NCBI GenBank assembly: GCA_903644075.1
Contig: CAHJXH010000010.1
Location: forward strand, 1 to 38,408
Source of the DNA: Sphingobacteriaceae bacterium
GTDB lineage: Bacteria; Bacteroidota; Bacteroidia; Sphingobacteriales; Sphingobacteriaceae
DNA: 38,408 nt
Direction of reading: 5' to 3'
Part shown: piece by piece, positions 1 through 38,408 of the stretch
How positions within the stretch are numbered: the first letter of the stretch is position 1
Layout of the letters: the number at the start of each line of letters is the position of its first letter
The notes under the pieces: generated by a model
Seen by the model: the letters and a program-made list of their open reading frames with translations, nothing else
Database searches by the model: none
What the model was told of the DNA's origin: nothing
Program-made: the position numbers and the translations under genes

Positions 1-2
1 TG

Positions 3-74
3 ATCAAGCAGATTTCTGACGGAGATTTTTCAAGGGGCCTTAGTCATACAACCACAGCCCCTAGTAATAATTAA
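3..74 (+). CDS. possible 3' end of a truncated CDS
   Basis: One plus-strand frame is open from the window edge to a TAA at 72-74, giving 23 residues that end HTTTAPSNN. It would converge on def and overlap the def stop codon by a few bases. I do not recognise the peptide. So short an open stretch can arise by chance, and the other two plus frames contain stops here. An AGGGGC/GCCCCT pairing in the same stretch could instead belong to a def terminator. Confidence 0.25.
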   Translation: MKQISDGDFSRGLSHTTTAPSNN

Positions 75-640
75 CGGCCTTTTTTAACCGCCGGGAATTT
101 CATTTTATAATCCACTTTTACCATACCTTTCGAAATATCATTCAAGCGTTTTTCGATCAGTCGTTTGCGGAGCGGGCTAAGCTTGTCGGTAAACAGCTTG
201 CCTTCAATGTGGTCGTATTCGTGCTGGATAACGCGTGCCGCTAAACCTTTAAAGGTTTCTTCGTGCAGCTGCCAGTTCTCGTCATAATAACTCATGCGAA
301 TGGTACCTTTACGGTAAACATCCTCACGGATATCGGGAATGCTTAAGCAGCCTTCGTTAAAACCCCACTCTTCGCCGGTTTCTTCTATAATTTGTGCGTT
401 GATAAAAGCCTTTTTAAAGTTAGCCAGTTCGGGTTCATCATCGTCAAAAGGCGAAGCATCGATAACAAAAAGGCGTTTTAAGATACCCACTTGCGGGGCA
501 GCCAAGCCAACACCACGGGCTGCGTACATGGTTTCAAACATATCATCAACCAGTTTTTTAAGGTCGGCATCATCTTTCTCAATGTCACTGGCCTTTTTTC
601 TCAAAACCGGGTCACCATACGCTACTATAGGAAGTTTCAT
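71..640 (-). CDS. def: peptide deformylase
   Basis: Removes the formyl group from the N-terminal methionine of new proteins at the ribosome exit, using a bound metal ion. All three family motifs are present: GVGLAAPQ (residues 43-50), EGCLS with the metal-binding Cys98 (96-100), and HEYDH with H140, E141 and H144 as metal ligands and catalytic acid. The 189-residue length is normal for the family. The ATG at 640 is supported by the usual N-terminal motif (LPIVAYGDPVLR). A promoter box ends only 5 nt before the ATG, so the mRNA may be leaderless. The gene lies 18 nt beyond a duplicated copy of the end of the M16 peptidase gene, which suggests that peptidase and def were adjacent before the toxin-antitoxin pair was inserted. 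Confidence 0.97.
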   Translation of the reverse strand: MKLPIVAYGDPVLRKKASDIEKDDADLKKLVDDMFETMYAARGVGLAAPQVGILKRLFVIDASPFDDDEPELANFKKAFINAQIIEETGEEWGFNEGCLSIPDIREDVYRKGTIRMSYYDENWQLHEETFKGLAARVIQHEYDHIEGKLFTDKLSPLRKRLIEKRLNDISKGMVKVDYKMKFPAVKKGR

Positions 641-645
641 AACTG

Positions 646-676
646 CAAAATTACGGATTTAATCTATTGGCTCAAA
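646..676 (-). promoter_or_regulatory. def promoter, TTTG-N19-TAATTTTG
   Basis: Read on the minus strand, TTTG (676-673) is followed after 19 nt by TAATTTTG (653-646), a full match to the Bacteroidota -33/-7 consensus. The start codon of def begins 5 nt after the box. The -33 element lies inside the 47-bp direct repeat (duplicated peptidase 3' end) and the -7 box lies just outside it. The insertion next door therefore kept this promoter intact. Confidence 0.7.
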
Positions 677-703
677 TAACAAGGTTGTCATCTGTTGATT
701 ATC
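657..703. repeat. 47-bp direct repeat, left copy (duplicated 3' end of the M16 peptidase gene)
   Basis: Identical over 47 of 47 bases to 1301-1347. Read on the minus strand it carries the last codons and stop of the downstream peptidase gene (ending ...TTLLFEPID), detached from the rest of that gene. Bases outside the repeat differ at once on both sides. The two copies bracket the toxin-antitoxin pair. See the right copy and the findings. Confidence 0.95.
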
Positions 704-740
704 TGGGCTAACATCGTAAAAAGAGAATAATTAAAATGTT

Positions 741-748
741 TATATTTG
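741..748 (+). promoter_or_regulatory. -7 box (TATATTTG) of the toxin-antitoxin pair
   Basis: Exact TAnnTTTG match 14 nt before the antitoxin ATG, inside the segment bounded by the 47-bp repeats. The inserted pair therefore brings its own promoter. I see no clear -33 TTTG at the usual spacing. Confidence 0.55.
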
Positions 749-762
749 ATTAAAACGAAGCG

Positions 763-993
763 ATGACTAAGCAGGCAATAATAGAACGTATACTGAATGC
801 AATAAACCACCTCCCTGAAGATAAGGCAGAGGAAATATCTGATTTTGCTGATTTTGTTGCTAAACGTTATGATGAACAACAACTTTCGGAGGGAATTCAG
901 CACTTAACGGCTAACAGCGATTCTTTCGGGTTTTTACAGGAAGAAGAAGACCTTTATTCTGAAACTGATTTGAAAGAAGTTTATAATGCCTAA
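763..993 (+). CDS. antitoxin of a type II toxin-antitoxin pair
   Basis: A 76-residue acidic protein directly upstream of a PemK/MazF-like toxin. The N-terminal half (residues 1-35) is a predicted amphipathic helical segment containing LPEDKAEEISDFADFV, resembling DUF2281-type antitoxins. The acidic C-terminal tail (FLQEEEDLY...DLKEVYNA) is the kind of segment that wraps around a toxin. It should bind and neutralise the toxin and repress the shared promoter. Its stop overlaps the toxin start by 8 nt, implying translational coupling. The family assignment is by resemblance and by neighbour, not by a catalytic motif. Confidence 0.75.
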   Translation: MTKQAIIERILNAINHLPEDKAEEISDFADFVAKRYDEQQLSEGIQHLTANSDSFGFLQEEEDLYSETDLKEVYNA

Positions 994-1306
994 AGGAGAC
1001 ATTGTACTGATTACTTTTCCGTTTACTGATCTATCGGGTACAAAGCTTCGCCCCGCAGTAGTATTGGTAGATTCTCCGCTTGATTTTACGGTCAGTTTTA
1101 TAACAAGCCAACTGCAATGGCAGGAGCCAACAGATGTTTTATTAGTTCCGGACGCGTTAAATGGTTTAAAGAAAAGCTCATTAATACGAACAAGTAAAAT
1201 TGCTACCCTCGATAGGAAATTGGCCAAAGGACTTTTGGGTCAACTCTCGCAAATTCATCAGAAAGACTTTGACCTAAAGTTAAAGCAGCTATTGCAAATC
1301 ATTTAA
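986..1306 (+). CDS. PemK/MazF-family toxin (endoribonuclease)
   Basis: A 106-residue protein with the MazF/PemK opening: a start like KGDIVLITFPFTDLSG (residues 3-18) followed by KLRPAVVL (20-27), the loop carrying the conserved Arg. Family members cleave mRNA at short sequences until neutralised by the antitoxin. The ATG overlaps the end of the antitoxin gene. The last Ile codon and the stop lie inside the right 47-bp repeat and overlap the peptidase stop on the other strand, so this toxin's C-terminus is supplied by host DNA. That could mean a few residues were lost or replaced on insertion. The core fold appears complete. Confidence 0.88.
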   Translation: MPKGDIVLITFPFTDLSGTKLRPAVVLVDSPLDFTVSFITSQLQWQEPTDVLLVPDALNGLKKSSLIRTSKIATLDRKLAKGLLGQLSQIHQKDFDLKLKQLLQII

Positions 1307-1347
1307 TCTATTGGCTCAAATAACAAGGTTGTCATCTGTTGATTATC
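1301..1347. repeat. 47-bp direct repeat, right copy (true 3' end of the M16 peptidase gene)
   Basis: Identical to 657-703. Here it is the genuine C-terminal coding end of the peptidase gene. Offset between copies is 644 bp, of which 597 bp are unique (704-1300) and hold the antitoxin, its promoter and nearly all of the toxin. Recombination between the copies would remove the pair and restore a peptidase-def junction with an 18-nt gap. Confidence 0.95.
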
Positions 1348-2532
1348 CAGTATTTCATTAGCAATTTCCAGTGCCTGATCGGCAGTAACCGCATTAATTT
1401 TTGCTATCACTTCTTCCAGCGAATCGATGTAGTTAAAATCGAGCAGGCTTTTGGCCATGGATATCAACAAACTCATTTTGCCTTCTTCGGCCAGGGCAAT
1501 TTGTCCGTTAAACTTTTGCTTGGCCTGGTGTAGCTGCAGGGTGCCTAATTTATTTTCGCGCAGTTTCTTTAGTTCTTTATTCACCAGTCGCATGGCACGA
1601 TCAGCCTTCTCTACATCGGTACCAAAGTAGATATTGAAAATGCCGGTATCGGTAAATGGTATATAGCCCGATTCGATGGTATAAGCAATGCCATATTTCT
1701 CCCTGATCTCCAGATTCAATCTGCTACTCATACCCATTCCTCCCAATAAGTTATTAAGTAATAATAATCCATTTTTGTGAGGATGTGATGATGGGTAGGC
1801 CTGCATCCCCATTATACAATGCGTTTGCGAAATAGATTTTTCGGCTTTTACCATTTGTGGCGTATTAACAAGCGGCTTAACACGGTTTTTAACAGCCTTG
1901 TTTTCTACAATAGCGCCCAGATACTTTTCTCCAAGCTTCACCAGTTTCTTAAAATCGTAATCGCCGGCAACGGCCAGTATAATTTGTGAAGTATTGTAGT
2001 TATTGGCAATAAAACCATCGATGTCTTCCTTATTAATTCGGTTAACGCTTTCGGGTGTGCCTAAAATATTGCCGCCTAAAGTATGGCCTTTAAAAAGCAA
2101 ACCTTCAAAATCATCCTGAATAGCTTCTTCGGGCTGATCGAGGTAGGAGGCAATCTCATCCAAAATAACACCACGCTCTTTCTCCAGTTCAGCCTGTGGA
2201 AAGGTGGAGTGAAAAACGATGTCTTCAAACAAATCTATCGTGCGTTCCAAATGCTCTTTCAGAAATGAAGCGTGGATGCAGGTATATTCTTTGGTGGTAT
2301 AAGCATTTAAATCGGCCCCAACCAGTTCGAGTCGATTAAGAATTTGTGAGGTACTGCGGCGCCCGGTTTCTTTAAACAATAGATGTTCGATGAAGTGTGC
2401 GAGGCCTTCCTGCTCGGGTGTTTCATCGCGCGAGCCGGCGTTTATAAGCAAACAACAATGTGCAATGGCCGATTTTACGGGGTGGTGCAGTATACGTATG
2501 CCGTTAGGTAGGGTATAAACCTGATATTCCAT
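1303..2532 (-). CDS. M16-family zinc peptidase (processing-peptidase-like)
   Basis: Zinc-dependent peptidase of the pitrilysin/insulinase clan in the short, single-unit form (409 aa). The inverted zinc motif HFIEH is present with H46, E49 and H50, and downstream glutamates in LEKERGVILDEI can supply the third ligand. The N-terminal M16 domain is followed by the C-terminal M16 domain (about residues 165-345). There is no signal peptide, so a cytoplasmic role is likely; the substrate is unknown. A TATCTTTG box lies 10 nt before the ATG, in a short divergent promoter region shared with hpt. The last codons are duplicated upstream of def. Confidence 0.92.
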   Translation of the reverse strand: MEYQVYTLPNGIRILHHPVKSAIAHCCLLINAGSRDETPEQEGLAHFIEHLLFKETGRRSTSQILNRLELVGADLNAYTTKEYTCIHASFLKEHLERTIDLFEDIVFHSTFPQAELEKERGVILDEIASYLDQPEEAIQDDFEGLLFKGHTLGGNILGTPESVNRINKEDIDGFIANNYNTSQIILAVAGDYDFKKLVKLGEKYLGAIVENKAVKNRVKPLVNTPQMVKAEKSISQTHCIMGMQAYPSSHPHKNGLLLLNNLLGGMGMSSRLNLEIREKYGIAYTIESGYIPFTDTGIFNIYFGTDVEKADRAMRLVNKELKKLRENKLGTLQLHQAKQKFNGQIALAEEGKMSLLISMAKSLLDFNYIDSLEEVIAKINAVTADQALEIANEILDNQQMTTLLFEPID

Positions 2533-2542
2533 AATTAATTTA

Positions 2543-2594
2543 CAAAGATACTGTTATTTAGAGCCATATATTTTATGCTTATTAGGTAGCTTTG
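2543..2594. promoter_or_regulatory. divergent -7 boxes for the M16 peptidase and hpt
   Basis: TATCTTTG on the minus strand (2550-2543) points at the peptidase, with its ATG 10 nt downstream. TAGCTTTG on the plus strand (2587-2594) points at hpt, with its ATG only 4 nt downstream. Both match TAnnTTTG exactly. The hpt spacing predicts an mRNA with little or no leader. Confidence 0.6.
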
Positions 2595-2598
2595 TAGC

Positions 2599-3141
2599 AT
2601 GAACGTAAAAGTTGTAGATCTTGAGTTTGAACCCCTTATTACACACGAAACCATCCAAAAACGTGTAGCGGTAATTGCCGCAGAAATTAATAAAGAATAC
2701 GAAGGCAAATTGCCCGTTTTTTTAGGCGTATTAAACGGCAGCTTTTTATTTATTGCCGACCTGATGAAAGAGGTTACCATCCCATGCGAGGTCACATTTA
2801 CCAAACTGGCATCTTACTTCGGTGGCACTTCGAGCAGCCGTACCGTAAGAAATGACATCGATTTGGGCGTTGATATCGAAGGTCGCCACGTAATTATTGT
2901 GGAAGACATCATAGACTCAGGAAACACACTGGCTTATTTAATAGAACGTTTAAAGGTTTTTAAACCGGCATCGCTTAAAGTATGTACTTTGTTATCTAAA
3001 ACCTCGGCCATCGAGATTTTTATCCAGGAGCTTACCTATGTGGGTTTCGAAATTGAAAACGAATTTGTAGTTGGATACGGTTTAGATTACAAAGAACAAG
3101 GCCGTAACCTGAAAGATATATATAGACTGGTTAGCGCATAA
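2599..3141 (+). CDS. hpt: hypoxanthine phosphoribosyltransferase
   Basis: Purine salvage enzyme that joins hypoxanthine (and usually guanine) to PRPP. The PRPP-binding motif VIIVEDIIDSGNT is at residues 98-110, and the flexible-loop region is around SYFGGTSSSRTV (72-83). At 180 residues it has the usual length. No signal sequence; cytoplasmic. The start codon follows the TAGCTTTG promoter box by 4 nt, so translation may begin at the very 5' end of the mRNA. The lipoprotein gene begins 5 nt after its stop and is probably co-transcribed. Confidence 0.93.
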   Translation: MNVKVVDLEFEPLITHETIQKRVAVIAAEINKEYEGKLPVFLGVLNGSFLFIADLMKEVTIPCEVTFTKLASYFGGTSSSRTVRNDIDLGVDIEGRHVIIVEDIIDSGNTLAYLIERLKVFKPASLKVCTLLSKTSAIEIFIQELTYVGFEIENEFVVGYGLDYKEQGRNLKDIYRLVSA

Positions 3142-3146
3142 ATGCC

Positions 3147-3821
3147 ATGATGAGACCTGCTGCAGCTTTAATGGTGTTAATATTAATATCATGTGAAAAG
3201 CAGGCTGCAGTTACAGTTTCTACTACATCAATCCCATTTGCTAATGTGGTAATACTGGGCAATAGTATTACCTATTCGCCGCCCAGCACTTCTTTAAACT
3301 GGACCAGTAATTGGGGAATGGCAGCAACTACTGCCGATAATGATTTTGTACACCTGCTAACCACCCGGTTTCGGCAGATAAATAGTAAATGTATTGTACA
3401 GGCAAAAAATATTGCCTCGTTTGAAACCAACTACGATACGTATGATTTTGATGCAGAATTGAAATTATATAGAGACAGTAAGCCCGATTTGCTCATCCTG
3501 CGAATAGGCGAAAACGTATCAGCTTCATTTGATTCTGTTGAATTTGCAAAGCGTTACCAGGCGTTGATTGTTTATATAAAGACGAATAACCCAAATTTAA
3601 GGATATTGGCAGTCGGCTCTTTTTGGCCCGACCATAGTTATATTGATGAAATTATGAACCGGTACACACCCTTTATCTCTTTAGCTGTGCTTGGTGCAGA
3701 CCGAAGCAATTATTCTTATGATAGAACAGACCTTGTTGCCGCCGTACAACAGCACCCGGGAGATAAGGGTATGAAAGCCATTGCCGATATGATATGGGGC
3801 AAGGTACAGATGATGAAATAG
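3147..3821 (+). CDS. SGNH/GDSL-like hydrolase, lipoprotein
   Basis: A 224-residue exported protein. The N-terminus is a lipoprotein signal with lipobox LISC (Cys16). The SGNH fold is suggested by VILGNSIT (block I, Ser nucleophile), LRIGENVSAS in place of the usual GxND block, and HPGDKGM near the C-terminus, which supplies the catalytic His. Members are esterases or deacetylases on sugars and lipids; the substrate here is unknown. Two adjacent ATG codons could both serve as start; the signal peptide works with either. It follows hpt closely and ends against the converging mfd stop with no gap. The substituted block III makes the assignment moderate. Confidence 0.7.
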   Translation: MMRPAAALMVLILISCEKQAAVTVSTTSIPFANVVILGNSITYSPPSTSLNWTSNWGMAATTADNDFVHLLTTRFRQINSKCIVQAKNIASFETNYDTYDFDAELKLYRDSKPDLLILRIGENVSASFDSVEFAKRYQALIVYIKTNNPNLRILAVGSFWPDHSYIDEIMNRYTPFISLAVLGADRSNYSYDRTDLVAAVQQHPGDKGMKAIADMIWGKVQMMK

Positions 3822-6800
3822 TTAGTTAACTACCTCACCTGTTAATTCGGTCAACAATTCAACCGCTCTCGCTATAGTAGATACGCCTTCAAAACTTATA
3901 CGAAGCGTGTTTTTAACTTCCTTCATATTAATTTTACGGGGGTTGTATTGAACGTATGTTAACACCTGCCTAAAGGCGTCAGTCTCAAAATATGGCGATT
4001 GCTGGTTGCTGATAAAGTAACCACGCAACACATTCTTTTTAAGCGAAATTTTCTCAAAGCCTATTGCCTTACCCAGCCATTGCAGGCGCACAGTATTTAG
4101 GAGGTCGTTTACCTGGTGTGGTACAGGGCCGAAGCGGTCTGTCAATTGTTGTTCGAAGGCAATTAGCTGTATTTCGTTCTCCAACTTAGATATTTCTGTA
4201 TATAAATTATAACGCTCGGCAATATTGGTTACATACTCGTCGGGTATTAGAATCTCGAGATCGGTATCTATTTGGGTAAAGGATATAAACGGCCGGGGTT
4301 TCTCGTCCTGAAACAGGTCTTTAAACTCATCGTCCTTTAATTCCTGTATGGCTTCGTCCAAAATTTTGTGATACATATCAAAACCGATCTCGGCAATAAA
4401 CCCGCTTTGCTCGGCGCCCAACAAGTTTCCGCTGCCGCGGATATCCAGATCGCGCATGGCTACGTTAAAGCCGCTGCCCAATTCAGAGAATTCTTCAATA
4501 GCGCTTAAGCGCTTGCGGGCTTCGGGCGTTAAAGTTGATAATGGCGGACTCAATAAATAACAAAATGCCTTTTTATTGCTTCGCCCCACACGGCCGCGCA
4601 TCTGGTGCAAATCGCTCAAGCCAAACATATGGGCGTGGTTGATGATGATGGTGTTGGCATTAGGAATGTCCAAGCCCGCTTCAATAATAGTAGTGGCAAC
4701 CAGTACATCGTACTCGTGGCCCACAAATTTCAGCATTACATCTTCCAGATCATCACCCTCCAGCTGACCGTGGGCAATACCAATGCGTGCTTTAGGAACC
4801 AGCTTGCGAATCATACCACCCAGTTGGGTTAAATCGGCCACCCGGTTATGGATAAAGAAAATCTGACCGCCGCGATCTATTTCGTATTCAACGGCTTCTT
4901 TAATCAGCTTATCGTTAAATACATGTAGCTCGGTAACAACTGGCTGGCGGTTTGGTGGCGGAGTAGATATGATAGATAAATCTCGTGCGCCCATTAACGA
5001 GAAATGCAGCGTACGCGGGATAGGTGTGGCCGTCAACGTCAGCGTATCTACATTCACACGCATCTGTTTCAGTTTCTCTTTGGTTGATACACCAAACTTC
5101 TGCTCCTCATCAATAATCATGAGGCCAAGGTCTTTAAACTTAACATCCTTACTTACCAGGCGATGGGTACCTATGATGATATCAACCTTACCTTCGGCCA
5201 GTTTAGCCAAAGTATCCTTAATCTGCTTGCTGGTTTTAAAACGATTAATGTAATCGATATTGCAAGGGAAGCCCTTCAGTCGGTCTGTAAAAGTTTTATG
5301 GTGCTGTGCTGCCAGGATGGTTGTTGGTACTAATACGGCAACCTGCTTACTATCGGCCACAGCCTTAAATGCGGCACGGATAGCCACCTCTGTTTTACCG
5401 AAACCCACATCGCCGCAAATAAGGCGGTCCATTGGGTGCGGCGATTCCATATCTTTTTTGAAATCGGCAGTGGCCTTTTCCTGGTCGGGGGTATCCTCGT
5501 AAATAAAGGAAGCCTCCAGCTCGGTCTGCAAATAACTATCGGGATGGAAAGCCGTTCCTTTTTGTGCCTTACGTATAGCGTAAAGCTTAATGAGGTCGCG
5601 GGCTATGTCTTTAACTTTTTTTTTTGTGGTTCTCTTTAGCTTTTCCCAGGTATCGGTTCCAAGCTTATTCATCTTGGGCACCATCCCTTCTTTGCCGCTG
5701 TACTTAGAAATGCGGTTAAGCGAGTTGATGTTCACATACAGCAAATCATTATCGGCATAGATAAGCCTGATCATTTCCTGCATTTTGCCGGTTACTTCCA
5801 CTTTTTCCAGGCCGGCGTATTTACCTATACCGTGATCTATGTGGGTAACGTAATCGCCCGGTTTTAAATCGCGAAGCTCTTTTAGGGTGATGGCCTGTGT
5901 ACGCTGGTAGCCTTTGCGCAGTTTATACTTATAATAACGATCGAATATCTGGTGATCGGTATAGCAGGCAATTTTCTGCTCCCGATCTATAAAACCTTCG
6001 CGTAACGAAATATTAATGGGCGTAAACTGTACCGTTTTATCAATATCTTCAAAAATTGCATATAAACGCTCTACCTGTTTGGCCGAGTCTGTTAATATGA
6101 AATTCTCGATTTTATCAACCTCATTGTTTTTGATATTGTGGATCAGCAGGCTGAAATCCTTATTGAACGATGGCTGCGGGCGAATCTCGAAGTTGAAAGC
6201 ATTAGCGCCTTCATAAAAAAACTGCTTGCCATATTCTACAACCGCAAAATCATATAATTGATCGGCAATCAGTTTATCATCAGTAAAACCGAATTTTGGA
6301 TCGATCCAATCCGGGTTCTGATTTTTTTCTTCGGCCGATAGTGCTTTCCACAGCTGGGTCGCTTTTTTGTAACCATCGCGGATCACATCCAGCGTAAATT
6401 GTACATCCTTGATCCAGATCTGGGTGCCCTTTTCGGCGTACTCCAGCAGCGAAATATTATTCTCTGTTAAAAACTTCGACTGTACATTGGGTACAATCGT
6501 AATGCTTTTCATCTGCTCGATAGAAAGCTGGCTCTCTACCTCAAATGTGCGGATGGTTTCAATAAAATCGCCGAAAAACTCTACCCGATAAGGCAGATCA
6601 TGCGAGAAAGAAAAGATGTCTACAATGCCGCCCCGTACAGAAAACTGGCCGGGTTCGTACACAAATTCAACACGTTCAAAATCATACTCGATTAAAAACT
6701 CATTGATAAACTCGATGCTCAGATTATTCTGAACTGCAATTTCCAGTGTGTTTTTTTCGAGCGAAGCACGGTCGATCACCTTTTCGGCCAATGCTTCAGG

Positions 6801-7175
6801 GTAAGTAACGATCAATCGACCAACTGATGAAGTATGGTTCAAATCATTCAAAACCTCGGCACGGGCCAGCACATTGCTGCTATCGGGCTGGGTAAATTCA
6901 AATGCTTTGCGGTACGATGATGGAAAAAGTAGAACTTCCTGACCTGTCAGGTTTTCCAGGTCTGCCTGCATGTAGCTGGCTTCTTCGCGGTCGGGCAGCA
7001 CAAATATCATGTGCTGGTGCTGCAAAAACCACAGTGCCACGGCCACAGTTGCATCGCTGGATCCAACAAGGCCACGTAATTGTATGCGGGGATTTTTGGA
7101 TGCATTAAGTGCTTTCGCAACATCCTGCACCCGGCTATCGCCTTTATAACGGTCTAATATATCTCGGATATTCAA
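3822..7175 (-). CDS. mfd: transcription-repair coupling factor
   Basis: Large (1117 aa) SF2 translocase that removes RNA polymerase stalled at DNA damage and recruits nucleotide excision repair. Domains in order: UvrB-homology N-terminal region; CarD/CdnL-like RNA-polymerase-binding domain around residue 440 (GDYVTHIDHGIGKY); helicase domain with Walker A GDVGFGKT near residue 588 and DEEQ near 688; the region with ATPIPRTLHFSLMG; the translocation segment; and the C-terminal D7-like domain. The likely start is TTG at 7175, because no ATG occurs in frame until about residue 55, which would remove conserved sequence. A TATATTTG box ends 7 nt before that TTG. The upstream spacer holds a nested palindrome. 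Confidence 0.97.
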   Translation of the reverse strand: MNIRDILDRYKGDSRVQDVAKALNASKNPRIQLRGLVGSSDATVAVALWFLQHQHMIFVLPDREEASYMQADLENLTGQEVLLFPSSYRKAFEFTQPDSSNVLARAEVLNDLNHTSSVGRLIVTYPEALAEKVIDRASLEKNTLEIAVQNNLSIEFINEFLIEYDFERVEFVYEPGQFSVRGGIVDIFSFSHDLPYRVEFFGDFIETIRTFEVESQLSIEQMKSITIVPNVQSKFLTENNISLLEYAEKGTQIWIKDVQFTLDVIRDGYKKATQLWKALSAEEKNQNPDWIDPKFGFTDDKLIADQLYDFAVVEYGKQFFYEGANAFNFEIRPQPSFNKDFSLLIHNIKNNEVDKIENFILTDSAKQVERLYAIFEDIDKTVQFTPINISLREGFIDREQKIACYTDHQIFDRYYKYKLRKGYQRTQAITLKELRDLKPGDYVTHIDHGIGKYAGLEKVEVTGKMQEMIRLIYADNDLLYVNINSLNRISKYSGKEGMVPKMNKLGTDTWEKLKRTTKKKVKDIARDLIKLYAIRKAQKGTAFHPDSYLQTELEASFIYEDTPDQEKATADFKKDMESPHPMDRLICGDVGFGKTEVAIRAAFKAVADSKQVAVLVPTTILAAQHHKTFTDRLKGFPCNIDYINRFKTSKQIKDTLAKLAEGKVDIIIGTHRLVSKDVKFKDLGLMIIDEEQKFGVSTKEKLKQMRVNVDTLTLTATPIPRTLHFSLMGARDLSIISTPPPNRQPVVTELHVFNDKLIKEAVEYEIDRGGQIFFIHNRVADLTQLGGMIRKLVPKARIGIAHGQLEGDDLEDVMLKFVGHEYDVLVATTIIEAGLDIPNANTIIINHAHMFGLSDLHQMRGRVGRSNKKAFCYLLSPPLSTLTPEARKRLSAIEEFSELGSGFNVAMRDLDIRGSGNLLGAEQSGFIAEIGFDMYHKILDEAIQELKDDEFKDLFQDEKPRPFISFTQIDTDLEILIPDEYVTNIAERYNLYTEISKLENEIQLIAFEQQLTDRFGPVPHQVNDLLNTVRLQWLGKAIGFEKISLKKNVLRGYFISNQQSPYFETDAFRQVLTYVQYNPRKINMKEVKNTLRISFEGVSTIARAVELLTELTGEVVN

Positions 7176-7182
7176 AACGATA

Positions 7183-7190
7183 CAAATATA
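7183..7190 (-). promoter_or_regulatory. mfd -7 box (TATATTTG)
   Basis: Exact TAnnTTTG on the minus strand, 7 nt before the TTG used as the mfd start. It supports transcription starting at or very near the start codon. Confidence 0.55.
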
Positions 7191-7283
7191 AGCAAAAACG
7201 AGGCCTAAAAATAGTGAGTGGTGAAGGGTTAAACTAAATCCGTTCTAAAGGCGACCTAATTAGCATAAGTCCATACCTGGTTT

Positions 7284-7385
7284 TACCCCTTATTAAAGTT
7301 TCTGCGAAGAGCACTATCAGTAGTTTTCCCCTTTAAAAGGGGAAGACAGTGGCATTGCTAATACTACTGCCTTTAACAAGGGGTA
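7284..7385. repeat. nested inverted repeat in the mfd / DUF4199 spacer
   Basis: Outer arms 7284-7298 and 7371-7385 pair over 15 bp with one mismatch (TACCCCTT.TTAAAG). Inside sits a 19-base palindrome, TTCCCCTTT-A-AAAGGGGAA (7326-7344), plus a short CAGTAG/CTACTG pairing. The whole could extrude as a cruciform or fold as RNA. The rest of the 374-bp divergent spacer (7176-7549) holds the mfd promoter and a small hairpin GCCGAT-GCG-ATCGGC at 7499-7513. I see no ORF or RNA gene in it. Confidence 0.7.
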
Positions 7386-7549
7386 TAAATTGTAAAAGTT
7401 AAAACGATTCTATTCGTATACATTCCGGCAAAGATAGGTCTTGCATAAAAATCATCCGTTAAAACAAACAATCTGCTGACAAAAAACCTTTTACATAAGC
7501 CGATGCGATCGGCAATCAATCATAAAACTTTAACCAGACAGATACTATC

Positions 7550-7957
7550 ATGAAAAATGCATTGCAATCGGGATTAATTATAGGGATACTCAGCGGCTTA
7601 TGGCTATTTATTATGCGCTGGGCCGGATATACTACTTTTAACGATCAGGTTTCACCTATCGAATACATTTCGATAGTGATCCCAATCATCGGTTTATATT
7701 TTGGTGTTCGCAGCTACCGCGATAAAGAATTAAAAGGCCAGATGGGCTTTTTGGAGGCTTTAGTGCAAGGATTTAAAATATTAATAGTAGGAGGTATTTT
7801 TACGGTGTTTGTGGGTATAGTTTATATTAACTATATCGCTGCCGAAAGTAATTTTCGCGATTTTTCGGGCCGTATATTTGGTGCTTTGCTTATCGGTTTG
7901 TTATCTTGTTTGGCGGTTTCGCTATTGCTGATGACGAAGCCCGAAAAAGTAGACTAA
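7550..7957 (+). CDS. DUF4199-family membrane protein
   Basis: A 135-residue inner-membrane protein with about four hydrophobic segments (near residues 5-25, 40-58, 75-97 and 108-128). The YFGVRSYRDKEL stretch after the second segment, followed by GFLEALVQGFKI, is typical of the Bacteroidota DUF4199 family, whose function is unknown. The stop is followed after one base by the GTG start of the DUF2752 gene, so the three small membrane-protein genes are probably one operon. No clear promoter box was found before it. Confidence 0.8.
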   Translation: MKNALQSGLIIGILSGLWLFIMRWAGYTTFNDQVSPIEYISIVIPIIGLYFGVRSYRDKELKGQMGFLEALVQGFKILIVGGIFTVFVGIVYINYIAAESNFRDFSGRIFGALLIGLLSCLAVSLLLMTKPEKVD

Positions 7958-7958
7958 T

Positions 7959-8264
7959 GTGCTAAAAAGAAACTTCGAATTAATATTCTGGATAATGGCT
8001 ATCGTGGCGCTGGGTGTATGTAACCCGGCTTCCGATAGCCATTTTACGTTATGCCCGCTTAAGCTGATGGGTTTTAACTGGTGCCCGGGTTGCGGTATGG
8101 GGCATGCCATTGCATATCTTTTGCATGGCGATATTAAAAGCTCATTTAAAGCACATTGGCTGGGCATACCGGCACTTGCTGCAATTTTATACAGGATCTG
8201 TAACTTAATTTACCTTAGAACATCTAAATTTAGAACATACAAACCTTTTGATTATGAGCATTAA
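7959..8264 (+). CDS. DUF2752-family membrane protein
   Basis: A 101-residue protein with the DUF2752 signature: CPLKLMGFNWCPGCGMGHAI (residues 32-51), a Cys-rich stretch between two membrane segments, with the pattern CP..(GF).CPGCGMGHA. Function unknown. The start is GTG at 7959; a nearby ATG at 7957 reads out of frame and stops at once. Membrane segments are at about residues 9-25 and 62-80. It overlaps the TM2 gene by 11 nt when the ATG at 8254 is used there. Confidence 0.85.
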   Translation: MLKRNFELIFWIMAIVALGVCNPASDSHFTLCPLKLMGFNWCPGCGMGHAIAYLLHGDIKSSFKAHWLGIPALAAILYRICNLIYLRTSKFRTYKPFDYEH

Positions 8265-8610
8265 CCCTTTCACCACACTTCCAGGAGCAACTTTCGAAGA
8301 AATAAATTTTTTGCAGCACATTACAACAGGGCTTAGCGAAACCCAGATGCAAAACTTTTTAAACATTTATTATAACAGGCGTAAAAGCCCGCAAGACATT
8401 ATGATATTTATTTTATTAGGCTTTATTGGCATTGCCGGAGTACATAAGTTTTTAACAGGAAATATAGTAATGGGCATACTTTACCTGTTTTCTGCAGGGT
8501 TTTGTTTTATCATGACCATTATAGACCTGATTAACTACAAGACCTTAACAAACGAATACAATGAAAAAATGGCTTACGAAAGCGTATCAATAGCAAAAAT
8601 GAACCCATAA
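8254..8610 (+). CDS. TM2-domain membrane protein
   Basis: A 118-residue protein with a TM2 domain: two membrane helices joined by a short turn, with the helix-1 motif LLGFIGIAGVHKFLTGN and helix 2 ILYLFSAGFCFIMTIIDL. A reading from TTG at 8248 adds two residues, but the ATG at 8254 is the better start. The roughly 50-residue N-terminal cytoplasmic part is unassigned. TM2 proteins are found with diverse partners; no specific role can be given. It is the last gene of the small membrane-protein operon. Confidence 0.82.
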   Translation: MSINPFTTLPGATFEEINFLQHITTGLSETQMQNFLNIYYNRRKSPQDIMIFILLGFIGIAGVHKFLTGNIVMGILYLFSAGFCFIMTIIDLINYKTLTNEYNEKMAYESVSIAKMNP

Positions 8611-8618
8611 TACCGACT

Positions 8619-8626
8619 TATTTTTG
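8619..8626 (+). promoter_or_regulatory. -7 box (TATTTTTG) before the NIF3-family gene
   Basis: Exact TAnnTTTG, 49 nt before the start at 8676. Between them lies a strong Shine-Dalgarno-like GGAGGTGG (8638-8645), placed 5 nt before an out-of-frame ATG at 8651 that opens a 31-codon reading frame overlapping the real start. Strong SD sites are rare in this lineage, so this may matter or be chance. Confidence 0.5.
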
Positions 8627-8675
8627 ATTCATAATTTGGAGGTGGAAGATATGCTAACTAAATTGCCACTTACTT

Positions 8676-9773
8676 ATGAAATTAGCAGAACTAACCAACT
8701 ACCTCGAAAGCCTTGCACCACTTGCTTACCAGGAAGATTACGATAACTCGGGCCTGATTGTTGGCCACCCGGAGCAGGAGGTTAACCAGGCATTAATTTC
8801 GCTCGATTGTACCGAAGCCGTAGTTGATGAGGCTATTGCTAAAAATTGCCAGGTAATCATTTCGCATCATCCCATCGTTTTTAAGGGACTTAAAAAGTTT
8901 AATGGCAAAACATACGTGGAGCGCGTGGTAGAGAAAGCCATACGCCACGGCATTGCTTTGTATGCTATACATACGAATCTCGACAGCGTAAGCAACGGCG
9001 TTAATGCACGAATTTGCCAGGTATTAGGTTTGCAGAACTGCCATATCCTTTCGCCCAAGCCAAACCTGTTAAAAAAACTGGTTACCTATGTGCCGCAGGC
9101 ACAAGCCGATGAAGTTCGCGATGCCTTGTTTAAAGCAGGTGCAGGCCATATCGGTAATTATAGCGAATGCAGTTTTAATAATGAAGGCACCGGTACATTT
9201 AAAGCCGGGGCTGGAATTAATCCTTATGTAGGCGAAGTCGGTCAACAACATATGGAGCAAGAAATACGTATAGAAACCATTTACCCGGCACAACTGGAAA
9301 GTAAAGTTTTAATGGCGTTGTTTCTTGCTCATCCATACGAAGAGGTGGCATACGACCTTTATCATTTAACCAATCAGTACAAACAGGTAGGGGCAGGGAT
9401 GGTAGGCGAACTGGCATCGCCCATGAGTGAGGATGAATTTTTGCGCCATGTGAAATTTAATATGAAAGCACAGGTAATAAGGCATACTGAACTGCGTGGA
9501 AAAAGCGTTAAGAAGATAGCTGTTTGCGGAGGCTCGGGAGGCTTTTTATTGAAGCAGGCCATAGCCGCCGGAGCAGATGTTTTTATCACGGCTGACTATA
9601 AGTACCACGAGTTTTTTGATGCTGAAAGAAAGATAGTAATTGCCGACATCGGACATTTTGAAAGTGAGCAGTTTACGCAGCATTTATTATATGAAATTAT
9701 TCAAAATAAATTCACTAACTTTGCCGTCCGTTTAACAGAAATTAATACAAACCCCATAAAATATTTTATTTGA
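8676..9773 (+). CDS. NIF3 / GTP cyclohydrolase I type 2 family protein
   Basis: A 365-residue member of the NIF3 (YbgI) family, toroidal proteins with a two-metal site. Metal-binding stretches are visible: SHHPIVFKG (about residues 64-72), HTNLD (about 99-103), and a C-terminal IADIGHFESEQF. The central insert (about 130-235), with its GAGHIGNYSECSF...HPYEEVAYDLY pattern, is the PII-like domain found in the long form. Biochemical role uncertain; some members are annotated as GTP cyclohydrolase type 2. Its TGA overlaps by one base the ATG of the zinc-ribbon gene, a pairing common in Bacteroidota. Confidence 0.92.
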   Translation: MKLAELTNYLESLAPLAYQEDYDNSGLIVGHPEQEVNQALISLDCTEAVVDEAIAKNCQVIISHHPIVFKGLKKFNGKTYVERVVEKAIRHGIALYAIHTNLDSVSNGVNARICQVLGLQNCHILSPKPNLLKKLVTYVPQAQADEVRDALFKAGAGHIGNYSECSFNNEGTGTFKAGAGINPYVGEVGQQHMEQEIRIETIYPAQLESKVLMALFLAHPYEEVAYDLYHLTNQYKQVGAGMVGELASPMSEDEFLRHVKFNMKAQVIRHTELRGKSVKKIAVCGGSGGFLLKQAIAAGADVFITADYKYHEFFDAERKIVIADIGHFESEQFTQHLLYEIIQNKFTNFAVRLTEINTNPIKYFI

Positions 9774-10516
9774 TGGAACAAACCATAGAACAGAAACTGA
9801 AAGGTTTATACGAACTGCAAACCATCCATACTAAAATTGACAAAATCCGTCAGGTTAGAGGTGAATTGCCAATGGAAGTTGCAGACCTTGAAGATGATGT
9901 AGCCCAACTGGAAACCCGTATCCAAAAGATCAAAGCAGAGCTTGATGATCTGGAAGATGATATCGTAACCCGTAAAAACCTGATCAAAGATGCTCAGGCG
10001 AATATCAAGAAATACGAAGGCCAGCTTAGCGATGTTAAAAACAACCGCGAGTACGATGCAATCTCTAAAGAGGTTGAGATTCAGGGTCTGGATATTCAGG
10101 TAAGCGAGAAAAAAATCAGAGAGTTTGAGTACGAGATCAGCACCAAAACGCAGATTTACGAAAAAGCTACTGCCGATCTGGATAGCCGTAAAAGTGACCT
10201 TGATGCTAAAAAAGCAGAACTGGGTACCATTACTGCCGAAACCCAAAAAGAAGAAGAAGAACTAAATACACAAGCAGAGAAAGCAAAAGAGACCATAGAG
10301 CCTCGTTTGTTAACTGCTTACAGCCGTTTACGCGGTAATGCTAAAAATGGTTTAGCAGTTGTAACTATTCAGCGTGATTCTTGCTCTGGTTGCTTTAACC
10401 AAATCCCGCCTCAGCGCCAGTCGGATATCCGTCAGCGTAAAAAAATCATTGTTTGCGAACATTGTGGACGTATTCTGGTTGATGAGCAAACAGCGCTCGA
10501 AACTGAAACTGTATAA
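9773..10516 (+). CDS. coiled-coil protein with C4 zinc ribbon
   Basis: A 247-residue protein. Residues 1-180 are strongly heptad-patterned and charged (long coiled coil). The C-terminus has CSGC and CEHCG pairs about 22 residues apart, forming a C4 zinc ribbon (zf-RING_7 type). The family sits beside NIF3 in many bacteria; proposed roles involve nucleic-acid or partner binding, not proven. The ATG at 9773 is chosen over a TTG three bases upstream; it overlaps the NIF3 stop by one base, so translation is coupled. A strong terminator follows at 10538. Confidence 0.9.
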   Translation: MEQTIEQKLKGLYELQTIHTKIDKIRQVRGELPMEVADLEDDVAQLETRIQKIKAELDDLEDDIVTRKNLIKDAQANIKKYEGQLSDVKNNREYDAISKEVEIQGLDIQVSEKKIREFEYEISTKTQIYEKATADLDSRKSDLDAKKAELGTITAETQKEEEELNTQAEKAKETIEPRLLTAYSRLRGNAKNGLAVVTIQRDSCSGCFNQIPPQRQSDIRQRKKIIVCEHCGRILVDEQTALETETV

Positions 10517-10537
10517 GCAGTTTATTAAAATATTACT

Positions 10538-10564
10538 AAGGCGCCCATCAAGGCGCCTTTTTTT
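10538..10564 (+). terminator. rho-independent terminator after the zinc-ribbon gene
   Basis: AAGGCGCC (10538-10545), a 6-nt loop and GGCGCCTT (10552-10559) form an 8-bp stem that runs into seven T. The T run ends only 3 nt before the ATG of the next gene (10568), so the stem also forms the immediate leader of that gene. Confidence 0.9.
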
Positions 10565-10567
10565 GTT

Positions 10568-12049
10568 ATGGTAAAAAAATTATTTTTATTAGCTATCTTT
10601 TTGCTGGGCTGCTGTCCGGTGTTTGCCAATTTCGATTTTAACAGCAATTGTACGCAGGCCTACGAAAACATTTTAAGCCTAAAATTGAAACGAGCCCGCG
10701 TGCTGATTGACCAGGAAAAAGTAACACACCCGGATAATGCGATAACCATACTGCTGGATAATTACTACGATTATTTTTATCTCCTCACTTCGGATAGCAA
10801 AGCAGATTACGATCGGCTGAAAGATAACAAAGGTAAACGGATTGATCTGCTGGAAAAAGAGGACGATAAATCCCCTTACTATAATTTTTCCATTGCACAG
10901 GTAAACCTGCAATGGGCATTAATCTATAGTCGGTTTGGCGAAAATACTTCGGCCGGGTTTGCCATTAACAAGGCCTATAAGCTGCTGCAATCTAACACTA
11001 AAAAATTTCCAGGCTTTATGCCCGATGATATTCCGCTTGGGCTTGTTAATGTATTGCTGGGTTCCCTGCCCGATGGTGCATTAAAAAGCACGCTTGGCTT
11101 TCTTGGGATTAAAGGAAATTCGGCAGCTGGTTTAAATATGCTGCAGCAGCTTTCGGTTAAGTTGCCGCATTCGAGCTATGCTATGTATTACGATGAGCTG
11201 GTGTTTTATTTAACCTATATCCAGTCGTATGTAATCAATGATAGCAACGCTTATGCAAAAATGCAGCAATATGCCACAGCTATGGATAATGGCAGCCTTA
11301 ACAAGGCCTATATTAAGGCCTTTGTGGCGCTGCGCACCGGCCACAGCGGCGAGACTATAGATTTACTGCAACATCGCCCTGTGGGGTCGGATTATGCCTC
11401 GTACCCATACCTCGATTATTTGCTGGCCACAGCCATGATGAACAGGTTGGATAGTGCGGCCGATAATTACTTTAAAAAATTTCTGAACGAAACCAAAGGC
11501 GTAAGCTATGTTAAAGATGCTTACCTGCACCTGGCCTGGGATGCCTTGCTGCACGGCGACGAGCGGCATTATCAAAGCTATATCCAATTGGTAAAAACTA
11601 AAGGATATACTTTTAACGATAAAGACAAGCAGGCACTCACCGAAGCCGGTAACCCAACACCCAATGTTGATTTGTTGAAAGCACGATTACTATTTGATGG
11701 TGGGTTTTATGATAGGGCCCTAAAGACATTACAGGATAAAAACCCCGCAAGCCTGACGCAGGTGTTTGATAAAACTGATTATTATTATCGTTTGGGCAGG
11801 GTATACGATGCATTGGAAAAAGACGATGATGCCATACGTAATTATCAACAAGCCATAAACACAGGCAAGGGAACGCCGTATTACTATGCCCCAACTGCCG
11901 CTGTTAAAATTGGCAACATCTACGAACGCCAAAAAAACAAGGCAGAAGCTGTACATTATTACAACATGGCCATCGCCTTTAAAAATCATCAATACGAAAA
12001 CAGTATTGAGCAGAAGGCAAAGGAAGGGTTGAAGAGAATGGGGTATTAG
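10568..12049 (+). CDS. exported TPR-repeat protein
   Basis: A 493-residue protein with a signal peptide (residues 1-20, ending PVFA). The rest is helical, with TPR-like repeats clearest at the C-terminus (YYRLGRVYDALEKDDDAIRNYQQAI and AVKIGNIYERQKNKAEAVHYYNMAI, about residues 400-470). Probably periplasmic or surface-facing, a scaffold with no visible catalytic motif; Bacteroidota encode many such proteins of unknown role. The start is fixed by the signal peptide and lies 3 nt after a terminator, so expression needs either read-through or a promoter within the preceding gene. The next gene converges on it across a repeat. Confidence 0.85.
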   Translation: MVKKLFLLAIFLLGCCPVFANFDFNSNCTQAYENILSLKLKRARVLIDQEKVTHPDNAITILLDNYYDYFYLLTSDSKADYDRLKDNKGKRIDLLEKEDDKSPYYNFSIAQVNLQWALIYSRFGENTSAGFAINKAYKLLQSNTKKFPGFMPDDIPLGLVNVLLGSLPDGALKSTLGFLGIKGNSAAGLNMLQQLSVKLPHSSYAMYYDELVFYLTYIQSYVINDSNAYAKMQQYATAMDNGSLNKAYIKAFVALRTGHSGETIDLLQHRPVGSDYASYPYLDYLLATAMMNRLDSAADNYFKKFLNETKGVSYVKDAYLHLAWDALLHGDERHYQSYIQLVKTKGYTFNDKDKQALTEAGNPTPNVDLLKARLLFDGGFYDRALKTLQDKNPASLTQVFDKTDYYYRLGRVYDALEKDDDAIRNYQQAINTGKGTPYYYAPTAAVKIGNIYERQKNKAEAVHYYNMAIAFKNHQYENSIEQKAKEGLKRMGY

Positions 12050-12121
12050 TTGATTTGATAATTTATTAATGTTTGCAAGAGGCGGGAGCAAGCCAATGCT
12101 ATTCAAGTATCACTTCCCCGA

Positions 12122-12214
12122 TTTGTCATTGCGAGGAACGAAGCAATCTCGTAGCTATACAGATCGAATAGGTATTGGCGACGAGATTGCCACGCTATCG
12201 CTCGCAATGACAAA
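12122..12214. repeat. REP-like inverted repeat, short copy
   Basis: A 93-bp element whose ends pair over 14 bp (TTTGTCATTGCGAG at 12122-12135 with CTCGCAATGACAAA at 12201-12214). Inner parts carry GAAGCAATCTCGT and ACGAGATTGCC, which also pair. Same family as the ends of the long elements at 28.1, 36.4 and 38.2 kb. It lies between convergent genes (TPR protein and radical SAM). The rest of 12050-12255 shows no gene. Confidence 0.88.
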
Positions 12215-12255
12215 GGTTTTAAAGGCCTCTTCTTCGGGGAGGGTTGGGAGGGTTT

Positions 12256-13326
12256 TCAAAACAAACTCGTCTGCCTCCCGCTCTTTGGCGTGAATTGCGT
12301 TAAATCATAAGCAGGCATTTCGCGCCCCGCTAAAAACCGGTTACAGGCAATTCGGTAGAGTTGATGAATAGATTCGGCAATGTGCCCATCGCCCACCATG
12401 CGGCGGCCGAAATCGCTGTCGTTTATTTTACCTCCGTGGCAGCTGGCAATCATGTTCAGTACCTTTTCAGCTTTGTTGGGGAATGCCTTGTAGATCCAGT
12501 CGGTAAAAATATCACCAATGCTGCCGTTTAGGCGCACAATGGTAAAGCCGGCCGCAACTGCGCCACGGTTGGCCGCAGCTCTAATAATATCAGGCATTTC
12601 ATTGCTGTTTAATCCCGGAATAATAGGCGCCGACATTACCCTTACCGGTATCCCTGCGTTAGAAAGTTTTTCAATGACTGATAAGCGCCCGCTTGCTGTA
12701 ACTGTTCTTGGCTCGAGCTTTTGACGTAATTGCTCATCGAGCGAGGTGATAGAAACATTTACGTGGATGAGGTTGAGCTTTGCCAGCTCAATCAAAATAT
12801 CCAGATCGCGCAGTACCAGGTTGTTTTTGGTGATGATACTTACCGGATTTTTATATTGAAGAAAAACCTCCAGCAGTTTGCGGGTGATTTCGAGTTTACG
12901 CTCTACCGGCTGATAGCAATCTGTATTGCCCGAGAGCACAATTGGAGTAGGCAGATATCCTCGCTTATTGAAATATTTTTCGAGCAGCTCGGGCGCGTTG
13001 TGCTTAACAATGATTTTGCGTTCGAAATCCAGACCGGCGCTAAAGCCATAATATTCGTGGCTGTTACGGGCATAGCAATAAATGCAGCCATGCTCGCATC
13101 CCTGGTAAGGGTTAATGGAGAACATATGGCTCAGATCGGGGCTGTTAGATTCGCTTACTATCTTTTTGGCGTTCTCGTGGTAGAACTGGGTAGCCTCATT
13201 TTCGAGCAAAGCCTCGTCGAGCCCTTCAGGATGCTGGAGCACATATTTGCTTTTTAGAAACTTGTTGTGGGTGTTTACCTGCGCCCCGCGTCCCTTAAAA
13301 TATTCGGGATTATCTTCAAACGGCAT
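12256..13326 (-). CDS. PA0069-type radical SAM protein
   Basis: A 356-residue radical SAM protein, cytoplasmic. The 4Fe-4S ligands are C77, C81 and C84 in CEHGCIYC; further SAM-fold segments include LSGNTDCYQP and SIITKN. The C-terminal part (GHIAESIHQLYRIACNRF) is family-typical. Members resemble spore photolyase-like enzymes; the substrate is not known. It begins 30 nt after the response regulator stop on the same strand, so it may be read as the last gene of the signalling operon, although it has its own TAAATTTG box overlapping that stop. Confidence 0.9.
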   Translation of the reverse strand: MPFEDNPEYFKGRGAQVNTHNKFLKSKYVLQHPEGLDEALLENEATQFYHENAKKIVSESNSPDLSHMFSINPYQGCEHGCIYCYARNSHEYYGFSAGLDFERKIIVKHNAPELLEKYFNKRGYLPTPIVLSGNTDCYQPVERKLEITRKLLEVFLQYKNPVSIITKNNLVLRDLDILIELAKLNLIHVNVSITSLDEQLRQKLEPRTVTASGRLSVIEKLSNAGIPVRVMSAPIIPGLNSNEMPDIIRAAANRGAVAAGFTIVRLNGSIGDIFTDWIYKAFPNKAEKVLNMIASCHGGKINDSDFGRRMVGDGHIAESIHQLYRIACNRFLAGREMPAYDLTQFTPKSGRQTSLF

Positions 13327-13331
13327 ACAAC

Positions 13332-13359
13332 AAATTTGCTAATTATTTTAGCAAATTTA
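13332..13359 (-). promoter_or_regulatory. hairpin plus -7 box between response regulator and radical SAM gene
   Basis: AAATTTGCTAA (13332-13342) and TTAGCAAATTT (13348-13358) form a perfect 11-bp inverted repeat with a 5-nt loop. On the minus strand TAAATTTG (13359-13352), a full -7 match, lies in the same sequence and overlaps the regulator stop codon. The site could be a weak terminator, a dyad operator, or both; no T run follows the stem. Confidence 0.5.
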
Positions 13360-13995
13360 TAATTGTATTAAATTATTTTTTATGGCGTAAAGTACCAGGC
13401 CAACCCGGCTTTTAATCTGCAGTTTTTCAAACAGTTGGTCGCGATAGCCATCTACCGTGCGGGCGCTTATGCACATCTGGTCAGCAATTTCTTTGTAGGT
13501 AAGCTCTGTTCCGGCTAGTCTTAAAAATTCTATTTCGCGGCTGTTTAACTTGATATGCTCTTTCTGATTCAGGTTTTTAATCAGATGATCTGTAACGAAG
13601 GACGGGTAGTATAGCTCGTTATTAGCAACCGTTTTTAGGGCTTGCTCAAACTCGTGCGGTTCCGAATCTTTAAGCAGGTAACCATGTACACCCAGCCTCA
13701 CCATTTTCAATACCTTATCGGCATCCTGAAACATGGAGAGAATGATGATCTTAACTTCGGGGTTGTTTTTTTTGAGCCATTGGGTAGTGCCAAAACCATC
13801 CATCTCGGGCATATTAATATCAAGCAATATAACATCGGGTTTGTTGCCCGCAGTGATATGGCTGATCATTTCCTGTCCATGGGCTGCTTCGAACAAGATA
13901 TTATAACCAGAAAACTGACCAATTAGCGAGGCTATGCCACTTCTAAAAAGACGGTGGTCATCAACTAATGCTATTTGAGTAATCTGCGTCGGCAT
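13357..13995 (-). CDS. LuxR/NarL-type response regulator
   Basis: A 212-residue DNA-binding regulator. The receiver domain (about residues 5-125) has the acidic pair D12-D13, the phosphorylation site D59 (VILLDINMPEMDGF) and the later Lys (LLKDSEP). The C-terminal HTH (about 148-208) has LNSREIEFLRL, TYKEIADQMCISARTVDGYR and the LuxR/NarL spacing. It starts inside the kinase gene with a 35-nt overlap, so the two are translationally coupled and almost certainly cognate. Target genes cannot be read from the sequence. Confidence 0.95.
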   Translation of the reverse strand: MPTQITQIALVDDHRLFRSGIASLIGQFSGYNILFEAAHGQEMISHITAGNKPDVILLDINMPEMDGFGTTQWLKKNNPEVKIIILSMFQDADKVLKMVRLGVHGYLLKDSEPHEFEQALKTVANNELYYPSFVTDHLIKNLNQKEHIKLNSREIEFLRLAGTELTYKEIADQMCISARTVDGYRDQLFEKLQIKSRVGLVLYAIKNNLIQL

Positions 13996-14785
13996 ACATG
14001 TTTTCTAAAAGCGGATCGAGTGCGATCTTAACCGAACATCCATTTCCTGGTGAGCTTTCAATAGTGGCAGTACCCCCAATAAGGGCAGCCCTGTTTTGCA
14101 GGTTTTTTAAACCCGACCCACGATGTTCATCCAATATACTAGTCGGAAACCCAACCCCATCATCCGCGATGGTCAAATTAAATACTTTTGGCGAATATAG
14201 CAACTCAATTTTTAGCTGCTGTGCATTGGCATGTTTAAGTGCATTATTTACCGTTTCCTGGAATATCCGGAACAATACCAGTTCGTTTTTCTCACCCAAT
14301 GAAAATGGATCTCCCTCAACATATAAATCGGCTTTTACCAAGCCACTCTTGTTAATGCGTTCGAGTTCGAGAGTTATCGTTTTTTCGAGCCCTGCCGCTT
14401 TAATAGTATCAAAGCTCATGCTCTTGGAAAGATCACGCAGATCATTGATAGCTTGCGATAACAATTCGCGGCTTTCTGTAATCTTGGCCTGTGTTTGTTC
14501 GGGATCTTTGCTAACCACGCCTAAAGAAAGCTTTACAAAAGAGAGTACCTGGGTAATATTGTCGTGTATCTCACGACTTACATAAGTAAGCGTTTGATCC
14601 TGGACTTCAATCTGCGTTTTTAAAATTTCCTGCTTAAGGTTCTGCTCAATAGCTACAACCTTTTGCTGATGCTCAAATGTTTTACGTTGATAGATAAATA
14701 AAATAACAACAATGAACAACACAAAGAGTATCAGGATACCAGTTGCTACCGTTAATAAAATCCAAAAATCGAACCCGTCTGACAC
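13961..14785 (-). CDS. histidine kinase with one membrane segment and no evident sensor domain
   Basis: A 274-residue HisKA_3-type kinase. A single hydrophobic segment (about 9-31) leads through a short coiled coil (35-65) into the phospho-acceptor region with H74 (REIHDNI). The ATPase domain has FQETVNNALKHA (N box, about 175-186), ADDGVGFP (207-214) and GSGLKNLQNRA (223-233). Only about eight residues precede the membrane segment, so there is no extracellular sensor; input probably comes through the 7-TM protein encoded next to it. The start is GTG and overlaps the upstream stop by one base (TAGTG). Confidence 0.93.
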   Translation of the reverse strand: MSDGFDFWILLTVATGILILFVLFIVVILFIYQRKTFEHQQKVVAIEQNLKQEILKTQIEVQDQTLTYVSREIHDNITQVLSFVKLSLGVVSKDPEQTQAKITESRELLSQAINDLRDLSKSMSFDTIKAAGLEKTITLELERINKSGLVKADLYVEGDPFSLGEKNELVLFRIFQETVNNALKHANAQQLKIELLYSPKVFNLTIADDGVGFPTSILDEHRGSGLKNLQNRAALIGGTATIESSPGNGCSVKIALDPLLENMYADADYSNSIS

Positions 14786-15510
14786 TAATTGATTGCTTTT
14801 TTTGAAACAGCGACACTTTTAATTAATGCCACAAAAATGCATAAATATAAAAGGATATTAGTTAAATACAACAACGGTTTTACCGCGGCATATTGTTGTG
14901 ATGCGTACATGTGAGCTTTGTTCTGAGCGCTGAACATAACCGTTAGCGGTACCTTGTGCAACTCGGAGTAGTTGAACAGGTATATTTCAGACAGGTGGAA
15001 TAAAATGCTGAAGCATGAATAAAAGAGAATTGCCGCAGCCACCATAAGTACAAAAACGCTCAATTTTTTGTATTTACCTATTTGATCAAAGATATTGACA
15101 ATGTAAGCAATAGCCCAGATTATTAACAAAACCCCCTTAGTTACAACAACATAATCTAATAGTACTTTAGCTTGTAACGGAGTGAGCTTAATAAAGAAAT
15201 ATAAATAACAAATGACGAAGCCGAAAAATATAGCTATACTGGCTTTTATTGTTTTTTGAAAAAATAGATAGGTAATATTATAATAAAAAAACCAGGCAAG
15301 GCAGGCATATTCAAAGGGGTTGAAGAAGAAAAAAACACCCAAATTATTTCTAAACTTCACCTTAAAATAATAGGCAACACTTTCCTCTACCAAGTTAATT
15401 AAAAGAACCAAAGCAATTGGGTACATAATAGTACCCAATCGCTTTGTAAACAATAATAATAACCCTAATAAGGCATCTATTATTAGAATTACCCAATAAG
15501 CATACGTCAT
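14785..15510 (-). CDS. uncharacterised seven-segment membrane protein, putative signal receptor
   Basis: A 241-residue protein that is hydrophobic over most of its length, with about seven membrane segments (near residues 3-21, 27-45, 62-82, 88-108, 122-142, 152-172 and 212-232) and aromatic-rich loops (FFFFNPFEYACLAWFFYY). I know of no named domain. It is fused translationally to the kinase gene (1-nt overlap) and follows the CPPxC protein gene by 12 nt. That arrangement suggests it senses something for the otherwise sensorless kinase. This role is inference from context only. Confidence 0.75.
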   Translation of the reverse strand: MTYAYWVILIIDALLGLLLLFTKRLGTIMYPIALVLLINLVEESVAYYFKVKFRNNLGVFFFFNPFEYACLAWFFYYNITYLFFQKTIKASIAIFFGFVICYLYFFIKLTPLQAKVLLDYVVVTKGVLLIIWAIAYIVNIFDQIGKYKKLSVFVLMVAAAILFYSCFSILFHLSEIYLFNYSELHKVPLTVMFSAQNKAHMYASQQYAAVKPLLYLTNILLYLCIFVALIKSVAVSKKAIN

Positions 15511-15522
15511 TCAATAATAAAA

Positions 15523-15888
15523 TTAGATTAATGCGCCACCACCATTAGGCTCACAATCGGGTGGGCATGTGCCTGTTTCATCGTAAACTTCAGTATCAGC
15601 TTCGCCGCGCACAATGCTTTTGCTTTGAGCATCTGCACCAATTGCTACAAGCGTATGGCCTACTGGTAAACCAACTGCTTTAATTGTTGGGTCGCTCAAT
15701 GCCACATGAAGTTTAACGTAATGACAATCCGGTTGATCGATGATTTTTCTTAAATGATCTGCGCTGATTTTAAATGAGTGAATGTGATTATTATCATCAC
15801 ATTTCGTTTTGTAATCAGCAATGATTTTGTGGGCGTGGCTCAAATTAATTTTTGCGCCAACAATTGGAGGTGTTTTACCGTCTGACAT
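15523..15888 (-). CDS. small protein with C-terminal CPPxC motif, signalling cassette
   Basis: A 121-residue soluble protein without signal peptide or membrane segment. It has a pair-rich central fold (ISADHLRKIIDQPDCHYVKL, then a VGHTLVAIGAD stretch) and ends with C108-P-P-D-C112 followed by EPNGGGALI. From memory, Bacteroidota encode uncharacterised proteins of this size with a similar layout and a CPPxC(P) end; I cannot name a domain. First gene of the cassette with the 7-TM protein, kinase and regulator. It could be a secreted signal precursor, a redox or metal sensor, or the partner of the 7-TM protein. The leader is A/T-rich (AAACAAAAC before the ATG), with no clear promoter box. Confidence 0.7.
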   Translation of the reverse strand: MSDGKTPPIVGAKINLSHAHKIIADYKTKCDDNNHIHSFKISADHLRKIIDQPDCHYVKLHVALSDPTIKAVGLPVGHTLVAIGADAQSKSIVRGEADTEVYDETGTCPPDCEPNGGGALI

Positions 15889-16050
15889 TTTTTTGTTTTG
15901 TTTTAAGGAGTCAATTGAATATTAATAGGGAATACTTCGGCCGAAAATATGTATTTCGAAGTTATTGTAATTAGCTTGTGTGTTATTTATCGATAATTTC
16001 TTCTTCCGTCAACGGAAATTGAAACCCTGATACAATAATACATTTACTAA

Positions 16051-16083
16051 AAAATAAAAAAATACCGTGTTTTAACGGTATTT
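16051..16083 (-). terminator. minus-strand terminator upstream of the signalling cassette
   Basis: Read on the minus strand, a 9-bp stem AAATACCGT / ACGGTATTT (16083-16075 with 16068-16060, 6-nt loop) is followed by a T-rich tail (TTTTATTTTTT). There is no minus-strand gene immediately before it; the next one upstream on that strand is the LUD gene ending at 17289. The rest of 15889-16179 holds a small TTCCG-TCAA-CGGAA hairpin (16004-16017) and no gene. Confidence 0.65.
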
Positions 16084-16179
16084 GAAGAGTATATAAGGCT
16101 AATAAAATATTTTTAAGTATCGCTTATAGAAATTGATGAGGAATTAAAACACAAGGCCTGCGTTTTAGGTTAACATGCC

Positions 16180-17286
16180 ATGCGCCAAATGCTTCAGAAT
16201 TTACTAAGTAAGCCAATCATCAGGCTGTCAGACAAATACTCATCAAATCCAAATCAAAAAAGGGTTTTTAGCGCATTGTCTGCATTGCAAAAAACCATAC
16301 TCTCCAACCCTGGTAAACGCGGTTTAATCATTCCGTTTGATAGTAAAGGAGGAAAATTTGTGGTACTATCAGACCAACACAAAGGCGCGCGTGATGATGC
16401 GGATGATTTCGCCCTGGCCGAAAATAATTACCTGGCCGCATTGGATTATTACAACCAAAACAACTTTACCTACATTAACCTGGGCGATAGTGAAGAGCTA
16501 TGGGAAAATTTGTTTTTAACCGTTAAGCATCATAACAAAGCCACCTTCGAGAAAGAAAAACTATTTCTGGACCGAAATGCTTTTGTAAAAATTTTCGGCA
16601 ATCACGATTTGTATTGGGATAATGATCCGCTGGCTCCGGTAAGCCTGTACCAGATCTATGGTAAGTCCATCAATATTTACGAAGGCATAATTCTGCAGAC
16701 TACCATTAAAGGCAAACCACTCAACATCTACATGACCCATGGCCACCAGGGCGATTTGCAGAGCGATGGTAACTGGTTTAGCAAATGGTTTGTTTCAAAT
16801 GTATGGGCGCCGGTGCAATCGTATTTAAAGATCAATCCCAATACACCGGCCAATAACGATGACCTGAAGACTGCCCATAACCAGATGATGTACGAGTGGA
16901 GTGCTAAACAACAAAATACCGTGTTAATTACCGGGCATACCCATCAACCGGTATTTCAATCATTAACACACATCGAAAGCTTGTATATCCAACGGGCGCG
17001 GGCAAAGAAAGCTAATGACATAGCGGCTATAAACCAATTGGAGGCAGAGATTACCAAACGCCATTTAAAGAACGACAGTTCGCTAAACTTTACAGGTTAT
17101 CGCCCAACGTATTTTAACAGCGGCTGTTGTTGTTTTGATGATGGTGATATTACGGGGATAGAGATAGCAGATGGTTTTATCCGCCTGATAAAATGGGAGT
17201 ATGACAAGGATAAGAATAGTGCACGCGAAGTATTGGAAGAGCGCGATTTGGAAGCTTTATTAAATGAAATGGAAGCTAAGGCTTAA
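16180..17286 (+). CDS. calcineurin-like metallophosphoesterase
   Basis: A 368-residue enzyme with the full set of metallophosphoesterase motifs: LSDQHKG (D-x-H, about residue 64), NLGDSEE (GD, about 101), FGNHDLYW (GNHD, about 139), MTHGHQGD (about 186) and ITGHTHQPVF (GHTH, about 251). It hydrolyses phosphate esters; the substrate is not evident. No signal peptide, so cytoplasmic. Two early Met codons (1 and 4) are possible starts. Its stop is 2 nt from the stop of the converging LUD gene, with no terminator between them. Confidence 0.9.
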   Translation: MRQMLQNLLSKPIIRLSDKYSSNPNQKRVFSALSALQKTILSNPGKRGLIIPFDSKGGKFVVLSDQHKGARDDADDFALAENNYLAALDYYNQNNFTYINLGDSEELWENLFLTVKHHNKATFEKEKLFLDRNAFVKIFGNHDLYWDNDPLAPVSLYQIYGKSINIYEGIILQTTIKGKPLNIYMTHGHQGDLQSDGNWFSKWFVSNVWAPVQSYLKINPNTPANNDDLKTAHNQMMYEWSAKQQNTVLITGHTHQPVFQSLTHIESLYIQRARAKKANDIAAINQLEAEITKRHLKNDSSLNFTGYRPTYFNSGCCCFDDGDITGIEIADGFIRLIKWEYDKDKNSAREVLEERDLEALLNEMEAKA

Positions 17287-17288
17287 GA

Positions 17289-17927
17289 TTAGCCATCTAA
17301 AAGAAAAACAAAAATTTCTTTAGGGCCGTGTGCTCCTAATACCAGGGTTTTCTCAATATCAGCAGTACGGCTTGGGCCTGTAACAACTGAAAGCATAGAT
17401 GGCAGTTGCACACCATATTTTTGCTTGATGATGTTAAAGCCATCTTTCAAATCTACCACCAATTGCGAGGTATAGGCCAGTACAATATGTATGGGCGGGT
17501 AGATACTTAACCTGCGGCCGGCCATATCTGCATTAGAAATCAGAATGCTGCCATTGCGGGCAATCAGGGCTTCACAAAGTGTAAAACCAACTTCAGATTG
17601 TTCAAAATTTTTGTCGGTTTCGTAGTACGGATATTCATAACGTTCTAACATGGCCTGCAGGGCGGGTTCCCAGCAATATATTTTATGCCAGTTGCGCTCT
17701 TCGGCTAAGGTGAGCAGGTTGTCTATAAATTGAATTTCGTCCTCACAAAACACAAACTGACCGGCAGCTGCGGTAAATTGCTCTGCAAACATTACCTCTG
17801 GTAGTTCTTCTGTTGCGGGGTAAATAGGCAGCTCCTCAAGGTTAGGGTAGGGGTTGTCCCTTTTCTCCAGCAAGGCTTTACGTATTTTTTTGAGCAGCCG
17901 TTCTTTCGGTGTAATGTTGTTACTCAT
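17289..17927 (-). CDS. LUD-domain (LutC/YkgG-type) protein
   Basis: A 212-residue protein with the DUF162/LUD pattern: conserved GFTLCEALIARNGSILIS in the middle and a C-terminal TGPSRTADIEKTLVLGAHGP (about residues 184-203). In other bacteria such proteins belong to the lactate-utilisation LutABC complex. Here there is no lutA or lutB neighbour, so it is a stand-alone member beside ftsH, an arrangement familiar in Bacteroidota. A terminator between it and ftsH makes it at least partly a separate transcription unit. Confidence 0.85.
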   Translation of the reverse strand: MSNNITPKERLLKKIRKALLEKRDNPYPNLEELPIYPATEELPEVMFAEQFTAAAGQFVFCEDEIQFIDNLLTLAEERNWHKIYCWEPALQAMLERYEYPYYETDKNFEQSEVGFTLCEALIARNGSILISNADMAGRRLSIYPPIHIVLAYTSQLVVDLKDGFNIIKQKYGVQLPSMLSVVTGPSRTADIEKTLVLGAHGPKEIFVFLLDG

Positions 17928-17939
17928 CCTTTTAAAATA

Positions 17940-17973
17940 AAAAAGCCATTATGCGCAGGCATAATGGCTTTTT
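17940..17973. terminator. strong bidirectional terminator after ftsH
   Basis: Perfect 14-bp stem (17940-17953 with 17960-17973, core GCCATTATG/CATAATGGC) with a 6-nt loop, and A5/T5 at the ends so that it works on both strands. It ends ftsH transcripts 14 nt after the stop. On the plus strand it would catch read-through from the metallophosphoesterase gene after it crosses the LUD gene. Confidence 0.9.
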
Positions 17974-17986
17974 GGTTATTTAAAAC

Positions 17987-20071
17987 TTATGGTTTTTCGG
18001 TGCCTTCAATATTGCTGCCGGCCGGGTTGGTTACCGATTCAGGGATCGCATTATTGTCAACATCAGGGTTTAAAGCCGCTTCGCCGTTCACAAACTTGTC
18101 GTAAGCGGTACGGTTATCAAAAGGGCGTTTACCTAATAATTCTTCTAAGTCAGACTGGAACAATACTTCTTTCTCCAATAACTTGGCAGCAAGCAATTCC
18201 AGGCCAGAGCGTTTCTCAATCAACAGATCTTTGGTGCGTTGGTAAACTGAATCAATCAATCCACGTACTTCATGGTCAATCAGTTCGGCAGTAGTATCAG
18301 AGTAAGGTTTGTTAAACTGATATTCGCCTTGCGGATCGTAGAAAGATACGTTACCAACCTTATCATTCATACCGTAGATTTTCACCATGGCATAAGCTAA
18401 TTTGGTAATGCGCTCTAAATCGCTCAATGCACCGGTTGAGATTTTACCGAAAACGATATCCTCAGCAACACGGCCACCCATTGATACCACCATTTCGTCT
18501 TTCAACTGCTCGGTAGTATGTAAAAACTGCTCACGCGGTAAATACTGGGCATAACCTAATGCGGCAACACCACGTGGAACGATAGATACTTTAACCAATG
18601 GATCGGCATGTTCCAGGAACCAACCTGCAATAGCGTGGCCGGCTTCGTGGTATGCCACAATGCGTTTCTCTTCTGGCGAAATAATTTTGTTTTTCTTTTC
18701 TAAACCACCAATCACACGGTCAATCGCATCCTGGAAGTCTTGCATATCAACAGCTGTTTTATCACGACGCGCAGCAATCAGCGCAGCTTCGTTACAAACG
18801 TTAGCAATCTCGGCACCCGCAAAGCCAGGTGTTTGTGCCGATAGTTTTTTAGCATCAACTTCTTCAGATAGTTTTAACGGACCTAAGTGAACTTTGAAGA
18901 TCTGCTCACGACCAACCAAATCCGGTTTATCGATAGAAATCTGTCTGTCGAAACGTCCCGGGCGCAGTAATGCAGAATCCAGTACATCAGGACGGTTGGT
19001 AGCAGCAAGGATAATAATACCAGAGTCGGTACCGAAACCATCCATTTCAACCAATAATTGGTTCAGAGTGTTTTCGCGCTCATCATTACCACCTACAATA
19101 TTGTTTTTACCACGGGCGCGGCCAATGGCATCAATCTCATCAATAAAGATGATACAAGGCGCTTTGTCTTTTGCCTGGCGGAACAGATCACGAACGCGTG
19201 ATGCACCCACACCCACAAACATCTCCACAAAGTCGGAACCCGACAGGGAGAAGAACGGCACCTGAGCTTCACCTGCAACAGCTTTAGCCATTAAGGTTTT
19301 ACCAGTACCCGGCGAACCTACCAATAAGGCTCCTTTAGGTATTTTACCACCCAGGTTAGTGTATTTTTTAGGATTTTTAAGGAAATCTACAATTTCCATT
19401 ACCTCTTCTTTTGCTTCCTGTAAGCCGGCAACATCATTAAAGGTTACGTTAACCTGGGCTTCTTTATCAAACAAAGTAGCTTTTGATTTACCAATGCTGA
19501 AGATCTGACCGCCCGGGCCACCACCGGCACCACCACTCATGCGGCGCATAATGTATAACCAAACTACAGCAAAAAGCACCATGATAATAACGCCTTGCAC
19601 TAACCAGTTTGATAGCAGGCTTTCGTGCTGCTCAAACTGTATTAAAGTTTTTTGCGAATCTGGCAGGTCTTTTTCTACAGCGGCTACGGTTTGCTTTAAG
19701 CTCTCGAAAGATGCATCAGAAAAAGTATACTGCGGGCCGCTTTGCGTGCTTAACGAGCGTTGGGCTTTAATGTCGTTGTATTCGGGTTTATTTATAGCCT
19801 CTTTCTTAATGTAAACATCGGCAATAACCAGGTCACCGTTTTTGTAGGCCACAATATGGTCAACATCATGGTTCTTCAACATTTCGTTTTGGAAACGCTG
19901 CGATGTAATTGGTTTGCCACTATTACCGTTAATAAGGTACGATACTACAATTAACCCTAATATCAGAACGGCATACAGCCACACTATGTTAAACTTAGGC
20001 GGCTTTGGTGTAATTTTTTTATTTGAAATTTTACGAATAGTCTTAGGCTTTTCGGATTTACTTTCTTTCAT
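17987..20071 (-). CDS. ftsH: ATP-dependent membrane zinc protease FtsH
   Basis: A 694-residue membrane AAA+ protease that degrades unfolded membrane proteins and specific regulators. Two membrane helices (about residues 28-46 and 155-173) flank a periplasmic part. The AAA domain has Walker A GSPGTGKT (about 252-259, Ser where most FtsH have Pro), Walker B IIFIDEID, and SRH ATNRPDVLDSALLRPGRFD (about 357). The protease zinc motif is HEAGH (about residue 474), with the later Asp in DLERIT. Probably transcribed with rsfS (gap about 76 nt). Confidence 0.97.
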   Translation of the reverse strand: MKESKSEKPKTIRKISNKKITPKPPKFNIVWLYAVLILGLIVVSYLINGNSGKPITSQRFQNEMLKNHDVDHIVAYKNGDLVIADVYIKKEAINKPEYNDIKAQRSLSTQSGPQYTFSDASFESLKQTVAAVEKDLPDSQKTLIQFEQHESLLSNWLVQGVIIMVLFAVVWLYIMRRMSGGAGGGPGGQIFSIGKSKATLFDKEAQVNVTFNDVAGLQEAKEEVMEIVDFLKNPKKYTNLGGKIPKGALLVGSPGTGKTLMAKAVAGEAQVPFFSLSGSDFVEMFVGVGASRVRDLFRQAKDKAPCIIFIDEIDAIGRARGKNNIVGGNDERENTLNQLLVEMDGFGTDSGIIILAATNRPDVLDSALLRPGRFDRQISIDKPDLVGREQIFKVHLGPLKLSEEVDAKKLSAQTPGFAGAEIANVCNEAALIAARRDKTAVDMQDFQDAIDRVIGGLEKKNKIISPEEKRIVAYHEAGHAIAGWFLEHADPLVKVSIVPRGVAALGYAQYLPREQFLHTTEQLKDEMVVSMGGRVAEDIVFGKISTGALSDLERITKLAYAMVKIYGMNDKVGNVSFYDPQGEYQFNKPYSDTTAELIDHEVRGLIDSVYQRTKDLLIEKRSGLELLAAKLLEKEVLFQSDLEELLGKRPFDNRTAYDKFVNGEAALNPDVDNNAIPESVTNPAGSNIEGTEKP

Positions 20072-20147
20072 GTTTTATATTTCAGCTCAAACAGATGTAA
20101 TCTATAATTAATTAACAGGGGAAAAATAAACTGGCAGATATTACAGT

Positions 20148-20522
20148 TTAAGCGCTTTGGTAAAATTTAATTTCGGCATCGCCCCACAAATCCTCTACAC
20201 CATAAAATTCTCGTTTATCGGTTCTGAAGATATGGACCACTACATCAATATAATCGAGCAGTATCCACTCACTGTGTACAAGGCCTTCTTTACGCCAGGG
20301 TTCTTGTTGTGTGGCTTTAAAAATCTCTTCTTCTACGCTATTGGCAATTGCTTTAACCTGGGTACTTGAATCAGCATGGCAGATTACAAAATAATCTGAC
20401 ACGGAACTGAATATATTACGAAGATCTAATCTGACAATTTCATTTCCCTTTTTTTCCTGCATGCCATGTATGGCAAGTTCAGAAATGTAAGCGGATTCTT
20501 GTATCGCTTTGTTTTTTACCAT
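20148..20522 (-). CDS. rsfS: ribosomal silencing factor RsfS
   Basis: A 124-residue protein of the RsfS/Iojap family that binds bL14 on the large subunit and blocks subunit joining under nutrient limitation. Typical stretches: DLRNIFSSVSDYFVICHADSSTQVKAIA cut over residues 32-59, then EGLVHSEWILLDYIDVVVHIF (the motif W..LDYGDVVVHIF with I replacing G), and REFYGVEDLWGDA. The start is the ATG at 20522; an in-frame TTG directly upstream would add one Met and is unnecessary. Divergent from birA and followed by ftsH. Confidence 0.95.
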   Translation of the reverse strand: MVKNKAIQESAYISELAIHGMQEKKGNEIVRLDLRNIFSSVSDYFVICHADSSTQVKAIANSVEEEIFKATQQEPWRKEGLVHSEWILLDYIDVVVHIFRTDKREFYGVEDLWGDAEIKFYQSA

Positions 20523-20568
20523 CAAAAAGAATTAGTTTTGAACGATTTGATTTAATAACGTTTATACT

Positions 20569-21339
20569 TTGCAAAATAACATATTTTCAGGATTATTTGT
20601 TGGACAAAATTTAGTCACCCTGAAAGAAGTAGATTCTACAAATACTTTTCTCAAAAATTTAGCGTCAAATTCCAAGCCATTACCCGAAGGAACGGTCATT
20701 ATGGCAGAGAATCAGTACGCTGGCCGGGGCCAACAACAGAACCGCTGGTTTACAGAAGCCGGCAAAAACCTCTCTTTCAGCATATTACTTAAACCCACAT
20801 TTTTACTTTTAAATGATCAATTTGCCTTAACACAGGCTATCAGTTTAGGAGTCGCTAAAGCGTTGTCACATGTTACAGGTGAGGGAATAAAAATTAAATG
20901 GCCGAATGATATCTATTATAATAACCGCAAGCTGGGCGGCATCCTGATAGAGAATATGGTGCAGGGAGCGCAGATTAACAACTCGGTTATTGGCATAGGC
21001 CTCAATATAAACCAGGAGCAGTTTCCCGAGTATTTACCAAACGCCACATCGCTAAGGCAAATCTTACATAGAGATTATGATTTGAAAGCTTTATTATCAG
21101 AAATTTGCGGCTGTATAGAAGCATACTATTTGCAATTAAAAGCAGGAAAGGCTGCTGAAATAAAACAGGAGTACCTGTCGTTCTTGTTCGGGCTAAACGA
21201 AACGCGAAATTTCCGGTCGAATGGAGAAATGTTTGAAGGCCGTATTACAGGTGTTACTGAAAGAGGTTTGCTGAAAATACAAAGCGGTGAAATCGAGAAC
21301 GAATACAATTTAAAAGAAGTAGAATTTTTAATCAATTAA
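20569..21339 (+). CDS. birA: biotin--[acetyl-CoA-carboxylase] ligase
   Basis: Attaches biotin to the carrier protein of biotin-dependent carboxylases. Catalytic-domain motifs: AGRGQQQNRW (residues 51-60, biotinyl-AMP loop), KWPNDIYY with K110 (110-117) and KLGGILIE (121-128). It lacks the N-terminal HTH, so it is the enzyme-only class and not a repressor. A small SH3-like C-terminal domain follows from about residue 205. The start is TTG at 20569: a stop lies a few codons upstream and no ATG occurs before residue 45. Divergent from rsfS; the DsbD N-domain gene follows after 7 nt. Confidence 0.94.
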   Translation: MQNNIFSGLFVGQNLVTLKEVDSTNTFLKNLASNSKPLPEGTVIMAENQYAGRGQQQNRWFTEAGKNLSFSILLKPTFLLLNDQFALTQAISLGVAKALSHVTGEGIKIKWPNDIYYNNRKLGGILIENMVQGAQINNSVIGIGLNINQEQFPEYLPNATSLRQILHRDYDLKALLSEICGCIEAYYLQLKAGKAAEIKQEYLSFLFGLNETRNFRSNGEMFEGRITGVTERGLLKIQSGEIENEYNLKEVEFLIN

Positions 21340-21346
21340 GCTATAT

Positions 21347-21799
21347 ATGAAAAAAATAATGTCAGCCCTGTTTGTGCTGTTTTTGTACACAGGCGTTCAG
21401 GCACAAATATTAACCCCGGTAAAATGGAGTTATGCAGCTAAAAGAATCAGCGCCACCGAGGCTGTTGTTTTTATGAAAGCCACTATTGATAACGGCTGGC
21501 ACATTTATTCGCAAACTGTAAAAGATGGCGGACCAATTAAAACGGACTTTAAATTTACCCCATCTAAAGCATATACCCTGGTTGGCAAAACCATTGAACC
21601 AACCCCGGTAACTAAATTCGAAACTGCATTTAAAATGAATGTAAGCTATTTCGAAAAAGAAGTTGTTTTTCAGCAAAAAGTTAAACTAACATCACCAAAC
21701 GCAACGGTTGTTAAAGGCCAGTTAGAATATATGACCTGTAACGATCACCAGTGCCTGCCACCAGAGGATGTAGATTTTAGTGTTACTATCAGCAAATAA
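21347..21799 (+). CDS. secreted DsbD N-terminal-domain protein
   Basis: A 150-residue protein with a signal peptide (1-20, ending VQAQ) and a single immunoglobulin-like DsbD-N domain. The redox Cys pair C131/C136 sits in MTCNDHQCLPP, the normal motif of the periplasmic domain that passes electrons to client oxidoreductases. In proteobacterial DsbD this domain is fused to the membrane part; here it is free and is encoded 26 nt before a DsbD that lacks it. The two proteins very probably work as one relay. Confidence 0.88.
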   Translation: MKKIMSALFVLFLYTGVQAQILTPVKWSYAAKRISATEAVVFMKATIDNGWHIYSQTVKDGGPIKTDFKFTPSKAYTLVGKTIEPTPVTKFETAFKMNVSYFEKEVVFQQKVKLTSPNATVVKGQLEYMTCNDHQCLPPEDVDFSVTISK

Positions 21800-21825
21800 T
21801 TAAAGCAGTTACACCAGAAATCGTC

Positions 21826-23526
21826 ATGAAAAATACGCTTAAGCGTTTCTTTAGAGCGGGTATTATCCCGGCAATTATTATAACGCTTATTTTAAGTTTA
21901 GGAGTTAGTGGTTCTGCCCGCGCAGCACAAGCTGATACCAGCGGTGTGGTATTTACAACCATACCGACTGCCGCCGATAGTATTGCCGCACAAAAAAAAC
22001 TGCAAAAACCAACTGCTATAAAAGCTGCAGGTGCAACCATCGCTAAAAACGAAGAAAAACCTAAAACACTTTGGCAAATATTTATTGAAGGTTTTGTGGG
22101 GGGCTTTGCGGCCTTGTTAATGCCTTGTATTTATCCGTTACTGCCGTTAACAGTTAGCTTTTTCACTAAAAAAGCAGGCAGCAGGCAAAAGGCAGTTTTT
22201 CAGTCCTTAATATATGGGATCTCTATTATTGTGATCTATGTATCGCTGGGTTTTATAATTACGCTATGTTTTGGTTCTGATGCTTTAAACGCTTTAGCAA
22301 CCAATGGCATATTTAATATGTTCTTCTTCCTGTTGCTGGTAACGTTTGGCGCATCTTTCCTGGGTGCGTTTGAACTAACTTTGCCAAGCTCGCTGGCTAA
22401 TAAGCTGGATGAGAACTCTGATAAAGGCGGGATGACAGGCATCTTCTTTATGGCTGCTACATTGGTAGTGGTATCCTTCTCTTGTACTGGCCCTATTATC
22501 GGTAGTTTACTGGTTAGTGCAGCAACCAAAGGCGAAAGGCTTGGCCCGGCTGTAGGTATGCTTGGTTTCTCATCAGCATTAGCTATTCCGTTTACGCTGT
22601 TTGCATTGTTTCCTTCGGCATTGAAAACCCTGCCAAAATCGGGCGGCTGGTTAAACAGCGTGAAGGTTGTATTGGGCTTTTTAGAATTAGCTTTCGCTTT
22701 AAAATTCCTTTCAAATGTGGATCTGGCTTATCACTGGAACTGGTTTGATCGTGAAGTGTTCCTTTCATTATGGATTGCTATCGGCGTAATGCTGTTCTTA
22801 TATTTAATAGGCAAGATCAAATTTTCGCATGATAGTCCGGTTGAACACCTGTCCGTATTCCGCACGTTTTTATCTATTGTGGTATTTGCCTTCGTAATGT
22901 TTATGATCCCTGGTTTATGGGGAGCACCATTAAAAGTGATCAGCGGATTTTTGCCTCCGCCTGCAACACAGGATTTTTACCTGACTAATGGCGGCAACGG
23001 TTCATCTGATGCAGCTCCGCAACAAACTGTATCAATAAAAGACAAAAAATATGAAGACCTGTTCCGCCGTGGTAAACACGCGGGATTGAACGAGTGGTAC
23101 GATTACGACCAGGCCTTACAGATATCGAAAGAATTAAAGAAACCTGTAATTATTGATTTTACTGGTTGGAACTGTGCCAACTGCCGCAAAATGGAGCAAG
23201 AGGTATGGTCGAACCCGGAGGTACACAAGCGGTTACAAAATGATTTTGTATTGCTGGAGCTTTATGTTGACGAAAAGCAGGAACTGCCCAAAGAGCAACA
23301 AACCATATCTTCTTTCAGCGGAAAGAAGATAAATACCATCGGGAATAAAAACAGTGATTACGAAGCTTCAAAATTTAATGTAAATTCGCAGCCGTATTAC
23401 GTTATCATCAATGCCAAAGGCGATGTATTGGTACCGCCACAAGGCGCAAATTATAGCGTAGACAATTATATTAAGTTTTTAGACAGCGGAAAGGCTGCTT
23501 TCCAGAATAACAATGGCTCAAATTAA
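21826..23526 (+). CDS. dsbD: thiol:disulfide interchange protein DsbD (membrane and thioredoxin domains)
   Basis: A 566-residue inner-membrane electron carrier that moves reducing power from cytoplasmic thioredoxin to the periplasm. An N-terminal signal or membrane segment (about 11-33) is followed by a linker. The eight-helix CcdA-like domain holds the paired Cys C101 (LLMPCIYP) and C220 (VSFSCTGP). The C-terminal thioredoxin-like domain has WNCANC with C450 and C453. The N-terminal DsbD-alpha domain is missing and is supplied by the preceding gene. The end overlaps pfkA by 14 nt. Confidence 0.93.
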   Translation: MKNTLKRFFRAGIIPAIIITLILSLGVSGSARAAQADTSGVVFTTIPTAADSIAAQKKLQKPTAIKAAGATIAKNEEKPKTLWQIFIEGFVGGFAALLMPCIYPLLPLTVSFFTKKAGSRQKAVFQSLIYGISIIVIYVSLGFIITLCFGSDALNALATNGIFNMFFFLLLVTFGASFLGAFELTLPSSLANKLDENSDKGGMTGIFFMAATLVVVSFSCTGPIIGSLLVSAATKGERLGPAVGMLGFSSALAIPFTLFALFPSALKTLPKSGGWLNSVKVVLGFLELAFALKFLSNVDLAYHWNWFDREVFLSLWIAIGVMLFLYLIGKIKFSHDSPVEHLSVFRTFLSIVVFAFVMFMIPGLWGAPLKVISGFLPPPATQDFYLTNGGNGSSDAAPQQTVSIKDKKYEDLFRRGKHAGLNEWYDYDQALQISKELKKPVIIDFTGWNCANCRKMEQEVWSNPEVHKRLQNDFVLLELYVDEKQELPKEQQTISSFSGKKINTIGNKNSDYEASKFNVNSQPYYVIINAKGDVLVPPQGANYSVDNYIKFLDSGKAAFQNNNGSN

Positions 23527-24490
23527 AAACGTAGGTGTTTATACCTCGGGTGGCGATTCGCCCGGCATGAATGCTGCCATCAGGGCAGTTGTACGAACGG
23601 CATTATATCATGATTTACAGGTAACCGGTATCCGCCGGGGTTACGAAGGTATGATCAATGGCGATCTGTTCTCGATGGACCGCAAATCTGTTGCTAACAT
23701 TATACAACGCGGCGGTACTATTTTAAAAACAGCCCGCAGCGAACAATTTAAAACCCCGGAAGGCCGTCAGCTTGCTTACGATAACCTGAAGAAAAACAAC
23801 ATTGATGCCTTAGTAGGTATTGGAGGTGATGGTACTTTTACGGGCGCAAAAGTTTTCGGTAAGGAGTTTGATATCCCGGTTATCGGTTTGCCTGGTACCA
23901 TTGATAACGATTTAGTAGGTACCGATTTTACCATAGGTTACGATACAGCTATTAATACGGTTATTGACGCGGTTGATAAAATTCGCGACACGGCAGAATC
24001 ACACGATCGATTATTCATTGTTGAGGTAATGGGCCGCGACTCGGGCTTAATTGCACTGCGTACCGGTATTGCAGTAGGAGCAGAGGCAATCCTGATCCCC
24101 GAAACTAAAACAGATTTAAACGCCCTGTACCACAAACTGGAACAAGGCCGCAGAGATAAATCATCAAAAATTGTAATTGTTGCCGAAGGCGAAGAAGCCG
24201 GTGGTGCATTCGAGATCGGCCGTTTAATAAAAGACCGTTTCCCGAACTACGATACCCGTGTATCTGTATTGGGCCACATCCAGCGTGGCGGCCGCCCAAG
24301 CTGCCAGGACCGTGTACTGGCCAGCCGTGTAGGCGTTGCCGCAATTGAAGGTTTATTAGCCGGACATCGTAATGAGATGGTGGGTATCATCAACGGCGAA
24401 GTTGCTTTTACTCCATTTGAAAATGCAATTAAGCACTTCATCGAGATTAACCCTAATTTCTTGAAAATAGTAGATATCCTTTCTTTGTAA
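23513..24490 (+). CDS. pfkA: ATP-dependent 6-phosphofructokinase
   Basis: Phosphorylates fructose 6-phosphate to the 1,6-bisphosphate, committing it to glycolysis. Motifs: YTSGGDSPGMNAAIR (residues 10-24, ATP loop with the GGDSPG signature), GIGGDGTFTGA (about 102-112), PGTIDNDLVGTD (about 123-134, catalytic Asp), MGRDSG and GHIQRGGRPS. At 325 residues it is the bacterial PfkA type. The presence of G in GGDGT argues for ATP and not pyrophosphate as donor. The start lies within the dsbD end, so expression is coupled to it. Heptamer repeats and a terminator follow. Confidence 0.96.
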   Translation: MAQIKNVGVYTSGGDSPGMNAAIRAVVRTALYHDLQVTGIRRGYEGMINGDLFSMDRKSVANIIQRGGTILKTARSEQFKTPEGRQLAYDNLKKNNIDALVGIGGDGTFTGAKVFGKEFDIPVIGLPGTIDNDLVGTDFTIGYDTAINTVIDAVDKIRDTAESHDRLFIVEVMGRDSGLIALRTGIAVGAEAILIPETKTDLNALYHKLEQGRRDKSSKIVIVAEGEEAGGAFEIGRLIKDRFPNYDTRVSVLGHIQRGGRPSCQDRVLASRVGVAAIEGLLAGHRNEMVGIINGEVAFTPFENAIKHFIEINPNFLKIVDILSL

Positions 24491-24491
24491 A

Positions 24492-24524
24492 GGGAATCAG
24501 GAATCGAGAGTCGAGAATCAAGAC
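24492..24524. repeat. 7-base-period array after pfkA
   Basis: About four heptamers of the form RGARTCN (GGAATCA, GGAATCG, AGAGTCG, AGAATCA), starting two bases after the pfkA stop. It matches 26428-26460 at 29 of 33 positions and, on the other strand, resembles the TCTTGNN array at 26623-26657. Confidence 0.75.
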
Positions 24525-24557
24525 AGAATTCGGAAAATTCTGATCCAAGATAAAATA

Positions 24558-24587
24558 AAGGCGTTAAGCGAAAGCTCAACGCCTTTT
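24558..24587 (+). terminator. pfkA terminator
   Basis: A 12-bp stem with one mismatch (AAGGCGTTAAGC with GCTCAACGCCTT) closed by a GAAA tetraloop and followed by TTGTATTT. It lies about 70 nt after the pfkA stop, beyond the heptamer array. Confidence 0.8.
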
Positions 24588-24601
24588 GTATTTAACCATA
24601 C

Positions 24602-24692
24602 TTGTCATTCAGAACGAAGTGAAGAATCTTCGGCGCCATAAATGATGCTCTGCAGATCGAAGAAGATTTTTCGCTATTGTTCGAAATAACAA
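24602..24692. repeat. imperfect inverted repeat, second family
   Basis: Left arm 24602-24632 (TTGTCATTC.GAACGAAG...) and right arm 24658-24692 are imperfect inverted copies, roughly 70 percent matching. This resembles a dispersed TGTCATTC-GAACGAAG repeat I recall from Bacteroidota genomes and is distinct from the TCATTGCGAGG family. It lies between convergent genes (pfkA and a small secreted protein). Confidence 0.65.
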
Positions 24693-24713
24693 AAGGCTCG
24701 CAAACATTTAACC

Positions 24714-25034
24714 TTATTCATCATAACAAGCACCATTAAATGTCAATGGTGTCGAAGTTGAACTTAGTTTAAAAGAAACGTTTATACTATTGCCAGAATA
24801 GGTTCCCGACCAGCTATAAACCAAGTCATAATCATTGTCGTTAATATCTGCATTATAAATTGCAGCAACATGCCCGGTTTCGTCACCATAAGCATCATAC
24901 TCATGCCCATTCTTGGCAAAAAAGCCGATATGTGCATAATATTTGCGCTTAGCAAGGTTATGAAAATTTGAATTTGTTGTAAAACTGGTGAGTAGAAAAA
25001 ACAGCCCTGCTGCAAGAAACATTTTTGTTTTCAT
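24714..25034 (-). CDS. small secreted protein of unknown function
   Basis: A 106-residue protein with a signal peptide (about residues 1-20, FFLLTSFTTNS). The mature part is Tyr/Asn/Asp-rich with a predicted beta character (YYAHIGFFAKNGHEYDAYG, YSWSGTYSGNSINVSFKL) and has a single Cys near the end. I do not recognise a family. The signal peptide and fitting start support a real gene. Convergent with pfkA across a repeat. The 255-bp region upstream (25035-25289) holds only the rpsP promoter and leader. Confidence 0.65.
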   Translation of the reverse strand: MKTKMFLAAGLFFLLTSFTTNSNFHNLAKRKYYAHIGFFAKNGHEYDAYGDETGHVAAIYNADINDNDYDLVYSWSGTYSGNSINVSFKLSSTSTPLTFNGACYDE

Positions 25035-25230
25035 AATAAATTGTAATAAGGTGTTAAGTATAAGTTGTTATAAAGCTATAAACTTTAATTAATAATTACA
25101 AGCCATTCGCTAAGGTTATTAATTTGTTTTCAATCAATTGAGCGTTTTCCATTAAGACCACATACCGAACAGTTTAATGTACTCATAATTAAATCATTGC
25201 CAATCATTTCCATATTTAAAATATATTTTT

Positions 25231-25263
25231 TACCTTTGCAGCCCCGCAGAATATACTCCGGGG
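25231..25263 (+). promoter_or_regulatory. rpsP promoter and leader hairpin
   Basis: TACCTTTG (25231-25238) is an exact -7 box. Just after it CCCCG (25242-25246) can pair with CGGGG (25259-25263), which would place a small hairpin at the 5' end of a leader of about 45 nt before the rpsP ATG. The pairing is short, so a regulatory role is only a possibility. Confidence 0.55.
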
Positions 25264-25289
25264 ACATGTTGAATACATAAACACAAACA

Positions 25290-25823
25290 ATGGCAACTAA
25301 AATTAGACTGCAAAGACACGGTAAAAAGGGCAAACCTTTTTATTACATCGTAGTAGCAGACGCCCGTGCACCACGTGACGGCCGTTTCATTGAGCGTATC
25401 GGTTCTTATAACCCGAACACAAATCCAGCTACAATCGATATCAATTTCGACAAAACTTTAGACTGGGTTAACAGTGGTGCACAACCAACTGATACCTGCC
25501 GTGCTATCCTTTCATACAAAGGTGTACTTTACCGCAAGCACCTACAAGGTGGTGTTGCTAAAGGCGCTTTAACTGCTGAGCAAGCTGACGAGAAATTCCA
25601 GGCTTGGTTAGATCAGAAAGATGGTAAAATCACTGGCAAAAAATCAACTTTAACTTCTGCAAAAGAAGAAGCCCGCAAAGCTGCTTTAGCTGCTGAAGCT
25701 AAGAAAAAAGAAGACAAAGCCGCTGCAATTGCTGCTAAAAATGCACCTGTTGCCGAAGAAGTTGAAGCTACTGAAGAAGAAGCTCCTGAAACTGAAGCAC
25801 CAGCTGAAGATTCTGCAGAATAA
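25290..25823 (+). CDS. rpsP: 30S ribosomal protein bS16
   Basis: The first about 80 residues are the bS16 core ([21 protein letters not shown], then [14 protein letters not shown]). The remaining about 95 residues are a low-complexity Ala/Glu/Lys extension ([18 protein letters not shown]..., ending in an acidic run), which makes the protein 177 residues long instead of about 85. Long charged tails on bS16 are seen in Bacteroidota. First gene of the rpsP-rimM-trmD-rplS set; a hairpin with a T run separates it from rimM. Confidence 0.96.
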
Positions 25824-25845
25824 TTTATACTGCACTAATAATTTA

Positions 25846-25882
25846 AATAGCGAAGTTCTTAACAGTTCTTCGCTATTGCTTT
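25846..25882 (+). terminator. hairpin/terminator between rpsP and rimM
   Basis: AATAGCGAAG (25846-25855) pairs with CTTCGCTATT (25868-25877) over 10 bp with a 12-nt loop, followed by GCTTTTT. It lies 16 nt before the rimM ATG, so it would act as a partial terminator, lowering rimM relative to the abundant ribosomal protein. Confidence 0.75.
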
Positions 25883-25898
25883 TTAAAAACGTTTGATA

Positions 25899-26423
25899 AT
25901 GAAAACCGAAGATACCTTCCGTATAGGCAGCCTGATGAAAACCCGAGGCCTGAAAGGCGAATTTCAACTTTATGTTGATTTTGATGGCTTAGAGGATATT
26001 AAGTTCGATGCCTTATTTATTGACGTGGCCGGTAAGCTGGTTCCTTTCTTTGTAAAGTCGATCAAATACCCGCTGCCCAATACTGGTTATTTAAACCTTG
26101 ATGGGGTTGATACCATTGAAGCCGCTGCCAAGCTGGTAAAGAAAGACGTTTTTTTACCCAATACGCTGAAGCCTGAGGTTGACGAAGAAGAATTTACCCT
26201 GATGGACCTGGAAGGCTTTATGGCCATTGATGAAACCCACGGCGAACTGGGTGAGATACTTGAAGTGAATGAGTATCCACAGCAGATTATTGCCACAGTA
26301 AACTACAACAGTAAAGAAGTGCTTTTCCCGCTTAATGCCGCCACCATTAAAGGTATCGACATAGAAGGCGGTGAAGTATATCTCGACTTGCCTGAAGGCT
26401 TGCTGGATGTGTACATGGACTAA
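25899..26423 (+). CDS. rimM: ribosome maturation factor RimM
   Basis: A 30S assembly factor of 174 residues that binds uS19. Residues 1-90 form the RimM N-terminal beta-barrel (RIGSLMKTRGLKGEFQLY); the C-terminal PRC-barrel contains FMAIDETHGELGEILEVNEYPQQ split over about 110-132 and the usual FPLN...I..ID ending. The start is the ATG at 25899; an in-frame TTG six bases upstream adds only two residues. Second gene of the rpsP set. A heptamer array begins about 5 nt after the stop. Confidence 0.93.
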   Translation: MKTEDTFRIGSLMKTRGLKGEFQLYVDFDGLEDIKFDALFIDVAGKLVPFFVKSIKYPLPNTGYLNLDGVDTIEAAAKLVKKDVFLPNTLKPEVDEEEFTLMDLEGFMAIDETHGELGEILEVNEYPQQIIATVNYNSKEVLFPLNAATIKGIDIEGGEVYLDLPEGLLDVYMD

Positions 26424-26427
26424 ATAA

Positions 26428-26460
26428 GGGAATCTGGAATCGGGAGTCAAGAATCGAGAC
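26428..26460. repeat. 7-base-period array after rimM
   Basis: A 33-nt array of heptamers (GGAATCT, GGAATCG, GGAGTCA, AGAATCG) matching the array after pfkA at 29 of 33 positions. It starts within 5 nt of the rimM stop codon, the same position relative to a gene end as the pfkA copy. Confidence 0.75.
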
Positions 26461-26477
26461 CAGTTCTTTCCCCTGCA

Positions 26478-26559
26478 CGTCATTGCGAGGTACGAAGCAA
26501 TCCCCGATATACAGAGCCGCCCTGTAAAGTTCGCTATTGCTTCGTACCTCGCAATGACG
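26478..26559. repeat. REP-like inverted repeat with perfect 24-bp arms
   Basis: Arms at 26478-26501 and 26536-26559 are perfect inverted copies (begin CGTCATTGCGAGGTACG) around a 34-nt loop that itself has ACAG/CTGT pairing. Same family as the ends of the long elements. It lies between rimM and trmD, genes that are tightly linked in most bacteria. The full pairing suggests a recent or selected structure. Confidence 0.92.
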
Positions 26560-26572
26560 GTTTATTGTCAAA

Positions 26573-26600
26573 ATCCGAAATCGAACATCCGAAGTCCGAA
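26573..26600. repeat. second 7-base-period array (TCCGAA type)
   Basis: Four heptamers (ATCCGAA, ATCGAAC, ATCCGAA, GTCCGAA), just after the REP-like repeat and before the trmD promoter. It has the same period as the neighbouring TCTTGNN array but a different unit. Confidence 0.6.
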
Positions 26601-26614
26601 ATAAAAATATCGCC

Positions 26615-26622
26615 TATCTTTG
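26615..26622 (+). promoter_or_regulatory. trmD -7 box (TATCTTTG)
   Basis: Exact TAnnTTTG 40 nt before the trmD ATG. It gives trmD its own promoter, so trmD and rplS need not depend on the rpsP promoter despite the repeats in between. Confidence 0.6.
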
Positions 26623-26657
26623 TCTTGTCTCTTGTTTCTAATTTCTTGCATCTAATT
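26623..26657 (+). repeat. 7-base-period array filling the trmD leader
   Basis: Five heptamers (TCTTGTC, TCTTGTT, TCTAATT, TCTTGCA, TCTAATT) run from the -7 box to 5 nt before the ATG. On the opposite strand the unit resembles the RGAATCN arrays after pfkA and rimM. The predicted trmD leader consists almost entirely of this array. Confidence 0.7.
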
Positions 26658-26662
26658 TAATT

Positions 26663-27340
26663 ATGATCCGTTTCGATATCCTTACCGTTTTACCCGGCCT
26701 GCTCGAAAGCCCCTTTGCGCATTCGATATTGCATCGCGCACAAAAGAAAGGCTTAACGGAAATCCATGTGTATAACCTGCGCGATTACTCGAGCAATAAG
26801 CATAAAAGTGTAGACGATTATCCTTATGGTGGTGGCAGCGGCATGGTGATGATGATCGAACCTTTCGCTGTTTGTATTGAAAAACTAAAAGCTGAGCGCG
26901 AATACGACGAGGTTATATTTATGACTCCCGATGGTGTTACGTTAAATCAGGGTTTGGCCAATAAATTATCAAGCGTTAAGAACATCATGATTTTATGTGG
27001 GCATTACAAGGGCATAGATCAGCGCGTGCGCGATCTGTATGTTACTCGCGAAATGTCGATAGGGGATTATGTGCTATCTGGCGGAGAGCTTCCGGCAGCT
27101 ATTTTAGTAGATGCGATTGTAAGACTGATCCCTGGCGTACTATCAGATGAAACCTCGGCCCTTTCAGATTCGTTCCAGGACGATATGTTGGATGCCCCGG
27201 TGTATACCCGCCCCGCAGACTGGAAAGGCCACAAGGTGCCTGATATCCTGCTGAGCGGTAACACCCCCGAAATTGAGAAATGGCGCTTCGAACAAGCCAT
27301 GGAACGTACAAAGGCAAGAAGGCCGGATCTTTTAGAGTAG
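26663..27340 (+). CDS. trmD: tRNA (guanine37-N1)-methyltransferase
   Basis: Methylates G37 next to the anticodon, which prevents +1 frameshifting. A SPOUT-fold enzyme of 225 residues: N-terminal [21 protein letters not shown] (about residues 53-65), the AdoMet knot with [12 protein letters not shown] (about 112-123) and [13 protein letters not shown] (about 134-146), and the C-terminal domain with PVYTRPADW. All are family signatures. Third gene of the rpsP set but with its own promoter and repeats on both sides. Confidence 0.96.
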
Positions 27341-27485
27341 TGTTGATTTGTTGAATAAGTTGACGATGTAGATTGAGTTTGAAAAGAAAACCTAATCAAA
27401 TATTTGTTGACTGAGTTGACTGGTTGAATAAGTTGAATCGTTTTAACGCAATCAACTTTATAAACTAATCAACAATTCAACTAAC
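27341..27485. repeat. GTTGA-rich quasi-palindrome between trmD and rplS
   Basis: The first two thirds of this stretch repeat GTTGA at 8-9-nt intervals (for example GTTGAATAAGTTGA near 27350 and again near 27424). The last third carries the complement (ATCAAC, CAACAATTCAAC), so the whole can fold back imperfectly. Low complexity with no ORF. No other gene lies in the trmD-rplS spacer; the rplS promoter and hairpin occupy its end. Confidence 0.55.
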
Positions 27486-27556
27486 ACCCAAAATGTTAAT
27501 TACTTAAATAATGTGGAAAATTTTCGAAACAACTTTTTATTTTCAAAAATTATCCC

Positions 27557-27592
27557 TATAATTGCAATCCGATTTTTACGGGTTAAAAATCG
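27557..27592 (+). promoter_or_regulatory. rplS promoter-like box and 5' leader hairpin
   Basis: TATAATTG (27557-27564) is one base off TAnnTTTG. Transcription from it would start near 27570, exactly where a perfect 9-bp stem begins: CGATTTTTA (27570-27578), loop CGGGT, TAAAAATCG (27584-27592). The stem ends 18 nt before the rplS ATG and has no T run after it, so it looks like a leader structure and not a terminator. Many ribosomal-protein leaders carry binding sites for their own product; whether this one does is unknown. Confidence 0.55.
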
Positions 27593-27610
27593 CTTTAAGA
27601 GCTAAGAATC

Positions 27611-27958
27611 ATGGATTTAGTAAAATTTGTTGAAGAGCAGTCAGTAGAAAAAAAGCAGGTTCCTGTGTTTAAAGCAGGTGATACTGTCAGCGTGCACTAT
27701 AAAATTAGAGAGGGTAACAAAGAGCGTATCCAGGTTTACCAAGGCGTATGTATACAACGTAACAGCGCAGGTACAACTGAAACCTTTACCGTACGTAAAG
27801 TATCAAACGGTATCGGTGTAGAACGTATCTTCCCGGTAAACTCACCTAACATTGATAAAATTGATGTTAACAGCCACGGTAAAGTGCGTCGTGCTAAATT
27901 GTACTACCTGCGTGCCCTTACCGGTAAAGCAGCTCGTATCAAATCAAAAAGAGTATAA
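27611..27958 (+). CDS. rplS: 50S ribosomal protein bL19
   Basis: A 115-residue protein at the 30S-50S interface. Family pattern: [27 protein letters not shown] cut over residues 20-46, then [18 protein letters not shown], and the basic end [20 protein letters not shown]. Length is as expected. Last member of the rpsP set. It has its own likely promoter and a leader hairpin, and a strong terminator follows. Confidence 0.96.
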
Positions 27959-27981
27959 GTTTTATCGCTATATCTTACAAG

Positions 27982-28011
27982 AGCCTTTCTGTTTTCCAGA
28001 AGGGCTTTTTG
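27982..28011 (+). terminator. rplS terminator
   Basis: AGCCTTTCTG (27982-27991) pairs with CAGAAGGGCT (27997-28006) over 10 bp with one G-U pair and a 5-nt loop, followed by TTTTTGTTTT. It lies 23 nt after the rplS stop and just before the long repeat element. Confidence 0.88.
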
Positions 28012-28176
28012 TTTTGGTTTGAAAGCAACAGTTTTTGCTTTTCATAAAAATGCGCGTCATTGCGAGGAACGAAGCAATCTCAAACCGATTAGCACTTCCT
28101 GACATAGCGCAAAAACCACTATCAATGGGTTCTGCTACTATCATTGTCAGTCCCGCTCAATCGTCGCGGGTGGGCT

Positions 28177-28200
28177 GTTACTTTGTAGCTACAAAGTAAC
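28177..28200. repeat. 24-bp perfect palindrome inside copy A
   Basis: The two 12-bp halves (GTTACTTTGTAG and its complement) are perfectly symmetric. The same place in copy C holds a 10-bp stem GTTACTTTTT/AAAAAGTAAC (38321-38346), and in copy B a TTTTGG/CCAAAA stem (36562-36579), so pairing is kept while bases differ. Confidence 0.8.
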
Positions 28201-28457
28201 CATACTTAGCGTAGCGATCTCATTAACACCTTAAAAAACAAATTCAAATGTGAATAACGGCTTTTCGGCAAAGGCTTCTTTGCCCACAGGGCCATGCTGC
28301 ACAGCATTCAGAACAACACAGGCCGGGATCTTTTGCCCAGCTAACGCAACCCACTGGCCTTCCCTTCTGCAAAATCTCCAATGCCTTTTTCCCAACCCAC
28401 AAGCCACCATTGTTCTGCCCGCTTTTGGCCGATGAAAAGGGAAAGTAGTTTCTCAAT

Positions 28458-28578
28458 TTTGTCATTGCGAGCGATAGCGTGGCAATCTCGTCGCCATACA
28501 AATCTGAGATGCCTACGACGAGATTGCCATTTCGAAGCAAGTTCGGGATAAGCTGTAGTTCCTCCTCGCAAGGGCAAA
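28458..28578. repeat. short REP-like element nested in copy A
   Basis: Begins TTTGTCATTGCGAGCGATAG and ends CTCGCAAGGGCAAA, an imperfect inverted end. Inside, GGCAATCTCGTCG (28481-28493) pairs perfectly with CGACGAGATTGCC (28516-28528). It looks like one family member inserted into, or forming a module of, the long element. Confidence 0.7.
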
Positions 28579-28714
28579 TTTTGATATGTCGCTTATAACT
28601 GAGCAGATGAACCCTTAATAACCTAATAATTGTGGCCTCTTAATTTTCGGATAGCACAACATTGGCCACAGCACACCCCTCAATAGAAAATTGGGCAGCC
28701 ACGAGTTCTTTTTG

Positions 28715-28745
28715 GTTACTTTTTCTTGCGGAAAGAAAAAGTGAC
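28715..28745. repeat. 13-bp hairpin in copy A (matches the hairpin in copy B)
   Basis: Arms 28715-28727 and 28733-28745 pair over 13 bp including one G-U pair, 5-nt loop. Copy B has a 15-bp hairpin with different bases at the same place (36868-36902). Both are followed by the shared ACATCCAC. Confidence 0.75.
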
Positions 28746-28881
28746 ATCCACTAACGATCCATAAATCACTCTACCATTCCTAATGGAAAACGAATTTCTG
28801 CTTTATTAAAGGTAGTGCGAATCGGTCTGAGATTGCTTCGCTATCGCTCGCAATGACGATGTATATGTGAGGGTTATAAAC

Positions 28882-28915
28882 ATAGAAAGCCTCCGCAAAT
28901 GCAGAGGCTTTCTAT
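28882..28915. terminator. terminator-like hairpin after the small Cys protein gene
   Basis: Perfect 12-bp stem (ATAGAAAGCCTC at 28882-28893 with its complement at 28904-28915), 10-nt loop. On the minus strand it lies 21 nt after the stop of the small secreted protein gene; the following T run is weak. On the plus strand it would stop read-through out of the repeat element. Confidence 0.75.
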
Positions 28916-28935
28916 AAAAGATCTTAAACAAACAA

Positions 28936-29127
28936 TTAAGCGCCTTTCTTAACTTCATCAGTCTTTTTAACAGACTTATCAGCCGTTGCCTTAGTTGTTT
29001 TTTTGCAGCACGATTTTCCGGGTGTGTTGCATTTCATGCCTTTGTCTTTATCTGTTTTGTCGCCTGCAAATGAATTTGCGGCGGCTACAGTAAATACCAA
29101 AGCCAGCATTAAAGTAAATTTTCTCAT
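28936..29127 (-). CDS. small secreted lysine-rich protein with a CC pair
   Basis: From the ATG at 29127 the product has 63 residues: a clear signal peptide (RKFTLMLALVFTVAAANSFAG) and a mature part of about 40 residues that is very Lys-rich with a C-x6-CC motif (CNTPGKSCC). A longer reading from upstream adds residues before the signal peptide and is less likely. The three Cys could bind metal or form disulfides outside the membrane. No family recognised. It lies 36 nt after psd on the same strand and may be co-transcribed. Confidence 0.65.
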   Translation of the reverse strand: MRKFTLMLALVFTVAAANSFAGDKTDKDKGMKCNTPGKSCCKKTTKATADKSVKKTDEVKKGA

Positions 29128-29163
29128 CGGTTTGGGTTTATAATTGGTTAATAAAAGCCCCAT

Positions 29164-29826
29164 TTACGCAGTTAATTCGGCAAGTACGGTGCGGCCACCT
29201 TTTACTACCTCACCAAGGTTCACGTTGATCTTGGTTCCTAAAGGTAAAAAAATATCTACTCTCGATCCAAATTTTATGAAGCCAAATTGTTGGCCCTGGT
29301 CAACTTTATCCCCTTCTTTTACATACCATACAATACGGCGTGCCATTGCACCTGCAATTTGGCGGAACAATACCGATGTGCCTTTACTGTTTTCGATCAC
29401 AATAGTGGTACGCTCGTTCTCTGTTGATGATTTTGGATGCCATGCCACCAGGTATTTACCCGGGTGATATTTAAAGTATTTTACTACGCCGCCAATTGGG
29501 TTACGGTTAACGTGTACGTTAACCGGCGACATAAATACCGAGATCTGGATACGTTTGTCTTTAAATACTTCGCCTTCTTCTGTTTCTTCAATTACAACCA
29601 CTTTACCATCTGCAGGGCAAAGTACAGTTTGTTCATCAGTGTTAATAGCGAAGCTTGGGCTGCGGAAAAACTGAACAATAATAATGAACAGCAGTGCCGA
29701 TAAAATGTAGATGAACCATTTTAAGGCAAAAGCCTGTGGGTAGTAAAACTGTATCACTGCATTTAATACAAAAATGAACAGTACGCACAGGGCAAGGGAG
29801 GTATATCCTTCTTTATGAAAAGTCAT
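29164..29826 (-). CDS. psd: phosphatidylserine decarboxylase
   Basis: Makes phosphatidylethanolamine from phosphatidylserine at the inner membrane. A 220-residue member of the short, archaeal-like Psd family with two N-terminal membrane segments (about 8-27 and 35-53). The pro-enzyme self-cleaves between G187 and S188 in KFGSRVDIFLP to create the pyruvoyl cofactor; that motif is intact. Other typical parts are CPADGKVVVIEE and SPVNVHVNRNPIGG. It lies 26 nt after cdsA in a four-gene operon, so the two phospholipid enzymes are made together. Confidence 0.93.
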   Translation of the reverse strand: MTFHKEGYTSLALCVLFIFVLNAVIQFYYPQAFALKWFIYILSALLFIIIVQFFRSPSFAINTDEQTVLCPADGKVVVIEETEEGEVFKDKRIQISVFMSPVNVHVNRNPIGGVVKYFKYHPGKYLVAWHPKSSTENERTTIVIENSKGTSVLFRQIAGAMARRIVWYVKEGDKVDQGQQFGFIKFGSRVDIFLPLGTKINVNLGEVVKGGRTVLAELTA

Positions 29827-29852
29827 TTAGAAATAATTTTTTTGCGAAATTA

Positions 29853-30662
29853 CTAATTTGTTATGAAGTACAAGTATGTATAAACAACAGGCGCTGCAAG
29901 TAATAGTCCGTCGAAGCGATCGAGCAGCCCGCCGTGGCCTGGCAGTATGCCGCCGCTGTCTTTAATATTTAAGCTGCGTTTAAACATCGATTCAACCAAA
30001 TCACCCAGTGTGCCTACGCAACCAATAATAATGGCTACAGATACCCATTGGCGCCATTGCAACTCTTTAAAATAGATGCTGATGATAAAACCAACAGCAG
30101 CAGCAATAGCAACCCCGCCGAAAAAGCCTTCCCATGTTTTTTTAGGAGAATGGCGTTCGAACAGTTTGGTGCGGCCCAGCCAGCGGCCGGTTAAATAAGC
30201 GCCGGTATCATTAGCCCAAAGCATCAGTAAAAAAGCCATAGGCAAATGGCCGTTGAAATAACCATGAATAAAACCTAATGCATGGAAAAAGCAAAATGGT
30301 ACCACGGCAAATACTAAGCCCAGGTATGTGAAGCCAATATTGGTAAATGGTGTTGCTGATTCTTTGAAGAGCTCGTTTACTAAGATGAGGCACGAAGCAA
30401 TCGCTATCAGCAATAATAATTTATGGTTTAAAGCCGGCTGCAAATAGTATACTGAAGCTACTGCAGCAAAAATATAAGCCCCGTTTAATAAACCAACTGA
30501 CAGGTTGGGGGTAATATTGCTTTGCTTAAGCACTTTGTAAAACTCGTGCAGGCACAAAACGGTAAGCAGCAAGTAAAAGCCGGTAAATACATAAGGCCCC
30601 AATAAAACGGAGGCCAGCATTACAATGATGAAGAAGAAGCCGGTAATGGCGCGTGTTTTCAT
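29853..30662 (-). CDS. cdsA: phosphatidate cytidylyltransferase (CDP-diglyceride synthase)
   Basis: Makes CDP-diacylglycerol, the branch point of phospholipid synthesis. A 269-residue multi-pass membrane enzyme (about eight segments). The family signature is in the C-terminal half: DTGAYLTGRWLGRTK, SPKKTWEGFFGG, GDLVESMFKR, then KDSGGILPGHGGLLDRFD. Asp residues in that last part bind metal. It overlaps the DUF2007 gene by 4 nt and is followed by psd, the next enzyme but one in the phosphatidylethanolamine route. Confidence 0.96.
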   Translation of the reverse strand: MKTRAITGFFFIIVMLASVLLGPYVFTGFYLLLTVLCLHEFYKVLKQSNITPNLSVGLLNGAYIFAAVASVYYLQPALNHKLLLLIAIASCLILVNELFKESATPFTNIGFTYLGLVFAVVPFCFFHALGFIHGYFNGHLPMAFLLMLWANDTGAYLTGRWLGRTKLFERHSPKKTWEGFFGGVAIAAAVGFIISIYFKELQWRQWVSVAIIIGCVGTLGDLVESMFKRSLNIKDSGGILPGHGGLLDRFDGLLLAAPVVYTYLYFITN

Positions 30663-30871
30663 ATATTAATCTGATTCAGGATCATAATCTCGACCGCTTG
30701 GGGAAAGTCTTCCTTATGGATGTAGACTTCGATATTGCCAAAGGTACGGTGTGATGAATCCTGTTTATTAAGGACTACGGCGTCGATATGGTTTTCAATG
30801 AGCATTTGCTTAACCATTTCCGACTGATAAAAATTAGTGGAAGTAAAAAATTTAATCCAGTTCTGTTCCAT
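30659..30871 (-). CDS. DUF2007-family small protein
   Basis: A 70-residue protein with the DUF2007 pattern: a short beta-alpha-beta fold (YQSEMVKQMLIENHIDAVVLNKQDS...VYIHKEDFPQAVEIM). These are putative signal-transducing or ligand-binding domains of unknown ligand. Genes overlap on both sides (20 nt with the CPBP protease, 4 nt with cdsA), so it is firmly part of the operon. Confidence 0.85.
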   Translation of the reverse strand: MEQNWIKFFTSTNFYQSEMVKQMLIENHIDAVVLNKQDSSHRTFGNIEVYIHKEDFPQAVEIMILNQINI

Positions 30872-31796
30872 CTGCTGTTAAATTGCTGTTGCCAGCAATC
30901 GCAATATTGCGGTAATTAATTAACAAAAGTACGGTAATAATTATGCTAAACACATAGCCGGCCAAACTAAATACGTGTGTATCGTCGGGGCTGGTTTTAA
31001 TTGTTTTATGCTGATATAAATAAGTAATAATTACGGCGGTACCATTGTTGATAAAGTGTGCCCAGATCGATGTCCAGATGCTGCCGCTCCAATATACAAA
31101 ATAACCGAAAAATACGCCCAGCATTAGCCTCGGCAAAAAGCCAAAAAATTCCATGTGGAAAGCGCTGAACAATGCCGCGGTGATCCAGATCGCAGCGTGG
31201 TGGTTCTTTGTCCAACGGATAAATATGGTTTGTAATGCGCCGCGGAACATCAGTTCTTCAACCACGGCGGTTAATCCGCCAACAAATAATACGGTTTTGA
31301 TGAGGTCCCAAACCGTATCCATCTTTAATAAGATGTTGGTAGCTTTTTCGGCTTGCTTTTCACTTTCGCGCATCCATTCTTCAATTCCCTTTAAAAACGG
31401 CGGAAGCACCAGGCGTTCGTTAATATTGCTGAGCTGCTCCATAATAGGCAGCGACATAAACATGGTAAAGAAAACGAGTACCAACAATTGCAGCGGAAAC
31501 CTTGCATTTAGTTTTAAATAGCTTTCGGGTTCTTTAACAACTACATAAGCAAAAAACACAGGCACGGCCAATATCGGCATGGTGGTAGTTATAAATTGTA
31601 TGATCCACAACGCTCGAACATCCTGTGGCCCATCTATTTGCAGCTGTGAAACCTTCATAAACGTGTCAAAATTGTACATTAGCGTAATTACGCCCATCGC
31701 AATAAGAAGGCCTATAACAAGCATAACCACCATAACGGCAATAAAAACAAGAAATTGAAACCCCGGTCGCATCTGGCTATAGCCCGTATCTGTCAT
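30852..31796 (-). CDS. CPBP-family intramembrane metalloprotease
   Basis: A 314-residue membrane protein with about eight segments. The CPBP (Abi/CAAX-protease-like) motifs are present: EELMFRG with E180, E181 and R185, and a later His (SAFHMEFF, H214), then HFINN near residue 255. These residues form the zinc site within the membrane. Substrate unknown; no prenylation enzymes or bacteriocin genes are nearby. First gene of the operon with DUF2007, cdsA and psd; divergent from dusB across a 46-bp spacer. Confidence 0.9.
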   Translation of the reverse strand: MTDTGYSQMRPGFQFLVFIAVMVVMLVIGLLIAMGVITLMYNFDTFMKVSQLQIDGPQDVRALWIIQFITTTMPILAVPVFFAYVVVKEPESYLKLNARFPLQLLVLVFFTMFMSLPIMEQLSNINERLVLPPFLKGIEEWMRESEKQAEKATNILLKMDTVWDLIKTVLFVGGLTAVVEELMFRGALQTIFIRWTKNHHAAIWITAALFSAFHMEFFGFLPRLMLGVFFGYFVYWSGSIWTSIWAHFINNGTAVIITYLYQHKTIKTSPDDTHVFSLAGYVFSIIITVLLLINYRNIAIAGNSNLTADGTELD

Positions 31797-31814
31797 ATTG
31801 GTTAATAAAATTTG

Positions 31815-31822
31815 TATTTTTG
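31815..31822 (+). promoter_or_regulatory. dusB -7 box (TATTTTTG)
   Basis: Exact TAnnTTTG, 20 nt before the dusB ATG, in the short divergent spacer with the CPBP protease gene. I see no comparable box for the protease on the other strand. Confidence 0.5.
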
Positions 31823-31842
31823 TACCGCTTTAAAGATAAGCC

Positions 31843-32835
31843 ATGTCTGTACAAATAGGAAATATTGATTTAGGGGAGTTTCCGCTATTGCTGGCGCCGA
31901 TGGAAGATGTGAGTGATCCGCCTTTCCGTTACGTGTGTAAGCAAAACGGCGCGGATATGATGTACACTGAGTTTATCTCTTCAGAGGGGTTGATTCGTGA
32001 TGCAGCAAAAAGCCGTCAGAAACTGGACATTTTTGAATACGAACGCCCGATAGGCATTCAGATTTTCGGCAGCGATATTAACAGTATGCGCTCGGCTACC
32101 GAAATTGCCACATTGGCAGGCCCCGATATCATGGATATTAATTACGGCTGCCCTGTAAAACAGGTAGCATGCCGTGGCGCAGGTGCAAGCTTGTTACAGG
32201 ATATCGACAAAATGGTGGCCATGACCAAAGCGGTTGTTGAAGCTACTCACTTGCCTGTTACCGTTAAAACCCGCTTAGGCTGGGACGATGATACCAAAAA
32301 TGTTTACGAAGTGGCCGAAAGGTTACAGGATATAGGTATTAAGGCTTTAACCATACACGGCCGCACCCGCGCCCAGATGTATAAAGGCCAGGCTGATTGG
32401 GCGCTGATCCGCGATATAAAGAAGAACCCACGCATCCAGATCCCGATTTTTGGCAATGGGGATATTGATTCGCCCGAAAAAGCTGCCCAATGGCGAATGG
32501 AATATGAAGTAGACGGCATGATGATCGGCCGCGCGGCTATTGGTTACCCATGGATCTTCCGCGAGATCAAACATTATTTCGCGACCGGCGAACATTTAGA
32601 CGGGCCAACCATTGCCGAACGTATTGATGTTTGCCGTACCCACCTGGAAAAATCTGTTGCCTGGAAAGGCCCTAAAACGGGCATTTTTGAGATGCGCCGC
32701 CACTACGCCAGCTATTTTAAAGGCATCGAAAACTTCAAAGAATTCCGTATGAGACTGGTGCAAGCCGGTACTATTGAGGACGTTGAAGAGATATTAGAGC
32801 AAATTCATGACAATTACGCCACAGAGATGGCTTGA
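31843..32835 (+). CDS. dusB: tRNA-dihydrouridine synthase
   Basis: Reduces uridines in the tRNA D-loop with FMN and NADPH. A 330-residue protein with the Dus motifs: LLLAPMEDVSDPPFR (residues 15-29), MDINYGCPVKQV with catalytic Cys C103 (97-108), VKTRLGWDD and LTIHGRTRAQMYKGQADW (FMN-phosphate side), then IFGNGDI and DGMMIGRAAIGYPWIF. The family is clear; the DusB subclass is the best fit but is less sure. apaG follows on the same strand after about 46 nt. Confidence 0.93.
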   Translation: MSVQIGNIDLGEFPLLLAPMEDVSDPPFRYVCKQNGADMMYTEFISSEGLIRDAAKSRQKLDIFEYERPIGIQIFGSDINSMRSATEIATLAGPDIMDINYGCPVKQVACRGAGASLLQDIDKMVAMTKAVVEATHLPVTVKTRLGWDDDTKNVYEVAERLQDIGIKALTIHGRTRAQMYKGQADWALIRDIKKNPRIQIPIFGNGDIDSPEKAAQWRMEYEVDGMMIGRAAIGYPWIFREIKHYFATGEHLDGPTIAERIDVCRTHLEKSVAWKGPKTGIFEMRRHYASYFKGIENFKEFRMRLVQAGTIEDVEEILEQIHDNYATEMA

Positions 32836-32881
32836 TTATTGATTGAGGATCAATACATTTGAGGCATAACACGTTACAAAC

Positions 32882-33268
32882 ATGGTTACTACAATTACAG
32901 ATGGTGTAAAGGTTTCTGTAGAAACACAATATCAACCCGAATATTCGAACCCGGCAAACGATCATTATATGTTTGCCTATAAAATAAATATAGAGAACGT
33001 TGGCGAAAATACCGTGCAGCTATTACGCCGCCATTGGGAAATTTTTGACTCTAACGGCGAACACCGCGAGGTAGAAGGCGAGGGCGTAGTAGGAGAGCAA
33101 CCGGTTATTGAACCAGGCAGTTTCCACGAATACATTTCTGGCTGCAATCTAAAAACAGATATGGGCAGCATGAAAGGTGAATATCAAATGGTGCGTACTA
33201 TAGACAATACACTATTTGATGTAGAGATCCCTAAATTTGATATGGTAGCGCCATACCGCATGAACTAA
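32882..33268 (+). CDS. apaG: ApaG-domain protein
   Basis: A 128-residue protein consisting of one ApaG (DUF525) immunoglobulin-like domain. Typical stretches: HYMFAYKINIENVGENTVQLLRRHW cut over residues 22-46, EGEGVVGEQPVIEPGSFHEY (60-80, holding the GxGxxG motif), and MKGEYQM. Named from the apaG locus of E. coli, where it is linked to metal-ion resistance; its biochemical role is uncertain. It shares a terminator with the converging S9 peptidase gene. Confidence 0.93.
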   Translation: MVTTITDGVKVSVETQYQPEYSNPANDHYMFAYKINIENVGENTVQLLRRHWEIFDSNGEHREVEGEGVVGEQPVIEPGSFHEYISGCNLKTDMGSMKGEYQMVRTIDNTLFDVEIPKFDMVAPYRMN

Positions 33269-33287
33269 GAGCTAAAATCAGCATATA

Positions 33288-33324
33288 AAAAAGCCCTGCT
33301 TAATTAATTTAAGTAGGGCTTTTT
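33288..33324. terminator. bidirectional terminator between apaG and the S9 peptidase gene
   Basis: A 16-bp stem with one G-U pair (33288-33303 with 33309-33324, core AGCCCTGCTTAA) and a 5-nt loop, with A5 and T5 ends. It serves both converging genes: 19 nt after apaG and 17 nt after the peptidase stop. Confidence 0.92.
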
Positions 33325-33341
33325 GTTGGAAGAAAATTTTG

Positions 33342-35786
33342 TTATTTTTTCAATGTGGTATCAAATAAATTGAGGATACGCTTATACTCATCTGTCCAGC
33401 TGCTTGGCTGTACAAAGCCGTGATCTTCTACCGGGTAAGGAGCAAGCGACCAGTTATCCTTGTGCAACTCAATTAAGCGTTGAGTAAGGCGCACAATGTC
33501 CTGAAAGTTTACATTCTCGTCAACCATACCGTGTGCCATCAGTAAATGGCCTTTTAATCCGTTAGCGAAATAGATAGGTGAACTGGCTTTGTAAGCTTTC
33601 TCATCGTTATAAGGCTCATTCAAAATGTTGGCAGTATAGCCGTGGTTATAATGTGCCCAATCTGTAACAGAACGTAGCGCACCACCGGCGGCAAATACAT
33701 CAGGCTCGTTAAACATGGCCATCAGGGTAATGAAACCACCGTACGAGCCACCGTATAAACCAACGTGTTTAGGGTTTACGCCATATTTATCAACTAACAA
33801 TTTAACGCCATCAACCTGGTCGGTTAAATCTTTACCACCCATGTGGCGGTAAATACCGGTGCGCCAGTCGCGGCCGTAGCCAGAGCTGCCAGTGTAGTCG
33901 ATATCTAATACAGTATACCCCTGCTCAGCCAGTAAATTGTTAAACATATACTCGCGGAAGTACGAGCTCCAGTAATAGTGCACGTTTTGCAGGTATCCGG
34001 CACCATGTACAAAAACTACCGCCGGTTTAGCCGGGTCGGCATTGGTTGGTACGTAGAGGCGTGCGTATACATCATTACCATAACGGTTTTTGAAAGTAAT
34101 TACCTGCGGCTCTCTCCATGGGTAAGCTTTAAACTCGGCAGTGGTTGATTGTGTTACCTGTACCGCTTTTGCACCAGGTTTGTTAGCCTGAATGTATAGT
34201 TCCCACGGTTTGTTGGAGTAAGAGTAGCGAATGGCCAGCCATTTTTCATCAGGCGAAAGATCAACCTCGTTGCCGCCTTTCATGCTGGTTAGTTTCACAG
34301 GTTCGCCGCCGGTTACGGGGATGCGATAGTAATTGGTAATACCAGGATGTTCGATATTTGCTGTAAAATAAAAAGTCTTTTTATCGATTGATAGTTCGAG
34401 CGTTTGCACTTCCCATTTACCATTGGTTAATTGTTTTTTAGTTCCGGTAGTAACATCGGCCACGTAAATATGAGAGTAACCGCTGGCTTCGCTCTGGAAA
34501 TAGAAATGGGTATTATCAAGCCAACCCACATTACCGCCGGAATAACCTCCACCGCCAATACCAGGGCCGCCAATCCATGCTTCATCACGCTGGCGATCAA
34601 GGATGCTTAATTTACCGCTAGATGGATCAAGCTTCATAATCCAACGGTCTTTATTATCCTGTGCGGTAACAATTATGATGGCGTTTTTAGCATCATCACT
34701 CCAGTAAGGGCCATGCACGTTTACCTTGCGGTCTTCATTGCGTTTGGTGCGCTCTTCCAGTTGTTTTGGATAGTCCTTTACATAATCCGGCAGATCTTTA
34801 ATACCCGGAATGTCTGAAGTAACAACCGCATAAACAGAATCGCGCTGGGTATCGAAAACAAAGCTTTGTGAGGTAGCTTGCGGGGCGCCAACTTTGGTAC
34901 GATTGGCAATATCTTCGGTGTAGCCAGACGCCGTTACATAGCTTGGTACGTTGGTGGTTTTTGTCCCTTCCGGCTGTTTAATTAAGCGATAGGTAACATA
35001 GCGATTGTCGGGACTTAATGTAACCGATGATACGATCTGATCGCCGGCCGCAAGTTCTTTCAATTTTTTAGGCTGAAGTTCTTTTCGTTCGGCGGCATCT
35101 TCTTTTGCCAGTTTTTCTTTTTCCTTAATTACATCGAACAATTCAACCTGCTCGGCTTTTAACCAACGGTCTTGTGGTGTGCCAGCAGCTTGTGCTCCGG
35201 CTGCGCTTCCGCCTTGCGTTGATCCGCCAGTACCGCCACGACGGCCTCCACCAGCAGGGGTGGCTGCTGCTGCACCAGGTGCACCATGCGTAAAATTGGT
35301 TAATTGTGTAAGCTCACCACTGTTTAATTTAACCGAATACAGGTTATCACCTTTAATGAATAGGATATGGCTTTCATCGCCGCTAAATGTTGGGTTGGCT
35401 TCGCGATCGGTTGTATTGGTGAGCTGGATGATTTTGCCCGATTTCAGGTCCGACAAATAAATATCGCCATTGCGCTCGTAAACTTTTTCGGTATGTTTTT
35501 TATTCCAGTCGCCGTTACCGGGAAGGGATGACTTGCGTTCATCAAGGCCTACTTTTTGTGGTTTAAGGTCGCTGGTTGTAATGCTATAAAGCGGATCACG
35601 ATCGGCATTCTCGGGGTTCCAGTTAAAGTATATTTTTTTGCCGTCATCGCTCCAGCGAATGTTTGACGGCGACGTGCCCATCCATTTCGGATCGCGCATA
35701 ATTTTCTCGACGGTAAGCTTTTCGGGCGTTTGGGCAAAAGAAGTGCCGCATGCCGCTAAAAGCAATAGCGTAAAAATTTTCTTCAT
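33342..35786 (-). CDS. S9-family (prolyl oligopeptidase/DPP-like) secreted peptidase
   Basis: An 814-residue exported serine peptidase. A signal peptide (1-19, ending TSFAQ) precedes a beta-propeller region (about 40-560) with WD40-like PD40 repeats, then the alpha/beta-hydrolase domain. The catalytic triad is Ser near 678 (GGSYGGF), Asp near 754 (GMVDENV) and His near 788 (EDHGF). It cleaves peptides, often after Pro or Ala; exact specificity is unknown. A Gly/Ala/Thr low-complexity insert lies in the propeller at about residues 167-207. Single gene, converging on apaG. Confidence 0.94.
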   Translation of the reverse strand: MKKIFTLLLLAACGTSFAQTPEKLTVEKIMRDPKWMGTSPSNIRWSDDGKKIYFNWNPENADRDPLYSITTSDLKPQKVGLDERKSSLPGNGDWNKKHTEKVYERNGDIYLSDLKSGKIIQLTNTTDREANPTFSGDESHILFIKGDNLYSVKLNSGELTQLTNFTHGAPGAAAATPAGGGRRGGTGGSTQGGSAAGAQAAGTPQDRWLKAEQVELFDVIKEKEKLAKEDAAERKELQPKKLKELAAGDQIVSSVTLSPDNRYVTYRLIKQPEGTKTTNVPSYVTASGYTEDIANRTKVGAPQATSQSFVFDTQRDSVYAVVTSDIPGIKDLPDYVKDYPKQLEERTKRNEDRKVNVHGPYWSDDAKNAIIIVTAQDNKDRWIMKLDPSSGKLSILDRQRDEAWIGGPGIGGGGYSGGNVGWLDNTHFYFQSEASGYSHIYVADVTTGTKKQLTNGKWEVQTLELSIDKKTFYFTANIEHPGITNYYRIPVTGGEPVKLTSMKGGNEVDLSPDEKWLAIRYSYSNKPWELYIQANKPGAKAVQVTQSTTAEFKAYPWREPQVITFKNRYGNDVYARLYVPTNADPAKPAVVFVHGAGYLQNVHYYWSSYFREYMFNNLLAEQGYTVLDIDYTGSSGYGRDWRTGIYRHMGGKDLTDQVDGVKLLVDKYGVNPKHVGLYGGSYGGFITLMAMFNEPDVFAAGGALRSVTDWAHYNHGYTANILNEPYNDEKAYKASSPIYFANGLKGHLLMAHGMVDENVNFQDIVRLTQRLIELHKDNWSLAPYPVEDHGFVQPSSWTDEYKRILNLFDTTLKK

Positions 35787-35862
35787 AAAAGGGGTTGTTA
35801 ATTAACGGTACCAAGTTAAACAGTTAGCCAATATCATTACTTTTAACCATTTAATTGTTACA

Positions 35863-36378
35863 ATGCGTATAGAGGCCTCTAAATTTTGTATCCGTACCTG
35901 GCTGGAAAGCGATGCTGCTGCATTGCAAAAGCATGCCAACAACGTTAATATTTCGAAATATCTTTTCGACAGGTTCCCGTATCCCTATCAGCTAAGTGAT
36001 GCCGAAAAGTTTATCAGCAGTAAATTGGATCAGGACCCTGTTGTAAACTTTGCCATAGAAATTAACGGGGAAGTAGCCGGCGGAATAGGCCTCGAATTTC
36101 GGCAGGATGTTTACCGTAAAACGCCGCTATTGGGCTATTGGCTCAGCGAGCAGCATTGGGGCAAAGGTATAATGCCCGAAGCCGTTAAACTGGTTACCGA
36201 TTATGCTTTTGATAATTTAGAAGTGATTTGCATAATAGCCAATACATTCGGCAATAACCCAAAATCGATGAAGGTATTAGAGAAAGCGGGGTTTGTTAGG
36301 CAAGGGGTTATTAAGCAATGTGCTGTTAAATACGGGGATGTGTTTGATGAGCATGTGTTTGCGTTGCATCGTAAATAA
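35863..36378 (+). CDS. GNAT-family N-acetyltransferase
   Basis: A 171-residue RimJ/RimL-like GNAT enzyme (Acetyltransf_3). It begins RTWLESDAAALQKHANN, with the acetyl-CoA site around YWLSEQHWGKGIMPEAVKL (about residues 88-106), then TFGNNPKSMKVLEKAGFVRQG (about 128-148). Transfers acetyl from acetyl-CoA to an amine, usually a protein N-terminus or small molecule; the substrate is unknown. Single gene with no operon partner. Confidence 0.9.
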   Translation: MRIEASKFCIRTWLESDAAALQKHANNVNISKYLFDRFPYPYQLSDAEKFISSKLDQDPVVNFAIEINGEVAGGIGLEFRQDVYRKTPLLGYWLSEQHWGKGIMPEAVKLVTDYAFDNLEVICIIANTFGNNPKSMKVLEKAGFVRQGVIKQCAVKYGDVFDEHVFALHRK

Positions 36379-36401
36379 AAACTAAGCACGTCATATATCG
36401 T

Positions 36402-36424
36402 AGAGGCACAATACTTGTGTCTCT
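36402..36424. repeat. short inverted repeat after the GNAT gene
   Basis: AGAGGCACA (36402-36410) pairs with TGTGTCTCT (36416-36424) over 9 bp with one G-U pair and a 5-nt loop, possibly extended by GCAC/GTGC outside. It resembles another dispersed GTAGAGAC-type repeat I recall from Bacteroidota. It could act as the GNAT terminator, but no T run follows. Confidence 0.5.
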
Positions 36425-36437
36425 GTGCTTCCTAGCC

Positions 36438-37016
36438 CGTCATTGCCTTACTAAGCAACCTCGTAGCTAATAGGAACTGTGCTTTGATTAACGTAGGAGA
36501 TACTATCGACAAGTTTCTACAATAATTATCGTCAATCTGCTCATTGCCGCAGGGGCTAGTTTTTTGGCTTGATCCAAAATGAACCAATGCTTAGCGCAGC
36601 GATCTTATGAACACCTTAAAAAACAATTATCGTGTGAATAACATCAAGGCAGAAAAATGCTTCGCCGCACGAGGTCTGCGCATGGCCCGCGTTTCTGTCA
36701 GGTTCGCAAGGTTTAGATGAACTACCGCCTCTATTTGATATACCGAACCAACTACTGCATTAACATAACCTCTCCTAATGCAGCATTGGCAATGTTGCGG
36801 CAACCACAGGTTTTGCTAAAGCACAACACTTTGTAGCAACAGGGCCCGGCTGCGACTTTTTTCTTTGGTTCGTTTCTTTTTTGAGAGAAAAAAGAAATGA
36901 ACATCCACAGGATTATCATAAGAGCACTGACATTCCTAATGAAAAACGGATTGTGCGTTATTGAAAGAAGTGCTAATCGGTTTGAGATTGCTTCGTCGTA
37001 CCTCCTCGCAATGACG
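36438..37016. repeat. long inverted-repeat element, copy B (about 579 bp, non-coding)
   Basis: Begins CGTCATTGCCTTACTAAGCA and ends GAGATTGCTTCG...CTCGCAATGACG, like copy A. Shared inner parts: GTCAATCTGCTC (from 36531), CTTAGCGCAGCGATCT...AACACCTTAAAAAACAA (from 36590), GTGAATAAC, CATTCCTAATGAAAAACG, and GTGCTAATCGGTTTGAG. Holds a 15-bp hairpin (36868-36882 with 36888-36902). No believable ORF. It makes up most of the 769-bp spacer before pdhB. Confidence 0.82.
36868..36902. repeat. 15-bp hairpin in copy B
   Basis: Arms 36868-36882 and 36888-36902 pair over all 15 positions including one G-U pair, with loop GAGAG. The counterpart in copy A (28715-28745) differs in sequence yet also pairs. 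Both are followed by ACATCCAC. Confidence 0.8.
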
Positions 37017-37085
37017 ATAAAAAGGCAAATGTTTCCGAAATGACCTTGAAATGAAACAATGCCATTACAATATCGGGCGGGGTAA

Positions 37086-37115
37086 TTGTTTTTCCCGCGC
37101 CATTGCATATATTTG
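37086..37115 (+). promoter_or_regulatory. pdhB promoter, TTG-N19-TATATTTG
   Basis: TTG at 37086-37088, 19 nt, then TATATTTG at 37108-37115: a full -33/-7 match, the best on the plus strand here. It lies 32 nt before the pdhB ATG and just outside the right end of copy B. Confidence 0.75.
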
Positions 37116-37147
37116 CGCTGCTTAAAATATCATTTTTTTAGATCATA

Positions 37148-38131
37148 ATGAGAGAACTACAGTTCAGAGAAGCGCTTCGTGAAGCAATGAACGAAGAAAT
37201 GCGCAAGGATGATAAAATATACCTGATGGGTGAAGAAGTTGCCGAGTATAACGGCGCTTACAAAGTTAGTCAGGGAATGTTGGATGAGTTTGGTGCTAAA
37301 CGAGTAATCGATACGCCAATCTCTGAGTTGGGCTTTGCCGGTATCGGTATTGGCTCGGCTATGAACGGCCTTCGCCCGATCATCGAATTCATGACGTTTA
37401 ACTTTTCGCTGGTAGCTATCGACCAGATCATCAATGCTGCGGCTAAGATCCACTCGATGAGCGGCGGTCAGTTCTCGGTGCCTATCGTATTCCGCGGGCC
37501 AACCGGTAACGCAGGTATGCTAAGCTCGCAGCACAGCCAGTGCTTTGAGAACTGGTATGCTAACTGCCCGGGCTTAAAGGTGGTTGTACCATCAAACCCA
37601 GCAGATGCTAAAGGTTTATTAAAATCAGCTATCCTTGATCCCGATCCGGTTATTTTTATGGAGTCGGAATTAATGTATGGCGATAAAGGTATGGTGCCGG
37701 ATGGCGAATACTATATCGAGATTGGTAAAGCCGCTGTAACCAAAGAAGGTAGCGATGTTACCTTAGTAGGTTTCGGTAAAATTATGAAAGTGGTTAATGC
37801 TGCTGCTGCCGAACTTGAAAAAGAAGGCATCCATGCAGAGGTGATCGACTTACGTACTGTACGCCCTATCGATTATGCAACCGTTATCGCATCTGTTAAA
37901 AAAACTAACCGTTTGGTAATTGTTGAAGAAAGCTGGCCTTTAGGTTCTATCGCAACCGAGGTTGCCTTTAAAGTACAAAAAGATGCATTCGATTATTTAG
38001 ATGCACCTATCCTGCGTATTATGGGTGGCGATGTGCCATTGCCTTACGCACCGACTTTAATTCAGGAGTATCTGCCAAATGCAGAGCGTGTGATTAAAGC
38101 TGTTAAAGAAGTAATGTACGTTACTAAGTAA
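37148..38131 (+). CDS. pdhB: pyruvate dehydrogenase E1 component, beta subunit
   Basis: The beta chain of the thiamine-dependent E1 enzyme that decarboxylates pyruvate for acetyl-CoA synthesis. Family parts: REALREAMNEEMRKDDKIYLMGEEVAEYNGAYK cut over residues 7-39 (the cofactor-contacting Glu), RVIDTPISELGFAGIGIGSA (about 58-77), FRGPTGNAGMLSSQHSQ (about 116-132), and the C-terminal transketolase domain with VIDLRTVRPID. At 327 residues the length is typical. The alpha chain is not in the window; no other gene follows before the edge. Related branched-chain E1 beta subunits are similar, but the residues fit pyruvate dehydrogenase better. Confidence 0.93.
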   Translation: MRELQFREALREAMNEEMRKDDKIYLMGEEVAEYNGAYKVSQGMLDEFGAKRVIDTPISELGFAGIGIGSAMNGLRPIIEFMTFNFSLVAIDQIINAAAKIHSMSGGQFSVPIVFRGPTGNAGMLSSQHSQCFENWYANCPGLKVVVPSNPADAKGLLKSAILDPDPVIFMESELMYGDKGMVPDGEYYIEIGKAAVTKEGSDVTLVGFGKIMKVVNAAAAELEKEGIHAEVIDLRTVRPIDYATVIASVKKTNRLVIVEESWPLGSIATEVAFKVQKDAFDYLDAPILRIMGGDVPLPYAPTLIQEYLPNAERVIKAVKEVMYVTK

Positions 38132-38151
38132 TTAGTAACTGATAAATATTT

Positions 38152-38183
38152 AAAGCCCCCGATTTCTATCGGGGGCTTTTTTA
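38152..38183 (+). terminator. pdhB terminator
   Basis: A perfect 12-bp stem AAAGCCCCCGAT (38152-38163) with ATCGGGGGCTTT (38168-38179), TTCT loop, followed by TTTTTA. It starts 20 nt after the pdhB stop. Confidence 0.93.
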
Positions 38184-38201
38184 TTCAGGGCTCTTTTAGC
38201 A

Positions 38202-38408
38202 CGTCATTGAGGTACGAAGCAATCCCCGAGCTACAGAGACTGTACTTTAATTAACGTACTAATAATATTAAAGGTTTGTGATTCAATTTATGTCAGTCCG
38301 CTTATAGCCGCGGGGGCTTAGTTACTTTTTCTTGATAAAAAGTAACCAAAAATCAAGAAAGAAAAATGCTCCACCGCACAAGTCCACGACACGGCCACGC
38401 TTTTCTTT
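38202..38408. repeat. long inverted-repeat element, copy C, cut by the window end
   Basis: Begins CGTCATTGAGGTACGAAGCA. It shares TACAGAGACTGT and TTAATTAACGTA with related copies, then GTCAGTCCGCTTATAGCCGC (from 38292) and the hairpin GTTACTTTTT-CTTGAT-AAAAAGTAAC (38321-38346). The right end is outside the window. It sits just after the pdhB terminator. Confidence 0.78.

Follow-up and report, generated by a model that had tools for sequence, protein, structure and literature searches.

In the UhpBC-UhpA system a membrane protein serves as the sensor of a NarL-type two-component pair, a likeness to the locus described here; UhpC is transporter-like and UhpB has a multi-helix domain of its own, which sets that system apart. 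In Staphylococcus aureus SaePQRS, the lipoprotein SaeP and the membrane protein SaeQ are induced by phosphorylated SaeR and together bind the sensorless kinase SaeS, turning it into a phosphatase (PMC4388633), while in Bacillus subtilis LiaFSR the accessory membrane inhibitor LiaF does a comparable job on LiaS (PMC3543457). Intramembrane-sensing histidine kinases are defined by two helices with a linker of fewer than 25 residues (PMC4388633). Here we report a four-gene cassette from a Sphingobacteriaceae bacterium that, on the best reading of its architecture, would work like SaePQRS and LiaFSR without being a member of either, SaePQRS being its closest working analogue.

The cassette in the window

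The stretch of DNA analysed (the window; 38,408 nt) is a contig of a 4.67-Mb assembly. It carries, all on the minus strand and with spacings of +12, -1 and -35 nt, genes for a small protein (SP), a seven-helix membrane protein (7TM), a histidine kinase and a response regulator, in that order; all four reading frames lie where the initial annotation had placed them. SP (121 aa; 15523..15888) has no signal peptide and ends in the tail VYDETGT-CPPDC-EPNGGGALI, with C108-P-P-D-C112, and comparison with homologues delimits residues 101-121 (15523..15588, minus strand) as the conserved part. The membrane protein 7TM has 241 aa (14785..15510). The kinase (274 aa, GTG start; 13961..14785) consists of one N-terminal helix followed by HisKA_3 and HATPase_c domains, and the NarL/FixJ-type regulator (212 aa; 13357..13995) of a receiver and a GerE/LuxR helix-turn-helix with the recognition helix ISARTVDGYRDQLFEK. 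Pfam cut-offs were passed for HisKA_3 and HATPase_c in the former and for Response_reg and GerE in the latter, and the H-box in the kinase and the DINMP motif were read from the sequences; kinase and regulator together show both defining features of the NarL/FixJ two-component class with a HisKA_3 kinase. The closest named relative at the locus is Mucilaginibacter polytrichastri (L021), with a 7TM 72% identical and the same four genes in the same order.

SP and 7TM matched zero Pfam or NCBIfam families at E<=1 and no family in PADLOC or the PDB, in keeping with the earlier statement that neither has a nameable domain. Two overlapping profiles matched the fragilysin pro-region in the PDB (E 0.02-0.045), but a third did not; this match was attributed to chance, as were the other PDB profile matches. 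The system is nowhere described in the literature consulted, mostly openly accessible papers.

Like SaePQRS, the cassette comprises a small accessory protein, a multi-helix membrane protein, a kinase without a sensor domain and a regulator. SaeP is a lipoprotein, and so is the accessory protein of some cassettes; the Sae regulator induces its accessory genes, and the same is predicted here. The two differ in that no sequence relation to the Sae proteins was found for SP or 7TM and neither matches the SaeP or SaeQ family, in that the cassette SP is mostly leaderless and its kinase has one helix against two in Sae, and in the cassette's NarL-type regulator and HisKA_3 kinase. With LiaFSR the cassette shares an accessory membrane protein, a kinase without an extracellular sensor and a regulator (PMC3543457), and LiaS is of the same broad kinase type, but the cassette contains no LiaF match and the LiaS model gives 80 bits where its cut-off is 450. 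The UhpB model reaches 91 bits on the cassette kinase against a cut-off of 408. To our knowledge, no small protein with a Pro-Pro tail belongs to LiaFSR.

Recurrence of the operon across Bacteroidota

Pairwise searches detected SP in 14 and 7TM in 5 of 251 Sphingobacteriaceae genomes; the membrane proteins of SP loci are often too diverged for pairwise detection. At all 13 SP loci outside the window, a gene for a protein of 6-7 helices and a one-helix kinase adjoin SP (at L028 and L033 the 7TM or SP gene was masked by overlapping reading frames and was recovered on inspection), and a NarL-type regulator also lies beside SP where the sequence reached far enough. A profile built from 15 SPs found the family in 47 of 395 Bacteroidota genomes, representing 25 of 170 genera. 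Among 40 further loci obtained with this profile, nearly all have the same four-gene order, with 7TM, kinase and regulator genes directly downstream of SP; the apparent exceptions are mostly gene-calling overlaps, and the GC-rich, distant L105 stays doubtful. The search was also run in reverse, with a profile of 42 7TM proteins that matched 50 of 247 genomes. At 40 further loci chosen by 7TM alone, a kinase adjoins in 34, an SP-like gene lies upstream in 31, and all four kinds of gene are present in 26. Outside both sets, a Spirosoma oryzicola plasmid (NZ_CP089539.1) has two hypothetical proteins followed by a histidine kinase and a response regulator, the first protein ending in ...VFDFTHVCPPQCDEESPL, with CPPQC.

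Searches from either side thus confirm that the SP and 7TM families co-occur beside kinases. The initial annotation had read the four genes as one coupled unit, and the same gene order is seen again across the phylum, so more often than chance would allow; its further suggestion of an undescribed receptor system is sustained to the extent that no characterised family accounts for SP or 7TM and the linkage is kept in relatives.

Several loci depart from the plan. L029, L030, L034 and L087 have two or three tandem, diverged 7TM genes ahead of one kinase, which suggests several inputs into a single kinase, and L022 carries two SPs. A 7TM gene stands without SP, kinase or regulator beside an apparent gldC at L148 and L153 (two genomes of one genus), and at L178, L174 and L179 SP-7TM pairs occur with no adjoining kinase detected. 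The window's own genome holds a second complete cassette, L110 (G000 contig C135, 1802-4524), whose regulator has a recognition helix different from that of the window.

The kinase and its membrane partner

Kinases from 49 cassettes were compared. In 47 of them there is just one hydrophobic segment, which begins near residue 13 at the median, and the median position of the phospho-acceptor box (H-box) is residue 77. With one helix and no periplasmic domain it is sensorless, as had been proposed from the window alone, and since it has no sensor domain a partner must supply the input. Cassette kinases thereby share with the intramembrane-sensing type the want of an extracytoplasmic sensor domain, but not the pair of helices joined by a short linker.

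The seven helices of 7TM derive from family-averaged hydropathy and a poor AF2 model. Positive charge in loops 1 and 3 and at the C-terminus predicts an N-out/C-in orientation. Conserved positions include N55, N56, 63 (mostly Y), E67, Y164 and 176 (mostly N), and the polar ones lie mostly at or near the predicted outer end. From two-sequence alignments, AF2 gave a pLDDT of 34 for SP and 54 for 7TM, and Foldseek with this poor 7TM model returned no match at E<=0.001.

Seven helices, an N-out/C-in plan and coupling to signalling domains are also found in 7TMR-DISM proteins (PF07695), and the cassette could be viewed as a split 7TMR-DISM kinase, with 7TM as a stand-alone relative of that domain and SP taking the place of its extracellular part. 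7TMR-DISM_7TM is the sole Pfam family matched by more than one 7TM member (3 of 42, best E 4.5e-4). These matches are weak, however, the window 7TM itself has none, and hhalign of the 7TM family against an alignment of real 7TMR-DISM domains gave a probability of 2% with the alignment out of register. Profile-profile comparison thus lends no support, the cassette uses separate polypeptides, and we rejected 7TM as a 7TMR-DISM member; the split-kinase reading is very improbable.

Even less weight attaches to Agr-like processing, whereby 7TM would cleave or export SP and the mature peptide would be sensed elsewhere. The gene next to a 6-7TM gene and a kinase does encode a small protein whose conserved C-terminus contains cysteine, but the 7TM alignment contains no conserved His/Cys/Ser catalytic set, nor the catalytic His/Cys pair of the Agr processing peptidase; the conserved columns hold mainly N, N, Y, E, G, Y and N. 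The sensorless cassette kinase offers no receptor domain for a product, whereas an Agr-like receptor kinase brings its own membrane sensor, and agrBDCA differs in gene order and families.

The 7TM gene contains, towards its 5' end, a 16-bp hairpin (15409..15446, minus strand) that the two nearest relatives keep. Among the window, L021 and L022 three of its pairs changed on both sides and 97.8% of cells are paired, a value that 67 of 500 shuffles of the three sequences also reach, so that it does not stand clearly above the control. Hairpins with z<-3 occur in the 5' part of 18% of 103 7TM genes against 2-4% in the controls (kinase, regulator and other membrane genes, and 7TM 3' ends), percentages that ignore relatedness. 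The hairpin may possibly be a differential-expression element.

Tail and compartment of the small protein

The 15 nearest SPs all have C108, P109, P110 and C112, and their consensus is V/I-Y-D/E-x4-C-P-P-x-C. PP, CP or a close variant occurs within the last 25 residues in 58 of 60 profile-found SPs, a count that is partly circular in that the profile itself includes the tail. SPs defined by position, as small proteins encoded upstream of a 7TM gene, provide a cleaner test: 28 of 32 have a PP or CP tail, against 25 of 704 other proteins at the same loci. Two later SPs outside both sets keep it as well, as CPPYGNC in L241 and as the CPPQC of Spirosoma. The cysteines are less constant. Among the 60, CPPxC is found in 33 and CPxxC in 9, and 15 have PP without the second or any cysteine; in Flavobacterium-type tails (PCPPxxDPxSPLN or PSPPYGD) cysteines are replaced and prolines kept. 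The CPPxC tail first noted in the window SP is thus present there, but in relatives its second cysteine or both are replaced, and what is invariant in SP is a Pro-Pro or Cys-Pro tail in which cysteines are optional.

This bears on the view of SP as a thiol redox or metal sensor, in which C55, C108 and C112, through a disulfide or a bound metal or haem, would signal to 7TM and the kinase. The CPPxC of the nearest homologues is consistent with such a role, as is a third cysteine, equivalent to C55, that is invariant in SP subfamily A5, and other proteins bind haem or metal through CP motifs. Because cysteines are optional, however, redox switching is not how SPs work in general, and tails that miss one cysteine or both fit poorly with disulfide formation or metal binding as a general role; leaderless and exported SPs, moreover, have the same tail. 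We regard this explanation as improbable.

Most SPs, that of the window included, have no signal peptide. By simple sequence rules rather than a trained predictor, about 10 are lipoproteins and 9 start with a hydrophobic anchor, about 19 in total. The SP of L110 is a lipoprotein that begins MKTLKLIPFLALAVLMISAC... and ends in CPPPAKC plus ten residues. A profile made only of leaderless SPs finds the lipoprotein SPs of L079, L090 and L097 at E 1e-14 to 1e-10, which makes lipoprotein and leaderless SPs homologues. In a tree of 7TM from 86 cassettes, which has many long branches, the leaderless state changes 12 times, or at least 5 times when only well-supported branches are counted. Two Flavobacterium-type loci, L090 (4622-5380, 6068-6418) and L097 (5494-6243, 6940-7290), each encode two SPs, one leaderless and with no cysteine in its tail, the other a lipoprotein whose tail has CPP.

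With about 19 SPs tethered by lipid or a membrane anchor, at least some members of the family probably act in the periplasm; an SP that stays in the cytosol would be unable to dock at the periplasmic face. SP might be a ligand, a tethered or released peptide agonist whose PP tail activates 7TM from outside and lets the cell sense SP export, the state of its envelope or neighbouring cells. The conserved extreme C-terminus, the outward position of most conserved polar residues of 7TM and the periplasm-facing SPs, as called from their N-termini, are consistent with this. Anchored forms cannot diffuse, however, the majority of SPs have no export signal, and the tail is conserved and not hypervariable, unlike a specificity-determining pheromone. 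A ligand role is unlikely overall. The signal role first suggested for SP is unlikely in the form of a freely diffusible molecule wherever a lipid or a helix anchors the protein; a tethered ligand is conceivable.

The upstream palindrome and a proposed mechanism

A perfect palindrome, ATACCGTTAAAACACGGTAT (16062..16081), lies about 183 nt upstream of SP in the intergenic region shared with a divergent metallophosphoesterase gene (16180-17286), and homologous sites in six related cassettes make it a candidate operator. Ten genomes were searched for the pattern ACCGTnAAAACACGGT with one mismatch allowed, the reversed pattern serving as control. Near-exact sites numbered 24, in 8 of the 10 genomes, against 7 for the control, and 7 of the 24 are at most 200 nt upstream of an SP gene, where about 0.002 are expected by chance (hand arithmetic, taking 200 nt for each of some 15 SP operons in roughly 46 Mb of sequence). 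Four of these seven helped to define the motif; those in G155, G014 and G095 are independent, and the G095 site exposed a complete further cassette whose SP the SP searches had missed. Several Mucilaginibacter-like genomes keep the metallophosphoesterase gene in synteny with the cassette, but the palindrome is tied to SP because that gene is absent in G155 and G001.

In the searched genomes, the other copies share no common target gene beyond SP and the syntenic neighbour. Exact copies of the core in the window's genome, L229 (G000:C69:3463) and L233 (G000:C81:8394), precede the genes for a MerR-type regulator and a 90-aa protein, respectively, which are possibly regulon members and possibly chance. 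A terminator or attenuator was considered and rejected: the window has a T-run, and its relatives have none.

When the regulators of six palindrome cassettes were compared, a common recognition-helix motif emerged, RT[V/I]DGYRDQLF; most other cassettes have RTVEGHR. L021, the nearest relative, has an identical recognition helix, yet no recognisable palindrome. The presence of the palindrome in seven related cassettes, most with the common helix, suggests that the cassette is autoregulated, and from this pairing of site and helix we infer that the regulator binds the palindrome.

Based on these observations, we propose with moderate confidence a three-component receptor, made of 7TM, the sensorless kinase and the regulator, with an autoregulated accessory SP that tunes it. 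A membrane receptor complex would be assembled from separate polypeptides, in which 7TM would be the sensing and transducing subunit and would couple inside the membrane to the one helix of the kinase. The kinase would phosphorylate the NarL-type regulator, which would bind the palindrome upstream of SP and so control its own operon. The C-terminal Pro-Pro (Cys-Pro-Pro-x-Cys) tail of SP may dock on the complex of 7TM and kinase, and the docked protein may reset or tune it, as SaePQ does for SaeS. Physical contacts between SP, 7TM and kinase are presumed in this scheme, as is an effect of SP that would be negative rather than positive.

SP had been offered as a signal, a redox sensor or a modulator. 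Modulator is the best of the three, favoured by the upstream palindrome; a general redox sensor fares poorly for the missing cysteines. A bolder extension, which we hold only tentatively, is an unnamed, Bacteroidota-wide class of seven-helix receptors with separate sensorless kinases, gated by the Pro-Pro tail of a partner that acts as tethered ligand or plug and evolves between leaderless, lipidated and anchored forms. Were the tail such a tethered ligand, we know of no like gating principle in other bacterial two-component systems.

What appears to emerge is a widespread and hitherto undescribed bacterial receptor family: two protein families without a name and an operon that recurs in about one-eighth to one-fifth of the sampled Bacteroidota genomes. 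Likely candidates can now be named for the sensing subunit (7TM), the modulator (SP) and the operator of one subgroup, and the inputs of many orphan Bacteroidota two-component systems become testable.
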